Source: Ignavibacteriales bacterium
Lineage (GTDB): Bacteria > Bacteroidota > Ignavibacteria > UBA10030
DNA length: 64,000 bases
Assembly (NCBI GenBank): GCA_026390595.1
Contig: JAPLFQ010000025.1
Location: forward strand, 62,001-126,000
Direction: 5' to 3'
Both the position numbers and the translations under genes were made by a program. A model generated the notes under the pieces. It was given only the letters and a program-made list of their open reading frames with translations, was not told where the DNA came from and did not search any database. Of this stretch, positions 1 through 64,000 are shown in pieces; position 1 is the first letter of the stretch, and every line of letters begins with the position of its first letter.

Positions 1-405
1 CTTCTGAAGCTGGCAATGCAGAACATCCTCGCGGTGCCGCCGCGGGAACGCGATGAACTCGCCATCCCCTCGGCAACTGTGCTCCACGGTGACAACGCGG
101 CGAAAACAAGCGCGCCGGTATTCACTGATACCAAAGTGGGAGAGATGGAACTCCACGGAGCCCGCGTCCTGTTTGACAACTCTTACTATGCGACTTCCAT
201 CCTGAAGTCCAAAGAGACGCTGCGGACGCACCCTGAACTGAAAGCGAATTTCGACGCCCGGTTGACCGTGGCGACGGCATTCGAGAAGATGAAGCTCACG
301 AAAGAGGCGGTCACGGAATACTCTCTGCTCTCGAGGGAGAATCTGCCTTCTGCCCAGGCTAAAAAGGTGCAGGGTGCACTCGACAGGTTGAAGCAGGTAA
401 AGTAG
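1..405 (+). CDS. C-terminal part of a TPR-like protein (partial)
   Basis: The reading frame is open from the left edge of the window and stops with TAG at 403-405, so the true start lies outside. The visible ~134 residues are mostly helical; the last ~90 alternate short amphipathic helices (around SYYATSILKSKETL and VATAFEKMKLTKEAVTEYSLL) as in tetratricopeptide or outer-membrane-assembly-type solenoids. No catalytic motif is visible and the function is unknown. A strong terminator follows within 60 bases, so this is the last gene of its operon. The TPR-like reading is an inference from the helix pattern only. Confidence 0.6.
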   Translation, partial: LLKLAMQNILAVPPRERDELAIPSATVLHGDNAAKTSAPVFTDTKVGEMELHGARVLFDNSYYATSILKSKETLRTHPELKANFDARLTVATAFEKMKLTKEAVTEYSLLSRENLPSAQAKKVQGALDRLKQVK

Positions 406-429
406 CTCAGAGACATATTGTTTTCACTC

Positions 430-464
430 AACGCCGCGGCTCAGTCTGCGGCGTTGCTGTTTTT
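430..464 (+). terminator. Rho-independent terminator
   Basis: An 8-bp perfect stem (AACGCCGC at 430-437 with GCGGCGTT at 448-455) with a 10-base loop is followed by a T-rich tract ending in TTTTT at 464. It lies 25 bases after the TAG of the upstream gene and should end its transcript. Confidence 0.85.
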
Positions 465-561
465 GGGAGCACATTTGGAAATTCGGAGATCGATTGTTCA
501 TTTTTTGATATTCACAGGCGATTCGTTCTTCTCAGAGACATGATGATCTTGGTGATATCTG

Positions 562-622
562 CGCCGGAGGCGCATCCTCGCCAGCCTCACATGTTCTATG
601 AGGCGGGCTGGCACCTCCGGCG
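562..622. repeat. Intergenic inverted repeat
   Basis: CGCCGGAGG at 562-570 pairs with CCTCCGGCG at 614-622. Inside, GCCAGCCTC near 580-588 pairs imperfectly with GAGGCGGGCTGGC near 600-612, so the whole 61 bases can fold into one long hairpin. A shorter relative (TGCGCCAGAGGCGCATC) occurs inside the palindrome array near 30510. No T-tract follows, so it is more likely a dispersed repeat than a terminator. The rest of the 406-752 gap shows no gene. Confidence 0.65.
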
Positions 623-752
623 GAGAACGCCGATCAACGAATGACGATTGACGAAGTATGGAGCACCCTTGAAAATACCTCAAATAAGCTCTACATTGCC
701 CGCACTATTGTCTGACAGAATTCGCGCTCTCTCTTACTATCCCCAGGATCCC

Positions 753-1688
753 TTGACGGGCGAGATAATCCTACAAACCAAGAACCTCGGCAAGCAGTAC
801 AAGAGCCGGTGGGCTGTTCATCATCTCGACCTCGAAGTCCATCGCGGAGATGTGTTCGGGTTCCTTGGTCCCAACGGGGCCGGCAAGAGTACCACCATCC
901 GCATGCTGCTTTCCCTGATCAGGCCCACAGAAGGCGAGGTGTTTCTCTTCGGCAAGTCTCTTGAGAAGGAACGGGAGAAAGCTCTCTTGTCCATCGGGGG
1001 AATCGTCGAAAAGCCCGACTTCTATAATTATCTTTCCGCCCGCAGAAACCTCGAAATTGTCGGCGCACTGAACGGCGGCGTGAGCAAGACACGAATCGCC
1101 GAAGTACTCGACCTGGTCGGCCTCGCTTCACGTGCTGCCGACAAGGTCAAAACGTACTCCCACGGGATGAAACAGCGCCTTGGGATTGCACAGGCTCTCC
1201 TCGCCAACCCTGAATTTGTCATTCTCGATGAACCGACAAGCGGACTCGATCCGCAGGGAATGAAGGAGATCCGAGATCTTATCCGGCATCTCGCCAGCGA
1301 TCAGAACAAGACGGTCATGCTCTCCTCGCATCTCCTCAATGAGGTGGAACTGGTCGCCAATCGCATGGCGGTCATCAACCGGGGCGAGCTCGTGACGCAG
1401 GGCGACGTGGCCACGCTGCTTGAAAAAGGAGAGAAGGTCGTCACCGTCCAGGGGCGCCCGCTTGAAAAAGTCAGAACAGTGCTGGCCGCGCGTGGTGCCA
1501 GCAAGATCATAGAAAAAGGAGATGCGTTCGAAGTGCCGATGTCCTTCGAGGATGTTCCCGAACTTGCCCGGGCTCTCGTCCGGGAGGGAGTTGACGTCCA
1601 GGCGCTGGTCCCGCGACGGTCGCTCGAAGAGTATTTCCTTTCGATTACCGAGGGGGGCGTTACGGAAGGGAAGGAAGAGAAGCAATGA
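753..1688 (+). CDS. ABC transporter ATP-binding protein (ABC-2 type exporter)
   Basis: Cytoplasmic ATPase subunit that drives the membrane partner encoded next. Counting from TTG 753, Walker A GPNGAGKST is at residues 39-47, followed by the signature variant SHGMKQR, Walker B VILDEPTSGLD and the switch histidine in SSHLL. About 90 C-terminal residues follow, as in exporters of the CcmA/NatA group. The frame is open back to 648, but those residues look unconserved and there is no ATG. TTG 753 has AGGA four bases upstream and gives 311 residues, the usual family length. It overlaps the permease by 4 bases (ATGA), so the two are translationally coupled. The substrate is unknown. Confidence 0.9.
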   Translation: MTGEIILQTKNLGKQYKSRWAVHHLDLEVHRGDVFGFLGPNGAGKSTTIRMLLSLIRPTEGEVFLFGKSLEKEREKALLSIGGIVEKPDFYNYLSARRNLEIVGALNGGVSKTRIAEVLDLVGLASRAADKVKTYSHGMKQRLGIAQALLANPEFVILDEPTSGLDPQGMKEIRDLIRHLASDQNKTVMLSSHLLNEVELVANRMAVINRGELVTQGDVATLLEKGEKVVTVQGRPLEKVRTVLAARGASKIIEKGDAFEVPMSFEDVPELARALVREGVDVQALVPRRSLEEYFLSITEGGVTEGKEEKQ

Positions 1689-2521
1689 TCCGTCTCGTCT
1701 ATTACGAATTGATCAAGACCTTTCTGAAGAAGCGAACCTACATCGGTTTTCTCCTGGTGGGGGTTGTTGTCCCTCTCGTGGAGGTAGCTATGAAGTTCGA
1801 GGGGGGGCGGTTCCTGCAGCACTCTCTTCGTTCGCTGCAACAGGATTTCTTTTTCGTCGGGAATCTGTTCAATGGCTGGTTCGTCGCTCACAACATGATG
1901 AACAGCCTCTGGGTTCACATCCCTTTGCTGATCTCGTTCGTGGCAGGGGACCAGCTTGCGGGTGAAGCCACAGCCGGCACGTACAGACTGATTCTCGTCC
2001 GCCCTGTTTCACGTACCCGCATCTTCCTTTCGAAATACTATACAACGGCCATTTACACGGTTGTTTTTGTAGTTTTCATGGCTGGTCTGAGCATCGGTTT
2101 GTCGCATATCCTGCTCGGCGGAGGGGACCTGATTGTCCTGGTGCGGGGAATTCTGATACTGCCGGAGTCCGATGTGGCGTGGCGGTTTCTTGTGGGGTAC
2201 TTCCTGGCTGCGTGGGCCATGATCACGATCGCGTCGCTCTCGTTCTTCTTCTCCTCGTTCGTGGAAAACTCGATCGGTCCGATTATCAGCACGATGGGAG
2301 TCAACATGATCTTCCTCCTCGTCACGGTAATCCCGCTCGAGCTGTTCCAGAATATCAAGCCGTATCTTTACACCAATTACATGAATGTGTGGCAGAAGGT
2401 TTTTGAGGATCCCGTTCCATGGGATTCCATCGGCACTTCGTCGGCGGTTCTCGGGGCATATTCACTGGCCTTTGTTGTCGCGGCCTGGCTGATATTCCGC
2501 CGCAAAGATATTCTTTCATAG
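1685..2521 (+). CDS. ABC-2 type transporter permease
   Basis: Integral membrane subunit of 278 residues with about six hydrophobic segments, starting near residue 18 (IGFLLVGVVVPLVEV). The motif GEATAGTYRLILVRPVSRTR just after the second segment is the conserved cytoplasmic region of ABC-2 permeases that contacts the ATPase. It overlaps the ATPase gene by 4 bases, so the pair forms one exporter. The short IFRRKDILS tail is typical. Family membership is clear; the cargo is not. Confidence 0.88.
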   Translation: MIRLVYYELIKTFLKKRTYIGFLLVGVVVPLVEVAMKFEGGRFLQHSLRSLQQDFFFVGNLFNGWFVAHNMMNSLWVHIPLLISFVAGDQLAGEATAGTYRLILVRPVSRTRIFLSKYYTTAIYTVVFVVFMAGLSIGLSHILLGGGDLIVLVRGILILPESDVAWRFLVGYFLAAWAMITIASLSFFFSSFVENSIGPIISTMGVNMIFLLVTVIPLELFQNIKPYLYTNYMNVWQKVFEDPVPWDSIGTSSAVLGAYSLAFVVAAWLIFRRKDILS

Positions 2522-2553
2522 AACCATCACCCACCACCAATCAGGGAGTACCT

Positions 2554-3828
2554 GTGGAGAGCCAAAGCGGACTTCAACGAATGCGGGAGGGTTTTCATCC
2601 AACCTTCTGGGTCGCAAACGGGATGGAGTTGTTCGAACGGCTGGCCTACTATGGCCAGCAGATCGTTTTCATGATCTACATGCGAAACAAACTCGGGTTC
2701 ACCGAGGCGGAGGCCGGCCAACTTTCTGGGATCTTCGGGGGACTGATTTATCTTCTTCCCATACTCGGGGGGACCCTCGCAGACAAGTGGGGCTTTCGGC
2801 GTGCATTCAACATCGCGTTTTCGATCCTCGCCCTCGGCTATTTCCTGATTGGGTCGATGGGGATGTCGGTCTTCGCCGGAATCTATGGCGGCATGTCGCA
2901 ATACTGGCTGCTGGTTATTTTTCTTGTCTTCACCGCGTTCGGCGGCTCGTTCATCAAACCATCTGTGCTGGGAACAGTCGCGCTCGGCTCCAAGCCCGAG
3001 ACCAAGTCGCTCGGCTTTGCCATCTATTACTGGTTGGTCAATGTAGGTGCCATGGTCGGGCCCACGATTGCCTACTTCGTCCGAGACAGTCTCGGGAATG
3101 AGTTCGTGTATATGGTCTCATCAGCAAGCTGCCTTGCGATGCTGATCGTCAATCTGCTGCTCTACAAGGAGATCAAATCCGAGGCGACAGAAGTGAAGGA
3201 ATCGCTCGGCAAGAAAATCGCCAACCTGTTCGTTGTCCTCGCCAATTTCAAGTTCATGATCTTCCTTCTCATCTATTCCCTCTATTGGATCATTTTCTGG
3301 CAGGAGTTCATCATCGTCCCGTATTACGTGGTGGACTACATTGACAAGGCGTACCCGTATGAAATCCTGCAGTCCTGGGCGGGAGCCGGGGCAATCATCC
3401 TGTTGCAGATTCCAATCAACAGGTTGACGAAGCACTTGACCACAAGGACGGCAATTCTTGCCGGCTTCGCGATGTCCAGCCTGATCTGGATCATCATCGG
3501 CATATTCCCGAGCGTTCCGACGATCGCCGCAGGAATCGTTGCGTTCGCCATCGGAGAGATGATACAAGCTCCGCGATACTATGAGTATATTTCGGAGATT
3601 GCGCCGGCGGGGCAGCAAGGGTTGTTCCAGGGGTATGCGTTTCTTCCTATCGCAATCGCACGTTTCGTCGGTGACCCTCTTGGCGGCTGGCTGTATCAGA
3701 CATCCAAAGCTGCGGGGAAACCGGAAAACGTCTGGCTTGCGCTCATTGGTATTGGCGTGGGGGCGACGATTTTAATGTGGATCTACAACCTCGTGGTTGC
3801 CCGCAGCGAAGCGGCTCAGGGGGCGTGA
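2554..3828 (+). CDS. MFS transporter, POT/PTR-like
   Basis: Polytopic inner-membrane protein, probably a proton-coupled importer. The N-terminal motif GMELFERLAYYGQQ matches the E-x-x-E/R-F-x-Y-Y-G signature of the proton-dependent oligopeptide family, and LGGTLADKWGFRRAF is the MFS loop 2-3 motif. The frame is open to 2419, but that extension would overlap the permease by 103 bases. GTG 2554 is preceded by GGGAG at 2543-2547 with ideal spacing and gives 424 residues. It lies 32 bases after the permease stop and its own stop overlaps the next start (TGATG). Peptide transport is known for the family; specificity here is not shown. Confidence 0.8.
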   Translation: MESQSGLQRMREGFHPTFWVANGMELFERLAYYGQQIVFMIYMRNKLGFTEAEAGQLSGIFGGLIYLLPILGGTLADKWGFRRAFNIAFSILALGYFLIGSMGMSVFAGIYGGMSQYWLLVIFLVFTAFGGSFIKPSVLGTVALGSKPETKSLGFAIYYWLVNVGAMVGPTIAYFVRDSLGNEFVYMVSSASCLAMLIVNLLLYKEIKSEATEVKESLGKKIANLFVVLANFKFMIFLLIYSLYWIIFWQEFIIVPYYVVDYIDKAYPYEILQSWAGAGAIILLQIPINRLTKHLTTRTAILAGFAMSSLIWIIIGIFPSVPTIAAGIVAFAIGEMIQAPRYYEYISEIAPAGQQGLFQGYAFLPIAIARFVGDPLGGWLYQTSKAAGKPENVWLALIGIGVGATILMWIYNLVVARSEAAQGA

Positions 3829-4562
3829 TGCACAGGATCGCCTTTCTCATATCGATTCTCGTATGCATTGCCGTAATGTCAGTTTCTGCTCAGAAGAAGA
3901 ATACCGATGCAGCAGCAATCGCGATGATGCAGAACGTGGGGAAAACAACGGAGGGGTTGCGGGATTTCGTAGCTACGATCGAGGCTGATGTCGACATGGA
4001 GCGTATCCGTGTTCCGCGGATGAGCGCGACGATGTACTTCAAGAAGCCGGACAAAGTACACTTTTCGTCATCGAATTTCGCGATGCTTCCGCGCGAAGGA
4101 ATTGCGTTGAATGCTGCATTGCTGAGAGATCGGTATAACCCGCGAGTGATGGGGGAAGAAATTCTTGATGGCAGGAAGGTCCACAAAATTGAGCTGACAG
4201 CGAAGGAAGCCGCGGTCCGGCCGGGACAGCTCGTGCTTTGGATTGATCCCGGGACCTGGACGATCAGCCGCATCGAAACAATCCCGTACCAGGGGCGGAC
4301 TCTCCGCCTCTCGTTTACCTACGCCGAACAGTCAGGAGGCTTCCTGCTTCCGAAGACGATGAAGGCCACTTTTGAAGTCGTGGCGCGGGATTCTTCACAG
4401 AAACGGCTCGATGTCGATATGGCAGCCCCGCCTCAATTTGACGAATCCCCGCGTCCAAGCCGCAGTGGCAGTATCTCCGTCAGGTACCTCGAGTATAAAC
4501 TCAACGTTGGGCTGTCGGACGAAATTTTTGAAAAGCGGGACGAAGCGCCAAAGAAGAAGTGA
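3828..4562 (+). CDS. Periplasmic LolA/RseB-like lipoprotein-binding protein
   Basis: Secreted protein of 244 residues with a signal peptide (MHRIAFLISILVCIAVMSVSA, cut after SVSA). The body shows the beta-rich pattern of outer-membrane lipoprotein-sorting proteins: DFVATIEADV, then MSATMYFKKPDKVHF, an LDGRKVHKIELTA strand and LVLWIDPGTWTISRIE. Such proteins carry or sense lipids or lipoproteins in the periplasm. ATG 3828 overlaps the stop of the transporter gene and replaces an in-frame upstream start at 3777 that would lack a signal peptide. It is the last gene of the 753-4562 operon. The family is likely; the exact role is unknown. Confidence 0.72.
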   Translation: MHRIAFLISILVCIAVMSVSAQKKNTDAAAIAMMQNVGKTTEGLRDFVATIEADVDMERIRVPRMSATMYFKKPDKVHFSSSNFAMLPREGIALNAALLRDRYNPRVMGEEILDGRKVHKIELTAKEAAVRPGQLVLWIDPGTWTISRIETIPYQGRTLRLSFTYAEQSGGFLLPKTMKATFEVVARDSSQKRLDVDMAAPPQFDESPRPSRSGSISVRYLEYKLNVGLSDEIFEKRDEAPKKK

Positions 4563-4638
4563 GCAGAAGGGGGAGTATCCGGGAATGACGTGTTTTCGTC
4601 CGAGCCTCTAGCGCTGTATCTCTGAAGTTGTTTGAAAG

Positions 4639-4714
4639 AGTCCCGTCAGGGACGAGATGTCTATGGATCGAAAAGCGAGGCATTTTCTGTGAACTCCGTT
4701 AGGAGTGACATTTC
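4639..4714. repeat. Intergenic GTCCCGTCAGGGAC-type repeat
   Basis: GTCCC and GGGAC face each other across a 4-base loop at about 4640-4653, and a related degenerate copy (CTCCGTTAGGAGTG) follows at about 4693-4707. This resembles short dispersed repeats common in intergenic DNA of this group. It sits between two convergent genes and could also act as a weak bidirectional terminator, although there is no T-tract. The rest of the 4563-4745 gap shows no gene. Confidence 0.45.
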
Positions 4715-4745
4715 CACTTATTCAAAGTACATGCGGGATGGAACA

Positions 4746-5846
4746 CTAGCTCAGTGTAACGCGGGGTAGCTCGATCGTCACTGTCGTGCCGCTTCCGATT
4801 TCGCTCTCGATGCTGAAACGTCCGCCGTAGAGTTCGACCATATGCTTGGTAATCGCGATGCCGAGTCCGGAACCTTGCTGCTCAAGTCGATTCCGATCGA
4901 ACTGCTTATACGCTCCGATGTCTCCAATATTCTTCGCATCAATGCCGACCCCGTGGTCTCTCACCCTCAGAATGAGACTATGGTCGGACTGCTCTGTGGT
5001 AACCTCAATCGCTGATCCGGATTTTGAGAACTTGAGCGCGTTGTCAATGATCTCCTCGAAGATTCGCTTCATCCCCTGAGTTGATATGGCCGCTTCCGCT
5101 GTTCCCACCGAGAGGCGGAGGTCGTTCGAGCGCTCGTATTCCTTCGCTTTCTTTCGTGCGGACTCTTCGATGTGGGCTTTGAGAATAACGCTCGCTTCTT
5201 TGCCGACAAACGTCGTCTTGTTTGGATTGGCCGTGAGAATCTGAAGCTGAGCGTAGGTGAGGAAGTTCTCGACCAGGTGACCCAGGCGCGTTGTCGACTT
5301 GAGGATGAATCTCGCCATTTCCGATATTTCATCGGGTTTCAGGGTGGCGTTGTCATCGCGAAGGATCTCGGCAAACCCGATAATGCCGCTGAGGGGAGTC
5401 CTGATCTCGTGTGGAAGGGAGAGGCTGAGGTTGACGCGCAACTCGTCGAGTTTGCGCTCAGTTTCCTTGCGGGCGAGCTCTTGTTTCTGAAGGCGCGTCC
5501 GGATTGCCGCCACAAGTTCGTTCACCATGATGGGCTTCGCAAGGAAGTCGTCCGCACCCAGATCCATTCCCTGGCGCATGTCGGATTTCGCCGTCTGGCC
5601 TGTAAGGAAAATGAACGGCGTCGTCGCCGTGGATGGGTCCTTCCGGATGGCGGTCAATGTGGCAAAGCCATCCATTGTTGGCATCATGACATCGCAGATG
5701 ATGAGGTCAGGAGCATGCTTACGGGCCGCTTCGATTCCCTTGTCGCCGTCGAGAGCGCTAATAGTCACAAATCCCTCCATCTGCAGTGTGGAAGAGATCA
5801 TCTCGCAGATGAGTTCGTCGTCGTCAATGACAAGTATTTTGGGCAC
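4746..5846 (-). CDS. Response regulator-histidine kinase fusion (REC-HisKA-HATPase)
   Basis: Cytoplasmic signalling protein of 366 residues. An N-terminal receiver domain (1-120) has the acidic pocket IDDDE, phospho-acceptor Asp52 (CDVMMP) and Lys104. A short coiled linker leads to a kinase core with His146 in LPHEIRTPL, N box Asn269 in IIDNALKFS, G1 box DHGVGID (297-303) and G2 box GSGLG (325-329). All catalytic residues are present and no membrane segment is seen, so its input must come through the receiver. It starts with GTG 5846, preceded by AGGA at good spacing. No cognate regulator lies beside it. The lone CheY-like protein at 54262 is a distant candidate partner, which is speculation. 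Confidence 0.9.
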   Translation of the reverse strand: MPKILVIDDDELICEMISSTLQMEGFVTISALDGDKGIEAARKHAPDLIICDVMMPTMDGFATLTAIRKDPSTATTPFIFLTGQTAKSDMRQGMDLGADDFLAKPIMVNELVAAIRTRLQKQELARKETERKLDELRVNLSLSLPHEIRTPLSGIIGFAEILRDDNATLKPDEISEMARFILKSTTRLGHLVENFLTYAQLQILTANPNKTTFVGKEASVILKAHIEESARKKAKEYERSNDLRLSVGTAEAAISTQGMKRIFEEIIDNALKFSKSGSAIEVTTEQSDHSLILRVRDHGVGIDAKNIGDIGAYKQFDRNRLEQQGSGLGIAITKHMVELYGGRFSIESEIGSGTTVTIELPRVTLS

Positions 5847-5879
5847 GCGCTGTCCTGATTGCTAGAAGAAATATTGCCA

Positions 5880-5908
5880 AAAATAGAAGGAAGTTGTATG
5901 AGAAACAA
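5880..5908 (-). promoter_or_regulatory. Candidate promoter for the REC-kinase gene
   Basis: On the minus strand TTGTTT (5903-5908), a 17-base spacer and TATTTT (5880-5885) sit about 35 bases before the GTG start at 5846. Fit to the sigma-70 consensus is moderate, so this is a suggestion only. Confidence 0.3.
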
Positions 5909-5937
5909 GGATTAAGCCGGAGAGGGTCGTGCGATTA

Positions 5938-5966
5938 TTGACTTTCTGTGCGCCTTAGTATATATT
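5938..5966 (+). promoter_or_regulatory. Promoter of the mntR-mntH operon
   Basis: TTGACT (5938-5943), a 17-base spacer and TATATT (5961-5966) form a near-consensus sigma-70 promoter. The expected transcription start near 5973 falls inside the palindromic operator that overlaps the -10 element, giving a ~55-base leader to the ATG at 6029. Confidence 0.7.
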
Positions 5967-5988
5967 TAGGCAACCCTAATAATTTAGG
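5965..5988 (+). promoter_or_regulatory. DtxR/MntR-type operator
   Basis: TTAGG (5966-5970), CAAC, CCTAA (5975-5979) is a perfect 5-bp dyad of the TTAGG...CCTAA type recognised by DtxR/IdeR/MntR-family repressors. A further TTTAGG half-site lies at 5983-5988. It overlaps the -10 element and the expected start of transcription, so binding of the metal-loaded regulator would block RNA polymerase and autoregulate the operon. Confidence 0.7.
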
Positions 5989-6028
5989 ACGAGTGAACTT
6001 CTTCTCCGGTTGTGGAGGTGGACGATCA

Positions 6029-6682
6029 ATGGCGAGCGAGAACGTCGAAGACTATCTCAAAAGCATCTACAAGCTCCAGGAAGGGGGAGGGAGAGTATCG
6101 ACTTCATCCCTTTCCGAATGGCTGGGAGTCTCCGCCCCGTCGGTCACAGAGATGATCAAGAAGCTTGCGGACGAGGGGATTCTCACGTACGCGCCGTACA
6201 AAGGAGTGGAACTTACCGCGGAAGGACGCAAGAGCGCGCTCAAGATTCTCCGGCGTCATCGACTGTGGGAGCTCTTTCTTGTCGAGGTGCTGAAGTATCC
6301 CTGGCACGAGATTCACGAGGAGGCCGATCGGCTGGAACACCTCACCTCCGAAAGGCTTGAGCGGAGGCTCGACGAAGCCCTCGGGCATCCGCGAAAAGAT
6401 CCCCACGGCGATGTCATTCCCGCGATAGACGGAAGCATCGAACAAATCGAGTATCGCTCACTTTCGCAGGTCGAATCTGGTGAAACGGTCACAGTCGCCC
6501 GCGTCAATGACGCAGACTCGCAGGCCCTGCAGTATGCGTCCAGGCTCGGTATCAGTCTGAACAAGAAAGTCAGGGTCAAGGAACACATCGGGTTCGACGG
6601 ATCGATCCGTGTAGAAATAGGACGGAAAGAACAGTTTGTGAGCGCCAAGCTTGCGGAAAATATTTTTGTGGAGGAGAAATAG
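6029..6682 (+). CDS. mntR: DtxR/MntR-family metal-dependent transcriptional regulator
   Basis: Metal-responsive repressor of 217 residues with three parts: an N-terminal winged helix (1-65, with SAPSVTEMIKKL as recognition helix), a dimerisation and metal-binding domain (65-135, with His77, Glu81, His93, His96, Glu97 and His104 as likely ligands) and a C-terminal SH3-like FeoA-type domain (145-217). ATG 6029 has GGAGGTG nine bases upstream; the open frame back to 5948 would run over the promoter and operator and is rejected. The stop touches the start of the Nramp gene, which suggests manganese or iron as co-repressor. The Mn-versus-Fe choice is inferred from the neighbour. Confidence 0.88.
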   Translation: MASENVEDYLKSIYKLQEGGGRVSTSSLSEWLGVSAPSVTEMIKKLADEGILTYAPYKGVELTAEGRKSALKILRRHRLWELFLVEVLKYPWHEIHEEADRLEHLTSERLERRLDEALGHPRKDPHGDVIPAIDGSIEQIEYRSLSQVESGETVTVARVNDADSQALQYASRLGISLNKKVRVKEHIGFDGSIRVEIGRKEQFVSAKLAENIFVEEK

Positions 6683-8554
6683 ATGACGCTGCAATCTGAA
6701 CGATCGGGTGTTTCGCTCTCGGAGGTCCACCACTCGGTGAAGATTCCCGAAGGCGCTGGTGTGTTCAAGCGCGTTCTCGCCTTCATCGGACCGGCGTACC
6801 TCGTCAGCGTCGGATATATGGATCCGGGCAACTGGGCGACTGACCTCGAAGGAGGAGCGCGCTTCGGCTACCAGCTGATCTGGGTCCTGCTCATGTCCAA
6901 CCTGATGGCTGTCCTGCTCCAGACTTTGTCTGCCAGGATGGGAATCGTGACGGGCCGGGACCTCGCCCAAGCGTGCCGCGACAACTACCCAAAGCCAGTG
7001 GCCTACATCCTTTGGGTCCTGTGTGAAATTGCGATCGCCGCATGCGATCTCGCGGAGGTTCTGGGAACCGCGATCGGATTGAACCTGCTCTTCGGACTTC
7101 CCCTGATCTATGGCGTCATCATCACCGGGTTCGACACGATGCTGCTGCTCGTCATTCAAAACTACGGGATCCGCAAAATGGAAGCAATGATCCTGATGTT
7201 CATCTCGACAATCGGGATCAGCTTCATCATTCAAGTATTCCTGGCAGGGCCGGTCTGGGGCGATGTTCTGACAGGGTTCATCCCGCGCCTCAATTCAGAG
7301 AGTCTCTACGTTGCAATAGGTATCCTGGGAGCCACGGTCATGCCGCATAACCTGTACCTTCATTCCGCGCTCGTGCAGACCCGGATTGTCGGGAACACGG
7401 AGGAGAGCAAGCGGATAGCGTGCAAATATAATTTCATCGATACAACGATCGCGCTCAACGCGGCGTTCTTCGTGAACGCAGCCATTCTGATCGTCGCTGC
7501 GGCCGTCTTCTTCACGCGGGGTGTGGTCGTCACTGAAATTCAGCAGGCACACGAGCTGCTCAGTCCGCTGATGGGCACAGCGCTCGCCGGGACGCTGTTT
7601 GGCGTCGCCCTCGTGACCGCAGGCCAGAGTTCCACCCTCACAGGCACTCTCGCAGGCCAAATTGTCATGGAAGGCTTCCTGAAGCTCCGGGTGCGCCCGT
7701 TCCTGCGCCGTTTGATCACCCGCCTCATCGCCATCGTGCCCGCTGTCATCGTTATTTCATTGAAGGGAGACCGGGGTTCGTACGACCTCCTTATCATGAG
7801 CCAGGTCATTCTCAGCATCCAGCTTCCGTTTGCGGTCATTCCGCTGATACGGTTCACGAGTGACAAGCAGATCATGGGAGTCTTCGTGAACAAACTGTGG
7901 GTAAAGATTCTTGCCTGGATTGTTGCGGGAACCATCTGTCTGTTGAATTCGGCTCTTCTCGTTTCGCAAATCTCAAATTGGATATCAGGCGCCGCCTCGA
8001 ATGCCATCTGGCTCTGGCTGACGGCGGTCCCGATCGCGGTGGCGGGCGCGTTGCTCCAGATTTACATTTCGCTGCCGAAATCGTGGAAGATTTGGCGCAA
8101 GCCCGCACCGCGTATACCGGAAAAGATCGAACTCATACCTCAGCGTTTCTCAAGAATCGGTGTGGCGATCGATTACAGTCCGGTCGATCCGAAGGTGCTT
8201 TCACACGCCCAATCTCTTGCGAAGGGGTATGACGCCTCGCTCTTCCTGTTCCACATTGTCGAAGGGGTTGGAGGACAGCTCTTTGGGTCGGATGCGTTTG
8301 ATGATGAAGCGCGGGAGGACAAAGAGCACCTTGAGAGTGTAGCCGAACAGGTCCGCAAGACGGGAGTCGAGGTAACCACTGCTCTCGGCTATGGCCGCGC
8401 CCCGGAACAAATCGTCAAACTCTCGAAGGAGATGAACGTCGATCTCCTGGTAATGGGAGGGCACGGGCACACAGGATTGAAGGATCTGTTCTTCGGTACA
8501 TCCGTTTCAAAGGTCCGGCATGGGTTGGCGATTCCGGTGCTGGTGGTGCAGTGA
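6683..8554 (+). CDS. mntH: Nramp-family Mn2+/Fe2+ transporter fused to a universal stress domain
   Basis: Inner-membrane proton-coupled metal importer of 623 residues. The Nramp core (about 30-470) contains DPGN at 47-50 in the first helix and MPHN at 220-223 in the sixth, the two unwound segments that bind the metal. After about residue 485 the chain continues into a cytoplasmic universal-stress-protein domain starting RIGVAIDYSP and ending with the nucleotide-binding loop GGHGHTGLKDLFFGTSVSK. A typical Nramp ends near 420-450, so the fusion is real added length with no frame break. ATG 6683 follows the regulator's TAG directly, with GAGGAG upstream. Expression should fall when metal is plentiful. 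Confidence 0.92.
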   Translation: MTLQSERSGVSLSEVHHSVKIPEGAGVFKRVLAFIGPAYLVSVGYMDPGNWATDLEGGARFGYQLIWVLLMSNLMAVLLQTLSARMGIVTGRDLAQACRDNYPKPVAYILWVLCEIAIAACDLAEVLGTAIGLNLLFGLPLIYGVIITGFDTMLLLVIQNYGIRKMEAMILMFISTIGISFIIQVFLAGPVWGDVLTGFIPRLNSESLYVAIGILGATVMPHNLYLHSALVQTRIVGNTEESKRIACKYNFIDTTIALNAAFFVNAAILIVAAAVFFTRGVVVTEIQQAHELLSPLMGTALAGTLFGVALVTAGQSSTLTGTLAGQIVMEGFLKLRVRPFLRRLITRLIAIVPAVIVISLKGDRGSYDLLIMSQVILSIQLPFAVIPLIRFTSDKQIMGVFVNKLWVKILAWIVAGTICLLNSALLVSQISNWISGAASNAIWLWLTAVPIAVAGALLQIYISLPKSWKIWRKPAPRIPEKIELIPQRFSRIGVAIDYSPVDPKVLSHAQSLAKGYDASLFLFHIVEGVGGQLFGSDAFDDEAREDKEHLESVAEQVRKTGVEVTTALGYGRAPEQIVKLSKEMNVDLLVMGGHGHTGLKDLFFGTSVSKVRHGLAIPVLVVQ

Positions 8555-8596
8555 AGAAAGAAAGGCGTGAGGCGTAAGACGGGAGAAGTGAGACGA

Positions 8597-8646
8597 GTGA
8601 CCTTCCGAAGGACTCACTGTAGACTGGATATCCCTCGGAAGGTGAC
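8597..8646. terminator. Hairpin between convergent genes, possible bidirectional terminator
   Basis: GTGACCTTCCGA at 8597-8608 pairs, with one mismatch, with TCGGAAGGTGAC at 8635-8646. It lies between the end of the Nramp gene and the end of the minus-strand amidase gene. No long T-tract follows on either strand, so it may be a dispersed repeat serving as a transcript end. Confidence 0.4.
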
Positions 8647-8672
8647 CGTGATGGAAGGTTACAGCGCGGGGG

Positions 8673-11225
8673 CTACTTGAGCAGAACCATCTTCTTCGTC
8701 ATGACCAAGCCTCCCGCCCTCAACTGATACAGGTAAACTCCGGACGAGACCGATTCTCCGCGATCATTCTTCCCATCCCACACCGCGGTATGCTTTCCAG
8801 CAACTCCCATTTCGTTGACGACCGTCGTCACTTCGCGACCGAGCATGTCATACACCTTGAGGGTCACAAGGCTATTGGCTATTAGCTGATAGCTAATAGC
8901 TGTTGTGGGATTGAACGGGTTAGGGTAGTTCTGATCCAGGTCGAACGCAAGAGGCAGAGAAGCACTTGCGGGTTCGACAGCGGTGACGGTCCCTTTGACA
9001 ACCTGAATCTGGGCAACGTTTATCACGCCGGATTTGATCTTGGATCCGGCCGCATACTTCAATTGGAAGCTGTCAAACCTGAGCGATCCCTCCAGCTTGC
9101 CGTTCCCGAGCCAGGTTCCAACGGAGTCGTTCTCAAAATCCCACTCGACCAACCTCCACCCAACCCAATCGATCGGAGTCCACTGGTTGACTTCGTGGTT
9201 CTGTGATGTACCGTCCGGAAATGCGTCCACACTGTCGTCCACAGCGAAACGGAACAGCGTACCGCTCCCATCGCCATAGACGTACGCCTGCAGTTTTGTA
9301 CCGCGTTTACTCCATGTGATACCGCGGCCGGGGCCGCCGCTAAGATACTCACGGATCATCCAATCAGACGCTGTTGTGGTATTCCAATAGAATGCGAGTT
9401 TCCCTGAGCGAGAGCTTGCGGGGAGAACGCTCAATGTGACAATCGAATCCCGTACGAAGGTTGCGCTGTCGGCACCCATCGTGCTCCCGCTGACAAGGGG
9501 CTGAAACCATGAGCCAATAGAGGCGCTGAAGTCCTCGATGATCGTGGACTGCAGTGCGATTGGGGCAACGGAAAATGACCAGATCAGAGGTGTCGCTGTG
9601 GAAATGGGATTGCCACTGAGATCCGACACGCCGCTGATGCGCAGTTGGTATGACTTCCCGGCAATCAATCCTCCCTGCGGATAGATGTTGATTCCGCCAC
9701 GACCGTTGGCTTCGGTATATTGGAGCGTTTTGGCGAGAAGCGGGCCGCCAACCTCTCTAATTACGACGTTGGGAGGGCTGATGGTACCTTGATGCAGCGG
9801 TTCATCAAAAGAGACGTTGACCACGCTATTCGGCGAGACGACCGCACCAGCGGCGGGAGAGGAAGCGATGACAACCGGAGCCCACACATCCACCGGACGC
9901 GTCTTGAACACTATCTGCAGGGCGTCGCCCGGCGCACCGTCCCCGTTTCCGTCGATCAGAAGCCCGCTCTGAGACCGTGCCGTTCCTTCAATGCGGACCG
10001 TGAACAAGGTGCTGAACGGCAACACAACCGAATCGGGCTTGAACGTGAGAACAGTATTACTGCTGGTCCAGAGGAGCGTTCCCCTGACAGATGGCTTGAT
10101 GGAGAACGCACTTCTCACGGATGCCGTGTCCATGATTTTCGAGAAGACAATCTGAATTTGACCGGAAGCAGCGTACGAAGTATCGTTGTTCGTCGGAGTA
10201 TTCGCCAGGATGACGGGGGCAGCTGTGGACTCAAACTGTTTGTCGATGAACTTCGTTTCACCTATGCCCACCGTGAATTGCACGGAGTCGACCTTGAAAC
10301 CCGGAGTCTCGAACCTCAGCGTGTGTGTGCCTGCCTTCAAGCCGTCGAGCATGTAATAACCGTTGTGGTACAGGTCGCCGGTGTAGACGATGTTTTCGGG
10401 CAGAAGCCGGACCTTGACGCCGTCGATCAATTTGTTGGTTCCAAGTTCGGAGAGTTCCCCGGCAACAATAGAGAGCGAATCGGCGGGTACGCCAAAATAC
10501 GTCAGGAATCCATCGCGAATCGCGTAGGCCTCCATTTTGCAGTAGCTGATATTCATCAATCGACGAGTCACGGGGAAGTAGTCATGAAATTCACCTTCCG
10601 AAAGCTCGCCCGGCATTTGTAGTCCCCGAAGGACTCCGAGCGTATAACCTCCATTGCTGCCGCCGTAGAAGGTCCAGTCGAGTGTCCGCGTATAGCTCTT
10701 TGTTCTCATTTTATCCCGGATGTAGGGGCCCATAATCGGCTGCATGCTCCAGGCCTCCACGGTTTCCGGTTGTCCGGTGCCCGGGCCATAGACTGGGTCT
10801 CCGCCGGCAACGACCTTTTCGCGCACCATCATCAGCGTGTAGTTGGTGGAGGTGTTCGAGGTGAGACCCGTTGCGTTGCTGTGAATTGAATGGAACCACG
10901 TGACGTTATTCGCGTTTGCGAGGGCGACGCGCGTGGCCAATGATGGTTCGTTGTCTGATGGGTAGTCGTTCGTATTGCGAGTCAGGATGACAGCCGCCCC
11001 TTTGGCTTCCAGGAGCTGTTTCAGAGCCAGGGCTTTCTGGAAGTTGCTTTCGGATTCCCAGTACGCCGTCCCGGGATCGGGAATCAGGTAGCGGTCATTC
11101 GCAGGGTTGTGTCCGCCGTGACCCGGATCGATGCAGATCTTGATGCCGGTCAGATCGGTACGCTGGGCGAGCGCTGTGAAGGAGGTGCCACAAACGAGGG
11201 CGAGGAAGAGCGTGAGCTTTTTCAT
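8673..11225 (-). CDS. Secreted N-acetylmuramoyl-L-alanine amidase with T9SS sorting domain
   Basis: Exported protein of 850 residues. A signal peptide (1-20, ending TALA) leads to an Amidase_3 zinc domain (about 27-240) with DPGHGG at 33-38, a glutamate near 57-59 and the second histidine in HSIHSNA (112-118). These enzymes cleave the lactyl-peptide bond of peptidoglycan. A carboxypeptidase-regulatory-like linker, two Big_5-type Ig-like domains and a carbohydrate-binding-like region follow, then a T9SS domain from NYPNPFNP to MTKKMVLLK. It is probably displayed on the surface, so it may act on foreign cell walls rather than its own. The start overlaps the TolB-like gene by 4 bases. Confidence 0.85.
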   Translation of the reverse strand: MKKLTLFLALVCGTSFTALAQRTDLTGIKICIDPGHGGHNPANDRYLIPDPGTAYWESESNFQKALALKQLLEAKGAAVILTRNTNDYPSDNEPSLATRVALANANNVTWFHSIHSNATGLTSNTSTNYTLMMVREKVVAGGDPVYGPGTGQPETVEAWSMQPIMGPYIRDKMRTKSYTRTLDWTFYGGSNGGYTLGVLRGLQMPGELSEGEFHDYFPVTRRLMNISYCKMEAYAIRDGFLTYFGVPADSLSIVAGELSELGTNKLIDGVKVRLLPENIVYTGDLYHNGYYMLDGLKAGTHTLRFETPGFKVDSVQFTVGIGETKFIDKQFESTAAPVILANTPTNNDTSYAASGQIQIVFSKIMDTASVRSAFSIKPSVRGTLLWTSSNTVLTFKPDSVVLPFSTLFTVRIEGTARSQSGLLIDGNGDGAPGDALQIVFKTRPVDVWAPVVIASSPAAGAVVSPNSVVNVSFDEPLHQGTISPPNVVIREVGGPLLAKTLQYTEANGRGGINIYPQGGLIAGKSYQLRISGVSDLSGNPISTATPLIWSFSVAPIALQSTIIEDFSASIGSWFQPLVSGSTMGADSATFVRDSIVTLSVLPASSRSGKLAFYWNTTTASDWMIREYLSGGPGRGITWSKRGTKLQAYVYGDGSGTLFRFAVDDSVDAFPDGTSQNHEVNQWTPIDWVGWRLVEWDFENDSVGTWLGNGKLEGSLRFDSFQLKYAAGSKIKSGVINVAQIQVVKGTVTAVEPASASLPLAFDLDQNYPNPFNPTTAISYQLIANSLVTLKVYDMLGREVTTVVNEMGVAGKHTAVWDGKNDRGESVSSGVYLYQLRAGGLVMTKKMVLLK
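8879..8899. repeat. Palindrome inside a T9SS-domain coding region
   Basis: CTATTAGCT-GAT-AGCTAATAG is a perfect 9-bp dyad within the codons for the AISYQL segment of the sorting domain. Related AGCTGATAGC-type sequence sits at the same codons in the genes at 24981 and 50772. Confidence 0.6.
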
Positions 11226-12142
11226 TGGCGCTCCTCGTACTCAAGAACCAGTATGCTTCCGTCCGATGTACTGCAAACGATCTTGTTCTCCGTCGGCGAG
11301 CATTGGGGATACAGCTCCAGTATGCCGGCGGTAGAAGTGAGCTGGGTGACGGTTTTGCCGTCCGGGCTCACTGCAAAAAGGTCCGAGGAAAGCAATTTGT
11401 GACCGTCGTCTTTGTCCTCCATATACACGATCCACTTTCCGGACCTGACCCAGGATGGTGCGTCGCGGCGGCCGAGCCTGCTGATGACAGCCCCTCTCAG
11501 ATTGCATACGAACGCACCTCGGTCCATTTCGTACGCCACGATCTGCTGTTTGTCGGGGGAAAGAGCCGGCCAGACATAGCTTCCCTTGCCGAGGGGATCG
11601 AGGAGGGTTTTGGTCCCATTCACATTGAGAGCAATTTTCGTATCCTCGATGCCCAGAATTGAGACGTTGGTGACGGCCGCGCTCTTCGGCAGTTTATCAA
11701 TCCTGGATTTAGTCGAATAGACAGGCACGTTGTCAGAGAACGAAGGGGCGGATAGGTCCGTGCCTGAAGCAACGACCGTCTGTGAGCGTTTTGCGAGATT
11801 CATCAAAACGACATCCTGCCTTCTGGTCCGACCCGTTTTGTCATGCTGCGTTCGACGATAGATAATGCTCTTCCCATCAGCCGAAATGTTATAAGCAAGA
11901 CCCGATTTGGCGTCGGAGGTTATTTGCCGGATGGATTTCGTCCTGGGTGTATACTCCCAGATGCCGTTGCCGTCAACGCTTGTGAAGTAGATCAGGCTTC
12001 CCGTTGGAGAGAACTGAGGATGCGACCAGGTGTTGGAACCTGAAAGGGTCAGTTTCTCGGTGCGGGTGATCGTAATCTGTGCATAGCCGATCGATGCGCA
12101 GAGGGCCATCAACATGAAGAACAACGATCTCATTCGGGTCAT
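11222..12142 (-). CDS. Secreted TolB-like beta-propeller (PD40 repeats)
   Basis: Periplasmic or surface protein of about 306 residues with a signal peptide ending in IGYAQ. The body repeats the PD40/TolB pattern: HPQFSPTGSLIYFTSVDG, YNISADGKSIIYRR, WPALSPDKQQIVAYE, SWVRSGKWIVYMED and YPQCSPTENKIVCSTSDG, about one blade per 40-45 residues. Such propellers are binding scaffolds; no catalytic residue is visible. Three starts are possible (12160, 12142, 12133); 12142 has GAGAA upstream and keeps the whole signal peptide. The 3' end overlaps the amidase start (ATGA), so the two are co-translated and may act together on cell-wall material. Confidence 0.75.
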   Translation of the reverse strand: MTRMRSLFFMLMALCASIGYAQITITRTEKLTLSGSNTWSHPQFSPTGSLIYFTSVDGNGIWEYTPRTKSIRQITSDAKSGLAYNISADGKSIIYRRTQHDKTGRTRRQDVVLMNLAKRSQTVVASGTDLSAPSFSDNVPVYSTKSRIDKLPKSAAVTNVSILGIEDTKIALNVNGTKTLLDPLGKGSYVWPALSPDKQQIVAYEMDRGAFVCNLRGAVISRLGRRDAPSWVRSGKWIVYMEDKDDGHKLLSSDLFAVSPDGKTVTQLTSTAGILELYPQCSPTENKIVCSTSDGSILVLEYEERQ

Positions 12143-12308
12143 ATTTTTCTCGATTGTCATGGTGAAAGTTGAAACCGCGGTGCAGAGTCAATTAACGCAA
12201 AGAATGCGTTTGAATCAACGTGCTTTGTCCCGGGCGCACGGCGGTTCACAAATCGGATTGTCGACGATTGTCGGCATGCTCAGGTCGGCCGCACAGCGTA
12301 TTATGAAT

Positions 12309-12340
12309 AACCGCCAAGAACGCCAAGGCCCGCCAAGAGA
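12309..12340. repeat. Half copy of an ACCGCCAAG repeat
   Basis: Three degenerate CCGCCAAG units about 10 bases apart match one arm of the inverted repeats at 20521-20608 and 47184-47277. The opposite arm is not evident. The rest of the 12143-12428 gap shows no gene. Confidence 0.5.
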
Positions 12341-12428
12341 GGATTAAGCGTCTTCTTCAACTAGCAGTTCACGCGTGGTGATCTTTGCGACGCTTGCGGT
12401 TCATCTCGTCGCACGAACCGGATGCTTG

Positions 12429-12584
12429 TCAAGCTGTCGGTTCTGTTCCCTTCTTTGTTGATCGGGAAAGAAGGTCTTTCAGGTCCTGAATCCCAACCAC
12501 CGTGATCACAACTGCCGTCCCGAAGAAGAGAAGTGCGGCGAAGACGAACACGACGAACCAGACGAGCACTGATGTATCCATCAT
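12429..12584 (-). CDS. 51-residue membrane protein partnered with the SSS symporter
   Basis: A short frame begins with ATG ATG directly after the symporter stop (TGA at 12585-12587, ATG at 12582-12584) and ends with TGA at 12429-12431. It starts MMDTSVLVWFVV; one strongly hydrophobic helix spans residues 5-32 and a charged tail (LKDLLSRSTKKGTE) follows. GGAGAG lies just upstream, inside the symporter's last codons. Gene position, single helix and coupling suggest an accessory subunit, as small partners are known for some solute:sodium symporters. No family was recognised; the function is inferred from context. Confidence 0.65.
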   Translation of the reverse strand: MMDTSVLVWFVVFVFAALLFFGTAVVITVVGIQDLKDLLSRSTKKGTEPTA

Positions 12585-14075
12585 TCACTCTCCTTCTTTC
12601 TGCGCCTGCAGGACGACAGGCGGATGCGAACGCTGTGTGAGGAGGGACCCTGCGATCATCCCGGTCACAGCGAGAACGAAGCTCATCAGTCCTGAAACAT
12701 TGACGTCGACAAGAAAAAGCATGGAAGCAGGGAGGCGATCTTTCATCTGTTCCAGAACCAGAAAACCAATTGGAGCGATGGCACCAAAACCCAATGAGCA
12801 ATAAGCGCCGACGACGTTCGCCCGCTTCCAATAGAGTCCGAACGCCACACACCCGAAAGCGCCGGCGGCGTACATTGCCCCCGTGATGGCGATGTACTGG
12901 AACGCCGTCGCCGGGAGCTCGTAGAATAAGCCAAATATCAGGATGAAAACTCCGATCAGGACCGAGATGATTCTGCTCAGCCGAATTGTCGTCTTCTCAG
13001 AAAACTCTTTCTTGCTGAGCGGGGCGAGTATGTCCCGTGTGGCGACGGAGCTCCAGGCCAACATGTAAGCGCTGTACGTCGACATCGAAGCGGCGAGCAT
13101 GCCGGCGACCATCAATCCCAGAAAACCCGAAGGGACAACGGTTCCAAGGAGCCGAGGCATCGCCGTCGTCGGTTTCAGTGACGGCCCAAACATCGCCAGC
13201 GCAGCCACTCCCCAGAACATCGGAATCATGTATCGTCCCGCGAGCGTAATGCCTGTGAAGAGGAAGACCTTCCGGCCAACCTCAGGGCTTTCCGAGGCAA
13301 ACGACTTGGAAACAGCCGGCTGATTGAGTGCGGAGATTGCGATGCTTCCAATCATCATCCAGAGCAGGAAGCTCCATCCGAACCGGGGATTGACTATCGG
13401 ATTCACACCCGCCTCACCGAATTGCTGCATGACCACGGCGCCTATCTTCGTGAAATCCACGTGAATGAGAACAAAGAGAGTCGCCACGAGCATGCCAAAT
13501 GTGAGCAGAACGAACTGCATGAAATCAGTAATGACGACCGAGAACATGCCGCCGAGCACAGTGTAGCTGATGACGATGAGAAGCATGACTGTCATCACGA
13601 TGGCGAGCACATCCGGGCTGAACCCCATCGTCTCGGTGAGGAAAATTCCATCCATCCTCAGGAAGACGCCCATGTTGAGCACGCCGCCGAGGAAGAGCAG
13701 AATTCCCCCGAGTAGTCTGACGTTCTTGTTATAGCGGATTTCGTAGAACTCAGGGATCGTGATGATCTTCAGACGCCGCAGGGCCGAGACGATGAAGCCC
13801 GTCTTTCCGATGACGAGGTAGCCGAAGACTCCGACGATTCCGAGGGCAAAACAGGAGAGTCCGGTGACGTACCCGAGCTCTCCGAAATACATGAAGGTCA
13901 CGACGCCGATTTCTGTGGCGATGAGTGTGGCCGAACCGAGTGCCACCTTCACTCTTCTTCCGGCTACGAAGTACCCTTCCATGTTCTCGACGTACCGCTT
14001 GGCGCGGATTCCGACGAAGACGGAGACACCCAGATACGCTAGGAGGATGATCCAGTCAATAAGATGAAAGTTCAT
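12585..14075 (-). CDS. Sodium:solute symporter (SSS/SLC5 family)
   Basis: Inner-membrane sodium-coupled importer of 496 residues with about 13 hydrophobic helices. YFVAGRRVKVALGSATLIATEIG in the first loop and third helix, the helices around GMLAASMSTYSAYMLAWSSV and the following TRDI are diagnostic of the family. The open frame reaches 14195, but the 40 extra residues are not hydrophobic or conserved; ATG 14075 gives MNFHLIDWIILLAYLGV, the normal first helix. It sits in the same direction as the NamZ and NagX-like genes, so the cargo is plausibly an amino sugar or muropeptide-derived sugar; that is inference from neighbours. Confidence 0.88.
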   Translation of the reverse strand: MNFHLIDWIILLAYLGVSVFVGIRAKRYVENMEGYFVAGRRVKVALGSATLIATEIGVVTFMYFGELGYVTGLSCFALGIVGVFGYLVIGKTGFIVSALRRLKIITIPEFYEIRYNKNVRLLGGILLFLGGVLNMGVFLRMDGIFLTETMGFSPDVLAIVMTVMLLIVISYTVLGGMFSVVITDFMQFVLLTFGMLVATLFVLIHVDFTKIGAVVMQQFGEAGVNPIVNPRFGWSFLLWMMIGSIAISALNQPAVSKSFASESPEVGRKVFLFTGITLAGRYMIPMFWGVAALAMFGPSLKPTTAMPRLLGTVVPSGFLGLMVAGMLAASMSTYSAYMLAWSSVATRDILAPLSKKEFSEKTTIRLSRIISVLIGVFILIFGLFYELPATAFQYIAITGAMYAAGAFGCVAFGLYWKRANVVGAYCSLGFGAIAPIGFLVLEQMKDRLPASMLFLVDVNVSGLMSFVLAVTGMIAGSLLTQRSHPPVVLQAQKEGE

Positions 14076-14118
14076 AGGGCAGAGTCTGTATGGATGATTC
14101 GAATTTACGAACTGTGCT

Positions 14119-14235
14119 GGGCTGTCCAAAAAGTACTCTCGACCAACAGCCAAGTCGTAGAAAATTGTCGTAACCAAACGATTCGAGAATCTCAACCTGG
14201 TCGAAATGTCATTTCGACCTACAATTTGGACAGCT
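14119..14235. repeat. Inverted-repeat element with internal palindrome
   Basis: GGCTGTCCAAA near 14120-14130 faces TTTGGACAGC near 14225-14234, enclosing about 95 bases. Inside, GGTCGAAATG-T-CATTTCGACC (14199-14219) is a perfect 10-bp dyad. No coding frame of note is inside; it looks like a small non-autonomous repeat between the symporter and NamZ genes. Confidence 0.6.
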
Positions 14236-14273
14236 CACCTGGTGCTCTGCGAATGGGCATTCTTCGACAGCAT

Positions 14274-14312
14274 AACCTGCCCGCCGAACCATGCTTCTCG
14301 GGGCAGGCGGGT
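14274..14312. repeat. GC-rich hairpin
   Basis: AACCTGCCCGCC (14274-14285) pairs with GGCAGGCGGGTT ending at 14312 with two mismatches. It lies 37 bases past the end of the minus-strand NamZ gene; there is no T-tract. Confidence 0.45.
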
Positions 14313-14348
14313 TAACGAAGAACTGTTCTTATCTCCTCTACCGGAGGC

Positions 14349-15554
14349 TCAGTAGACCAAGTACTTCGCCCGAATGTCTCCGAAGGACCTGAGTTCTTCC
14401 GTCCACCCCTCACAGATCTCATCCGGATGAGTGCCGCGCTCGAGCTGCAGCCGTACGCTCCTGTTTCCCGTCAGAATATCGAGCCGGCGATTCCGGAAAA
14501 CCGTTTCGGTGGTGTGAGCCCGCTTGAAAGCCGAGAGAACTGATACACCGAGATGGACGGGCCTGACGGCGTTCCGGTCGACCACTGAAAGACGTATGCC
14601 GCGGCAGACGGTTCCCTCGAATTTCGGCTCGCTCGCGGTTCCGGGAATCTCTGCCGGAGTGAACTCGGCAGCGGAGCATGCGACGCCGGGAGTATCAAAC
14701 GCCGAAAGCTCCTTTAAGATCCTGTCCGGGTCAGCCCACGGTGCGCCAAGGACCTGGAAGGGAGTGGAAGTGCCTCGCCCTTCCGAGATGGACGTACCTT
14801 CGACAAAACAAGCGCCCGGATAGATCACGGCCGTTTCAAGTGACGGCATGTTTGGAGATGGAGGAATCCATGAAAGCCCCGTTTCGTCATACCACATCGA
14901 ACGCTCCCAGTTCTCCATCCCGACCACATTGAGAGGGGCTTTGACACCGTTCGTCAGCCATCCTTCGTCGTTCCAAAGCCGCGCAAGTTCGCCAATTGTC
15001 AGACCGTGTGTGACAGGGATGGGCATCCACGCTACAAATGACCTGAGGGAAGAGACGCGCACCGGGCCGTCGAACGAAAGTCCCCGTATCGGATTCGGGC
15101 GGTCGAGTATGATGAATGGGAGGTTCTGCTCTGCAGCGGCTTCCATCGCGAGCGCAACGGTGGAGATGAACGTGTAGAATCTCGCCCCGACATCCTGTAT
15201 GTCGCAGACTATGACGTCGACCCCATCGAGCATTGCGCGGGTTGGCTTATGCGTCTTGCCGTAAAGGGAGTAGACCTGGATCCCGTAACGCGGATGAAGG
15301 ACGTGCTCGACCACTTCGCCGTCAGGGGTGTCTCCGCCGATTCCATGCTCGGGACCGTACAGCGCTTTGATTTCGCAGATTCCCGAACCGGCAAGAGCAT
15401 CGATGATGGAGCGCCCATCTGACAGCCGCCCGGTGTGATTGGTGAGGACGCCGACCCGCATTCCCGCAATGAGATCAGTAGAATCATGCAGGAGCCGGTC
15501 GGCTCCAATAGACACGGCATGCTGAGCTTTTGGTATTGCTGCAGATTTCGTCAA
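14349..15554 (-). CDS. namZ: NamZ-type exo-beta-N-acetylmuramidase (DUF1343)
   Basis: Family known to remove terminal N-acetylmuramic acid from peptidoglycan fragments. The 401 residues show the family blocks GVLTNHTGR, ALYGPEHGIGG, VYSLYGKTHKPT, VIVCDIQDVGARFYTFIST, ILDRPNPIRG and GLSWIPPSPNMPS. No signal peptide is visible, unlike the second copy at 59738, so this one is probably cytoplasmic. It starts with TTG 15554, three bases after the NagX-like stop in the same frame, which implies coupling. With the symporter and acetyltransferase beside it, it fits intracellular breakdown of imported muropeptides or disaccharides (inference). Confidence 0.87.
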   Translation of the reverse strand: MTKSAAIPKAQHAVSIGADRLLHDSTDLIAGMRVGVLTNHTGRLSDGRSIIDALAGSGICEIKALYGPEHGIGGDTPDGEVVEHVLHPRYGIQVYSLYGKTHKPTRAMLDGVDVIVCDIQDVGARFYTFISTVALAMEAAAEQNLPFIILDRPNPIRGLSFDGPVRVSSLRSFVAWMPIPVTHGLTIGELARLWNDEGWLTNGVKAPLNVVGMENWERSMWYDETGLSWIPPSPNMPSLETAVIYPGACFVEGTSISEGRGTSTPFQVLGAPWADPDRILKELSAFDTPGVACSAAEFTPAEIPGTASEPKFEGTVCRGIRLSVVDRNAVRPVHLGVSVLSAFKRAHTTETVFRNRRLDILTGNRSVRLQLERGTHPDEICEGWTEELRSFGDIRAKYLVY

Positions 15555-15557
15555 TGT

Positions 15558-16658
15558 TCAAACCTTGAGGAAGAGTTTGCGACGGTACATCCAAAAGCAG
15601 AGCAGCCAGCCGATGAAAATGATCATCGTCGAATAGAGAATCGATCCGATGGTCGGACCAGCGACGGCTGCAAAGCTCTTGTAGAAATACCCGGTCAGTG
15701 ATGTCATCGTCCCATTGTAAGGGACTTTCCAAGACAGCATCACCCAGCGGACAAATAGTCCGGTGAAGACGTAGAGGGTGATCGCGTTCATGCCGTAGAC
15801 TATGAGAGGAAATGCGAGTTTGGACATTTTGCGGACTTCGATGATCCAATAGAACAAGAGGAACACCAGGCACGACCAGCCGGCGGTAAAGACCACAAAG
15901 GATGCTGTCCAGAGGATCTTGTTGAGGGGTACCACAAGATCCCACAGCAGGCCGAGACCTATGCCGGCGACCCCCGCCAACGCGAGCACACGCATGACTG
16001 ATTTCTGGTTGGCTTGACGCATCAGGAAGCGTCCCAGGAGCACCCCCGCGAGCACGGTGGAGATTCCAGGGATCATGCTGATAATCGTCTCTTTGTCCTC
16101 GGGAACGAGTATGAAGCTGTCGAGCCACTGAGCCGAATTGACGTCGCGGTCAAATGATCCCGGGATTACGCCAGGTCCATGCACAAACGCAAGGATGGCC
16201 CACCAGACAAACAAGAGCGTTACTCCGATGGAAGCCTGCCAGCGGACCTTGAGCGGCAACAGGAGGTAGACGATGAAGTAGAGAACTCCGATGCGTTGCA
16301 GGATGCCGAAATGAAGCCCCGGCATGTTGATCGAAGCGGACTTGAGAAACGCTCCGAGAAGATAGAGAAGGAGCGCACGCCGCGCAGCGATGAGAATTCC
16401 TCTCCACACCGAAACCCCGTGCTCGCGTTTTTTTGCCTCGCTGTACGGCATGGCCATTCCGACAGCGAACAGAAAGAACGGAAAGATGAGGTCGGCAAAT
16501 GTGCAGCCGTGCCATTCCGCATGGAGCAGCAGCCGCGGTACAATTGCCGGGTCCCATGTGCCCGGGTTGTTCACGAGAAGCATCCCGGCTACTGCGAAGC
16601 CCCGAAAGGCATCGAGCGAGGTCAAACGCTGGGGGAGAAGTGGTTGGCTGGAGATCAT
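15558..16658 (-). CDS. NagX/HGSNAT-like transmembrane acetyltransferase
   Basis: Membrane protein of 366 residues with about ten helices. It opens with RLTSLDAFRGFAVAGMLLVNN, and HAEWHGCTFADLIFPFFLFAVG is the conserved block of the heparan-alpha-glucosaminide N-acetyltransferase/DUF5009 family. The histidine in this block is the likely active-site residue by analogy with HGSNAT. Bacterial relatives (NagX) lie in N-acetylglucosamine operons. The stop is three bases from the NamZ start. The role in acetylating or handling glucosamine across the membrane is taken from family and context. Confidence 0.82.
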   Translation of the reverse strand: MISSQPLLPQRLTSLDAFRGFAVAGMLLVNNPGTWDPAIVPRLLLHAEWHGCTFADLIFPFFLFAVGMAMPYSEAKKREHGVSVWRGILIAARRALLLYLLGAFLKSASINMPGLHFGILQRIGVLYFIVYLLLPLKVRWQASIGVTLLFVWWAILAFVHGPGVIPGSFDRDVNSAQWLDSFILVPEDKETIISMIPGISTVLAGVLLGRFLMRQANQKSVMRVLALAGVAGIGLGLLWDLVVPLNKILWTASFVVFTAGWSCLVFLLFYWIIEVRKMSKLAFPLIVYGMNAITLYVFTGLFVRWVMLSWKVPYNGTMTSLTGYFYKSFAAVAGPTIGSILYSTMIIFIGWLLCFWMYRRKLFLKV

Positions 16659-16708
16659 GGGTCTAACCTAAGATTCGATTCTCGAAACTGAAACCTAAAA
16701 TGAAGAGC

Positions 16709-16794
16709 AACCACGGATTACACGGAAAAAGCACGGATGGTCACGGTGTGTTCGTATCCGTGGAAATCCGTTTCATCTGTGTCATCCGTGGTTA
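16709..16794. repeat. Inverted repeat, ACCACGGATTACACGG family
   Basis: One arm (about 16709-16740) carries degenerate CACGGAT units and the other (about 16753-16794) carries ATCCGTG units, ending TCATCCGTGGTTA. Its right edge supplies the TAA stop (16792-16794) of the glycoside hydrolase gene. Confidence 0.75.
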
Positions 16795-18564
16795 GTTCGC
16801 TTGTTCGCCGAAAACAGAAATCTCCCGTATCGAATACGCCGAAATTCCTTTCGTTCCCTTCTTGCCGTCGATGCGAAGATAACGCGCCTTCACGGGCGGA
16901 ATATCACACTCGTCAATTCCGCCGGTCCCGCTGGTCACTTCGCGCATTGTCGACCACTTCTTGCCATCGAGCGATGACTGCAGCTGATAGTGTACTGCGA
17001 ACGTTTCGCCCCAAGTGATCCTCACGTGCTTGATCGTCTGCGGGGATTTCCAGGCAAGCTGAAACCACTGCTGCTCCTGTCCGTTTGACTTTGTCCAGGC
17101 AGCGGAATTCCACCTCGTATAGGACTTCCCGTCAATGGCACTCACAGGCTTGAAATGCGGCCCGATGGTGGAGAATGATGACGCAGACGGAGTTGCCAGG
17201 CGGGCGATATCGGCTGACTGCAGGACTGAATCCTGCCCGATTATCTTCAGCGCCGTGATCGAATAGGGGGGAAGCTTCACCGAAAACTTGTCGGAGACAT
17301 TTTTGAGGTCCTGAAGGGGGGTGTTGTGCCGCTTCTCATCGAGAACCCAAACCGACGCGTTGGCTCGGGGCTTGAAGCCTGAGAGCTGCACTTCGACGTT
17401 TGTCGATGTTCCCCGCTTCTTGTTAATGAAGACAACGGACAGCTCTTTACCGGACTTGCTTGCATACGTCGACAGGCCCCGGTCGTCGCATGTGGCTTTG
17501 ACCACGTTTCCCTTGAAATGCTCTGCCATCAGAGGGAAAACATAGTAACTAAAGCGAGGTGTATTGCTGCCTTCAGAAGAAAGATACCCATAATCGCCGC
17601 CTCGTGGAGGATAGAAATTATGAAGAGCCCAGAAGCAGGCAATGTCGGTTCGAAGCTCCGCCATGCTTCCCAGCATATCGGCTGTCCAAAGCGCGTTGAT
17701 GACCTGAATGGTCTGCAGACCGGGAGAGTGACTCACAGAATTGTATCCAACGTTGACGTAGAGAATGGAGGCAGCTTTCTCGCGACCGACCGCCCTTTCA
17801 ATGTCTGTGCGCAACTGGGAATACAGCTTTCGGTACGTTGCGACGGTCGTCATGAGCGTGTCGTCGTTTTCTTTTCCGGACGGCTGAGGGAAATACGTGA
17901 ACGTGATCATGTCGATGTAGTCGCCGGCAGCTTTCATAACACGCTCCGCCCAGTTTTCCGGGTGAAGTCCCAGCGGTACGTTCGTTGCCACCTTGATGGA
18001 CGGGTCCACGGCCCGCATCGCTTTCACAAAGTTGATGTATTTTTTCGCATACTGCTCAGGCGGAACATGCCCGCGGGCCCAGGTGCCCCACTGTTCGTCT
18101 CCAACCTCCCACAGCTTGACACTATACCCTTTCTCGACGTTGCAGTATCTGACCCACGCTGCTGCAAGTTCGGGAGGCTCGTTGAAATTCACCGTGATGA
18201 ACGGCTCCGCGCCGACTGCTCTGCAGAGTTCAATATATTCGTCTGTGTCCATTTCCGACGCATTGTTCGACTTCGCATTCCAGACATACGCATCGGCATC
18301 ATTGCCGCCGGGGTACTTCAGGAGGGTGATTCCGGATGCCTTGATCTTCCCGATTGCATCCCTGTCGGCTGTCGTCAACATCTCCGATGCCGGCCCGGGA
18401 AAGAGGGATTCATCCCATCGTGCCGTGTTGATTCCATAGAGCCACGGGTTGATGGATGTCACGATGGTGCCGGCCTCGACTGCCACGTGTACCGTCTGTG
18501 GAAGAACTATCGACCATCCGGAAAGGAAGAGGGCAAAGAACGATGTGAGAAAACGTCTTGACAT
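16792..18564 (-). CDS. Secreted glycoside hydrolase (GH51/GH39-like clan A) with discoidin domain
   Basis: Exported protein of 590 residues. A signal peptide (1-23) is followed by a TIM-barrel-like domain (about 25-330) with GINTARWDESL, LLKYPGGNDADAYVWN and LWEVGDEQWG, where Glu157 sits where GH51-type enzymes carry the acid/base glutamate (usually GNE). A beta-sandwich (about 340-430) and an F5/8-type-C (CBM32-like) domain (about 440-590, ending REISVFGEQAN) follow. This suggests a polysaccharide-degrading enzyme, perhaps arabinofuranosidase-like, but substrate and exact family are unsure. GDE instead of GNE is unusual. Its TAA stop comes from the edge of an intergenic inverted repeat. Confidence 0.72.
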   Translation of the reverse strand: MSRRFLTSFFALFLSGWSIVLPQTVHVAVEAGTIVTSINPWLYGINTARWDESLFPGPASEMLTTADRDAIGKIKASGITLLKYPGGNDADAYVWNAKSNNASEMDTDEYIELCRAVGAEPFITVNFNEPPELAAAWVRYCNVEKGYSVKLWEVGDEQWGTWARGHVPPEQYAKKYINFVKAMRAVDPSIKVATNVPLGLHPENWAERVMKAAGDYIDMITFTYFPQPSGKENDDTLMTTVATYRKLYSQLRTDIERAVGREKAASILYVNVGYNSVSHSPGLQTIQVINALWTADMLGSMAELRTDIACFWALHNFYPPRGGDYGYLSSEGSNTPRFSYYVFPLMAEHFKGNVVKATCDDRGLSTYASKSGKELSVVFINKKRGTSTNVEVQLSGFKPRANASVWVLDEKRHNTPLQDLKNVSDKFSVKLPPYSITALKIIGQDSVLQSADIARLATPSASSFSTIGPHFKPVSAIDGKSYTRWNSAAWTKSNGQEQQWFQLAWKSPQTIKHVRITWGETFAVHYQLQSSLDGKKWSTMREVTSGTGGIDECDIPPVKARYLRIDGKKGTKGISAYSIREISVFGEQAN

Positions 18565-18612
18565 GAGAGTGTTCCTTCTGATGCAGCGTCAACATTGCAG
18601 GGCAAGGGAAAT

Positions 18613-18697
18613 AGCACACAGCTGACACTGATATACTGATCCACACAGATCGATCAATCTGTGGTCATCCCGTCCTTTTCAGTGTAGTCAGTGTGCG
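18613..18697. repeat. Inverted repeat, CACAGATC/ACACTGA family
   Basis: GCACACAGCTGACACTGA at 18614-18631 faces TCAGTGTAGTCAGTGTGC ending at 18697, with a further CACAGAT...ATCTGTG dyad inside. It fills the gap between two minus-strand genes. Confidence 0.65.
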
Positions 18698-18704
18698 CTT
18701 CCTT

Positions 18705-19637
18705 CTAGTCAAACGACTTTTTCATGATTTCGTGACGGCGAAGGACACGGAGTCCCACCTTGTAGTAGAAATCCTTGGCACGCCCCGACGTCCAGGCGAG
18801 CCAGAGGTTTTGTCGTCCCTTCTTGCGCATCTGTTCGACCGTGCTGTAGTAGAGCATGGGCCCCAGCCCTCGTCCGGCATATGCCTCGTCGATTCCAAAC
18901 GGGCCGAATCGCTCATCCATGAAGTGGCTGAACCCCACCACCTTTTCGTCCTTGAGTGCTATGAGTATCTCATCGCATTGCGGATTTTCGCGTAATCGGT
19001 CAAGCGCGACCCGGAACAGGTCGCCCGGGTAATTCTCTCTGAGGAATTCCAGCAGAACGAGGATATAGCGCGGCTCAAACACGCACGTTGAAAAGCCCGT
19101 CTTTTGGAGCTGGCAAAAACGCTCCTTCATTGTGTCCGGGATGCTGAAATCCACAATGGACCGGCCCATACTATACACACTCTGCACCTTCTCATACCTT
19201 CGCGCGATGAGAAACTCGTGTGCGTTGGCATAGGCATCGAGGTCAACGCCGGGGATGAAGTAGTTGGGCGTGTAATCAGAAATATGGACTTCTTTGACTC
19301 CTTGATCGAGAAGAAATCGTTCGGCCTGCGCGAGCATTTCTGTACAGATTCCTCTTCGCCGCCAGTCTGGATGCACGAAAAACGTGGTAATCCAGCCTCG
19401 TCCAGTTTCCATGCCGACATCGAAATAGGGATACCGGCGGGAAAGGCTGAGCATGAAGCCGACGATCTCGTTGTCAGCCACAGCGACGAAACAGCCGCGG
19501 GAATCGAAGTTCGAGTCCAGAATGATTTTTCGCCGAAAGGTATTCAGCGTGACTTCGTCGCGGGGAAGACAGAGATTCCATAATGCGGTGACGCTGAGCT
19601 CATCCTCCGCCTTGTATTGCCGGATCTCGGATGACAT
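18705..19637 (-). CDS. Tandem GNAT-fold N-acetyltransferase
   Basis: Protein of 310 residues with two GNAT halves. The first (1-150) carries the acetyl-CoA loop WITTFFVHPDWRRRGICTEML; the second (165-310) carries GFSHFMDERFGPFGIDEAYAGRGLGPMLYYSTVEQM. Family enzymes transfer acetyl from acetyl-CoA to an amine; the acceptor is unknown. ATG 19637 is chosen because it aligns with the start of the paralogue at 21599; GTG 19649 is the alternative. The paralogue lies two genes upstream with a PIG-L deacetylase between, so acetylation and deacetylation of a shared amino-sugar substrate is possible (inference). Confidence 0.78.
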   Translation of the reverse strand: MSSEIRQYKAEDELSVTALWNLCLPRDEVTLNTFRRKIILDSNFDSRGCFVAVADNEIVGFMLSLSRRYPYFDVGMETGRGWITTFFVHPDWRRRGICTEMLAQAERFLLDQGVKEVHISDYTPNYFIPGVDLDAYANAHEFLIARRYEKVQSVYSMGRSIVDFSIPDTMKERFCQLQKTGFSTCVFEPRYILVLLEFLRENYPGDLFRVALDRLRENPQCDEILIALKDEKVVGFSHFMDERFGPFGIDEAYAGRGLGPMLYYSTVEQMRKKGRQNLWLAWTSGRAKDFYYKVGLRVLRRHEIMKKSFD

Positions 19638-19677
19638 GAAGCAGCTCACTTTCTGATTAGATTTCTAGTGCTAGGGT

Positions 19678-19753
19678 GATCACGCAAAGTCGCAAAGGTA
19701 GCAAAGCTGGAAGAAGGATTGGAAAATGTCCATCTTTGCGTCTTAGCGTGAGA
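19678..19753. repeat. Inverted repeat, CACGCAAAG family
   Basis: TCACGCAAAGTCGCAAAGGTAGCAAAG at the left faces CATCTTTGCGTCTTAGCGTGAGA at the right. It matches the organisation of the repeat at 37752-37829. Confidence 0.7.
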
Positions 19754-19765
19754 TTCTCATCTTAT

Positions 19766-20476
19766 TCACGGTAGAACATCGACAATGCGTTTCTTCTCAA
19801 ACGGATCGATATCAAAAGCCACGGCGTAGCGTTTACCGGCCTCGGCACCCCGAACGCGGGCCAGTGCGTCATAGTAGTCCAGGTACGGGAAGGAAGAAAT
19901 CCCTCCCTGGATGAACTGATACTGAATCACTGCCTCTTTCCAGGTCTCCAGTTCAGCGGAGATATCCACATAGAGGTACGGTTTGAAATTCTCCGGATCC
20001 TCCCAGTTTTCTGTGTAGTAGATCGCCTGTATCCCTCTGTGGCGGGGATGGATGGTCACTACTCCCTCAAGTGACGCGAGGAGAACGGCATCATTCACAA
20101 TGGAGTGCGTTGCAGCGTGGTCTTTGTGGATGCTTGTTCGCCAGTGTGTGATGATATGGGTTGGCCTAACGCGGCGGATGACGTCGGCCACATGGAGACG
20201 TGCCTCCTCAGTATTCGGAAGTTCACCGTCCCTGTAAGGGGCGAAGATCGCTTCTGCACCCATGACGTTGGCTGCTGCCATTGCCTCGTTGCGCTTTTGT
20301 TCCCCGTATGCCTGGGGGGACATCTTGGGGTTTCCCCCCTCACCGAGTGTCAGGTGAAGAATGGCGACCTGATCGCCAAGTTTGCTGTGTTTTGCGAGGA
20401 CCGCACCGCATGTGACCTCCATGTCGCCGCAGTGTGCTCCGATTGCGAGAATGGTTTTTCTGATTTCGTCCGCCAT
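19766..20476 (-). CDS. PIG-L family deacetylase
   Basis: Zinc-dependent de-N-acetylase family (LmbE/BshB/MshB type) acting on N-acetylglucosaminyl compounds; 236 residues. The N-terminal metal motif is IGAHCGDMEVTCG, where the family usually has AHPDD, and the second motif is HKDHAATH. LHLTLGEGG and HWRTSIHKDH fit the fold. ATG 20476 (MADEIRKTILAIGAHCGD) has AAGGA upstream; the longer frame to 20539 runs into the inverted repeat and is rejected. Pro-Asp replaced by Cys-Gly keeps one aspartate and the histidine, so metal binding may persist with altered activity. Confidence 0.82.
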   Translation of the reverse strand: MADEIRKTILAIGAHCGDMEVTCGAVLAKHSKLGDQVAILHLTLGEGGNPKMSPQAYGEQKRNEAMAAANVMGAEAIFAPYRDGELPNTEEARLHVADVIRRVRPTHIITHWRTSIHKDHAATHSIVNDAVLLASLEGVVTIHPRHRGIQAIYYTENWEDPENFKPYLYVDISAELETWKEAVIQYQFIQGGISSFPYLDYYDALARVRGAEAGKRYAVAFDIDPFEKKRIVDVLP

Positions 20477-20520
20477 AGTTTTGGATCCTTTTTTGAGCCT
20501 CTGAAGGCGTGTCTGAAAGC

Positions 20521-20608
20521 AAACCGCCAAGGTCGCCAAGAGAATATTGCCGTATCAATATCTCGAGGATTCTGGTTCCTTTGCGCTCTTCGCGTCCTTA
20601 GCGGTTAG
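20521..20608. repeat. Inverted repeat, ACCGCCAAG family
   Basis: AAACCGCCAAGGTCGCCAAG at the left faces GCGCTCTTCGCGTCCTTAGCGGTT at the right, spaced by about 45 bases. Same family as 47184-47277. Confidence 0.75.
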
Positions 20609-20645
20609 TCTTCCTTTCTGTCAAGCTTAAGGTTTTACGGTATAG

Positions 20646-21599
20646 CTAAGTTGCCGAAATATCCTTCTTCAGCATCGCGAAACGCCGGGTCTCTTTGAAG
20701 CCGAATTTGCCGTATACCTTGGCAGCGACATCGTCTGTCCACATCACCCACGCATCATGGTATCCCTCGTGCTGCATCCGCTCGAGCGTCCGGGCGAGCA
20801 GAACGGTTCCAATGCCTTTCCCCTGGTATGCGTCGCTCACACCGAATGGCCCGAAATGAGACCCTTCAAACTGGCAATAGCCGATTATCTCATCCCCCTT
20901 GGTAACCACCATAACCTGCTCCGGATGGAATCCCCCCTCGGCAATTTTGTGCAAGTTACGTCGCTCGACTCGTACCCAGTCTGACGGCATCGTCTTCTCG
21001 AGGAAGTCCATGAACTTCACAAGGTCGCCGCGGCGGTACGAACGAACTTTTATCCCGTCCTCATTCAGGGCTTTTTCGATTCCAACGGTCTTCTCCGGGA
21101 CAGTGAAGAGCACAATTGGGGCGTCCATGCTGATAGCTTCGTGGAACACCTCGTATGAATGCGCCGTGAAGAGATCGAGGTAGTGCTTGTATGTACGCAC
21201 GTCAATGCCGGGTGTGAAATATCCCGGTGGATAACCGGACACCCTGCATTCCTTCTTCCCAAGCGCCTTGAACTTCTTCTCCACCTCCGAAAGAAGCAGA
21301 CCGCCGATTTCGTTCACATCGGAATCGGGGTGAACTCCGAGTGCGGTAATCCAACACCGGTCCCCGGCGGGATCGGCGTCGCCGAGATGCATGCGCTTCG
21401 CATGAATTCCCAGGACGAAACCGGTCAGCGTTCCGTTTGATCGGGCGAGGAGGAAAGTCTCCGGATCGAAGTTCTCGTCCAGCAGCACTCGTGTTTCCAG
21501 GGTGTCAACCGTGATGGCGTCGAGCGGCAGTGCCGTGGCCCAGAGCTTCAAGAGTTCGTCGCGCGCGGCATCGGTGTATGGAGTGATAGAAAAGGACAT
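20646..21599 (-). CDS. Tandem GNAT-fold N-acetyltransferase (paralogue)
   Basis: Protein of 317 residues built like the gene at 18705: an N-terminal GNAT half with WITALGVHPDSDVNEIGGLLL and a C-terminal half with EGSHFGPFGVSDAYQGKGIGTVLL, the acetyl-CoA-binding segment. The conserved FGPFG and the W-W-T-D/S-G block near the end (AWVMWTDDVAAKVYGKFGF) match the first copy, so the two are old duplicates. ATG 21599 has AGAGGA six bases upstream; the TTG start at 21614 is less likely. It ends before an intergenic repeat and the PIG-L gene. The substrate is unknown. Confidence 0.78.
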   Translation of the reverse strand: MSFSITPYTDAARDELLKLWATALPLDAITVDTLETRVLLDENFDPETFLLARSNGTLTGFVLGIHAKRMHLGDADPAGDRCWITALGVHPDSDVNEIGGLLLSEVEKKFKALGKKECRVSGYPPGYFTPGIDVRTYKHYLDLFTAHSYEVFHEAISMDAPIVLFTVPEKTVGIEKALNEDGIKVRSYRRGDLVKFMDFLEKTMPSDWVRVERRNLHKIAEGGFHPEQVMVVTKGDEIIGYCQFEGSHFGPFGVSDAYQGKGIGTVLLARTLERMQHEGYHDAWVMWTDDVAAKVYGKFGFKETRRFAMLKKDISAT

Positions 21600-21618
21600 A
21601 GATTTCCTCTGCAAGTAT

Positions 21619-22629
21619 TCAGTAGCTGATGCCGAAAGAAATGTGATGGACGGCCCCGAAGATCCCGAAATCCTGGAACGCGTAGTCGGCCCGCACGGGC
21701 GTGTTGCCGACGATGTAGCGCACGCCTAGGCCGGCCGTGAGGCCGCGTTCGTCATAGTTTGTCGCGTAGCCAAAGCGGGCTATGATGGTTTCGAAGAAAT
21801 GATACTCGGCGCCGATTTTCAGCTTTTCGTTGAAATCGCGCGGATGCCGCGATTCGAAACTCAGAATGAAAAGATCCTGAGGGTTCTCAAAGAGAAACCG
21901 GAAGGGCTCGACGGTTGCGCCGAAGCTCACGGCAAACGGCATGGGAAATGACTCGTTCTCATAGCGAATCTCTCGTGAGATGTTCTGCAAGGTCGCACCG
22001 AAACGGATGCCATTGTACATGAAATCGTAATACGCTCCCACGTCCATCGCAAGCCCGCTTTGAGCATAGGAGCGGGTTCCGATGGCCAGATTGGCATCGG
22101 TGAGGCTGGTTCCTGTAGGTGCGACCCAGGCATCGCCCAGGTTCTGGCTCACATACTTCAGGTGAACGCCGTACGAAAACCGGTCGCTGACCTTTTGCGA
22201 AAATGCTACGCCAACCGCATAGGCGGTCGGGGAAAACGTGCCTGTTTCCACGTAGCCCTGTTCGTTGGCTGCCCTGCGCGTGCCGTAAAATGTCCCGTAG
22301 TCCATCGAAAGCATGCTCAATCCGACTACGCCGAAGTTGCCGATGCGGAGAGCAGCAGCAGCTGCGTTGTAATTGATGTCAGCAATTCCCTGCGTGTGAC
22401 TGACGTCGAGGTCCAAGCCGGATTTGATCCACCCGAGCTGGCTCGGGTTCCAGAAGATCGAGTTCGCCGAAAGCGTGGTCGTGACGCCGATCGTGCCCCG
22501 TCCGACGACCTCTGCCGACACGGGATTCTCGAGGAACCTGAATCCGACTTGTGCCTTCTTGACGATCTGCCCGTCGGCCCCTGAAGAAATCAGGATCAGG
22601 AGAAGGAAAACGGAGATCGTTGGAAACAT
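21619..22629 (-). CDS. PorV/PorQ-like outer-membrane barrel (copy 1)
   Basis: Outer-membrane beta-barrel of 336 residues with a signal peptide (MFPTISVFLLLILISSGADG). Hallmarks are the loop SANSIFWNPSQLGWIKSG after a VGRGTIGVTTT strand, repeated aromatic-ended strands and the block SRHPRDFNEKLKIGAEYHF shared with the copy at 34463 (EHPRDFPEQMKIGLEYVF). PorV proteins shuttle T9SS cargo to the attachment machinery, so this may serve the secreted protein encoded just upstream. The frame is open to 22773, but that extension translates the CATTCCCGC repeat, so ATG 22629 is used. Confidence 0.78.
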   Translation of the reverse strand: MFPTISVFLLLILISSGADGQIVKKAQVGFRFLENPVSAEVVGRGTIGVTTTLSANSIFWNPSQLGWIKSGLDLDVSHTQGIADINYNAAAAALRIGNFGVVGLSMLSMDYGTFYGTRRAANEQGYVETGTFSPTAYAVGVAFSQKVSDRFSYGVHLKYVSQNLGDAWVAPTGTSLTDANLAIGTRSYAQSGLAMDVGAYYDFMYNGIRFGATLQNISREIRYENESFPMPFAVSFGATVEPFRFLFENPQDLFILSFESRHPRDFNEKLKIGAEYHFFETIIARFGYATNYDERGLTAGLGVRYIVGNTPVRADYAFQDFGIFGAVHHISFGISY

Positions 22630-22655
22630 CCTTCTGGAACCTATCTCAACCACGG

Positions 22656-22733
22656 TTGTCACTCCCGAGATCGTCAGTCGGGAGTCCAGAATGCGCGGTC
22701 TGGATTCCCGCTTACGACGAGCGGGAATGACAA
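22656..22733. repeat. Inverted repeat, GTCATTCCCG family (copy 1)
   Basis: TTGTCACTCCCG at the left faces CGGGAATGACAA at 22722-22733, with an internal GGGAGTCCAGA...TCTGGATTCCC dyad. Same family as 61061-61166. It reads through in frame and creates a false N-terminal extension on the PorV-like gene. Confidence 0.75.
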
Positions 22734-22851
22734 TTGTGCTTGTGAAGGAGTTCTTGAGATGGTCTATAATCATTGCATCCTCCTTGAGAAAAATCTGTAA
22801 CGCACACGCTTTCGTCTTCTGGGGGAATCAGCACCCGAACATGGGGCGACC

Positions 22852-24972
22852 TTATCGCACCAAAACGAACTTCACAAACTGATTGTCCAGGCTTTCACCG
22901 TTCAGTCCCTGGCATTCTGTGACCGCCAGGATGTAAATGCCGCTGGTAACGTATTGATTGTCATCCGTCCGCTGATCCCATTCGTGGTCGGCGGTTCCAT
23001 AGTGCGAAATTGCCCGGACGAGGTCTCCCGTTTCAGTGTAAATTCTGAGAGAACACTTCACAGGAAGATTGACGAAAAGAATCTTGTTCGGGGTACCTGA
23101 GAACCCGAGACCGCCGGCTGCGACCGTGGCCGGATTCGGAACGACACGCACCTTGTTGCTCTCGCTCAATCCCGGCTTGAACGATGTTGCCGGAAGCTGC
23201 GATCGGGTCGCGTAGCGCGAGCTCTCGAGTCTTACTCCCATATCGAGCCCGCTCGTGTTCTGCGTCCCGTTATCAACCGCGGTGACGGCATAGTAGTAGT
23301 CGACGCCCCGCTGAATCGATTTGTCGATGTATGTTAACGTACTGCGGTCCGTTGTCTCATACACCAGTTCCCAGCGAGCCTTGCTCCGCTGGTCGAGCGG
23401 ATCATTGACGTAGTAAGCTCCTTGCTTCCTGTAGACACGCCACGCGTACCAATCATCGACTCCGGTGTCGGGATCCTTGAAGTAGGACGGTTCCGGGTAA
23501 GACCATTGGACGGCGATTCTATCGGGTCCGGACGTCACGGTGATGTCGGGCGGAGGCGGAGGAGAGGGGACCGCCAGCCCGCGACTCAGCCTGTCCCATG
23601 CCCAGTTCGCCCGATCAAGCACCTTCCATAAAGAATCCCGCCCGTTCAGAATTGCGGCATCCTTCTGGGCGTCAGTGATTTGTTTGCTCATCCAGGCACG
23701 GCCGATTGAATCTGCAGCATTGTATGAAATCGAGCCGGCACCGACAGCATACACAAACGTCAGGGAGTCGAACCGGTTCTGTGCACGGTTCTTGGTCAGT
23801 TGGTATGGGCCGTTCGTGATGAAGCGCATCGGTCCTTTCTGAACTGTTGTCGAAATGCCTGAAGTGATCGCATCGAGCGGAAATCGGCCGCGGTTGTCAT
23901 CGCCGCGATACGTTTGCAGCAGCCCGTTGTCTCTTCGTCCCCACAAATCGCCGATGATGGTTCCGTGCGGCATCGCGTACGGTTGATTCTTGTCATCGGT
24001 CTGGCTGTTGTACGCTTTGCTCGCGTAGAGCAGAGTGTAGCCGGGGATCTGTGTCGAGTTCAGGAACCCCGTGACGCGGTCCGGGTCTCCTGAATCATCC
24101 GTTGAGCCGTTTGGGTACACCTGAGTCTGAAGCGCCCGGTAATCATAATAGTATGCGACGTAGAGGGAATCGCGCGACCGGTTGGTGACTAACTCGGACT
24201 TGCGTTTGAACCAGCTGTCGAGGTCGTCCTCTGCTTCGTAAGAAAACCCGCCGAATGTGCCATATTCACCTGCTTTTGAGGGTCCGAGGCTGAATGCGAT
24301 GGGCCACCAGAACCGGATAGTCTGGTCGGGGAGAGTGTCTCTTGAAGTGGCTGCCTCGCGGGGCCTCTTAATTTCGCCTGTAAACTTGTGCGTCGCTTTC
24401 CAGATGAAGAAGTCGGCAAGGCCGGGGTTGCTGAAAGCGTACACCTCCACATGACTGCGGATGCCGAACTGGTTGCAGACATCCTCAAATTCGATTTTGA
24501 TATCGGACTTCAGCGTTGGATCGACGTTCCATCGGTACGGGGGATTGAGCGGTACTCCATCCACAACGATGATGGGAGGCCGGTAGCGTCGCACCTCCAT
24601 AGCCCAATCGGTCGAGCCCGGATTTGTCAGCGCTCCGCCGCGCGTGTACATCTGCTGCTTCGTTCCGAATTCATCGGTGATTCCGTTGTCATCGAGAACG
24701 AGAGGATTGAAGATCTGATACAGCATGTTGGACTGCCACCGGTCCTGGGGCCAGTAGAAGAGCTCTGTCTTCTGTGGGTTGGCGCCGGTGAGCATCCAGC
24801 TGAATTGTGTCTGCAGGCCCCCCTCACCGTTCAGTTTGTTCATGCTCATGTTGAAGTTGCCCACGTCGATCATCATCGGAAACGGATCGTAATTCCGTTG
24901 CTGTCCGACGAGGACCGTCGTAAAGGCAAACATGAGTATCAGCGCCGCGCTGCATCGTAGAATGCTTTTCAT
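22852..24972 (-). CDS. ~700-residue secreted FN3 protein of a TonB/PorV module (copy 1)
   Basis: Exported protein of 706 residues with a signal peptide (to TTVLVGQ). The first ~470 residues match no family I recognise; they are rich in aromatic and Asp/Asn residues. A proline stretch (PSPPPPP) leads to a fibronectin-III-like domain (about 485-610, DRIAVQWSYPEP...WYAWRVYRK), then a C-terminal beta domain from VVPNPATVAAG to FVKFVLVR resembling FlgD/T9SS sorting domains without the NYPNPFNP motif. The copy at 35536 has the same plan. Between a TonB receptor plus chitinase and a PorV-like barrel, it may be a surface substrate-binding partner; this is inference. Confidence 0.75.
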   Translation of the reverse strand: MKSILRCSAALILMFAFTTVLVGQQRNYDPFPMMIDVGNFNMSMNKLNGEGGLQTQFSWMLTGANPQKTELFYWPQDRWQSNMLYQIFNPLVLDDNGITDEFGTKQQMYTRGGALTNPGSTDWAMEVRRYRPPIIVVDGVPLNPPYRWNVDPTLKSDIKIEFEDVCNQFGIRSHVEVYAFSNPGLADFFIWKATHKFTGEIKRPREAATSRDTLPDQTIRFWWPIAFSLGPSKAGEYGTFGGFSYEAEDDLDSWFKRKSELVTNRSRDSLYVAYYYDYRALQTQVYPNGSTDDSGDPDRVTGFLNSTQIPGYTLLYASKAYNSQTDDKNQPYAMPHGTIIGDLWGRRDNGLLQTYRGDDNRGRFPLDAITSGISTTVQKGPMRFITNGPYQLTKNRAQNRFDSLTFVYAVGAGSISYNAADSIGRAWMSKQITDAQKDAAILNGRDSLWKVLDRANWAWDRLSRGLAVPSPPPPPDITVTSGPDRIAVQWSYPEPSYFKDPDTGVDDWYAWRVYRKQGAYYVNDPLDQRSKARWELVYETTDRSTLTYIDKSIQRGVDYYYAVTAVDNGTQNTSGLDMGVRLESSRYATRSQLPATSFKPGLSESNKVRVVPNPATVAAGGLGFSGTPNKILFVNLPVKCSLRIYTETGDLVRAISHYGTADHEWDQRTDDNQYVTSGIYILAVTECQGLNGESLDNQFVKFVLVR

Positions 24973-24980
24973 GGTAACTC

Positions 24981-26357
24981 CTATCGTAAGACAATCATCG
25001 TTCGCATCATACTTCTCGTTCCGTCGGTCAGCCGGTAAATGTACACTCCGCTCGGAAGGGTCGAAGCATCGAAGCGCACAGTGTACGTACCGGGGTTCTG
25101 CGGACCCTCAGCGAGCACGGCGATTTCCCGACCCAGCAGATCATACACCTTGAGCGATACAGAACTTACCGCTGACCCCTCGGCTCCGCTCGGGGCAGGC
25201 AGCTGATAGCTGATAGCTGTCGTCGGATTGAACGGATTCGGATAATTCTGTTGAAGCTCAAGCGTCTTCGGCAGGCTGCCGGAAACCAGTTCCTTCACAT
25301 CACTGATGAGGCCCAGCCCCGCAGCGACTGACCGCAGGAGCGGCTGCTGACCGGTGCTGAAGTAGTCCTGGCCGAGGGCCCAGATGATCGTTCCCCCGAG
25401 CCCCTGATTTTTGACATACGTCATCTTCTCGCCGATCGAGACGGAGTCATCGTAGCTGATGATGATCGACTGAGTGGGATTGGTGAGATAGGGGACATGA
25501 CCGACGGCATCCCACGACCGTGACCACCCTGTCTGCATCAGCGGTGTGATTGAGCTGTAGGCCTTCTGTGCAGTTCCAACGCCGGGTCCGTACATTGTCG
25601 ATCCGTTGAACTGCCATCCGTAGAAGGGTGTTCCGATGAGCAGTTTCGAATCAGGCACACCCTTCGTTCTGTAAAAGGAGACCGAATTTCCCACCCAACC
25701 TTGATCCGTCTGTGAGAGGTTTCCGTAAAGTGGAGAATTCGGTCCCACCTTCGTGGTCCAGCTCCCGTAGAAGTCGTACGTCATCACACCGACCCAGTCC
25801 AGAATATTCTTCATGACTGTCCAGTCGTAGCCGTTGTTCCAGTCGGTTGCAGGTGCTGCGATGCTCAACGAAAGCGCAGGCGACACGCTTGAAAGGGCCG
25901 TTCGGAGTTCCTGGAACAGGAGCGTTGTATTCGAGCGTCCGGCTGATTTTGGGTATTCCCAGTCCATGTCGACGCCGTCGTAACCATATGTGAGACAGAA
26001 ATCCTTGAGGGCTGTTACAAACCTGGTGCGCGATGCAGGTTTGGCAGCCACCGAATCGAACCGCGGAGTTCGTACAAGATCATATCCACCTACGGAAATC
26101 ACGACGCCGACGCCATTGAGGTGCGCCGCCTGGATGAGCTCCGGATAGAATGTAAATCCGCTCAGATCAAGTGAACCATCCATTTGCGGGAAGATGAACG
26201 CGTGTGCGATCTGCGTGAGATTCCTGTACAGGATCAGGGTATGTGGGAATGATGATTTGTTCCAGCTCGGATAATAGCCGACGACCAGCTTGGGTTGGGA
26301 AAGAGCTGATGAACAAAACAAAGCGAAGAAAACTATTATCCTGAATTTCATCATCAC
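24981..26357 (-). CDS. GH18 chitinase-like hydrolase with T9SS sorting domain
   Basis: Secreted enzyme of 458 residues. A signal peptide (to SSALSQ) precedes a GH18 barrel (about 23-370) with VVISVGG at 85-91 and the catalytic DGVDMDWEY (127-135), in which Glu134 is the proton donor; MTYDFYGSW and the WALGQD end motif complete the substrate site. This fits hydrolysis of beta-1,4-GlcNAc chains (chitin or peptidoglycan). A T9SS domain begins LQQNYPNPFNPTTAISYQL and carries an unusual in-frame insert (PAPSGAEGSAVSS). Possible starts are GTG 26357 or ATG 26354/26351. It lies 8 bases before the FN3 gene. Confidence 0.88.
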   Translation of the reverse strand: MMMKFRIIVFFALFCSSALSQPKLVVGYYPSWNKSSFPHTLILYRNLTQIAHAFIFPQMDGSLDLSGFTFYPELIQAAHLNGVGVVISVGGYDLVRTPRFDSVAAKPASRTRFVTALKDFCLTYGYDGVDMDWEYPKSAGRSNTTLLFQELRTALSSVSPALSLSIAAPATDWNNGYDWTVMKNILDWVGVMTYDFYGSWTTKVGPNSPLYGNLSQTDQGWVGNSVSFYRTKGVPDSKLLIGTPFYGWQFNGSTMYGPGVGTAQKAYSSITPLMQTGWSRSWDAVGHVPYLTNPTQSIIISYDDSVSIGEKMTYVKNQGLGGTIIWALGQDYFSTGQQPLLRSVAAGLGLISDVKELVSGSLPKTLELQQNYPNPFNPTTAISYQLPAPSGAEGSAVSSVSLKVYDLLGREIAVLAEGPQNPGTYTVRFDASTLPSGVYIYRLTDGTRSMMRTMIVLR

Positions 26358-26560
26358 ACCATATCGTGTTTGGAAGTGAACTCAAAAAACATATGATGAC
26401 TATATCCTTGTTCAATGTATAGCACACAGATGAAACAGAGGAGGCGCGAGATTGTCACAGATTATTCATCTGTGGAAATCTTGTAACATCAGCGTCATAA
26501 GTGTTCCATTTTCTATTTTGATCAGGACTGTCTTCTCTTCCAGGATTTGCGAGATAGGAT

Positions 26561-29500
26561 CTAGAAATTGAGACGCAAGCCGAGCAGAACCTGCCGGGGA
26601 TTCAGGAAAATCGGAGCATCCCACCACCCGACGTTTATATGGTTGTCGTCAGATTCCCACTGTCCCCACTTGTCGTTACCCCCCTGGAACGGGAACCGGA
26701 GCGATGCCTTGTATTCGTCGTACTGCGTGCGGAGCATGTTCTCCGGGATAAGCCATTTGTTGTTCGTGAGGTTCTTTACCGTCACGACGACCTCGAACGA
26801 AGTGCCGCCGAGAGTGAACGCCTTCGATCCGCGGAAGTCCAGGTTCCAGTAATCGACGACGTCTACATACAAGCGGTTTTTCACATCGGGTTCCTGGGGG
26901 TTCCACAGGAGCCGTCCGCCGTCGCGCCATTCGAAGAAGAGGTTCAGATAGATGCCGCCAAGCAGACGCATGCCTGCAAGCTCCGGACCGAAATCGTTCG
27001 GCGAGTGAATGTTCAGGTTCATGTTGCCGCGTGGCAGCGGATCGGTCGTGGAGAGGTTCGCTGACCGGAGCTCATCCTTTGCCTCGAGCCTGTTCTCGTA
27101 GACCCGGGCCAGGCCGGTCTGTCCGGCGCTCTGCAGCATGTAGTCGAACATGCCGTTGAAGGTCACCCAGCTTCCGAGCGGACGCTCGAGCCGGAGTTCG
27201 ATGCCGCGGACATCGCGGTAAGCGTCCGGGAAGTACGCGGTGACCATGTTGTCGTGATAGTAATTGATGAACTGACGGCTTAGCGGTTCGTTCCGGACAT
27301 CCTTGTAGTACGCCGTGATATTCAACAGGAAGTCCTGGAAGAACATTTGTTCATAGCCGAATTCGTAGGAGACGGTGCGTCCCATCGTGAGGTTCGGTGT
27401 TGGGACCGTGACTCCCGCCTGGTCGATTGTCATGTTGTACATGAACGAAATTGCCGGGCGCTGGTAGAAATGGCCATAGTTGAAATACAGTTTGCTGCTT
27501 TCGGTGATGGGGAAAGAAACGCCGAGCCGGGGTGACGCGTAGATTTGAACCCGGTTTTCCGTTCGCGGGAACCCGGGAGGATTGTCGAGCATGGCGCGGA
27601 AGAGCGTCCAGCGATCATAACCTCCCCATGTGCCGCCAAGATTCTGATAGACGTCATTGTACAGTTTCCGGTAATCATCATCGACCGGAATGCCTGCATC
27701 GAATCCTTCTTTCATAGGATTGAGGTAGTCGAGCCGCACACCGGCGTTCAGGATCATCCCTTCGAATTCAAGCTTGTCCTGAAGATACAGTCCAATCTCC
27801 AGCGGTGTCGCGGTGTAATACTGCCAGAGATCCGGAGTGTAGGAGAGCTGCGATTGCAGCCATGTACCCGTATAAACGAACAGCCGCTGGAGCCGCGCCG
27901 AGAACCCGGCCTCGATCTGGTGATGACGGCCCAATTGTGCGGTGAGGTCTCCCTTGAGCTGCCCGACCAGTGAATACGAGGAGTCAACACGCTGCAGTCC
28001 TCCATAGAGGGCGAACATGTTCAAAGCGTCGTAGCCGAAATTCGTCGATGCATTGGGCGTGCCGAGGGAAGGGACGTTCAGGTATTTGTATGTTGAACCG
28101 TTTGCGTTGGTGAAGGTAAGCGAATCGCCCGATGTTGGTGTAAACGAGTACGGCCGCAATTGCTGGTTGCTATAGCCGAACTGGAGTTCCATCGTGTAGA
28201 ACGCGTTGGAGGACAAAGTGTGTGTCAGCTTTGTGCCGCCGACGAAGTACTGCTGGTCATAATACTGAAGCCGGCTCTTGTTGAAAATCTGCCACAGGTT
28301 ATCCCCGGCGAGCAGGCTCGCTTGCCGGCGAGCGGACGAACCTGTGCTGTTCAGGAAGCCAAAACTGGACGACTGGTCGACCAGAGCGCCCCCATAGCTT
28401 GTAGTTTGGCCGCCGCTGGCAGTCTGCACCTTCGCGTACAGGCCGTTGATGGAGAGCCGCGTATTGTCGCTGAGCGTCGAAGTGAGTTTGAGCTGCGCAT
28501 TCCAATCGAGATAATCGTTTCGGGGACCGACGGGGAACGCGAGCTGGGAGTTTTCATACTTGAAGCCCAGAAGGAATGTTGTATGTTCCGCGTACGCTCC
28601 GAGTATCGGGATGTCTGATCCGGGAAGCGGGCCCGTGATGCTTCCCTCAACAAACATGTCGGGCTTGTCTGCGAACGTATACTGCGGATGCTGGGCCTTC
28701 CACAGAGCCAGCTTCTGGAGCGTATCGAGGCGGCGGTCCTGCGTGAATCTGTTTCCCCATCCGCGGAAGGCGCGAAATTCTGCCGGAACCACGGTGTCTC
28801 CCGTTGGGACACCCGTGATCGCATACTCACCGGCGAAAACGCGGTAGATCCAGGAATCGGTGCTCCACGGATTGGTGCCGAAAAACTTCTTCTGTGCCGG
28901 GGCCATATCTGCCTTCAACGCGACGGTGTAGTGGTCGCGGTGGCCATCTTTTGTGACGACGTTGAGGAGGCCGGAGCGCATCCCGCCGTATTTCGCCTGG
29001 AAGCCTCCGGTCAGGACCTGGATTTCCTCGATGGTTGTCGAATTGAGGGCGAGGTACGAATTCTCCGATCGTGGATCCTGCAGCGAGATGCCATCGATCC
29101 TCACGTCGGTTTCACGTATCGCGCCGCCCCTGACACTGAGCCCATTTCCTTCTGCTCCGCTGACCAGCTGGACACCCTTGACGCGGTTCATGAACTCATC
29201 CACGCGTGTCACCGGCATTTGCTCCAATCGGGATGTCACGATCACTTCCTGTGTCCCTGCCACGTCTGGCTTGATTGTCTCCCGCCGGGCCGTAACCACC
29301 ACCTGCTCCATCTGAACTGCGGACGCTGAGAGTTCAAAATCAACGGTGATTGTCCGATCGAGGTCAACACGAACGCCTTTTTGTACAACCTGGCCATAGC
29401 CAATCACGCTCACCTTGATGACGTACGAGCCAGGCGGCACGTTCAGGATGAAGTAGTATCCCGAAGGATCCGATCCGGCGCCGACCTGACGATCAAACGG

Positions 29501-29698
29501 AACTTCTCTCCCGTCCGAGAGAATCATGTGCGTGATCATCACGTTTGCCCCTGGAAGGGGCTCGCGCGTTTCCTTGTCGACGATCCGTCCGGTAATCTTG
29601 CCGTTGGCGCCCAGTGCCGATGCGGTGGCAAGGAGCGTGATGAACACGACGGTTGTCAGAAATGAAAAGAGTTGTTGGGATGAGCGTAGGCGTTTCAT
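26561..29698 (-). CDS. TonB-dependent outer-membrane receptor (copy 1)
   Basis: Barrel receptor of 1045 residues: signal peptide (1-30), a carboxypeptidase-regulatory-like domain (about 32-115; GKITGRIVDKETREPLPGANV), a plug (about 135-245; MEQVVVTARRE, RVDEFMNRVKGVQLVSG, SVRGGAIRETDVRIDG, FQAKYGGMRSGLLNVVTK) and a 22-strand-type barrel ending QVLLGLRLNF. These move large substrates across the outer membrane using TonB energy. No SusD partner is nearby; the chitinase, FN3 protein and PorV barrel downstream may replace it. AAGGGG precedes the ATG. The substrate is inferred to be amino-sugar oligomers from the GH18 neighbour. Confidence 0.88.
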   Translation of the reverse strand: MKRLRSSQQLFSFLTTVVFITLLATASALGANGKITGRIVDKETREPLPGANVMITHMILSDGREVPFDRQVGAGSDPSGYYFILNVPPGSYVIKVSVIGYGQVVQKGVRVDLDRTITVDFELSASAVQMEQVVVTARRETIKPDVAGTQEVIVTSRLEQMPVTRVDEFMNRVKGVQLVSGAEGNGLSVRGGAIRETDVRIDGISLQDPRSENSYLALNSTTIEEIQVLTGGFQAKYGGMRSGLLNVVTKDGHRDHYTVALKADMAPAQKKFFGTNPWSTDSWIYRVFAGEYAITGVPTGDTVVPAEFRAFRGWGNRFTQDRRLDTLQKLALWKAQHPQYTFADKPDMFVEGSITGPLPGSDIPILGAYAEHTTFLLGFKYENSQLAFPVGPRNDYLDWNAQLKLTSTLSDNTRLSINGLYAKVQTASGGQTTSYGGALVDQSSSFGFLNSTGSSARRQASLLAGDNLWQIFNKSRLQYYDQQYFVGGTKLTHTLSSNAFYTMELQFGYSNQQLRPYSFTPTSGDSLTFTNANGSTYKYLNVPSLGTPNASTNFGYDALNMFALYGGLQRVDSSYSLVGQLKGDLTAQLGRHHQIEAGFSARLQRLFVYTGTWLQSQLSYTPDLWQYYTATPLEIGLYLQDKLEFEGMILNAGVRLDYLNPMKEGFDAGIPVDDDYRKLYNDVYQNLGGTWGGYDRWTLFRAMLDNPPGFPRTENRVQIYASPRLGVSFPITESSKLYFNYGHFYQRPAISFMYNMTIDQAGVTVPTPNLTMGRTVSYEFGYEQMFFQDFLLNITAYYKDVRNEPLSRQFINYYHDNMVTAYFPDAYRDVRGIELRLERPLGSWVTFNGMFDYMLQSAGQTGLARVYENRLEAKDELRSANLSTTDPLPRGNMNLNIHSPNDFGPELAGMRLLGGIYLNLFFEWRDGGRLLWNPQEPDVKNRLYVDVVDYWNLDFRGSKAFTLGGTSFEVVVTVKNLTNNKWLIPENMLRTQYDEYKASLRFPFQGGNDKWGQWESDDNHINVGWWDAPIFLNPRQVLLGLRLNF

Positions 29699-30286
29699 GC
29701 CAAACCCCTTGGTGGAATGATGAACTGCAATGTGTAAACCACTTCGATAATCGACAATCGTTAATCGTTGTTCGATATTCCCCCCACCAAAAAAAGCGGA
29801 TTAACCATGGTGAATAGCGAATATCGAACGCCGAACAGCGAATTACGAAGTTGGGTGGAGTCTACGAAGGGAGCACTGAGCGGACCAACGCTCGCCTAGA
29901 TCTGGCACAGCCTGGTTTATCTGGAGGTTGCGGTCAAGTGACCGCCTCGAACATCAGGATGAACATCGCCACGAGCCATGGAGCACCCATCACTCTGTGT
30001 GCACTTCTCCTTCGGGGGTCAATATATATAACGAAGCCGGGGTTGTCAAGAGGGGAGAGGTGACAAGCGGTGGAAGGCGAATCGCTCGTTGCTGAAAATG
30101 AGAATTCAGAGAAGTTGGCAAAGCTCGAGCATTCGCAGAACACCCTTCGACTTCGCTCGTAAGAGCACTCGCTGCGCTCAGGGTGTCGCATGCTCTTCTT
30201 GTTGGCCTGTGAGTGAAAAGAAAGAGAGACATCCTGAGCGAAAGGAGCGTTTTATGCGACTGTAGTCGAAGGATGCGGTGGGCAAC
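29699..30286. other. Gene-free region with scattered inverted repeats
   Basis: No convincing gene. TTCGATATTC near 29772-29781 faces GAATATCGAACGCCGAA near 29818-29834, related to the palindrome array that begins at 30287. ACACCCTTCG...GCTCAGGGTGT (about 30139-30185) and CATCCTGAGCG...TCGAAGGATG (about 30230-30276) are two further dyads of the stress-repeat type. The TonB receptor promoter should lie in the first ~100 bases but is not clear. Confidence 0.5.
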
Positions 30287-30744
30287 GAATAATTCGACAC
30301 CACACTTCGATATTCAATATTGCTTGTTCGATAGTCGAAATTCGTCTTTGTACAAATGCAGAACACCGAACAATCGAATTCCAAACATCGAAGTTGCTTT
30401 TGGCACTTCGACATTCATCATTGCTTGTTCGATATTGGGAGTTCGTTTTTGTACAAGAAAACGGGCACCCGGCTTGCGCAGCCAGAATGCCCGCTGAATT
30501 TCGAACACCTGCGCCAGAGGCGCATCAGCCTTTGGCTGAGAACATCCGAACTCCGAATACCGAAGTGGTGTTACCCTGCTTCATACTTCATCATTGCTTG
30601 TTCGATATTGGAAATTCGTCTCTGTACAAACAAGACGGGCACCCGGCTTGCGCAGCCAAAATGCCCGCTGAATTTCGAACTCCGAATATCGAAGTGGTGG
30701 TACCCCGATTCATACTTCATCAATGCTTGTTCGATATTCGAGAT
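30287..30744. repeat. Palindrome-hairpin array, left part (modules P1-P4)
   Basis: Four copies of an imperfect palindrome whose left arm runs GAATTTCGAAC...GAAGTGGTG and right arm CTTCATCATTGCTTGTTCGA...AAATTCG; the TTGCTTGTTCGAT core occurs at about 30320, 30421, 30595 and (variant) 30723. Modules P2/P3 and P3/P4 are separated by a hairpin payload CGGGCACCCGGCTTGC...ATGCCCG preceded by TCT.TGTACAA. P3 is itself interrupted by a ~33-base hairpin (TGCGCCAGAGGCGCATC). P4 contains the end of the four-helix-bundle gene. Confidence 0.8.
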
Positions 30745-31133
30745 TCTCTTTTCCCATCCCGTCGGCTCTCAGCCGTCTGCACGCTCTTCACAAATATGGA
30801 AATCAGTTGATTGCATTCGTCCTGGCTTTGCACAAGGCTCTCGGCTGGCTCGTACAGGCTTGCGCGTCCTACAATCTGCAATGTAATCCCTGTCTCTCTT
30901 AATTCCTTGAGAACGACCTTTATCTTGTGGATGAAATCATTCTTCGATTCCGCACTCTGTGCCTCACCGTAGTTCAGAGCAGGCGAAGTGCCTGAGCGGA
31001 CGAGTTGGCCAGCAAGATGATTTCCTGCCTTGGTGCCAGGAAGTGACTCTGCAATCTTAACAACTTGGACCGCGAAATTCACGAGGCGCTTTTCGAGGTC
31101 GAATTCCCTTTTTCCTGCGGATTCTTTGCTCAT
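30720..31133 (-). CDS. Four-helix-bundle protein (23S rRNA IVS-protein family)
   Basis: Protein of 137 residues matching the small helical family found in 23S rRNA intervening sequences and in many free-standing loci (TIGR02436-like). Characteristic blocks are FDLEKRLVNFAVQVVKIAE, GNHLAGQLVRSGTSPALNYGEA and SKNDFIHKIKVVLKELRET. GGGAG nine bases upstream supports ATG 31133. It lies between two palindrome modules where other units carry a hairpin, and its last six codons plus TGA fall inside module P4, giving the tail RISNKH. Members are thought to bind nucleic acid, but the function is unproven. Confidence 0.85.
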   Translation of the reverse strand: MSKESAGKREFDLEKRLVNFAVQVVKIAESLPGTKAGNHLAGQLVRSGTSPALNYGEAQSAESKNDFIHKIKVVLKELRETGITLQIVGRASLYEPAESLVQSQDECNQLISIFVKSVQTAESRRDGKRESRISNKH

Positions 31134-31204
31134 GTATCTTTACTCCCTAGGTTTCTGTTCGAGCAAACTACCGAGAAGGGAAAGCACCTGCCAGCAAATT
31201 CCAT

Positions 31205-31610
31205 TTGCCAATTAGTTCGCGGTGAATTTCGAACGCCGAACATTCGAACTCCGAATACCGAAGTGGTGTCGCCCTACTTCACACTTCATCATTGCTTGTT
31301 CGATATTGGAAATTCGTCTCTGTACAAACAAAACGGGCACCCGGCTTGTGCAGCCAAGATGCCCGTTGAATTTCGAACACCGAATACTCGAACTCCGAAC
31401 AACGAAGTGGTGTTGCCCTACTTCACACTTCATCATTGCTTGTTCGATACTGGAAATTCGTCTCTGTACAAACAAAACGGGCACCCAGCTTGTGCAGCCA
31501 AGATGCCCGTTGAATTTCGAACACCGAATACTCGAACTCCGAACAACGAAGTGGTGTTATCCCACTTCAGACTTCATTATTCCTTGTTCGATATTCGACA
31601 TTGCTTTTCG
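31205..31610. repeat. Palindrome-hairpin array, right part (modules P5-P7)
   Basis: Three more modules with the TTGCTTGTTCGAT core at about 31292 and 31436 and a TTCCTTGTTCGAT variant at about 31580, exactly 144 bases apart. The two spacers are near-identical hairpin payloads (ACGGGCACCC.GCTTGTGCAG...ATGCCCGT). P7 runs up to the end of the T9SS propeller gene (stop at 31613-31615). No gene is seen from 31134 to 31612. Confidence 0.82.
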
Positions 31611-31612
31611 CT

Positions 31613-32947
31613 TTACTTTACCAGCACCATCTTGTTCGTCAGACGAACGCTTCCTGAGGTCAGGACATACATATAGGTGCCTGACGAGAGATGCGATGCG
31701 TCGAACTTCACAGTGTAGGCGCCAGGATTCATGCTCTCATCAACCAGAGTTGCCACTTCGCGTCCCATCAGATCGTACACCTTCAGAGACGTCGCGCCGG
31801 TCTGTGTAAGCGTGAAGCGGATCTGCGTTGACGGGTTGAAGGGGTTCGGATAGTTCTGGGAAAGCGTGTAGCCGGTTGGGATCACATTCTTATCCTGCTC
31901 GACCTGCGTTGCGCCGGTCTTTGCGAAGACTTCTACCCATGAAGCCATCGTTCCATTGAAGCACGCAACATACGCCGTATCGCCGTTCTTGTTGAACGCA
32001 ATACCACGGGGACGAGGATCCGTGCCGAATTCCGGGACCAGAGGATCGTACAACTTGATGCTGTCAACGATCTTCTTTGTCGTAATGTTGTAAGCGTACC
32101 ATCGGTAGCCCTGATACGGAGCATCCGGCAGGCCGGAAGTGGCGTTGCCGCTGGTCGTCCAGAGATAACCGGTCTTCGGACCCCATGTCATCGATTCGGG
32201 GACGAGGCCCATCAGTGAGTCTTTCGGGATGTACGGTCCGAGCGATCCATTGTCACTGTGGAAGATTTTGATCTGTTTCTTGTCGAACAGCGGAACGTAT
32301 ACATCGTTTCCGTCACCCGACACAGCGATTGCGCGAGCGTAGCCGCCGGTAGCGTTGGTGACAGTTCCTGCTGCTGTGAAATCACTGTTCAGGATCGCGA
32401 CCGCGTTTCCGGGAACCACAGGAGCAATGAACACTTCCCCGAAATTGTTAGCCATCGGAGTGCCGAGTGAACTGGTATATCCTGGGATCGGGGCGCGGTT
32501 TGTGAACAGCCCTTTTCCCGTCTTGTAGTCGATCTTCCATATTCTGGCGCTCCACTTGATGGAGAGGATATTGCCAGTGGATGGATCGGTACTGAGCCCA
32601 TAGCCGCTGCCAGTAAGCGTATCGGTTTGTGTAACTCCCTTATCATCTTTTCCCGTCAGGATCTTGATCGGCGAGAATGACGCAGGTTTTCCGTTCGGAT
32701 AGAATACTTGGATAACGCCCGTCTTCACTCCGCCGATACTATCGACGCCGGAGGCGTACGCGTACGATTGAATCCATATCTTGCCTTCTGGGTCGACGGC
32801 GATTCCGTTGTTGATGCCACTCGGCCATTGCTTGTTAGGATAGGTGACGGTATCAGGGAAGTACTTCACGAACTTCCACTGTGCAGTTGCACCAGCAGAG
32901 ACAATCAGCAACAAGCAGACTGTCAAGAAAAGTAGCTTTTTCATCAT
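31613..32947 (-). CDS. Secreted beta-propeller protein with T9SS sorting domain
   Basis: Exported protein of 444 residues with a signal peptide (to AGATAQ). Residues 25-345 repeat short propeller-like strands (NNGIAVDPEGKIWIQSYA, YGLSTDPSTGNILSIKWSARIWKID, ARAIAVSGDGNDVYVPLFDKKQIKIF, RGIAFNKNGDTAYVACFNG), which fits an NHL/SMP-30-like propeller. A T9SS domain follows from LSQNYPNPFNPSTQIRFTL to LTNKMVLVK. No catalytic residues are evident, so binding or adhesion is more likely than enzymatic work. It lies downstream of the IPT lipoprotein, in the same direction as the second TonB module. Confidence 0.78.
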   Translation of the reverse strand: MMKKLLFLTVCLLLIVSAGATAQWKFVKYFPDTVTYPNKQWPSGINNGIAVDPEGKIWIQSYAYASGVDSIGGVKTGVIQVFYPNGKPASFSPIKILTGKDDKGVTQTDTLTGSGYGLSTDPSTGNILSIKWSARIWKIDYKTGKGLFTNRAPIPGYTSSLGTPMANNFGEVFIAPVVPGNAVAILNSDFTAAGTVTNATGGYARAIAVSGDGNDVYVPLFDKKQIKIFHSDNGSLGPYIPKDSLMGLVPESMTWGPKTGYLWTTSGNATSGLPDAPYQGYRWYAYNITTKKIVDSIKLYDPLVPEFGTDPRPRGIAFNKNGDTAYVACFNGTMASWVEVFAKTGATQVEQDKNVIPTGYTLSQNYPNPFNPSTQIRFTLTQTGATSLKVYDLMGREVATLVDESMNPGAYTVKFDASHLSSGTYMYVLTSGSVRLTNKMVLVK

Positions 32948-33078
32948 CGTGCCTCCTATGAATTGGTTGTTTGTGATTCTGAAGCCACAACAAACTTGGG
33001 CTGCTCTGAAATCGAGGAAATCACCTCCCTTGCTGTGACAGAGATGGATATGGAAAGTTGTCTGAACTATCGATGTAA

Positions 33079-34287
33079 TTACATTGTGGTTCCGTAGTAG
33101 GGGGCGCTCTTCTTGCCCCGAACTGTTACCTTCATGAGAACGCCAGCTGAGGATGAAGCGTACATATCGTTACCAGCTCCCCAAGTGAGAAAACTGATGG
33201 ACGAGGTATACAAAGCACTGTAAGCGGAGAAAGGAGCGCTGTATGATTTGTCCGGATTCACCACGAGTATGCCGTCCGGGGAATCCGTGCCAATATACAA
33301 AATTCCGTCAGAAGAAAAAGTTATGCAGTTGGCAATATTCGTGGGATAGACTGCCCCGAAATCGAAGTAAACTTCAGGTGTTCCCAGGCTGGAAGTCGAT
33401 ATCTGCGCCCGCCAAACCTTCTCGCCGGCATCTGTTTTTGCCGAAAAATATAGGTATCCGTTGTAGACCCTTACGGACCGTATTTGTCCCACAAATGGGA
33501 ATGTTGTCAGAACCTTGTTGGGGTCGAGTCGATAGATCGACGAGTTGTTCCCGCCGATCCACATCATGCCGCTCTGATCGAAGTCAAAGTCATACGCAAA
33601 AACTCCGACAGGCAACGCCTGGTACACTGCACCTGATCCGCCCCCATTTGCGGGGAAACGATACATAGCCCTGGCATTCCTGGCTGCGTAGAGGAATCCG
33701 CCGGGACCGAATTTCAGGCCCGACCAGATCGCCACGCCTGCCGTCGACGGTGCATACACCGATCGTGTCCCAGCAGCTGTGAATTTTGCAACACCAGCCT
33801 CGAGGCCGTTGCTTGAGAATCCTGAGTAGAGGTTCCCGGTTGCATCAATTGCCAGTGAGGTGGCGGTCTCCGTAGCGATGAACGTACCAAACTTGGCCAT
33901 TCCCGCCAACAGCTTGTATTGATACGTGTTGCTGAACAGAGGGGAACCGAAAACGCTGACTCTGATGGCAACGCTGTCGAGTGCTACCAACGGTGCCTTG
34001 AGCGTAATTTGCGTTGCTGTCGTCTTCAGGAGCGCCGCGGATGTTACGTTGAACAATACAGAATTGTCACCGAGCGCAGTGGAGAAATTCGTCCCGGTGA
34101 TCACAATCGTGTCCATTCCTGCGAACGCACTCCCGGTTGGCGATACGCTTGTGATAGTCGGTTGCGGCAGGCTGGTTGCGGTGGCATCATAGAGGCTGCC
34201 CGTCTTCGGGTTCTCACAGCCGCTCACTAGTACCAAACCAAGAACAAGGATGACGAAGAGAAGTGTGGTTTGTAAGAAAGTACGCAT
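33079..34287 (-). CDS. Lipoprotein with IPT/TIG domain and beta-propeller
   Basis: Lipoprotein of 402 residues: signal peptide with lipobox LVSGC, then an IPT/TIG domain (about 40-125; PTITSVSPTGSAFAGMDTIVITGTNF) and a propeller (about 130-400) with repeats such as SLAIDATGNLYSGFSSN, LKFGPGGFLYAARNARAMYRF, DFDQSGMMWIGGNNSSIYRLD and CITFSSDGILYIGTDSPDG. ATG 34287 starts the signal peptide; the longer frame to 34353 adds repeat-like sequence (TTDNRQLTIEN) and is rejected. It is probably anchored in the outer membrane with the PorV/TonB module just upstream. Role unknown, perhaps ligand binding. Confidence 0.78.
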   Translation of the reverse strand: MRTFLQTTLLFVILVLGLVLVSGCENPKTGSLYDATATSLPQPTITSVSPTGSAFAGMDTIVITGTNFSTALGDNSVLFNVTSAALLKTTATQITLKAPLVALDSVAIRVSVFGSPLFSNTYQYKLLAGMAKFGTFIATETATSLAIDATGNLYSGFSSNGLEAGVAKFTAAGTRSVYAPSTAGVAIWSGLKFGPGGFLYAARNARAMYRFPANGGGSGAVYQALPVGVFAYDFDFDQSGMMWIGGNNSSIYRLDPNKVLTTFPFVGQIRSVRVYNGYLYFSAKTDAGEKVWRAQISTSSLGTPEVYFDFGAVYPTNIANCITFSSDGILYIGTDSPDGILVVNPDKSYSAPFSAYSALYTSSISFLTWGAGNDMYASSSAGVLMKVTVRGKKSAPYYGTTM

Positions 34288-34462
34288 TGGAATACCCAGT
34301 AGTAAATTTTCGATTGTCAATTGCCGATTGTCGGTTGTCTTCATGAAAGGCACTCAAGCCTTCGGTGGAGATCCAGGATTTTCGTTGTGCTGGTACTGTT
34401 CTCAAATTCACGTCTTTGAACCAGCAAACCCCCAACTTTAAACTTCAAACTCAAAACTCTTC

Positions 34463-35503
34463 TTAATACCACATCCGTACCGAGAACCGCTGCACCTGAT
34501 TGAAAATCCCGAACGGTGTATACGCGTAGTCGACGGCGAAGTACTTGTACTGGACGCCGAGGCCATAAGAGAGCGAGTGCTCATCCGCGGGTCCGACATA
34601 GCCGACTCTCGCCGATACAACGTCCATGAAGACGTACTCGAGTCCGATTTTCATCTGCTCGGGGAAGTCCCGGGGATGTTCGGCATCCACCGTCACGAGA
34701 AGCGACTGCTTTTCGCGATAGAAACCGACCAGATCGAACACGTTCATCGACACTCCAAGCTTGAAGGCGAGAGGGAGCTGGAAACTCTCTTTCTGATATT
34801 TTACCTCGCGGGCAAAGTTCCTGACTGCCATGCCAAGTGTCAGACTCTTGTATCCGGTTCTGTAAATCAGGCCGAAATCGAAGGCGATGACATCGACGGC
34901 GTTCCTGCTGTCGCCGACAACCGTCGCGTCAGTGTAGCTTCCCGCTGTTCCTACATACGATGCCTGTGTGATGCCGGTGCCGAGATCTTGGCGAACGAAT
35001 TTGACGTTACCGCCAACCGAGAACTTGTCGGTCAATGCGCGTGCATACCCGAGACCAACGGCGTAGGCGTTCGGTTTGATTGATCCGACATCCAGGAATC
35101 CCTGAGAATTGTTTGCGAGTATGGTCGCCTCAATGTTGCCGTAGTCGGCATATTGGAAGGAGATCCCGAATACACCGAGATCGCCGGCCTTTATGGCGGC
35201 GCCGAGACTGTATTGCTTGATGTCGGCAATCCAGTTTACTGAACCGAGCGATACGTCGACGGTTCCGTCCAGTCGTGCCATGCCTGCCGGATTATAGAAC
35301 AGGGAGGCCGAGTTACCGTCGACCGCGGTGAAGGCATCAGCGAGTGCTCCTTGGCGGGCACTCAAGCCGACGCTCAGGAATTTCATGCCTGTCTGTGCCA
35401 GCTTGGCGTCGGTCCGTTCCTGGGCCCTCGTCATGGTTGAAATCAGAGTGACCATCATCGCGAGGAGGATGAGGTACTGAGAGAATGTTCTGCTCTTACG
35501 CAT
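34463..35503 (-). CDS. PorV/PorQ-like outer-membrane barrel (copy 2)
   Basis: Outer-membrane barrel of 346 residues with signal peptide (to MTRAQ). Family blocks are SVGLSARQGALADAFTAV, NSASLFYNPAGMARLDG and EHPRDFPEQMKIGLEYVFMDVVSARVGY, the last shared with copy 1. It resembles PorV more closely than copy 1, including the KLAQTGMKFLSVG opening. It lies 32 bases after the FN3 protein gene, so the two are co-transcribed. Likely role: export or surface delivery of that protein through T9SS (inference). The true PorV of the species could be elsewhere. Confidence 0.82.
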   Translation of the reverse strand: MRKSRTFSQYLILLAMMVTLISTMTRAQERTDAKLAQTGMKFLSVGLSARQGALADAFTAVDGNSASLFYNPAGMARLDGTVDVSLGSVNWIADIKQYSLGAAIKAGDLGVFGISFQYADYGNIEATILANNSQGFLDVGSIKPNAYAVGLGYARALTDKFSVGGNVKFVRQDLGTGITQASYVGTAGSYTDATVVGDSRNAVDVIAFDFGLIYRTGYKSLTLGMAVRNFAREVKYQKESFQLPLAFKLGVSMNVFDLVGFYREKQSLLVTVDAEHPRDFPEQMKIGLEYVFMDVVSARVGYVGPADEHSLSYGLGVQYKYFAVDYAYTPFGIFNQVQRFSVRMWY

Positions 35504-35535
35504 GAGATGTACCTATCAAATGAGTGGTGTAATAT

Positions 35536-37698
35536 TTATCGGACGACGACGAGCTTCTTGATCGTCTTCTCACCAGTGTCTTTGTTTTCAATAACAACAA
35601 TGTAAATACCGCTCACGATAACCTGGTTGGCAGAGGTGATGGAATTCCAGTATGCATCACCCGTTCCGTCTTCGTGAACGATCTTTTTAATGAGCTCTCC
35701 GAGCTCGGTGTAGATGCTGATGACGCAGTTGCCGGGGATATTGAAAAATGCAATCTTATCCGGCTCGCTTGGGAACCGAAGTGTATTTTCGCTCGAAGAA
35801 ATCACATACGGATTTGGGGCAATGCGAATCTGACTCGCGCTCGTTCCGGCCTGCCGCTTAAGGAATGCCGGGTCGTATGTCCTGGTGTAGAACAGGTTGC
35901 TCTCGAGCACGCCGGCAGGTGTCCGCGTCACCGGATCGGCGGCAATTGGATTTCCGAACGACGAGATATAATAGTAGTACGAGATACCCCGGGTCGCGGC
36001 GACATCGTTGTATGCATACGTCTTGGACGCGTCATACTTTACGTTTGCATCGCTCGGTTTCGTTCCACCGCACTGGTACACCAATCGGTACGTGCTGTCG
36101 ATCCGACCGGTTGCCCGATAAACCTTGTACCCCGCAAATCCATTTGCAGATTCCTTTGGATTGGGGTCCCAAGTCAGTGCAATGCGATCACCGCCGCCGC
36201 GCACATTGAATGTCGCTGGCGGATAAGGCGGTTTTGGAATATTGAATCCGGATTTAAAGTTCGCCGCCGCCCGTCGTACTGTTTCTAACAAATTCAGGCG
36301 ACCAGAGAGAACGGAATCATTCTTCGCCTTGGTGGTGATTGTCCCTCGTTTGTACTGTAATCCTACACTCACGCACTGATCAAACGTCAGGCCGCTGACA
36401 CCTTCTACCAAGACGATCCTCACACTCTGTCCTGGTGCGAGCGTGTACGGGCCGTACCCCGTTCCATTCGACCAGCCGCCCGGAGCGCCATCGCCGATAT
36501 TGCCCATCACTGTCTGCTCTGAGAACTTTCCGGCGGGATCAACAAGCCACGCATGGCGAGGAGCGTGCCCTTCCACCCCTTTCGCGTACTGCAACTTCAT
36601 GGCGTCACTGTTGAACTGCTTGTCGGCGTTTGATGTGATTGGATCATCCGAGGCTATGAAACTTGTGGTCGTTGGTTGATTCGGATCGTTCACGCGCTCT
36701 GTCGCAGATTTGTCCGCATAGAGTGGTCCGTTCCCCGCGAACTGTGCTCCGCCGAGGCGCCAATTTGTGTCGGAGGCTTGAAGAAAGCCCGAAGGTGACA
36801 GCGACGGGTTGAAGATCGGCTCGCCGATGTTATCAAAGGTCGCTGCGTTCGGTGAACTTCCTGCCGTCGGCTTGGCCGATGCATTATGAAAGCCTAGCCA
36901 TGTGTACATGACCCTGACATCATTCTCCGATGCGGGAATCAAATTGTTCTTTGTGTCCTGTGGAAATCCCCGGGCATCATTCATTGCATTGATCCCCCAG
37001 CGGGCGGAGTTGTTAACCTGATATCCTGGGCCGGTTCCTCCAGTCGCATACCGGAACTGCCAGTAAAACGTGACGCCAGTCAGGGTCTTCGCCGTCAGAC
37101 CTATCTCAGGATTGCCCGTGTTTGTGAACGTATAATCCATGATATGGTAGTTGTCGTGATACTGCTGCCCGAACGCGTAGATTCTTCTCTCTATTGTGAT
37201 GCCTAGACCGGTGATAGCCTTATTGTAGATCATCCGGTCCGATTTGAGCGTGTCGGTGACAGCTTTGATCTCCTCCGGATTAGAGAAAGAAGGGGATCCG
37301 TCTACGAACACGAGCGGCGGATCGAACTGGGCGTACACATCAAACGTCTTCGGATAGAACTGATTGTTGCCGTTCCACCGCGGTCCAAGCTGAATGACCT
37401 TTGTATCCCAGTTGGTACCATTCTGGTCCGTGAAATTCTTTGCGCCCATCCAGAACCCTTTTGCAGCCTGATTGTCAGCTCGGTTGACCAATGCCGGCCA
37501 GCGCAAGCCATATTGCTGCTCGAGGACATTTCCTTCCTCTATTTCCCCGCCTTTTTCAGAATACCAGTTGTGGAGCGAGCCGACCTGAATCCACTTGACC
37601 TGTCCCTGGGCCTGTGCTCGGTCGCTCATCATAACCAGCATGACCATCGTCGCGAGGAAGAAAAAGTATATCGTTGTTATCTTCATAAGCTTGTTCAT
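35536..37698 (-). CDS. ~720-residue secreted FN3 protein of a TonB/PorV module (copy 2)
   Basis: Exported protein of 720 residues with a signal peptide (to RAQAQ). An N-terminal region of unknown fold (about 35-490; LHNWYSEKGGEIEEG, YAQFDPPLVFVDGSPSFSN, RRIYAFGQQYHDNYHIMDY) is followed by PKPPYPP, an FN3-like domain (about 505-610; DRIALTWDPNP...GYKVYRATG) and a C-terminal domain from IAPNPYVISSSE to TIKKLVVVR. Layout and ending match copy 1 at 22852, although the N-terminal parts have diverged, so binding specificity may differ. The stop is 32 bases before the PorV-like start. Function inferred only from context. Confidence 0.78.
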   Translation of the reverse strand: MNKLMKITTIYFFFLATMVMLVMMSDRAQAQGQVKWIQVGSLHNWYSEKGGEIEEGNVLEQQYGLRWPALVNRADNQAAKGFWMGAKNFTDQNGTNWDTKVIQLGPRWNGNNQFYPKTFDVYAQFDPPLVFVDGSPSFSNPEEIKAVTDTLKSDRMIYNKAITGLGITIERRIYAFGQQYHDNYHIMDYTFTNTGNPEIGLTAKTLTGVTFYWQFRYATGGTGPGYQVNNSARWGINAMNDARGFPQDTKNNLIPASENDVRVMYTWLGFHNASAKPTAGSSPNAATFDNIGEPIFNPSLSPSGFLQASDTNWRLGGAQFAGNGPLYADKSATERVNDPNQPTTTSFIASDDPITSNADKQFNSDAMKLQYAKGVEGHAPRHAWLVDPAGKFSEQTVMGNIGDGAPGGWSNGTGYGPYTLAPGQSVRIVLVEGVSGLTFDQCVSVGLQYKRGTITTKAKNDSVLSGRLNLLETVRRAAANFKSGFNIPKPPYPPATFNVRGGGDRIALTWDPNPKESANGFAGYKVYRATGRIDSTYRLVYQCGGTKPSDANVKYDASKTYAYNDVAATRGISYYYYISSFGNPIAADPVTRTPAGVLESNLFYTRTYDPAFLKRQAGTSASQIRIAPNPYVISSSENTLRFPSEPDKIAFFNIPGNCVISIYTELGELIKKIVHEDGTGDAYWNSITSANQVIVSGIYIVVIENKDTGEKTIKKLVVVR

Positions 37699-37751
37699 AA
37701 GTTCCTCATTATACTGATACGCACTTCAGGAAATTTCGTCTTTTCTAAAAT

Positions 37752-37829
37752 TCTCACGCCAAGCCGCAAAGAACGCAAAGTTGTTTTTGTATCTGGTCTT
37801 TCTCTGCGGCTTTGCGCATTTGCGTGAAA
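37752..37829. repeat. Inverted repeat, CACGCAAAG family
   Basis: TCTCACGCCAAGCCGCAAAG...CGCAAAG at the left faces CTGCGGCTTTGCGCATTTGCGTGA at the right. It fills the gap between the TonB receptor stop and the FN3 gene. Confidence 0.75.
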
Positions 37830-37837
37830 CTTCTTCA

Positions 37838-40800
37838 CTAGAACAGATCGAACGACATTCTCAGGCCGAAGTAGAAGTCGCGTGGATTGAGGAAGTTCCA
37901 CCAATCCTGCGTCGGCATATGAATATAGGCTTTGTCCTTGATTACCTGGTCAACCTCGCTTTGATTTGCGGGCTGCCATGCATTGTTGACCCAGCGGAAA
38001 TATGAACGGGTTGTATATTCATAGTAAATCGGCGTGGCGTACTTGGTCGCGACCTCGGTAAGTTTGTTGGTGAATACCATGGGCTGATACGCAACATCCG
38101 CCTTGCGATAGTCACCCGGTTGGTCGCTGCCTGGAATTTGGCCGTAGTACTGATTCATATCTTCCGACAAGTGCAGCGATTTCAGATAGCGGTCGTAATC
38201 CGTACCATCCACGAAACCATACGTCGTCAGCTGCTTGAGATTCAGGACGTTGTTGACGTCCATGAAGAGCATGAGATTGACGCGATCGAAGAGGGTGAAG
38301 TTCTTACTCACGCGGATATCCAGGCCGAACTGGTTCTTCCATTGAAGGTTGTTTGAAACGCCGGGGAATGACCCGCCGCCAACATAGGTGAAATAGAAGC
38401 CGGAACTGTACGAGCCGAGTACGCTGAGGCGCAAGTCTGCGAGAGGACTGATGCCGGCAAATGTGGGACCGAAATCCAGAGGCGTGAAGAAATCGATGTT
38501 CGCGCGTGCGTACGGTTGTGGGATCGGCTTGGACTGGACGGGGTTTGTGCGTTGGTAGTTTCTCTGATCCACAGCGTTTTGGTATTGGACGGCCCATCCA
38601 AAGCGACCGCTCGTGCTGACCATGTACGTATAGTTCACAAAACCCTGAATCCAGTTTCCGCGGTTTTTCCTGAGCGTAATTTCAAAACCACGAACGTCTT
38701 CGTACAGATTGTTCGTCGAAACTGTATAATCCGGCGTGTTATTGTAGCCAATGTACTCGGTGGTCGTGCGCTCATTGCTGATATCCTTGTAGTAGGCAGC
38801 AATGCGCAGGAGGAACATGTCCATGATATTGTTCTCAAATCCCAGCTCGTACGCAACAGTCTTTTCCAGCTGGAGATTTGGGTCCGCGAGTCGTACGATA
38901 TTCGAACTCGCGGTTTCGTGCCTGATCAGGTACAGGTTTTCCGGCTGAGGCATCGAGCGGAAATGACCGTAGTTGAAATAGAGTTTAGCATTATCCGTGA
39001 TCGGGAAGGCAATGTTCAACCGTGGCATCACGGTCATGACATACTTGGTTGGCTCTTTCTGCAGCAATGTGTCGATTCCGAACGACTGTAAACCCTGGAA
39101 AAGCCTCGTGTAGGGGTCGTAGACAAACCATTCTCCGCCGGCGTGCGACATTGCAAAACGGAGCCCGGCGTCAACAACCATGCCCTCGAACTCGAGCTTG
39201 TCCTTTACATAAGCTTCCAACCTCGTGGGATAAGTATGCCAGTTTGAGAGTGATCTGCCTGTTGCCAGCACCATGTCAACGGAGCCATAGTTGACGGCGT
39301 TGTCTGTGTAAGCGAATTCAATCCCTCCTTTGAACTCGTTGAACCGGTCGAGCTGGCTGGTAATGTCGAACTTCAGGGTATACGATGTAATCTTGCTGCT
39401 GTCGCGAGCGTTGCTCATGCCGACACCCATACGCATGCCTTCGATTCCGGTCAGTGACGTGACTCCCGGAGTAGGGAAGAACCCGAAGGGTGCTTCGTCG
39501 AGATAGTAACTGTTTCCGAACTTGTAGATACGCGACGTATCGCGCGTCCGTCCCGGGTTGGTGCTGTACTGGGAGGCGAATCTCTGGGCTACGACTTCGT
39601 AGAACGTTGTCGGGCTGATGACGTGCGTAAGCTTGGCGCCAATGATCTGGCGGTTGACACTGTTCGGTGCCCAATAGTCTGTCGTGAACAGGCGTGTGTC
39701 AATGTAACTCACGCGGTTCATAACGCTGCCTTCGGTAGCCGCGGAGCTGAAGCTCCCGTAGGTGCCGGTCTGGTTGATATCCACCGATTCATTTCGACCA
39801 ACGGTTCCTTCGACCATCAACTTCATCGTGTTCGAAAGGTCGGAGGTGACCTTCAACGTCGTGCTATAGTCGTTGTAGCCGTCACGTGAGAGTGGGACGG
39901 CGAATTGGTTGTTCTGACTTCGGAATGACGCGTAGAACCGGAGGTTTCCAAGACCCTCGCCTCCGGGAACAGGTCCGCCAAGGCCAAAGTCGATATCGTA
40001 GTCGGGCTTGGTAATGTCAAAATTCTTCCGGTGCTGCCACTTCCAGACATCCTGTGCCGCTGCTGGCGTGAGGTCGTTTGTGGGGTCGTTGTCGCTCAGC
40101 AGTGCCTGTGAGATTGCGTTCCATCCGCCGAAGACCGCATACTGTTCCTGCGTCCAGGGGTCCCACTTTCCGTTGTTCGTCCCGGTCCACGCGACAGCAT
40201 TGTCAAGGAAGGGGCGCACCCAGTACGAACTCGCATCATTCGGTGCGATTCCGAAGTACTTTCTTGTTGGCGGGCTCATGCGCGCTTGCATGCCAACGTT
40301 GTATTTCTTGGGGCTTCCCTCTTTCGTGACAACGTTGATTACGCCGGAGCGGATGTTGCCATACTCTGCACTGAATCCGCCGGTCTGAATCTGGAATTCC
40401 TGGACAGCGAGAAGGCTGATAGCAGTATATGGCTGATTGTTCCTCTCATCCCTCATCGTCAGACCGTCTGCCATGAATGCAGTCTGCTCAGAGCCTCCTC
40501 CACGGATTGTAAGACCCTGCACGCCGGCTTCAAGTCCGATGACGCTGGACACCTGAGACACCGGCAGGTTTTCCACTTCCCGTGCGGTGATGTTCGCCCG
40601 ACTTGCGGCAACGTCCCGTTCAACGACAGGGCGTGTGGCAACAATAACCACCTCCTGCGCCTGGATGGCCTGCTCACTCATCTTGAATTCCATCTGAGTG
40701 GTCTGGTTGATGTTCACACGTACGTCGATCTGGGTGGAGGGAGTGTAGCCCAGAACGGAGGCGCGGATACGGTAGGTGCCCGGCGGGACGCTCAAGATCG

Positions 40801-40984
40801 TGAAGAACCCTTCGAAGTTGGACGCGGCACCAATCAGCGTGCCTTCCACTACGATGTTCGCACCGACGATCGCTTCTCCCGTCCGCGCATCAACTACTTT
40901 TCCAGCTATCTTGCCCGATTGCGCCCAGGCGACTGAAGCCGAGAACAGTAACAAGATGCTAAGGACGTATCTAACGGACTTCAT
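37838..40984 (-). CDS. TonB-dependent outer-membrane receptor (copy 2)
   Basis: Barrel receptor of 1048 residues: signal peptide (to ASVAWAQ), carboxypeptidase-regulatory-like domain (about 24-105; GKIAGKVVDARTGEAIVGANI), plug (about 125-235; AQEVVIVATRPVVERD, LPVSQVSSVIGLEAGVQGL, IRGGGSEQTAFMADGL, FSAEYGNIRSGVINVVTKEG) and a barrel ending DFYFGLRMSFDLF. ATG 40984 has AGGAG eight bases upstream and replaces the in-frame start at 41017. Copy 1 at 26561 shares the plan and motifs. It heads the second receptor/FN3/PorV module. The substrate is unknown. Confidence 0.88.
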   Translation of the reverse strand: MKSVRYVLSILLLFSASVAWAQSGKIAGKVVDARTGEAIVGANIVVEGTLIGAASNFEGFFTILSVPPGTYRIRASVLGYTPSTQIDVRVNINQTTQMEFKMSEQAIQAQEVVIVATRPVVERDVAASRANITAREVENLPVSQVSSVIGLEAGVQGLTIRGGGSEQTAFMADGLTMRDERNNQPYTAISLLAVQEFQIQTGGFSAEYGNIRSGVINVVTKEGSPKKYNVGMQARMSPPTRKYFGIAPNDASSYWVRPFLDNAVAWTGTNNGKWDPWTQEQYAVFGGWNAISQALLSDNDPTNDLTPAAAQDVWKWQHRKNFDITKPDYDIDFGLGGPVPGGEGLGNLRFYASFRSQNNQFAVPLSRDGYNDYSTTLKVTSDLSNTMKLMVEGTVGRNESVDINQTGTYGSFSSAATEGSVMNRVSYIDTRLFTTDYWAPNSVNRQIIGAKLTHVISPTTFYEVVAQRFASQYSTNPGRTRDTSRIYKFGNSYYLDEAPFGFFPTPGVTSLTGIEGMRMGVGMSNARDSSKITSYTLKFDITSQLDRFNEFKGGIEFAYTDNAVNYGSVDMVLATGRSLSNWHTYPTRLEAYVKDKLEFEGMVVDAGLRFAMSHAGGEWFVYDPYTRLFQGLQSFGIDTLLQKEPTKYVMTVMPRLNIAFPITDNAKLYFNYGHFRSMPQPENLYLIRHETASSNIVRLADPNLQLEKTVAYELGFENNIMDMFLLRIAAYYKDISNERTTTEYIGYNNTPDYTVSTNNLYEDVRGFEITLRKNRGNWIQGFVNYTYMVSTSGRFGWAVQYQNAVDQRNYQRTNPVQSKPIPQPYARANIDFFTPLDFGPTFAGISPLADLRLSVLGSYSSGFYFTYVGGGSFPGVSNNLQWKNQFGLDIRVSKNFTLFDRVNLMLFMDVNNVLNLKQLTTYGFVDGTDYDRYLKSLHLSEDMNQYYGQIPGSDQPGDYRKADVAYQPMVFTNKLTEVATKYATPIYYEYTTRSYFRWVNNAWQPANQSEVDQVIKDKAYIHMPTQDWWNFLNPRDFYFGLRMSFDLF

Positions 40985-41004
40985 ATCATTATTCTCCTGA
41001 TACG

Positions 41005-41033
41005 ATTGTAAGATCAATAAGAGTAGTATCCAA
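41005..41033 (-). promoter_or_regulatory. Candidate promoter of TonB receptor copy 2
   Basis: On the minus strand TTGGAT (41028-41033), a 17-base spacer and TACAAT (41005-41010) precede the ATG at 40984. The predicted leader is very short (about 14 bases) and would start at the AGGAG site, which weakens the case. Confidence 0.3.
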
Positions 41034-41472
41034 AAAGGGGGGCATAGTGAGAGTGATGCAGCATGAGCTCCACGCCTGCATGGTCGAATAGTAGCCTGCG
41101 AGAATATTGAAAAACTTCGTCAGGATGTCAAGCGAAATGAGGCTGTCTCAGTCCCTTCGCAATCACCGTAAATGGAGAATGAGCGCTGTCATCTCGATGG
41201 ATACGCGAATTGTGCGTGAGTGCGTGCAGAGCCCTCACACCGGACGATGTTGGAAATAAAATCCGAATAGCACAATCGAAAATCATGAAGGTTTTAATGG
41301 GACGAAGAGGGATGAACGGGAGCTAGTGCCCTTGCCTGTAAGACGTAGAGGCGGTTCACTTGAGATGTCACTGGAGATGGGCTACTTGCAGAGTCAGCTG
41401 GAGAAATGAAAATGTAAGATGGAAGCATAGCTGAACAATGAACTTGTCAATTATGGTAGTCAGGCAGACAAG
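41034..41472. other. Gene-free region upstream of TonB receptor copy 2
   Basis: No coding frame, clear hairpin or repeat was recognised. It should hold upstream regulatory sequence of the receptor operon and the transcript end region of the amidase gene. Confidence 0.4.
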
Positions 41473-43062
41473 CTACTGAAGTGCTTTTTCGTAGTCCTCT
41501 TTGTACTGTTTGATCCCTTCGAATAGTGCATGAGCGACGTTCTGCTGCCCCTCCTGACTGCGGAGGATTTTTTCCTCCTGCCTGTTCGAGAGGAAGCCTG
41601 TTTCGACAAGTACATTCGGCATGGAAGCTCCCACGAGGACCAGAAATCCCGCCTGCTTGACACCGCTGTTTTGAATTTTCAACAGGTTCGCCATCGCCTC
41701 GCTCGCTCGCGCGGCGAATTCCTCGCTGTAGCGAATGAAAGCACTCTGGCGCATGGTGATGAGAATGAAGTTCTCTTCCGTCAACTCCTGGTACCGGTCC
41801 TTGTAGTTATCCTCGAGCTTGACCGCGTCGTTTTCCTTCTCGGCAATCCGAATTGCGCTTTCAGTCTTGCCGGGGCGGAGGATGTAGATTTCAAATCCGT
41901 TCGCAGAGGAAGGCTTCCGCTCGGTTGAGTTGCAGTGGATGCTGATGAAAAGCTTTCCCTCAGCGTCATTCGCAATTCTCCCCCTCTGGTAGAGCTCGAC
42001 GAACGTGTCGTTCTTCCGGGTGTACACGACCTCCACATCCTTCAGGTTTTGCTTGATAAGCTCTCCGAGTTTGAGCGCGACACCCAGGGCCACATCCTTC
42101 TCGCGGGTTCCGCTCACGCCGATTGTTCCGGGATCCTTCCCCCCGTGGCCTGCGTCGATGACGATCACATCCAGCCTGGAGCGATCACGTGCGCGCTGCA
42201 ACTTGTCCTGCGTCTCTCCCTGCTTTTTGACTGCTTCCGCCTTTTTGCTCTCGGGTTCTTCCTTTGGAACGGCGTTTCGTGTATGAAGAGCAATGAGCAG
42301 GTTCGAGTTCTGGCTGTCGATCAACGGGTCGACCTGGACGATATCGGGCGAAACCTGAAACGTCAGCTGAACTGACGTCGGCGACTGGAACACCAGCACC
42401 CTGCGAATGGCATCGACTGCCTTGAAGCGGCTGAGGGCCACTGTATCGGCCTGTGCATCGTTGATCGTGACGTAGAGCCAGCCATCATGCGATAGGAACG
42501 CGTCAAACGTGCCGAGTTTTCTGGGCGCTTTGATGGTGAGGAGATATCCGTTCTGACGGGATTCTATCGAGAGTCCTGTGACATCAAACTGGGATTCAGC
42601 GGCCACCGGTTCCTTGGTCACCAATCTCGAATCTGTCTGCAGCGACACGCCGAGAGGGGAGAGACGCTCAAGGAGGGAGACAAATTCGGACGCGGGCGCA
42701 TAGAACAGACTATCCTTGAGCACGATGCCCCTCGTTACCTGATACACGGAAGAGATGCTCGTTGTGATATCCGTGATGACCAGGAATGGGCTTCCGGCGG
42801 TAGCTTTCACGCGGTGATTTGGAAGGCGGACTTCGATCTTTCGCCGCTCCGGGCTTTTCGCGCTTGGCAGCGACATCGCTGCCGCGTACTCCTGCACCGA
42901 AATGAATACGACTCCGGCGCTGTCATAGCCGGGGACCGTCGTCATCTTGTCGCCGAACTGGATACGAAGCGAAGTGTTCTGGGCGAGTGCGATGAAAGGG
43001 GGAGAGCAGAGCAGGAAAACCAGGACTGCTGCAGCGGAAAGAGAAAAACGAGTGCTGGTCAT
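41473..43062 (-). CDS. Periplasmic N-acetylmuramoyl-L-alanine amidase (AmiC-like)
   Basis: Zinc amidase of 529 residues that splits daughter-cell peptidoglycan in related bacteria. Signal peptide (to IALAQ), an AMIN-like beta region (about 30-260), a charged linker with KKAEAVKKQGE, then Amidase_3 (about 296-520) with DAGHGG (303-308), Glu321 in GTREKD, ISIHCNS (His376) and VLVETGFLSN. Between the third and fourth motifs, ENDAVKLEDNYKDRYQELTEENF looks like the autoinhibitory helix insertion of division amidases. It has no T9SS domain, unlike the amidase at 8673, so it is the likely housekeeping copy. The ATG follows the yajQ stop directly (TAGATG). Confidence 0.9.
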   Translation of the reverse strand: MTSTRFSLSAAAVLVFLLCSPPFIALAQNTSLRIQFGDKMTTVPGYDSAGVVFISVQEYAAAMSLPSAKSPERRKIEVRLPNHRVKATAGSPFLVITDITTSISSVYQVTRGIVLKDSLFYAPASEFVSLLERLSPLGVSLQTDSRLVTKEPVAAESQFDVTGLSIESRQNGYLLTIKAPRKLGTFDAFLSHDGWLYVTINDAQADTVALSRFKAVDAIRRVLVFQSPTSVQLTFQVSPDIVQVDPLIDSQNSNLLIALHTRNAVPKEEPESKKAEAVKKQGETQDKLQRARDRSRLDVIVIDAGHGGKDPGTIGVSGTREKDVALGVALKLGELIKQNLKDVEVVYTRKNDTFVELYQRGRIANDAEGKLFISIHCNSTERKPSSANGFEIYILRPGKTESAIRIAEKENDAVKLEDNYKDRYQELTEENFILITMRQSAFIRYSEEFAARASEAMANLLKIQNSGVKQAGFLVLVGASMPNVLVETGFLSNRQEEKILRSQEGQQNVAHALFEGIKQYKEDYEKALQ

Positions 43063-43560
43063 CTATCGGTAATTAACGAATTGCACAGGGAACGATAAGT
43101 CGGCATCGCGCAGCAGCTGGATCACAGACTGCAGATCATCCTTGTCCTTCCCGCTCACTCGGACCTGATCCTCCATGATCTGGGCCTGTACTCGGACCTT
43201 TGAGTCCTTGATCATCTTCACAACTGCACGGGCATCATCCTTGCCGATCCCGACCACGAGTGTGATCACTTGTTTGACAGTGGCGCCTGTCGCGGGCTCC
43301 ATGGGACCATAGCGCAGCGCTTTGATCGACACGCCTCTTTTTATCAGCTTGGATTGGAGGATATCGACGGCGCTCTTGAGATGGAACTCGTCGATGGTAT
43401 GGAGGGTAATCTGCTTCTCGTTGGTATTGAAGTCGATTTGCGTCTTGGAGTCTTTGAAATCGTATCGCTGGATGATCTCTTTGCGGGCCTGATTGAGGGC
43501 GTTGTCGACTTCCTGGAGATTGACTTCGGAGACTATGTCAAATGAATTCTGCTGGGCCAT
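43063..43560 (-). CDS. yajQ: YajQ family nucleotide-binding protein
   Basis: Cytoplasmic protein of 165 residues, the normal YajQ/DUF520 length. Family blocks are FDIVSEVNLQEVDNALNQA, RYDFKDSKTQI, LQSKLIKRGVSIKAL and the C-terminal VRVSGKDKDDLQSVIQLLR. Some homologues bind cyclic di-GMP or other nucleotides; that is not shown here. It is coupled to the amidase gene downstream and follows the small membrane protein gene by 5 bases. Confidence 0.93.
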   Translation of the reverse strand: MAQQNSFDIVSEVNLQEVDNALNQARKEIIQRYDFKDSKTQIDFNTNEKQITLHTIDEFHLKSAVDILQSKLIKRGVSIKALRYGPMEPATGATVKQVITLVVGIGKDDARAVVKMIKDSKVRVQAQIMEDQVRVSGKDKDDLQSVIQLLRDADLSFPVQFVNYR

Positions 43561-43565
43561 GCACG

Positions 43566-43955
43566 TTAATTGATAATCTCAACAATGTTGCGCTGCGTGG
43601 TGACGCGGATACGGACGCGGATAGAATCCCCGTTTGTGGTGACGACTTTGCCGACCCCGGAAATTACACACTGGTCATCCTGAGCGCTTTCTATGTGGTA
43701 CGCCGCATTTGCATTCTCGCTCATCGGATAGACCTGCGACATAGAAATGTTGGTGAAACTCTTGCCACCTCCGCCCTGTGTCGGCGGCTTCCAGTAGTAC
43801 GCATTGGCGCGCGCCGCGAAGTTCTGGAGGTCAACGATGATTGCATTCCGCGAATCCTCAACCGTGTTGGCTGAGAACATGCTCACGCCGACATAAATCG
43901 CGATGCCGATGAGCATCATGCCCAGAACAACAAGGAAAAGCTGAGTTTGTCCCAT
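43566..43955 (-). CDS. Small membrane-anchored protein, pilin-like N-terminus
   Basis: Protein of 129 residues with one N-terminal helix (MGQTQLFLVVLGMMLIGIAIYVGVSMF) and a ~100-residue exported domain containing a glycine run (PTQGGGGKSF). The plan of a long N-terminal helix plus a small beta-rich head resembles a type II/IV pseudopilin, but no prepilin-peptidase site is seen. First gene of the run with yajQ and the amidase. Function unknown. Confidence 0.65.
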   Translation of the reverse strand: MGQTQLFLVVLGMMLIGIAIYVGVSMFSANTVEDSRNAIIVDLQNFAARANAYYWKPPTQGGGGKSFTNISMSQVYPMSENANAAYHIESAQDDQCVISGVGKVVTTNGDSIRVRIRVTTQRNIVEIIN

Positions 43956-45076
43956 AGGTCAACTCGTTCGAGTTATGGTGGCAACCCGGAAGACCGCTGC
44001 CGTGATCTCAGCAGTTAATTCAAATTTGATGCCGCGTGTTGCACGTGATTCGCAAAAGATTTTCAAACGTCACGCAAACTTCGGGCGGATCAACGCACCG
44101 TCTCGCAATTCATTCGCCCGCAATGGGTTGAGCGGAAAACGAAAACGGGTTAGCACCCATCCGATGCTGTACCGGTAATATTGTTATTCTCATCGAAAAA
44201 ATCAATGGCTGAGGATTCAATAATGCGGTCACCACGTCTCACCGGATTATCGGGCACCGAATGCGGTAAAGGACTGCCTGCTCCAATGCGAGCCATCGAA
44301 TTGCCAGAATTGGCCCGCAATGGTCAACCCTGCTTGCGGGCTGGGTGGGAGAGTTCATCGACAGATTCCTCGAGAAGCCAAGATAATCAGGAGGAACGGC
44401 CTCTGTTGGAGATGGTCCCATAGAAAGGAAACAGAGAGGCGAGAAAGTGTCTCATTCTCAGACAGTGCTTCGAGGTGTCTCATTAGTACCGTTTCGTTAC
44501 ACCTCTCATGGGGCGGGAGCGAAGGATCTGAGCCATGAACGATTGTCTGCATCGAATAGTCCACGCTGTAGGTTCTTCGGTCACTGTTAGTGTTGCGTCT
44601 CGGAAGAACCTTGAATACGTCCACATCACGACGCAGAGATCTGAGCAGACATCAACTCAGGCTATCACGAAAAGGCACACACCCTTCTGCTCCCCTCCCA
44701 CAACCCACGTGGTTTCGCACGAGAGGGGACGTGACGTTCTTGTATCGCGCACAAAGAGTCCCCTCTGTGTGATGGCCGGCGTGGTGGGGAGAGGGGATGT
44801 ACTCGTCCGCCGTCTTGTTGGGCGGAAGGGGTGTGTGTTTTGCTTTGTACTGAGATTGCAGGAAAAACTCGATTGTGATCCTCGGGTTGCATTCTGTGGT
44901 GCAAGAAGTTCAACCGTACGACTAAAATAAGGAACATGCGAGACGCGACACTAGTCGTCATCTATTCAGCGTGCGGAGGTAGCGCGAAGTCGAACGCTGC
45001 GGCGCTCCCGATTGTCCCCGCTCCAAAGACAAAATACTTCGTTGACAATACGTGATCGTCGAGGATGGAATCATCA
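43956..45076. other. 1.1-kb gene-free region with several dyads
   Basis: No frame here has protein-like composition, and none aligns to a family I recognise. Small dyads are present: TGTCTCATTCTCAGACA near 44448-44464, GAGGTGT...ACACCTC near 44471-44505, and the larger element at 44693-44807. It lies upstream of the small membrane protein gene and downstream of the ogg gene, so it should contain at least one promoter, but none is clear. Confidence 0.5.
44693..44807. repeat. Nested inverted repeat
   Basis: An inner stem AGAGGGGAC (44722-44730) / GTCCCCTCT (44758-44766) lies inside an outer, imperfect pairing of TCCCCTCCCACAAC near 44694 with GTGGTGGGGAGAGGGGA near 44790-44806. It could be a folded RNA or a non-autonomous element; no T-tract or coding potential is seen. 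Confidence 0.5.
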
Positions 45077-45718
45077 TTACTTCCGGATCACTCCCGTTTC
45101 CATGCTCCAGAAGAGAAGGTCGAGTTCGTCGAGTGGAATTCCTATCCGGTCTGCGAAACGCATGAACTGTCGCTCGATGGAGAGGTAGTGTTTTCGCGAA
45201 AGCGTTTTGGGGAGCGAGCGGATGGCACCGTACCGCTTGAGGTTTCGCAGGATGTGACGGTCAAGGATCGCCAATCCGCCGTTCCTACCAACATTCCGAA
45301 GAAAATGGGTCGCTTCCTTATATCCCAATCCCTTCACATTCTTCACGAGCCATTCGCGAAGTTCAGAAGCGGGAGCGTTGCTCGAAAGAAATTCCAACAC
45401 GACGGGAAAATCATCTTTCAGCCTCAACAAGTGCTGTGACTTCGTTCTGTGAAATCGAATGTACGTGGCGCGGTTGCGGAGGATGGGCTCGGGTTCAACG
45501 GGCTTTGAGTGAAAGGAGAGTCTCTGGAGTACTTCGACAACTTTTCCCGCACTCTCCGCGCTCGTCTGCGGTGTCATGAGACAGTATGCCATCTCATAGA
45601 AGTAACTGGATGGGTTCACGCGACGAAAGTCCCCCAGCCGGTTGCGGATTGCTTCCTTTCTGGCTTCATGGAGCAACTTCAAATCAGTCAGAGCCTGTTC
45701 GCGGGCTTTCGTTTTCAA
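45077..45718 (-). CDS. ogg: N-glycosylase/DNA lyase, Ogg2-type 8-oxoguanine glycosylase
   Basis: Base-excision repair enzyme of 213 residues from the HhH-GPD superfamily. The helix-hairpin-helix VKGLGYKEA (128-136) includes Lys134, the Schiff-base lysine for the lyase step, and ILDRHIL carries catalytic Asp153. MTPQTSAESA (48-57) and the short length fit the archaeal/bacterial Ogg2 group rather than eukaryotic-type OGG1. No Fe-S cluster cysteines are present. It lies 8 bases after mutY. Known role of the family: removes 8-oxoguanine from DNA and cuts the strand. Confidence 0.87.
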   Translation of the reverse strand: MKTKAREQALTDLKLLHEARKEAIRNRLGDFRRVNPSSYFYEMAYCLMTPQTSAESAGKVVEVLQRLSFHSKPVEPEPILRNRATYIRFHRTKSQHLLRLKDDFPVVLEFLSSNAPASELREWLVKNVKGLGYKEATHFLRNVGRNGGLAILDRHILRNLKRYGAIRSLPKTLSRKHYLSIERQFMRFADRIGIPLDELDLLFWSMETGVIRK

Positions 45719-45726
45719 AGACCTCC

Positions 45727-46644
45727 TCAGTCAGATAGAGAGATTCTTGTTTTGCCCCTCAACCTGACCATGCCGTCGCGCTCGAGGCTTTGAAGAAGAG
45801 AGCGGAACCAGGGCCGATCCCGCGGCGTGAAGTCAGTCACGACTTTGCGCGCCAGAGATGCGGAGTTCATTGACGCACCTGCCTTCAGATCTCGCAGAAC
45901 TTCAATTGCTTTTCCCCTGTAGATCCGATTGGGGATTCCGTTTCGGCCAGGTTCAATTCTGGATCGTCGCAAGAGCTTCTGCGGAGCGGCATGGGCGCTC
46001 GGGCAATACCTTTTCAATGGGCAGCTTCCGCAACGCGGCCGCGCAGCTGTGCAGATCGTAGAACCGAGATCCATCATGGCTTGGTTCCAGTCGTGAGCGT
46101 TTGAGCGGGGGAGATGGGCACTCGCGAGTTCCCACACAATATGTGGTGTGTGGAGAGTCTCCTTGTTGTTCACAGGATAGAGCCGGCCCATGACGCGAAA
46201 AACGTTTATGTCCACGACCGGGACTCTTTGGCCGAATGCAAAACATGCTATGGCGTGAGCAGTGTAGCGCCCGATGCCGGGCAATTTCCTGAGGTCCTCG
46301 ATTCTGTGCGGGAGTTTTGCGCCATGCTCACGAACGACTTTCTGAGAAAGGGCGTGGAGACGAATCGCTCTATTGTTGTATCCCATTCCGCGCCAGGCCC
46401 GCACTACATCTGAAGTCCCGGCGGACGCCAGTTTCTTGAATGTGGGGTATTTCTTGAGGAATTCCGGATATTTGGCCTGAACCCGGGCTACTTGCGTCTG
46501 CTGGAGCATTACCTCCGACACGAGTATGCGGTACGGATCTTTTTCGTTTCTCCAGGGAAGTTCGCGCCCATGCTTCCGATACCAGCGCAGGAGTGACAGG
46601 ATGATTTTCGATTTCCGATTTTCCCGATGAACTGGTTTGGTCAT
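45727..46644 (-). CDS. mutY: A/G-specific adenine DNA glycosylase MutY
   Basis: Repair enzyme of 305 residues that removes adenine paired with 8-oxoguanine. Catalytic Glu44 lies in LVSEVMLQQT, the helix-hairpin-helix is LPGIGRYTA (121-129), Asp145 is in VPVVDINVF, and the 4Fe-4S ligands are Cys198, 205, 208 and 214 (C-x6-C-x2-C-x5-C). The usual NUDIX-like C-terminal domain is missing; the last ~65 residues (KAIEVLRDLKAG...SLLQSLERDGMVRLRG) look like a winged helix instead. ATG 46644 is preferred; the frame to 46683 runs into repeat-like sequence. Middle gene of the GO repair cluster. Confidence 0.92.
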   Translation of the reverse strand: MTKPVHRENRKSKIILSLLRWYRKHGRELPWRNEKDPYRILVSEVMLQQTQVARVQAKYPEFLKKYPTFKKLASAGTSDVVRAWRGMGYNNRAIRLHALSQKVVREHGAKLPHRIEDLRKLPGIGRYTAHAIACFAFGQRVPVVDINVFRVMGRLYPVNNKETLHTPHIVWELASAHLPRSNAHDWNQAMMDLGSTICTAARPRCGSCPLKRYCPSAHAAPQKLLRRSRIEPGRNGIPNRIYRGKAIEVLRDLKAGASMNSASLARKVVTDFTPRDRPWFRSLLQSLERDGMVRLRGKTRISLSD

Positions 46645-46731
46645 TTGGTTGTCTTTTCGAGCGCGATAATGAATCATGGCCAACGGTCAACGGAAAATGG
46701 ATAATCACCATTCCAAAAGGTCACAGCAGCT

Positions 46732-47124
46732 CTACTGGAATATCGCTTCATTCATACGTGAAACAATGGGTTTGTTCCCCTCGAGTATGTCCAGCAACCT
46801 GAGCTCAGGGAGCGTGACCCAGCGAATCTGTTCGAAGGCGTTGTTAACCGGAGTGCCTTCGAAGCGTGACACAAAAAAATACATGACTTCAAAAACTCCG
46901 CCATCGTCATACCTGCTGATCTGTGACTCCGACCGATCGAATCTCTCAACCGCAATCGAGAGCTCTTCGCGCAGTTCGCGCTTCATGCAATCGAAGAATG
47001 ATTCTCCTTCTTCTACTTTTCCGCCAGGGAACTCCCATTTGAGTCCATAGCGGGATGTCTTTTTCCGCTGGCAAATGAGTATTTGTTTGCCGTTCTGAAT
47101 GATGGCGACCGCTGCTCGTGTCAT
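46732..47124 (-). CDS. mutT: MutT-like NUDIX hydrolase (8-oxo-dGTP diphosphatase)
   Basis: Small hydrolase of 130 residues expected to convert 8-oxo-dGTP to the monophosphate so it is not built into DNA. The Nudix box GKVEEGESFFDCMKRELREE runs from about residue 35 and matches G-x5-E-x7-R-E-x-x-E-E, with serine where glycine usually follows. MTRAAVAIIQNGKQILICQR and WEFPGG are typical of MutT rather than other Nudix proteins. It is the first gene of the run that continues with mutY and ogg; an 87-base gap precedes mutY. Confidence 0.88.
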   Translation of the reverse strand: MTRAAVAIIQNGKQILICQRKKTSRYGLKWEFPGGKVEEGESFFDCMKRELREELSIAVERFDRSESQISRYDDGGVFEVMYFFVSRFEGTPVNNAFEQIRWVTLPELRLLDILEGNKPIVSRMNEAIFQ

Positions 47125-47183
47125 ATGTTGGAAAATATACCGAATGAACCATGAAATTCCAACTTGCGCGGTAAATGAAGACG

Positions 47184-47277
47184 AACCGCCAAGTCCGCCA
47201 AGAACGCGAAAAGTTTAGAATCCAAGAACTGAGCAACATCTTTTTCTTTTTGGCGCTCTTCGCGCTCTTGGCGGTTT
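47184..47277. repeat. Inverted repeat, ACCGCCAAG family
   Basis: AACCGCCAAGTCCGCCAAGAACGCGAAA at the left faces TTGGCGCTCTTCGCGCTCTTGGCGGTTT at the right. It lies in the divergent gap between mutT and the third TonB receptor; 47278-47446 shows no gene. Confidence 0.8.
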
Positions 47278-47446
47278 GCTTCTCCAGGTTGATAACGGAA
47301 TGTCACCTCACGCAATTGCAGGTCTGAAGGATTCTCTCTACTTTAGGTTACCAGCCTCACCGAAGCCTCAGCTCTGCCCCCGATGGAGCCCGCGCTGCAC
47401 AGAAGGTGGGAGCGCAGCGAACGTCATCAGTACAATTCAGGATTTC

Positions 47447-49711
47447 ATGCAACGAGTATTACGAAAACGTTCTCATCCGCGCAGGTACGTGGTGTTCCTC
47501 TTTCTCACGTCGATGGCCGCGATCGGTCCCCCCGCATTTTCCCAGGCAGCGATCGATCAGGGGAGAATCCGAGGCACAGTCACGGATTCTTCCAATGGCC
47601 AGCCGATCCCGTATGCAAATGTCGTCCTCCGGGGAACAGCACTCGGTTCCTCCACGAATTCGTCCGGGTTCTATCACATCTCCTCTGTCCCGCCCGGCAC
47701 GTACGTGTTGATGGTCTCCCAGGTCGGATTTCGTACAAAGGAGCACACGGTTACTGTACGCGAAAACCAGATCCTCCAGAAAGATATTCAGCTTTCGGCA
47801 ACGGTCATCGAAAAAGAGGAGATGCTTGTTGTCGGAGAGAGACCGGCGCGCCCGAATGAAGCGAACCTTGGTCTGCAGAAGATCTCGACAAAGGAAATTG
47901 CCATGGTGCCGCCGGGAGTCGAGTCGGACATTTTCCGTGTGTTGCAGTCAAATCCGGGAGTGGCCACAACAAGCGATATCAGCGCCCGCTATTACGTGCG
48001 CGGCGGCGGAAGCGACCAGAACCTCGTTCTTCTGAATGGCGCAACTGTGTACAGTCCCTTTCATACGCTGGGGATCTTCAGCGTTGTGGACCCTGAAATG
48101 GTCTCGCTGCTCGAATTCCACGAAGGTGGGTTCCCTCCATCATACGGGGGGAGACTCTCCTCTATATTGAACGTTGTGACGCGGGATGGAAACCGGAACC
48201 GCTTCCAGGAGACGGCGAATGCAACACTGCTCGCCGGCAAGGTAGCGTTGGAAGGCCCTATTTCGGGAGGCTCTTTTCTGGTGACGGGGAGGAAGAGCTG
48301 GTACGCTTCGGTGATGAAACACTATCTGAGAAACCAGGACTCTCCGTTTGATTTCTATGACCTGTCCTGGAAGCTGAGTTACGCGAATCCGGACATCGAC
48401 GAAAACAGCCGGTTCGCTTTTCACGGATTTCTGAGCGGCGACCAGGTGATCAACGACGACCCGTTTCAGGAAAACTACCTGATCCGCAACAGGATCCTGG
48501 GTTTGAACTGGCACAAGATATGGTCGACTCCGCTCTACTCCGTGGTGTCAATTTCGTACAGCGGATTTGATGCCGAACTGTATCCGAACCTGAGCCAGGC
48601 CAAACCGCGGAAAAACCGCGTGTCGGATTTCACGGCAGACTGGGACTTCACCTATTTGTATGACAGCAAAGATGAATTCGTGTTCGGGTGGCAGAACAAA
48701 TTTCTTTCAACGTCGCTGGAATTGCAGAACCTGTACGGGAAAAAACTCTCGGTCGACCAGCACGGTGTGGACCTGAGCGCGTACGCTGACTACAGGTTCT
48801 ATCGGTGGGACAATATCGGGTTTACGATCGGCATCCGGTTCAAGCTCGTTGCGGTCTCGGAGTATCGCCCGCTCCTCTACGAACTCCGCGGGAGTTTAAC
48901 ATATCGGTTGACACCCTCGGTTTCGTTCAAAGGGTCATTCGGATGGTACTCACAGGAAATGACGACGCTCTCTGATGAGAGCGAACTGATTTCCGTTTTT
49001 GAGCCCTGGGTGATCACACCCAATTACCTCAACTCCGCCCGCGCAGCCCATTTCTCGCTGGGGATGAAAACGCAATGGAGAGATGATTTGACGACGGAAC
49101 TCGTTGGGTACTTCAAACCCATCGCAAACCTCGTTGATATCAATGAGAGAAAATTCACCGAGAAGGACCGGGATTTCGTGAATGTCGACGGGGAGTCGTA
49201 CGGTCTCGAATTGCTCACATTGTACCAGCCCGGCAGAATGTATGCCAAGATCGGATATGCGCTGAGCTGGGCGTTCAAGGTTAGAAACGGAGTATGGTAC
49301 TTCCCGAGGTACGACATACGTCATGCGATGAATGTGCTTGTAGGGTATGAACTCGGATCCGGTTGGCAGACGAGCGCGACGTGGTCCGTCCATTCAGGTA
49401 TGCCCTTTACACCGATCGCCGGGTACTATGATCGGGTCGATTTCGAACCCTGGTCTTCCAACTATGATAGAGGAAGTGTGGAGCCGTCCACAGTTTGGGG
49501 AAGCAGAAACTCAGCACGGCTTCCGGCCTACCACCGCCTTGACCTCAGTCTCAGCAGAAAATTCCAGATCGAGAACGCGAACATCACGGCTGGAATCAGC
49601 CTCATCAATGTCTACGACAACAAGAACGTCTTCTATTTCAACCGTGACACGGGAAAAGCAGTGTATATGCTACGGATTCTTCCCTCCGTTTCGTTGAAGG
49701 TCGAATTATGA
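47447..49711 (+). CDS. TonB-dependent receptor paired with a DUF4249 lipoprotein (copy 3)
   Basis: Barrel receptor of 754 residues, shorter than the other two. Signal peptide (to GPPAFSQ), carboxypeptidase-regulatory-like domain (about 37-120; GRIRGTVTDSSNGQPIPYANV), plug (about 125-240; EEMLVVGERPARPNEANLG, YYVRGGGSDQNLVLLNGA, GFPPSYGGRLSSILNVVTRDG) and a barrel ending in SLKVEL. ATG 47447 has CAGGA five bases upstream; the in-frame start at 47276 runs over the intergenic repeat. It overlaps the lipoprotein gene by 4 bases, a pairing common in Bacteroidota. The substrate is unknown. Confidence 0.87.
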   Translation: MQRVLRKRSHPRRYVVFLFLTSMAAIGPPAFSQAAIDQGRIRGTVTDSSNGQPIPYANVVLRGTALGSSTNSSGFYHISSVPPGTYVLMVSQVGFRTKEHTVTVRENQILQKDIQLSATVIEKEEMLVVGERPARPNEANLGLQKISTKEIAMVPPGVESDIFRVLQSNPGVATTSDISARYYVRGGGSDQNLVLLNGATVYSPFHTLGIFSVVDPEMVSLLEFHEGGFPPSYGGRLSSILNVVTRDGNRNRFQETANATLLAGKVALEGPISGGSFLVTGRKSWYASVMKHYLRNQDSPFDFYDLSWKLSYANPDIDENSRFAFHGFLSGDQVINDDPFQENYLIRNRILGLNWHKIWSTPLYSVVSISYSGFDAELYPNLSQAKPRKNRVSDFTADWDFTYLYDSKDEFVFGWQNKFLSTSLELQNLYGKKLSVDQHGVDLSAYADYRFYRWDNIGFTIGIRFKLVAVSEYRPLLYELRGSLTYRLTPSVSFKGSFGWYSQEMTTLSDESELISVFEPWVITPNYLNSARAAHFSLGMKTQWRDDLTTELVGYFKPIANLVDINERKFTEKDRDFVNVDGESYGLELLTLYQPGRMYAKIGYALSWAFKVRNGVWYFPRYDIRHAMNVLVGYELGSGWQTSATWSVHSGMPFTPIAGYYDRVDFEPWSSNYDRGSVEPSTVWGSRNSARLPAYHRLDLSLSRKFQIENANITAGISLINVYDNKNVFYFNRDTGKAVYMLRILPSVSLKVEL

Positions 49712-50703
49712 TGCGCAGGGGAATCATACTGATCATAGGCTTCGTACTGCTGATGTCGGCGGGATGCGATCAGTCCTTCAATCCCAAAGCCGTTACGCGC
49801 GATGAATACGTATTACAGTGCTATGTTCAGGCAACCGCAGGCAGGCCGTCTTCGACAGTGAGCGCATTGCTCGCGAGGGTGTACGACGTGGATGGGTTCG
49901 ATCCGTCAGTCAACACAAACGATCCTTCGGTTGTCGGGGCTTCGTTGAGGGTAACGGTCAACGGCCGGGAATATCCGATGAAGGACAGTCTCCGATTCAA
50001 CCCCGACTCCCTGCGGTACGGTTCGAAGCAGCACTCCTACTACGGCCGGATGCCGCTCCCTGCGCCGTCCGACAAAATATCGATTACGGCGACTCTTCCC
50101 GATGGGAGAAAATTGACCGCTCAAACGGAGGCTCCGGCGATCCGCCCTGTTGCTTCGTCCTTCGATTTTCCCCAGGGCATCAATCCAAGAATGAACTTCC
50201 CGCCGGGAGTCAAAAACTGGGTGCTCAGCTGGGATAACGGTGCTGCAACCGATCCTCACTTGTTCTTCCCGCGGCTCGTGATCTCCTATGCCAAGATGGT
50301 AGGCTCTGCGGAGGTGATGGGCACAATAGAGGTTCCGCTGAAGTACTTTGCCGGATCGAAAGGTCCGACGGCTCTCTATCCGTCGTATACGATGGAGACT
50401 TCCTTGACGTTTGATTTTGCTGCCATCGATTCAGCGATGGCGAACATCTCGGCCGGTGATCCGCAAAAGAGCAATTACGGAGTTCACGGAGCGACCTTTG
50501 TGCTCATGGAATACGACACGCCGCTGTCGAAGTACTACTCCAGCGTCCACGGCTCGCTCGATCAGTTTTCGGTACGCGTCGATCAACTGGTGTACTCCAA
50601 TATCGGGGGAGGGATCGGGATTTTCGGCACATACTTTGTGAACCAGTCATTATTCTTTCTTGATTTCAACTACGTAAGGTCCTTTGGGTACAACTATCGT
50701 TGA
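49708..50703 (+). CDS. DUF4249-type outer-membrane lipoprotein
   Basis: Lipoprotein of 331 residues with lipobox LMSAGC and the DUF4249-like opening DEYVLQCYVQATAGRP, then beta-rich sequence with VNGREYPMKDSL, TATLPDGRKLTAQTEAPA and SWDNGAATDPHLFFPRLV. Family members sit beside TonB receptors and are thought to form a surface lid or binding partner. ATGA overlap with the receptor supports a joint complex. Two adjacent ATG codons could start it. Confidence 0.82.
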   Translation: MMRRGIILIIGFVLLMSAGCDQSFNPKAVTRDEYVLQCYVQATAGRPSSTVSALLARVYDVDGFDPSVNTNDPSVVGASLRVTVNGREYPMKDSLRFNPDSLRYGSKQHSYYGRMPLPAPSDKISITATLPDGRKLTAQTEAPAIRPVASSFDFPQGINPRMNFPPGVKNWVLSWDNGAATDPHLFFPRLVISYAKMVGSAEVMGTIEVPLKYFAGSKGPTALYPSYTMETSLTFDFAAIDSAMANISAGDPQKSNYGVHGATFVLMEYDTPLSKYYSSVHGSLDQFSVRVDQLVYSNIGGGIGIFGTYFVNQSLFFLDFNYVRSFGYNYR

Positions 50704-50771
50704 CAGACCCCAACGCCTTGTCCGCAACCGGGAAAAACAATAAATCGAAAGACCATCGTTCAGGAGAATCA

Positions 50772-53700
50772 ATGAGGCTTCGTGTTCTTTGTGCAATGTT
50801 TGGCATCGTTCTCTCTGCTCCGCTGTTCGGACAGGTCGCGGACCATATCGTGATCAGTGAAGTCTATGGCGGGGGAGGCAATAGCGGTTCGACGTGGAAG
50901 AATGACTTTGTTGAACTCTATAATCCGACGAATGCTCCAGTCACCTTGGTCAATTGGTCGGTTCAGTATGCTTCCGCGACGGGATCATTCGGCACAACGA
51001 ATCTTCATGTCTTTTCAGGGATCATTCAACCAAAGAGCTTTTTCCTGATTCAGGAGGCGCCAGGAGCGGGGGGAACAAAAGATCTTCCTGCGCCTGATGC
51101 AACAGGGATACTAGCGCTTTCCGGGACGCAAGGCAAAGTCGCCCTGTCGTCAGGGTCGACTCCTGTCACTGGACCGACCGACCCGTCAGTCGTTGACTTT
51201 GTGGGATACGGAGTTGCGAGTTCATTTGAGGGTTCCGGGCCGGCTCCTTTGCTTTCGAACACCACGAGCGCTGAACGCAAGGCGTCGGCAACTTCGACGG
51301 ACGTTACGCTTGGACCCGGCGGTTCGGAAGAGAAATCGGGAAATGGGAGGGACACAAACAACAACGCGGGTGATTTCGTCGCTCAATCGAACATCAATCC
51401 GCAGAACAGTGCCACTCCGAAGGAACCCCCTCCAGCAATCCAGGCAGGCATCGGTGTCGCGTCCGTCCTGCCGCTGATAGCGAAAGCCGATACGGGAATC
51501 CAGGCGACAATTATCCTGCATGGTGTCTCCGATGCGCCCATCACAGGTCTGCGATTTGCGAAGCATCCTTTGCTTGATTGGTCACGTGCATCGTTCAGTG
51601 TGACAGTATCCAATGGCGGCCAGTCTCTTCTTCAGCAAACCAGGGACAGTGTCAAGGTAACCGGGTTCACGATAACCGCAATCGACAGCATCATGATTCG
51701 CATTGCGGGTCTTGCCGCGCCGGATACGACAGTGAAGATCCTCTTCTCTCTCGAGTCCGGAGCCGGGAGCGATTCGACGGCGTTAGTGACTCCCCTGCCA
51801 TCGTTCGTTCTGTACGGGAATCCACAGGCTGTAGCAGTGGTCAAAGTCAACGATCCGCAGGGGATTCCGCTCAATCTGCAGAGGCCCGTGAGCGTCAGGG
51901 GGATCGTGACAGCTGCGAAGGAGTTTGGAGGGCCTGCGTACATCCAGGATGGGTCGGGAGGTCTCGCGGTATTCGACCAGACGTTCGAAAATGCCGTGAA
52001 GATCGGAGATGAGGTGACGATAACGGGAACGATAACTCAGTTCAACGGACTGACGGAACTGGCAGGCGTTACTCTGCACAAGATCAACAGCAGTGGGAAC
52101 GAGGTCATTCCAGTCGTGGTTACATGTGCCCAGTTGACCCGCGACGGGTCGAACGGGATTGAGTTCTACGAGGGAATGCTCGTGCAGTTGAACCGCGTGA
52201 CTGTCCGGAACGCATTGGGGCAGCCGGTTTCTGTGTGGGGCGTGAGTGGATCGGGCTCGAACTTCTGGCTCCGTGATGAGACCGACAGTATTCAGGTGCG
52301 CATTGATGGTGACGTCACCAGTATCGCGAACACCCCGGCTCCGGCGGGCGAGTTCGATCTCGTCGGCGTCGTCGGTCAGTTTGTGGCAACGCCGCCGTTC
52401 GTTGGTGGCTACCAGGTCATGCCCCGTTTCAGTACCGATATTTTCTCCAAGGGCCCGGTTATTACTGTTTTGCCTCTGGAAAGGTCCATAACACCGACGG
52501 GGTTTGACGTGCAGTGGGAAACAGCGAAACCGGGCTCGAACTATGCCCGGTACGGACGGACCCGCGCATATGAGCTTGGCGTCATCGGCAATGCGACGCC
52601 GCAAACGGTTCATCGGATTACGCTCTCAGGGTTGTCTCCTGCAACGACCTATCATGTTCAGGCGTATTCGGTCAGCGGAACCGACACGAGCTTTGCGGGA
52701 GATCGGGTCATCAGTACGGCATCACAGGGCTCGACGGGTCAGATCAACGTCTACTTCAACAAGTCCGTCAACACGTCGTTGGCGCGGGGGGATACGGCGA
52801 AGGGGAACGCAAATCTCACCGAGCTCCTGGTGCGCCGCATCAACGCTGCAAAGAAGTCGATCGACTGCGCTCTCTATAGTATGAGCGGACAAGTCGGGCA
52901 GACGATCGCGTCGGCGTTAAGCGAGGCGTGGAGGCGGGGGGTGAAAGTCAGGTTTATCATAGAGCGTGATAATATGTCCGCGGGGACCGGAACCACGATC
53001 AATCAATACATAGTGCCGGCCGGTATTCCGTGGATCACAGATGATTACGACGCAGTGAACGGCGGCGTTGGATTGCACCACAACAAGTTCCTGATCATCG
53101 ATTACCGTGGAGGGACACCGGACCAGGCATGGGTGTGGACAGGTTCCTGGAATCTGACTGATTCCGGAACAAACGATGACTATCAGAACGCCATTGAGAT
53201 TCAGGATCAGTCTCTGGCTGGAGCGTACACGGCTGAATTCAACGAAATGTGGGGAAGCGATTCAACAACGTCGAACGCAGCGAATTCGAGGTTCGGTGCG
53301 CGGAAACTGGATAACACGCCGCATGTCTTCAATGTGAACGGTACGCCTGTCGAACTCTATTTCAGTCCGTCGGACAGGACGACGAGCCACATCCTGAGCA
53401 CACTCGCGAAGGCGCAGAATTCCATCAACGTAGCGCTTCTCACACTGACGCGTTCCGACATCGCCGGGGCGATGAAGTCAAAGAAGGACGCAGGAGTGAG
53501 AGTGCGGGGAGTATTGGATAACGGAACCGACACCGGATCTCAATATAGTTTCCTCACGACGGGTGGTGTCGACATACGACTCAAAAGCAATACACCCGGC
53601 TTGCTCCATCACAAATATGGCATCGTCGACGCAGAGGTGACCACGGCGGCGCAATATGTCATCACCGGTTCACACAACTGGACGAGTGCGGCGGAGACGT

Positions 53701-54128
53701 CGAACAACGAGAACGCGCTGATCATTCAGAGCAACCGGATTGCGAACCAGTACCTTCAGGAGTTTGCCGCCCGATACAAGGACGCGGGCGGTGCGGATAA
53801 GATCCTCGTGGGAGTTGATAGAGCGGATGATCAGGTTCCCTCCGCATTTTCGCTCTCACAGAACTATCCGAATCCGTTCAATCCGACAACAGCAATCAGC
53901 TATCAGCTAACAGCTCATAGCTTCGTGAACCTGGTTGTCTTTGACGTTCTGGGGAGGGAGGTCTCCACGCTCGTGAACGACACACGACGCGCGGGAACGC
54001 ACATCGTTCATTGGGACTCTTCGTCCTTGCCGAGTGGCGTGTACTTCTATCGACTCAATGCTCTTCCCGTGGGCAATAGCCGGACGGCAGGTTTCGTGGA
54101 GACGAAGAAGATGGTCTTTGCGAAGTAA
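50772..54128 (+). CDS. Large secreted phospholipase-D-like protein with lamin-tail and T9SS domains
   Basis: Exported protein of 1118 residues. Order: signal peptide (to LFGQ), lamin-tail domain (about 22-190; IVISEVYGGGGNSGS...WKNDFVELYNP), an Ig-like region, an OB-fold-like domain (about 365-520; SVRGIVTAAKEFGGPAYIQDG), an FN3 domain (about 540-630), then two PLD halves with HKD motifs HNKFLIID and HHKYGIVD, each followed by TGSWNLT / TGSHNWT. A T9SS domain from LSQNYPNPFNPTTAISYQL to TKKMVFAK ends it. Expected activity is phosphodiester hydrolysis (nuclease or phospholipase) outside the cell. ATG 50772 has AGGAG; the frame to 50700 is rejected. Confidence 0.87.
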   Translation: MRLRVLCAMFGIVLSAPLFGQVADHIVISEVYGGGGNSGSTWKNDFVELYNPTNAPVTLVNWSVQYASATGSFGTTNLHVFSGIIQPKSFFLIQEAPGAGGTKDLPAPDATGILALSGTQGKVALSSGSTPVTGPTDPSVVDFVGYGVASSFEGSGPAPLLSNTTSAERKASATSTDVTLGPGGSEEKSGNGRDTNNNAGDFVAQSNINPQNSATPKEPPPAIQAGIGVASVLPLIAKADTGIQATIILHGVSDAPITGLRFAKHPLLDWSRASFSVTVSNGGQSLLQQTRDSVKVTGFTITAIDSIMIRIAGLAAPDTTVKILFSLESGAGSDSTALVTPLPSFVLYGNPQAVAVVKVNDPQGIPLNLQRPVSVRGIVTAAKEFGGPAYIQDGSGGLAVFDQTFENAVKIGDEVTITGTITQFNGLTELAGVTLHKINSSGNEVIPVVVTCAQLTRDGSNGIEFYEGMLVQLNRVTVRNALGQPVSVWGVSGSGSNFWLRDETDSIQVRIDGDVTSIANTPAPAGEFDLVGVVGQFVATPPFVGGYQVMPRFSTDIFSKGPVITVLPLERSITPTGFDVQWETAKPGSNYARYGRTRAYELGVIGNATPQTVHRITLSGLSPATTYHVQAYSVSGTDTSFAGDRVISTASQGSTGQINVYFNKSVNTSLARGDTAKGNANLTELLVRRINAAKKSIDCALYSMSGQVGQTIASALSEAWRRGVKVRFIIERDNMSAGTGTTINQYIVPAGIPWITDDYDAVNGGVGLHHNKFLIIDYRGGTPDQAWVWTGSWNLTDSGTNDDYQNAIEIQDQSLAGAYTAEFNEMWGSDSTTSNAANSRFGARKLDNTPHVFNVNGTPVELYFSPSDRTTSHILSTLAKAQNSINVALLTLTRSDIAGAMKSKKDAGVRVRGVLDNGTDTGSQYSFLTTGGVDIRLKSNTPGLLHHKYGIVDAEVTTAAQYVITGSHNWTSAAETSNNENALIIQSNRIANQYLQEFAARYKDAGGADKILVGVDRADDQVPSAFSLSQNYPNPFNPTTAISYQLTAHSFVNLVVFDVLGREVSTLVNDTRRAGTHIVHWDSSSLPSGVYFYRLNALPVGNSRTAGFVETKKMVFAK

Positions 54129-54261
54129 TGAATATCAAATTGATACACTCAAGAGCGAATGGGCCCCGACGAACTGAAAGAATGGAAACAGCAGGGAAGA
54201 CCCGTTCTTGCTTTTCGTCCCTTGAATCGCTACTTTTTGCCCTACCACCACGGGAGAGGTC

Positions 54262-54621
54262 ATGAAAAAAATCCTGATCGTTGACGACGAAGAATCGTTT
54301 CGCAAGTCGCTGGCAAGCCAGCTGAAGCTCAAAGGCTGGGCGGTTGCCGAGGCCGCCGACGGGTTGGAGGGAGTAGACATGGCCGCGCGTCACAAACCGG
54401 ATGTGATCCTGAGCGATGTGCACATGGACAACATGAACGGTTTCATAATGGTCGAGGAACTCCAGCAATATCCGGCCACGGCGTCCATCCCTGTCATCAT
54501 GATGACGAGCGCGGCTTCTGCGGCTGGAGCATGGAATTCGGATATCGCTGTTGAGTATCTCGAGAAGCCGTTCACGATTGTCAAGCTGTTGGAAATCATC
54601 GGCAAGGTTGTAAAAACATAA
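54262..54621 (+). CDS. Single-domain CheY-like response regulator
   Basis: Receiver domain of 119 residues with acidic pair VDDEE (7-11), phospho-acceptor Asp in ILSDVHMDNM (about 53), Thr/Ser switch in IMMTSAASAA and conserved Lys in YLEKPF. There is no output domain, so it acts by protein-protein contact or as a phosphorelay step. No kinase gene is adjacent. GGAGAGG precedes the ATG. The stop lies within the terminator hairpin. Confidence 0.93.
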   Translation: MKKILIVDDEESFRKSLASQLKLKGWAVAEAADGLEGVDMAARHKPDVILSDVHMDNMNGFIMVEELQQYPATASIPVIMMTSAASAAGAWNSDIAVEYLEKPFTIVKLLEIIGKVVKT

Positions 54622-54649
54622 GGAGCCGCCGGTTTCCCAGCGACTCCTT
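54620..54649 (-). terminator. Hairpin terminator between convergent genes
   Basis: AAGGAGCCGC (54620-54629) pairs with GCGACTCCTT (54640-54649) with one mismatch and a 10-base loop. On the minus strand it is followed by ATGTTTTT, a good terminator for the gene ending at 54711; on the plus strand the tail is only CTTC, so it may be weaker for the regulator gene. Confidence 0.7.
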
Positions 54650-54710
54650 CTTCAAATCTTCACCAACTCATCCTTCGCACATCCTAGGTTGTTGCGAGTT
54701 CCTTTTCCGC

Positions 54711-56576
54711 TTACCGCACGATCATTGCCTTTTTCACGATCTGTTTCTCGCCACTCTGCCCGCCAGAAATTGGGCTGGCTTGCATCCGAATCATGTAGAT
54801 CCCACTGGGCAGATCCACTCCATGCTTGTCTTTTCCGTTCCACTCAACAGTGTAGGTGGAAGGTGACCGCATACCATTCACGAGAACGGCGATTTCCTGT
54901 CCAAGGATGGAGAAGACGCTGATTCGGACGTTCTGGCTCTCTGGAAGGCCGTATCGGATTGTCGTGCTCGGGTTGAAAGGATTCGGGTAGTTTTGGTCAA
55001 GCGTGAGTTGAGTCGGTACCAGCCTCTCCTCGCTGATCTTCTCCACTCCGACGGCCAGTGATGACCGTGTTGCAATGATCGAGTAAGCTCCTGCCGTACC
55101 GGTCCAGAGGCTGACTCTGAAGTAGTACGCCGCTCCAGGCGTGGGCTTGATCCCAACCCGTGAGTATATTCCCGATCGCGAATCTGAGGTTATGTATGAA
55201 ACAGAGTCTGGCGCAAATGCCGTAACATCGAGGTCCACTGTCGAATCAGAAGAGACGTGGACGTAAACAGAGTCGCTTGACGGTGCAACGAGTCGCCAAA
55301 CGTCTCTCGTGTCGGTATAGCCGGTTGAATAGTAACCTAAGTGGCCAGTGCTCGCGGCATTGAATGCGAGTGTGGTCGAGGTCGCAAACCAGTCATTGCC
55401 TTCGACATCATTCGCCCGAACCGGTGGAACGTGAGTGATTCGAAGTGTATAACTGGCCCCGTTTCCGATCCAACGACTCAACCGGGCATAGTATGTCCCG
55501 GGACGGAGATACACGATGCATTCGGAGATCGTACCGGAGCGACTATCAGACGTGAGGTATGTCGTGCCGTTGACATCGAAGAGAGTAAGATCGAGGTCGT
55601 ACCTGGCACCCGAGCGGTCGAGCGAATCGCTCGTGACGCCGACGGTGACTTTGCCGTCGCCCGCGATTGTGAATTTCCAGTAGTCTTGCGTATCGGTCGA
55701 GCCGTTGGTGGAGTAGCCTAAATGGCCCGTGACGCTTCCGTTGACCACAGAAGTGGAAGCGGTCTGGTAGGTATCATTACCTTCTGCTGCCTCGTTGGCG
55801 AGTGGGGGGGCAAAGAACTCCGCCTTGATATCGTAGCTTCCCCCGCGCCCCGTCCATCGGTTTACGCGAACGAAGTACGTGCCCGGGCGCAGAAAGGCAT
55901 CCACCTGGGAAAAGGTGCCGGTTCGGCTGTCGCTTGCGATATATGATGTGCCGTTGATATCATACATCGTGAAATCAAGATCGAAATTCTGATCCCCGCG
56001 CAAGTCCAGAGAATCGGATCGCACCTGAACGCGAAGCCAGCCGTCTTCCGTCGTTGTAATCTTCCAGTAGTCAGCATTGTCGGTATTCCCCGCACCATAG
56101 AAGCCGAGGTGTCCGGAGGACGTACCGGTCGGACTGAGAACCAACGCGCCCGCCGGCGTGTCATTGGGTTCAAGATCCACGGCCCGGCTCGGCGATGCAA
56201 ACGTGGAAGTGATCGTGTACGTACCCGATGTTCCCGTCCACCGGCGCGCATACACATAGTAGGTGCCCGGCTTCAGGAATCCGAATACCTCTGAATATGT
56301 ACCCGATTGGCCATCCGAAGTAATATAGGTTGTTCCGTCGTTATCGTAGAGCGTCACGTCGATGTCGATCGTTGAAGTCGAAGTAATCTGAATCCGAAGG
56401 TAGCCATCTGTTGTGGTTGTCACCTTCCAATAATGATCTTTGGATGCGTCGTTCATGGATCCGCCGGCGCTGCCGCTCGGCGAAATCGCCGTTGCCGATC
56501 CGATGCTGCTCCCTTGAGCGAACGCAAGTGTTGGCAAGAGAAGAATGAGAAATAGTATCGAAAAGATCCGGAGCAT
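54711..56576 (-). CDS. Secreted protein with four PPC-type repeats and T9SS domain
   Basis: Exported protein of 621 residues with signal peptide (to TLAFAQ). Four copies of a ~115-residue beta domain follow, each with the pattern DYWK(V/I/F)TT.DG, (I/L)D(V/L)T(L/M)YD.(N/D)GT.YI.SD...GT.S, (L)(K/R)PGTYYV...RWTG..G.Y.I, as in bacterial pre-peptidase C-terminal (PPC) domains; the fourth is the most divergent. A T9SS domain from LDQNYPNPFNPSTTIRYGL to IVKKAMIVR ends it. PPC domains usually flank secreted peptidases, but no catalytic domain is present here, so it may be a surface scaffold. A strong promoter and GGGAGG precede the ATG. Confidence 0.82.
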   Translation of the reverse strand: MLRIFSILFLILLLPTLAFAQGSSIGSATAISPSGSAGGSMNDASKDHYWKVTTTTDGYLRIQITSTSTIDIDVTLYDNDGTTYITSDGQSGTYSEVFGFLKPGTYYVYARRWTGTSGTYTITSTFASPSRAVDLEPNDTPAGALVLSPTGTSSGHLGFYGAGNTDNADYWKITTTEDGWLRVQVRSDSLDLRGDQNFDLDFTMYDINGTSYIASDSRTGTFSQVDAFLRPGTYFVRVNRWTGRGGSYDIKAEFFAPPLANEAAEGNDTYQTASTSVVNGSVTGHLGYSTNGSTDTQDYWKFTIAGDGKVTVGVTSDSLDRSGARYDLDLTLFDVNGTTYLTSDSRSGTISECIVYLRPGTYYARLSRWIGNGASYTLRITHVPPVRANDVEGNDWFATSTTLAFNAASTGHLGYYSTGYTDTRDVWRLVAPSSDSVYVHVSSDSTVDLDVTAFAPDSVSYITSDSRSGIYSRVGIKPTPGAAYYFRVSLWTGTAGAYSIIATRSSLAVGVEKISEERLVPTQLTLDQNYPNPFNPSTTIRYGLPESQNVRISVFSILGQEIAVLVNGMRSPSTYTVEWNGKDKHGVDLPSGIYMIRMQASPISGGQSGEKQIVKKAMIVR

Positions 56577-56666
56577 AACAATCCTCCCTGAGGTCTGTCC
56601 TCACTGCTTGTACTTTTGAGATAAATGCCACGTGGACTTTTGTTGTTCGGTGCGGTGTGTCCTGTC

Positions 56667-56696
56667 ATTATAGTAAATTATAACACGCAGAATCAA
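56667..56696 (-). promoter_or_regulatory. Promoter of the PPC-repeat gene
   Basis: On the minus strand TTGATT (56691-56696), an 18-base spacer and a perfect TATAAT (56667-56672) precede the ATG at 56576, giving a ~84-base leader that ends with GGGAGG at good spacing. The remainder of the 56577-56960 divergent gap shows no gene. Confidence 0.65.
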
Positions 56697-56960
56697 GCTC
56701 TGGGATCACATCAGGCCGGGAAGTTCATTCGGTTGCTCTTTCTGTTCAAACTGGGTTCCCCGATGATGCCGGGGTTTGGTGATGCAGTCAGGTCGATTCA
56801 GTCAAAGAACGCCGCGTCGGAGAAGCGTCCAATGAAGAAGGTGAATCGAATTGAGACTCGATCGACCCTGCTGTGTTCCTTGCCTTTCACGCCGCCATTT
56901 CTTACTTTCATTGGAATTCTATCCCCTTCTGATCATTCTCGGGCGCATCGGACATCGTTC

Positions 56961-57515
56961 ATGCCGCGCTACACTCTCGAAGAGATACGCTCAATATTTG
57001 CTAACTCGACGGATTTCAACGACATCTTCGATGCATTCGAGGATGCCGTCGCTCAGCGCGTGCAGGATGTTGAGCTGTACCGGCTCCTGTTCTGGAACCA
57101 CTCGCTTGGTCCTGATGAACTCTGCCTCTTTGGGGAAAAGCTCGCGAAGGAGTTCTCAGGCATTGCCTACGACATCTACATGTGGCTGGCAAGCGTCTTC
57201 GAAGTGACCTATTCCTCGTACGACAACTTCGAGCTGGCGATCAAATACTATCGCAAGGCCGCGGATGCAAGGCCGAGTGCTCCCGATCCCTATCTTGACG
57301 CGTGTGATTGCTACGACCCGGACCTCAACATACCTCCCGTCGACGTGCTCCTGGAATTCCTCAAGACCAGCCTCGGTCACGTCAGCAACAAGAAGGTCAT
57401 CCTCAGCCGGCTTTCTCATCTCTACCATCTGATTGGCGACGAGGAACAGAGCAAGTATTATCGGGACCTCGCAGAACAGCCGGATCGACCGAAGACGCCG
57501 AATGACCTTAACTGA
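56961..57515 (+). CDS. TPR-like helical protein
   Basis: Protein of 184 residues, cytoplasmic by lack of a signal. MPRYTLEEIRSIFANSTDF opens an all-helical chain; residues 85-170 (NFELAIKYYRKAADARPSAPDPYLDACDCY...ILSRLSHLYHLIGDEEQSKYYRDLAE) fit two to three tetratricopeptide-like repeats. ATG 56961 is chosen because upstream residues in the open frame (from 56625) look non-coding, but the ribosome site is weak. It overlaps the EamA gene by 14 bases. Function unknown, probably a protein-binding scaffold. Confidence 0.7.
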   Translation: MPRYTLEEIRSIFANSTDFNDIFDAFEDAVAQRVQDVELYRLLFWNHSLGPDELCLFGEKLAKEFSGIAYDIYMWLASVFEVTYSSYDNFELAIKYYRKAADARPSAPDPYLDACDCYDPDLNIPPVDVLLEFLKTSLGHVSNKKVILSRLSHLYHLIGDEEQSKYYRDLAEQPDRPKTPNDLN

Positions 57516-58434
57516 CCGTCCTTCCTCCCGCGGGATGTTGTTCGTTGTTCTCGCGGTCTCTCTCTGGGGAGGTTCAGCATCTCTCGCGAAATTCTTGTTC
57601 CAAACCAGGTACGACCCGCTGATCATCACCCAAACGCGGTCCTCGCTCTCGTTTCTGCTGCTTGCAGCGTACTTCCTGATTACCGACCGTTCCGTGTTCC
57701 GCATCCGGTTGGGCGAGTTGTACAGATTTGCTCTCATAGGCATCGTCGGTATTGCCGCGACGAATTTCACGTACTACTTCACCGTGAAAGAATCATCGGT
57801 CGCTACCGCTATTCTGGTTCAGAACATCGCCCCCGTCGTTGTCATGATCTACGCTGTGGCCATAAGCAAAGAGGAGGAATTGACAGGGATCAAGGTCATT
57901 TCCCTGGTGCTTGCCCTCTGCGGGTGTTTCTTCGCTGTGAGCGGGGGTTCGATGAGTGAAGTGCGTCTGACAGGCTGGTCTTTGCTCACGGCCCCGTTGT
58001 CGATGCTCACCTATGCGTTCATGCTCATTTTCTCAAAACGTGTCCTTCGCCACTATGGCGTCTGGACGCTTCTTGTGGGCGGCCTCGGTTTCGCGACGAT
58101 GTTTTGGCTTCTCGTCAATCCGCCGTGGGTCATCGCTGCAAGAGGATATGGCATGAGTGACTGGGGAGTTTTTCTGGGCTTCGCCGTTGCGTCCATTCTT
58201 CTTCCGTATATTTTCTTCGCGAAAGGATTGAAGATTCTGGAGGCGACCACGGTAGGCATCCTGACGACACTGGAACCCGCCATCGCGATCACGGTTGCCT
58301 GGCTTGCGCTGGGCGAATCGATCAACGCAGTGCAGGTCGCCGGGACTGTCGGCGTCGTAGGATCGGTGCTCCTGCTTCAGGTGCGCCGGGATTCGTTTCG
58401 GAAATTTCTGAAGGATCGTCGCCATGCCGAGTGA
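57502..58434 (+). CDS. EamA/DMT family transporter
   Basis: Inner-membrane protein of 310 residues with ten predicted helices in two EamA halves (about 10-145 and 160-300). Family marks are WGGSASLAKFLFQ at the first helix, a TQTRSSLSFLLL helix, ESSVATAILVQNIAPVVV at the end of the first half and ATTVGILTTLEPAIAITVAWLALGE at the end of the second. Members export amino acids or other metabolites; the substrate is unknown. ATG 57502 lies inside the end of the TPR-like gene; the 3' end overlaps trmH by 11 bases. Confidence 0.85.
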   Translation: MTLTDRPSSRGMLFVVLAVSLWGGSASLAKFLFQTRYDPLIITQTRSSLSFLLLAAYFLITDRSVFRIRLGELYRFALIGIVGIAATNFTYYFTVKESSVATAILVQNIAPVVVMIYAVAISKEEELTGIKVISLVLALCGCFFAVSGGSMSEVRLTGWSLLTAPLSMLTYAFMLIFSKRVLRHYGVWTLLVGGLGFATMFWLLVNPPWVIAARGYGMSDWGVFLGFAVASILLPYIFFAKGLKILEATTVGILTTLEPAIAITVAWLALGESINAVQVAGTVGVVGSVLLLQVRRDSFRKFLKDRRHAE

Positions 58435-59005
58435 ACGGAGAATCGCGCGGTTCGAATATGTCCTGAAACATCGTCAGCCCGATCTGACCGTGGTGATGGA
58501 GAACATTCACGACCCGCACAACGTCAGCGCGATGCTCAGATCGTGCGACGCTGCCGGTGTGTGGGAAGCGCAGCTGCTCTATAATAGTGACGCCTTTCCC
58601 AAGATTGGCAAGAAAAGCTCAGCAAGTGCAGGGAAATGGGTAGGTCGACGGAAGTACAAGACGGTTTCAGAATGCTACGGGACGCTTCGATCCGAAGGAT
58701 TCCGAATCTACGCCACCCGCCTCGACGAAAAAGCGCGTTCGTTGTACGATATTGACCTGACGCAGAAAGTCGCTCTTGTGTTTGGGAACGAACACCGCGG
58801 CGTATCGGATGAAGCCGCAGAGGATGCCGACGGGATGCTCCAGATACCCATGTTCGGCATGATACAGAGCCTCAACGTGTCCGTGGCGTGCGCTATCACG
58901 TTATATGAAGCGCTCAGACAGCGTCTCTTGAAAAACGGTTACGGTTCGGGCAAATTCTCCAAGTCCCAATATGAGGAATTGCTCGAAACGTGGATGAAGA
59001 AATGA
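58424..59005 (+). CDS. trmH: tRNA (guanosine-18-2'-O)-methyltransferase TrmH
   Basis: SPOUT-fold methyltransferase of 193 residues acting on G18 in the tRNA D-loop. RRIARFEYVLKHRQPDLTVV is close to the TrmH N-terminus, and the three SPOUT motifs are ENIHDPHNVSAMLRSCDAAG, LVFGNEHRGVSDEA and IPMFGMIQSLNVSVACAI, which form the knotted cofactor site. Length is normal for the family. The start overlaps the EamA gene. Confidence 0.9.
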   Translation: MPSERRIARFEYVLKHRQPDLTVVMENIHDPHNVSAMLRSCDAAGVWEAQLLYNSDAFPKIGKKSSASAGKWVGRRKYKTVSECYGTLRSEGFRIYATRLDEKARSLYDIDLTQKVALVFGNEHRGVSDEAAEDADGMLQIPMFGMIQSLNVSVACAITLYEALRQRLLKNGYGSGKFSKSQYEELLETWMKK

Positions 59006-59059
59006 TCCAACTATCCGACAGATCGCCAATCTGTCGTGCTTGAAATTGGGAAAGTGCCG

Positions 59060-59497
59060 ATGGAACTCCGTGCTGGAACACAGAACCTCCTGAGTGAGAT
59101 CGAACGATCCTCAGCCCGGTCACTGAATTACCGCGACGAAGTCGGCTCGCTTATCGAACTGGTTCATCAACAACAGCTGGCGGATGTGTTCAACGAGATC
59201 ATATTTCTAGCAAAATTCGTGATGAAATCCTCGGCGGTGATGAAACGGATTGGCAACGGCGGGGAAGGATACGACAAGCTTGCCGCCGAATTTCAGTCGT
59301 GTCTTGAAAAAATATCCGCTCTGCTGAAGCAGATCGTCGGGCTGGCCCCGGAGGAATCCAGGTGCCGCATGCTTTCTTTCTTTTTCGCACTGACGCCAGA
59401 GAGCCTGGAGCACCTGATGCTGCTCATCACGGATCTCTCTGTGGTGAAGAATTGGGTTCTCGACGGGGGTCGACTTCCCGAGGGGCTTGGTGGGTGA
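59060..59497 (+). CDS. Helical hypothetical protein
   Basis: Protein of 145 residues, almost wholly helical (MELRAGTQNLLSEIERSS, ELVHQQQLADVFNEIIFLAKFVMKSS, EFQSCLEKISALLKQIVGL, ESLEHLMLLITDLSVVKNWVLD). No family was recognised. GTG 59036 is an alternative start. Its stop overlaps the start of the small membrane protein gene (TGATG), so the two are co-translated. Confidence 0.65.
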   Translation: MELRAGTQNLLSEIERSSARSLNYRDEVGSLIELVHQQQLADVFNEIIFLAKFVMKSSAVMKRIGNGGEGYDKLAAEFQSCLEKISALLKQIVGLAPEESRCRMLSFFFALTPESLEHLMLLITDLSVVKNWVLDGGRLPEGLGG

Positions 59498-59745
59498 TGG
59501 CGAAAAACAAAGGTGAAGTGCCGCCTGATATCGATACAGCAGCTGAACTGCGGAGAATCACGATATCTGGTTCCCTGTCGATTCTCCTCTTGACGCTCGC
59601 GGTTCTGCTTGACGGCCCGGTTTCGATCCTTGCCTGGCTGTTGCTCGCATCTGCGTTGTTGTGTCTGGTGTATGTAGTCATAGCGTCCCGCAGTCTATTG
59701 CTCCACGTTCGCTCACTTGATCGCAAGGCTGAAACCCATGAGTAA
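59497..59745 (+). CDS. Small two-helix membrane protein
   Basis: Protein of 82 residues with two adjacent hydrophobic helices (about 26-42 SGSLSILLLTLAVLLD and 46-66 ILAWLLLASALLCLVYVVIA) and charged ends. ATG 59497 overlaps the stop of the gene before it; the much longer frame from 59362 is an artefact. Its stop overlaps the NamZ start. Function unknown; coupling to the helical protein suggests a shared complex. Confidence 0.7.
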   Translation: MAKNKGEVPPDIDTAAELRRITISGSLSILLLTLAVLLDGPVSILAWLLLASALLCLVYVVIASRSLLLHVRSLDRKAETHE

Positions 59746-61027
59746 CACTCGGTCCGAACATCGGCACTTCCGGAGATTTTCCGCTCTTTTCGTTTTCGTT
59801 TTCCTGATTCTATCGGTGGTTTTCCCCCGACAACCGAAGTTCGCCGGCAAGGCTCTCGTCAAGCCGGGTATTGACGTGCTCCGCAGCCGCGGATTCGACA
59901 TACTGAAAGGGAAGCGAGTAGGCCTGATCACAAATCCGACGGGAGTGAGCGCTGACCTGGAACAGACAGTGGACATCCTGCACTCTGCTCCCGGCGTGAA
60001 GCTGGTTGCCCTGTTCGGACCTGAGCACGGTGTTCGCGGTGACGCCGAAGGGGGGAAGATCGTGGATAGTTTCAACGACAGCCAGACCGGTCTTCCCGTG
60101 TACTCTCTGTACGGGAGAACTCGCAAGCCCACGAAAGACATGTTGCGCGGCATCGACGTCCTGGTCTATGATATCCAGGACATCGGCGTTCGCTCCTACA
60201 CGTATATTTCGACGCTTGGTCTGGCGATGGAAGCAGCGGCTGAGAACAACGTGACGTTTGTTGTCCTCGACCGTCCTAATCCGCTCACGGGAGTCCGGGT
60301 GGAAGGATCGATGCTAGAGCTGAATTACAAATCGTTCATCGGCGCCTACCGCATCCCGTATGTGTACGGAATGACGGCGGGTGAACTCGCCGAGATGATC
60401 AATATGGAAGGTTGGCTGGACAAGGGAGTGAAGTGCAAGCTGGTCGTAGTCCCGATGGAAGGATGGAAACGATCGATGTGGTGGGATGAAACAGGTCTGC
60501 CCTGGGTTCCCACTTCTCCTCACATTCCACATGCCTCAACACCTTTGTTCTACGTTATGACGGGCTTGCTCGGTGAGCTGGGAACGGCGAATCAAGGAGT
60601 CGGCTATACGATGCCCTTCGAACTCGTCGGGGCTTCGTGGGTGAATGGGGACAAGCTTGCAGACGATCTTAACAGCCGAGGGTTGTCGGGAGTCCGATTC
60701 CGCCCTCTTTCGTACAGGCCGTTCTACTTTGACACGGGGGATTCACGATTTCTTGGCGTGCAGATACACGTCACGGATCGTGAAAAGTTGAATATGACTG
60801 CGGTCCAGATCAGCGTCATTGATGCTCTGCAGCGGGTGTTCCCCGAGAAGAACATCTTTGCGCGGGCCAAGCCCGACAGGATCGGTTCTTTCGACAAGGC
60901 AATGGGGTCGGACCGGATGCGCAAAATGTTTCAGAGTCGAAAATCCGTCGAAGAGATCCTCCGCGAAATCGATCGTGAGAAAGCGCCTTTCATGGTAGAG
61001 CGTCAGAAGTATCTTCTCTACGACTGA
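59738..61027 (+). CDS. namZ: NamZ-type exo-beta-N-acetylmuramidase (DUF1343), exported copy
   Basis: Second NamZ-family protein, 429 residues, with family blocks RVGLITNPTGVSAD, ALFGPEHGVRGDAE, VYSLYGRTRKPT, LVYDIQDIGVRSYTYIST, VLDRPNPLTG and TGLPWVPTSPHIPH. Unlike the copy at 14349 it has a hydrophobic N-terminus (FSALFVFVFLILSVVFP), so it is exported or membrane-anchored. Known activity in the family: release of terminal MurNAc from peptidoglycan. ATG 59738 overlaps the previous stop. It is the last gene of the 56961-61027 run. Confidence 0.87.
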   Translation: MSNTRSEHRHFRRFSALFVFVFLILSVVFPRQPKFAGKALVKPGIDVLRSRGFDILKGKRVGLITNPTGVSADLEQTVDILHSAPGVKLVALFGPEHGVRGDAEGGKIVDSFNDSQTGLPVYSLYGRTRKPTKDMLRGIDVLVYDIQDIGVRSYTYISTLGLAMEAAAENNVTFVVLDRPNPLTGVRVEGSMLELNYKSFIGAYRIPYVYGMTAGELAEMINMEGWLDKGVKCKLVVVPMEGWKRSMWWDETGLPWVPTSPHIPHASTPLFYVMTGLLGELGTANQGVGYTMPFELVGASWVNGDKLADDLNSRGLSGVRFRPLSYRPFYFDTGDSRFLGVQIHVTDREKLNMTAVQISVIDALQRVFPEKNIFARAKPDRIGSFDKAMGSDRMRKMFQSRKSVEEILREIDREKAPFMVERQKYLLYD

Positions 61028-61060
61028 GCCGGCTCCCCAAAAAGCAGCCCTTTCGACAGA

Positions 61061-61166
61061 TGTCATTCCCGCAAGGCGTAGGCGGGAATCCAGACATTGC
61101 GCAGAGTAGCCTGGTCGTCCTTTGGACTCCTGTCTGGATTCCCGACAGATACGTTCGGGAATGACA
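61061..61166. repeat. Inverted repeat, GTCATTCCCG family (copy 2)
   Basis: TGTCATTCCCG at 61061-61071 faces CGGGAATGACA at 61156-61166, with a second GGGAATCCAGACA...TGTCTGGATTCCC pair inside. Same family as 22656-22733. Confidence 0.8.
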
Positions 61167-61206
61167 CAGGCGTGGGTGGACAACCTCTCTTCAAAAGAGT
61201 TCTGGT

Positions 61207-61389
61207 TCAGCGAAACGGGGCGGAGACAATAGAAGTTTCTGGCCTTGAGAGATGGAGCTCGAGAGCTTCCTGCAGATTCTTAAGGGCGGATTTTTCAGTT
61301 CTTCCCTGGCTCGGAACGTCCACCTCGATGCACTGGGCCACGAACCATTTGCCTTCTTTCCTTATCACCGCGGTGAACTCTCTTGACAT
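61207..61389 (-). CDS. Orphan HicB-like (UPF0150) protein
   Basis: Protein of 60 residues with the HicB fold pattern: FTAVIRKEGKWFVAQCIEVDVPSQGRT followed by a helix SALKNLQEALELHL. HicB antitoxins normally sit beside the mRNA-cleaving toxin HicA. No HicA frame is seen on either side, and the short C-terminus lacks a DNA-binding domain. ATG 61389 has GAGGA five bases upstream; TTG 61401 is the alternative. It is probably a stand-alone UPF0150 protein or a remnant of a lost pair. Confidence 0.7.
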   Translation of the reverse strand: MSREFTAVIRKEGKWFVAQCIEVDVPSQGRTEKSALKNLQEALELHLSRPETSIVSAPFR

Positions 61390-61569
61390 TCTTTTCCTCA
61401 ATGCAGTTGAGTCGATGACTCAAATATAACCTGATTTTTTGGAAAAGCAATCTGCCGTCCGTTTTCGTCAAGGCATTTCCATTCGAGCTTTTCCCTCCTT
61501 GCTTTTCAGCCATCCCTTTGGTATTATTGACAAACCACAGAGAAGCTCACGCGCATAGTCATTCGTTTC

Positions 61570-62799
61570 ATGGAGCAGGCCGCAAACTTCACCGTGCGAC
61601 AGCAATCACCCCATGATGCGGTAGACCCCCCGGCGCAGCAGTCCCGTCAGACAAACATCTCAACACGTTCAGAAGACACGGCCTCAGTTGCCAAAAGGTA
61701 TGCAAGAATCAAGCTGCGATTGAGCTTGCTGGGCACCGCTCTGTTCTTTGTGCTGACCATCTGTGTCCTTGCCAGCGATGCGACGAGGATTCTTGAAGAG
61801 ACGGCGCGAAGGTTCTTTGACAACGACTACGGTGTCCTGCTCGTATTCACCGCGGCGCTTGGTGTGGCAGAAGTCATCCTAACTCTTCCGTTGCAGTACT
61901 ACTCAGGATTCTACCTTGAACATAAATACAACCTCTCCAATCAGACGCTCAGCGCATGGATGTGGGAAGGCCTAAAAGGATCGTTGGTCAGTATCCCGAT
62001 CGTCGTACCTCTGATTGCGGTGCTGTACTATTGTGTGCGGACGTTCGGTTCACTCTGGTGGCTGCCGGTCGGATCGTTGCTCTTTCTTGTATCCGTGGTC
62101 CTGGCGAGGCTCGCTCCTGTGCTCATTCTCCCGCTCTTTTACAAGTTCAAGCCGCTGAAGGATGGTGAGCTGAAGACGAGGATTCTCACTCTCTGCCACA
62201 ACGTTGGTATGCCCGTGCAGGGAGTGTTTGTATTCGATATGAGCAAGAACACGAAGAAGGCCAATGCGGCCTTCACGGGGATAGGGAAGTCGAAGCGGAT
62301 CATACTCGGCGATACGCTTGTCGCTAATTTCCGGGACGAGGAAATCGAATCCGTTTTTGCCCATGAGCTTGGACATTACAAACTCAGGCATATCGCCGTG
62401 ATGATGGCTCTCGGCACCGTCAGTAGTTTCTTCGGTCTCTATCTGACGGCGCTTGTGTATGCGCATAGCCTGACCTGGTTCGGATTTGTTTCGCTCGATC
62501 AGATTGCGGCGCTTCCTTTGCTCGCGCTCTGGCTTGGCGTATATTCACTCGTCGCAAACCCGATCACGAACATGATCTCGCGGGCGCATGAGTACGCGGC
62601 AGACAGATTTGCTGTTCGCCTTACGGGAAACGCTGAAGCGCTTGGAAATTCCCTCAAGAAACTGGCGTCAATCAATCTTGCTGACGTGTCACCCCATCCA
62701 TGGGTGGAATTCCTGTTCCATAGTCACCCATCCATTGAAAAGCGGATCAGAGCGATTGACCTCGCGGCCATTCGCACAGCGTCGGGGGCGCAACGATGA
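61570..62799 (+). CDS. M48 family metallopeptidase (Ste24/CAAX protease-like)
   Basis: Membrane zinc peptidase of 409 residues. After a disordered N-terminus (1-45), several helices (about 50-205) precede the catalytic site HELGH in VFAHELGHYKLRH (around residue 262) and the third zinc ligand in SRAHEYAADRFAV. YYSGFYLEHKYNLSNQT matches the Ste24 group. Such enzymes degrade or process membrane proteins. First gene of a run with plsC, gatC and kdsB; overlaps plsC by 4 bases. Confidence 0.88.
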   Translation: MEQAANFTVRQQSPHDAVDPPAQQSRQTNISTRSEDTASVAKRYARIKLRLSLLGTALFFVLTICVLASDATRILEETARRFFDNDYGVLLVFTAALGVAEVILTLPLQYYSGFYLEHKYNLSNQTLSAWMWEGLKGSLVSIPIVVPLIAVLYYCVRTFGSLWWLPVGSLLFLVSVVLARLAPVLILPLFYKFKPLKDGELKTRILTLCHNVGMPVQGVFVFDMSKNTKKANAAFTGIGKSKRIILGDTLVANFRDEEIESVFAHELGHYKLRHIAVMMALGTVSSFFGLYLTALVYAHSLTWFGFVSLDQIAALPLLALWLGVYSLVANPITNMISRAHEYAADRFAVRLTGNAEALGNSLKKLASINLADVSPHPWVEFLFHSHPSIEKRIRAIDLAAIRTASGAQR

Positions 62800-63506
62800 T
62801 CCTTACGTCCTTGAAGATATGCCTTATCTGGATTGCCGCGATTCCCGTGTCGATCATTGCACTCATTTCCACCCCGCTTGACCGGACGGGGGTGACGTTT
62901 CACCTGATGAGCCGCCTCTGGTGCAGCTTCATACTCTGGCTTTTTCACATCAAGATCAGGACCAAAGGGGCGGAGTTGCTCGACCCGAAACAGCGATATG
63001 TGTATATCTCGAACCACGCCAGTGCATTCGACATCCCCGCCGTGGTTGTCGGCATCCCGGATGGTATCCGGTTTGTTCTGAAGAAAGAACTCACCCGAAT
63101 CCCCATCTGGGGATGGGCGCTCAAGTACGGACATTACATCACCATCGATCGCGGAAAAGCGCGCGATGCTATGAAAAGTCTGGACGAGGCGGCTGTGCAC
63201 ATGCGCAACGGTGCCTCGGTTATTCTCTTTGCAGAGGGGACCCGCACGCGTGACGGCAGGCTGCAGCCGTTCAAGCGCGGAGCATTTACGCTGGCCGTCA
63301 AGGCCGGGAACCCGATAGTACCTGTCACAATCAACAACACGTTCAGGATTCTGCCGAGAGGATCGCTGCGCGTAAACCCTGCCGACATCGAACTGGTCTT
63401 CGGTGAACCCATCCAGACTACGGCGATCGACGGGAGGGACGGGGAACAACGATTGATGGAACAGGTACGCCAGGCCATCGCAGCCGCCTTCACGGAACAA
63501 GGATAA
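62796..63506 (+). CDS. plsC: 1-acyl-sn-glycerol-3-phosphate acyltransferase
   Basis: Membrane-bound enzyme of 236 residues that adds the second acyl chain in phosphatidic acid synthesis. It starts with a hydrophobic helix, then the catalytic motif SNHASAFD (H-x4-D), the glycerol-phosphate-binding motif FAEGTRTRDG and VPVTINNTF. Length and order match PlsC. ATGA overlap with the peptidase gene. Confidence 0.92.
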   Translation: MILTSLKICLIWIAAIPVSIIALISTPLDRTGVTFHLMSRLWCSFILWLFHIKIRTKGAELLDPKQRYVYISNHASAFDIPAVVVGIPDGIRFVLKKELTRIPIWGWALKYGHYITIDRGKARDAMKSLDEAAVHMRNGASVILFAEGTRTRDGRLQPFKRGAFTLAVKAGNPIVPVTINNTFRILPRGSLRVNPADIELVFGEPIQTTAIDGRDGEQRLMEQVRQAIAAAFTEQG

Positions 63507-63514
63507 GAGGTCAT

Positions 63515-63808
63515 ATGTCTGTTACGCTGAAGGATGTCGATCATATTGCGAAGCTTGCCCGTCTCGAGTTCACAGACGAGGAAAAGGCGACGTTTACACA
63601 TCAACTGAACTCCATCCTTGCCTATGTCGAGCAGCTGAACAAGCTTGATACAACGAACGTCGAACCGCTCGCTCATGTGATCGAACTCGAAGATGCCTTT
63701 CGCGTGGATGTCGTCAGGCCGGGCGTAAGCCAGGAAGACGCTTTGAAGAATGCGCCGGCGAAGAACGAGAAATTCTTCAAAGTTCCCAAAGTCATAGGGG
63801 ACCATTGA
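63515..63808 (+). CDS. gatC: Asp/Glu-tRNA amidotransferase subunit GatC
   Basis: Subunit of 97 residues, normal GatC length. Family blocks are [41 protein letters not shown] and the C-terminal [19 protein letters not shown]. It stabilises the GatAB amidase that makes Gln-tRNA or Asn-tRNA. Presence suggests the species lacks at least one direct glutaminyl/asparaginyl-tRNA synthetase (inference). AGGTC lies upstream of the ATG. Confidence 0.95.
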
Positions 63809-63810
63809 CC

Positions 63811-64000
63811 ATGGAGCGTGTCATCGCTGTCATCCCGGCGCGCTACGCGTCGCAGCGCTTGCCGGCGAAGCCGCTGGTGGACCTTCTTGGTAAGCCGATG
63901 ATCCAGCGGGTGTACGAGCGAGTCCGGAAAGCCTCGTTACCCACAAGTGTCATTGTTGCAACTGACGATGAACGCATAGCAGATGTTGTGCGGAAGTTCG
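63811..64000 (+). CDS. kdsB: 3-deoxy-manno-octulosonate cytidylyltransferase KdsB (partial)
   Basis: The first 63 residues run off the window edge. [20 protein letters not shown] is the nucleotide-binding start of KdsB, followed by [18 protein letters not shown] and [14 protein letters not shown]. It activates Kdo with CMP for lipopolysaccharide synthesis, so the cell makes LPS. It starts two bases after the gatC stop. Confidence 0.93.

Follow-up and report, generated by a model that had tools for sequence, protein, structure and literature searches.

A four-helix-bundle gene in a palindrome array as a putative member of a widespread family of heptad-armed, IVS-like elements

Why does a small gene of the 23S rRNA IVS protein family lie among palindromes and hairpins between two protein genes? 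The array that raises this question is part of a 64,000-nt stretch of DNA (the window) from a 4.77-Mb draft genome, and is flanked by a TonB-dependent receptor gene (26561-29698, - strand) and a 444-aa gene (31613-32947, - strand) whose product carries a C-terminal sorting domain and a marginal NHL match; the gene is thus not inside an rRNA gene. The array is composed of seven copies of one half-module, six clear copies of a second, four GC hairpins and a 137-aa gene on the - strand (Table 1). The 137-aa protein, predicted to form a four-helix bundle (4HB), matches TIGR02436 (1.2e-20, 73.8 bits; curated cut-off 24) and PF05635 (2.7e-10, 40.8 bits; curated cut-off 33.8), and its sole solved relative by sequence is 2rld (1.4e-11), with five chains in the entry. 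Near relatives are frequent, 77 of 100 genomes giving a match at E 1e-8, with subfamilies mixed.

The repeat search places the P modules and the hairpin CGGGCA...TGCCCG, in four copies, where an earlier note on this DNA had located them, far above chance expectation. The P family comprises five copies with identities of 71-100% and start-to-start spacings of 129, 569, 144 and 144; P5, P6 and P7 are exactly 144 apart, as had been noted, and Tandem Repeats Finder reports a 144-bp unit at 31223-31593 (2.6 copies, 93% matches, score 644). The described count of seven palindromes holds for one half-module, whose core TTGTTCGAT occurs at seven places in the array (repeat families D1, D3 and D4 pooled), and not for the other, which has six clear copies; because its seventh copy is only a 62% match (30280-30313), P1 amounts to no more than half a palindrome, which the following half completes. 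The stop codon (30720-30722) and the end of the 4HB gene do lie inside P4, with the last 7-8 codons overlapping the repeat copy 30651-30745 instead of the last six codons and stop as first described. Folding, suggested as a check in the earlier note, gives stable structures: all five folded P windows are more stable than shuffles (z -2.0 to -4.4), the P1 region 30304-30398 reaches -29.9 kcal/mol (z -3.8), and both of the two hairpins folded, out of four, reach -24.9 kcal/mol (z -5.3 and -3.9). The half-modules are runs of degenerate 7-nt units. Identity at lag 7 is 0.353 in the array vs 0.249 in the whole window, and at lag 14 it is 0.313 vs 0.252; none of the other lags from 3 to 15 exceeds the window value by more than 0.02 in the array.

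Table 1. Features of the array and its surroundings, in window coordinates
Feature	Position	Strand	Basis
Further palindrome of the same heptad kind, absent from the earlier note	29737..29857		I2, D6, D7; lag-7 scan
P1 half-module A' (30304-30343) closed by next half A (30361-30394)	30304..30394		D3, D4
P2 (A 30361-30394, A' 30405-30444)	30361..30444		D3, D4
Hairpin payload 1	30462..30493		D5; -24.9 kcal/mol, z -3.9
P3, one half degenerate	30533..30617		D1, D3, D4; z -2.0
Hairpin payload 2	30636..30667		D5
P4, holds 4HB gene end	30668..30746		D1, D4
3'-side heptad arm of 4HB gene (half-module A' of P4), overlapping stop codon	30707..30746		repeat family D1
4HB gene, S23/23S rRNA IVS protein family, 137 aa	30720..31133	-	TIGR02436, PF05635
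5'-side heptad arm of 4HB gene (half-module A of P5)	31224..31264		repeat families D1, D7; 7-nt period
P5	31224..31315		repeat families; z -3.3
Hairpin payload 3	31334..31365		D5; -24.9 kcal/mol, z -5.3
P6	31368..31459		repeat families, tandem array; z -2.2
Hairpin payload 4, closest to stop of the 444-aa gene	31478..31509		D5
P7	31512..31603		repeat families; z -4.4

The same genome holds 11 TIGR02436 matches, flanked, mostly on both sides, by 7-nt runs that are specific to each locus. Flank pairs look reverse complementary: AGACGGT-AGACGGA... faces ...TACGTCTCACGTCTTAC at one locus, and GATTGTC-GATGGTG-GATTGTC faces CAATCGA-CAATCGA-AAATTGA at another. Across 156 4HB loci, lag 7 rises above threshold in at least one arm at 134 and in both arms at 89, against 4-6 loci with one arm and none with both at control lags 5, 10 and 11, and 14 and 7 loci, respectively, at lag 8. 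An arm over threshold is absent at lag 7 from 22 of the 156 loci, among them a truncated copy of the same genome (L049) without an upstream arm. The best 42-nt stretch in 81 flanks from this and related genomes has a lag-7 identity of 0.577 vs 0.415 in 70 control pieces from the same loci and a lag-14 identity of 0.543 vs 0.409, the remaining lags from 3 to 15 lying within 0.03; in 182 flanks of 91 further loci the lag-7 values are 0.610 vs 0.409. The first set contains 30 loci of relatives, about one per genome, among the matches listed. The further set contains 80 loci from named genome contigs, the best 80 of 127 and chosen by likeness to one protein (L039), together with loci from 11 of the 16 cyanobacterial plasmid records found. 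The contig loci come from Acidobacteriota (24), Bacteroidota (24) and, in ones to fours, Planctomycetota, Chloroflexota, Gemmatimonadota, proteobacterial groups, Bacillota, CPR and others; altogether the 4HB loci span about 15 phylum labels, taken from record titles. Loci with flanks below the required length were excluded throughout, and two loci, L013 (the same locus as L039) and L016 (with a run of N, on a contig shared with L120), were included in the first-set period (81 flanks) and complementarity (40 loci) tests and excluded from the uniform complementarity, RNA-duplex, unit-protein, arm-count, unit-order and GIY-YIG/PIN tests.

The two arms are inverted copies of each other. Aligned to the reverse complement of the downstream flank, the upstream flank scores a median of 42 vs 21 for mispaired flanks in the 91 loci (p=1.5e-37), and 17 of 91 exceed the 99th percentile of mispaired flanks, a cut-off raised by the many loci with a common unit; in the first set the medians are 32 and 20, with 16 of 40 loci above the 99th percentile. 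Under uniform treatment, 98 of 126 loci have the open reading frame of the S23 family between ends whose complementarity equals or exceeds the mispaired 95th percentile. The immediate flanks of the window gene score 23, below the mispaired 95th percentile of 30, beside several competing half-modules, and its arms were read from the repeat families. Arms have a median length of 41 nt (quartiles about 34-58 nt). Where both are strongly periodic, their best lags are (7,7) at 79 loci, (8,8) at five, (9,9) at two and (6,6) and (6,7) at one each, and in 107 of 227 arms the two most variable unit positions are adjacent, against an expectation of one third (p=1e-5). The match falls when the units of one arm are put in random order (p=8.5e-8 over 81 loci; 15 of them singly at 5%), so the arms mirror each other beyond a common core, though modestly. 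Upstream windows are purine-rich in 25 of 31 cases and downstream windows pyrimidine-rich in 20 of 33 in this and related genomes, a skew that is weaker in the wide set (41/64 upstream, 31/68 downstream).

Heptad arms, common around 4HB genes, are seldom seen around genes of two other small, patchily distributed families from related genomes. GIY-YIG genes have one arm at 3 of 25 loci and both at none (30 loci, 26 entered, 25 with both flanks), PIN genes have one at 4 and both at 2 of 29 (29 of 30 with both flanks), and 4HB genes in the same test have one at 29 and both at 20 of 37. PF05635 itself is present in 39 of the 41 genomes of the near set and in 90 of 118 genomes of a phylum sample, and in none of 14 control genomes. 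The proposal that the IVS-type protein is part of a repeat-spreading system is therefore partly supported: the gene belongs with repeats, more broadly than proposed, and may spread with them.

We consider it probable that gene and arms are one widespread small IVS-like foldback element, whose protein recognises the heptads and which spreads; both recognition and movement are what we infer. A 4HB gene would be enclosed by two inverted arms of tandem units, usually of 7 nt, and the protein, whose relatives crystallise as pentamers, would recognise its own element's heptads. This element would spread as a foldback or homing-like unit via host replication or repair, and slippage and copying between the arms would keep them matched. 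In the window, an element inherited at its slot would have been followed by tandem multiplication of a 144-bp arm-plus-terminator unit. To our knowledge, no catalytic site is known in the 4HB family, and neither a transposition event nor a target-site duplication nor an enzymatic activity was seen for 4HB elements in this analysis.

The heptad unit tracks the protein subfamily, across phyla and within one slot. Over 118 loci, protein similarity correlates with heptad similarity (Mantel r 0.229, p<=0.001); a heptad is shared by 80% of pairs with a normalised protein score >0.75 (35 pairs), by 35% at 0.6-0.75 (508 pairs) and by about 1% below 0.5, counts that keep pairs from one genome or isolate. 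Pairs from different phyla share a heptad in 27.6% of cases above a score of 0.6 (279 pairs) vs 0.6% at 0.3-0.5. Among near relatives of the window protein, 29 loci inspected by eye divide into a DLEDRL type with GAATNNN/GAACNNN units and a DDIQ type with CAATNNN units, and the motif TTCCTTGTTCGATATTCG is common to a locus of the DLEDRL type (L247) and the P7 of the window. P as a universal repeat of 4HB genes was dropped once the flanks within the same genome had revealed locus-specific units, different 4HB subfamilies carrying different heptads. Instead of recognition, common descent of gene and arms may explain the link between protein and heptad.

The corresponding slot of the sister species G002 holds an orthologous 4HB gene (L230:1932-2321), 57-59% identical to the window gene, two P-like palindromes (by eye) and one hairpin only, AAAAGCATCCCGGC...GTCGGGATGCTTTT on the - strand, with an A-tract and a T-tract. 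In position and shape this hairpin looks like the intrinsic terminator of the neighbouring 444-aa gene. Most simply, the four hairpins of the window are the neighbour's terminator, multiplied with the arm via 144-bp tandem duplication; this terminator reading rests on fold and position, and none of the four hairpins in the window was flagged by a consensus terminator scan. The most economical history has one element inherited at the slot, followed by tandem multiplication of arm and terminator in the window lineage. The earlier note had read the array as cassettes of one spreading P module, with the hairpin and the 4HB gene as cargoes that can replace each other. The layout in the window fits such cassettes, to which we nevertheless give hardly any credence, given that the G002 slot has the gene and one terminator-like hairpin, that the further copies fit tandem duplication and that other 4HB genes carry other heptads. 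With these findings the interchangeable cargo falls, while the central idea of that note, a protein tied to spreading repeats, stays.

Further copies in the same genome have FtsA and FtsZ, or two BatA/VWA proteins, as their neighbours. The earlier note had suggested comparing close strains for payload gain or loss; elements are present or absent between sister species. The slot between two BatA/VWA-type genes contains an element in G000, G001 and G005 and is empty in G002 and G003, with no arms and no trace. The slot between ftsA and ftsZ, whose families were confirmed, contains a 4HB gene in 11 of 41 genomes and a gap of about 80-300 nt (hand count) in 26, the remaining four being unjudged (G013 and G018, no match; G032, one half; G004, two contigs). 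The empty ftsA-ftsZ slot of G002, examined in full, lacks arms; among eight other empty ones examined, G031 (0.75) and G033 (0.68) have a heptad stretch. At a third compared slot (L052), G002 is without the gene, yet heptads are present. No target-site duplication is evident by eye at the two presence/absence slots.

These slots bear on a reading that takes heptad palindromes for ordinary repeats prone to slippage, in which 4HB genes land by chance as passengers. Quasi-palindrome template switching is reportedly a known mutational process (PMC3820800), the L052 slot of G002 holds heptads without a gene, and gene-less heptad palindromes exist. In 453 kb of the same genome, consisting of 21 stretches of which seven were picked because they match the window array and eleven contain 4HB genes, there are 51 lag-7 segments vs 1-5 at lags 4, 5, 8, 10 and 11, and 21, 13 and 14 at lags 6, 9 and 12 (codon period); without the seven array-matching stretches, the count is 41 vs 2-4 in 316 kb. 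Of 34 tested segments with no known 4HB gene within 700 nt, 12 are self-inverted above the control 95th percentile; a first inverted-partner test of gene-less segments yielded 4 of 41, having overlooked those palindromes that had been fused into a single segment. Against passengers stand the lack of arms at the empty bat slot in both G002 and G003 and at the empty ftsA-ftsZ slot in G002, the rarity of heptads around GIY-YIG and PIN genes, the five sampled genomes with zero 4HB genes and no heptad excess (3 segments vs a background of 2.5, 304 kb), and a unit that follows the protein group within one slot. The slot data now speak against the passenger reading, which we rate as very improbable. 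That the unit goes with the protein subfamily suggests a gene and arms that travel together as one element.

The 11 proteins of the ftsA-ftsZ slot form one clade relative to seven outside 4HB proteins (support 100/100). By eye, the elements of G000, G005, G015 and G020 have GCAGATT-type arms and those of G001, G003, G007, G008, G014 and G022 have AGTA-type arms; with G038 apart, heptad type maps to a single change on the tree, at a branch with support 80/86. Monophyly of the slot proteins by host genus is rejected (p-AU 3.7e-5) in this tree of 107 columns and only 3 starred branches, and the G000 protein is 78% identical to that of G020, from another genus, and 53% to that of G001, from its own. 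Two protein groups with two units, together with genus non-monophyly, indicate that the unit follows the protein inside the slot and that the element departs from the host genus. Homologous recombination of a small region, or old duplication and loss, could produce this pattern. The slot thereby amounts to a natural experiment, with two protein groups and two units. The ftsA-ftsZ-slot proteins of G000 and G005 differ with pN 0.11 and pS 0.81 (saturated), which shows that purifying selection maintains the protein. This selection, the unit-protein code and the placement between co-directional genes also count for a regulatory operator, the protein binding heptads to control its own operon, with co-evolution of regulator and site and no mobility. 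Such an operator is set against the departure of the ftsA-ftsZ element phylogeny from host genus, the traceless absence at two slots in sister species and the heptad segments that have no known 4HB gene within 700 nt, and we judge it distinctly improbable.

The orientation of the genes bears on another alternative, an IVS acting at the RNA level, in which the arms pair in the transcript, RNase III cuts and the operon insertion is released harmlessly as in 23S rRNA. Among 113 loci with both neighbours no more than 600 nt away (121 entered; neighbours taken as the longest open frames), the 4HB gene has co-directional neighbours and runs in sense with them at 81 and in antisense at 11; the neighbours are convergent at 14 and divergent at 7. 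The 81:11 excess of sense favours the RNA-level account, as does the RNA duplex of the two sense flanks, with a median of -102.4 vs -84.7 kcal/mol for mispaired ones, and as does the Coxiella IVS, which in the available excerpts of PMC4990558 has an S23p ORF, a 28-bp terminal stem, cleavage by RNase III in vitro and, directly before S23p, three GACAGAT heptamers and a GACAGAA, in strain-variable number. Sense and antisense duplexes, however, do not differ in strength (p=0.16), and G.U over mirror-image mismatches show no excess (142 vs 186, the opposite and hence wrong direction, p=0.017), again with none in a permissive alignment (1472 vs 1517). Selection for a sense-RNA stem was rejected on this absence of the G.U excess looked for; the lack of G.U bias points to DNA as the level at which arm matching is maintained, and an RNA stem could form anyway. 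The RNA-level account also leaves the 7-nt unit unexplained, and overall we regard it as unlikely.

The preferred reading, a mobile element made of gene and arms, shares much with the rRNA IVSs themselves. These were found decades ago and, according to the same excerpts, encode an S23/IVS protein without known function, which in Xanthomonas is a homopentamer (PMC4990558); rRNA insertions of CPR likewise carry IVP ORFs (PMC11270868, excerpts). Like the 23S rRNA IVSs of Coxiella and Leptospira, the elements described here have a protein of the same family, encoded between inverted terminal repeats and in sense in the transcript, and few sites are reused in many species, with mobility suspected. 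Unlike them, copies here lie between protein genes in many slots, with up to 18 matches per genome, and have heptad arrays of subfamily-specific units on both sides. A shared slot between protein genes is also on record, in the excerpted text of PMC5524665, for two Flavobacterium strains, in which a 4HB gene lies between those for guanylate kinase and nicotinate-nucleotide adenylyltransferase. Avd of diversity-generating retroelements resembles PF05635 in sequence and structure (PMC10053308, in the portion available). Those retroelements differ in that reverse transcriptase (PF00078) is not found in 32 of the 41 genomes here. A reverse-transcriptase partner for the 4HB gene was rejected with PF00078 in only 9 of 41 genomes; the one match in the window's genome is on a contig (C2) holding none of the 11 TIGR02436 matches.

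Two further classes of elements resemble the 4HB elements in architecture. Foldback transposons (Drosophila FB and kin) have long terminal inverted repeats of short tandem subrepeats, and by computation the 4HB elements too have terminal inverted repeats of tandem subrepeats; they differ in being bacterial and in carrying a 4HB gene and no known transposase. RAYTs, the genes associated with REP/BIME, are Y1 transposases. As with them, the gene here is flanked by palindromes of a kind also dispersed gene-less in the genome; it differs in encoding a small helical bundle without known catalysis, with several unit families per genome.

A wider proposal is that these are a new kind of bacterial mobile element, in which a catalysis-free 4HB oligomer reads the 7-nt code of its own arms and homes into particular operon slots, with the 23S rRNA IVS as its long-known special case and the heptamer arrays of Cyanobacteria, Bacteroidetes, Geobacter and Xanthomonas as gene-less derivatives; we hold it tentatively, as possible though open to doubt. 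Excerpts of the respective reports describe TAACTGA heptamer arrays in Beggiatoaceae, Cyanobacteria and Bacteroidetes (PMC4679880), GGGAATC arrays in Xanthomonas, with 70 and 75 inverted pairs in two genomes (PMC4692102), and MTYCTGA arrays in Geobacter, whose class 3 sites switch strand (PMC2700814). These arrays share with the arms intergenic tandem 7-nt units, partly in inverted pairs, and differ in that the excerpts of PMC4679880, PMC4692102 and PMC2700814 tie no gene family to them. Heptamers before the Coxiella S23p and heptamer arrays without a gene partner were thus known, and within the excerpted literature searched nothing links heptad arms with 4HB genes in general. If the S23/IVS protein and the unexplained heptamer arrays are joined, both puzzles become one question of binding to cognate vs non-cognate heptads.

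Across 23 genomes uncorrected for relatedness, sampled as stretches of up to 20 kb taken irrespective of nearness to 4HB genes, those with more 4HB genes show a larger heptad excess (rho 0.60, p=0.0026). Thirteen genomes with four or more 4HB genes have 79 segments vs a background of 19.5 in 938 kb, and G002, with nine 4HB genes, has zero lag-7 segments in the 100 kb sampled. Within the window's genome, the gene-less arrays weakly resemble its own 4HB arms: the own value is reached by 11 of 300 random sets with the seven array-matching stretches excluded, and by 104 of 300 with the window also excluded.

At least two motifs of a second palindrome family, CCTTCGACT...CGCTCAGG, are present at 9 of 29 loci of the GIY-YIG control family, counted per locus, at none of the 30 PIN control loci and at 3 of the 39 loci of the four-helix-bundle (4HB) family. 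Flank complementarity exceeds the 95th percentile of mispaired arms, drawn from different loci, in 8/25 GIY-YIG loci. Together, these palindromes and the GIY-YIG genes look like a parallel gene-plus-palindrome system.

In the relative G003, a GIY-YIG gene is the next gene after the TonB receptor gene, the place occupied by the 4HB element in the window's genome and in its sister G002. Since the G003 contig ends at this gene, a 4HB gene may still lie farther on. In G002, the palindrome upstream of the array surrounds a further GC hairpin, which is again a hairpin flanked by heptad arms.

For a minority of 4HB genes the arm unit is not seven nucleotides long, but its length is equal in both arms; the period-6 unit, CCTAAA, is similar to a telomere repeat. 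On cyanobacterial plasmids, one 4HB gene is flanked by cas6 and cas4 (L110, with long, perfect AAAAGCT and AAAAGCC runs) and another by cas10 and a cmr3-family gene (L114).

Draft contigs break off at element slots in G005 (C244/C355) and G004 (C23/C204), the loci for the two genomes being L203, L217, L320 and L321, with the G005 breaks falling inside the element, and such elements are therefore probably undercounted in draft genomes. Three 4HB copies (L049, L202, L206) are apparently decayed, although assembly errors are possible: one lacks a start and adjoins an ABC transporter gene, one carries a frame shift, as judged by eye, and one an in-frame stop.

Two repeats in the window, a heptad run and, in a different gene, the second palindrome type, seem by eye to fall inside coding regions where C-terminal sorting domains have their NPxT motif, and they appear to insert extra residues there with the frame kept.

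Location of palindromes, repeats, arms and genes
Feature	Location	Detail
Second palindrome family	window 30139-30275; L323, L325, L327, L332, L343, L349	
GIY-YIG gene	L231:2139-2495 (G003, at contig end)	PF01541 1.6e-15
Palindrome around GC hairpin	L230:1541-1605 (G002)	enclosed hairpin CCCGCCCGACCGCC...GGCGGGCGGG
Heptad run, apparently coding	window 53874-53936	by eye
Second palindrome type, apparently coding	window 24981-26357	by eye
Period 6 arms	L031	
Period 8 arms	L035, L114, L181, L187, L191	
Period 9 arms	L182, L186
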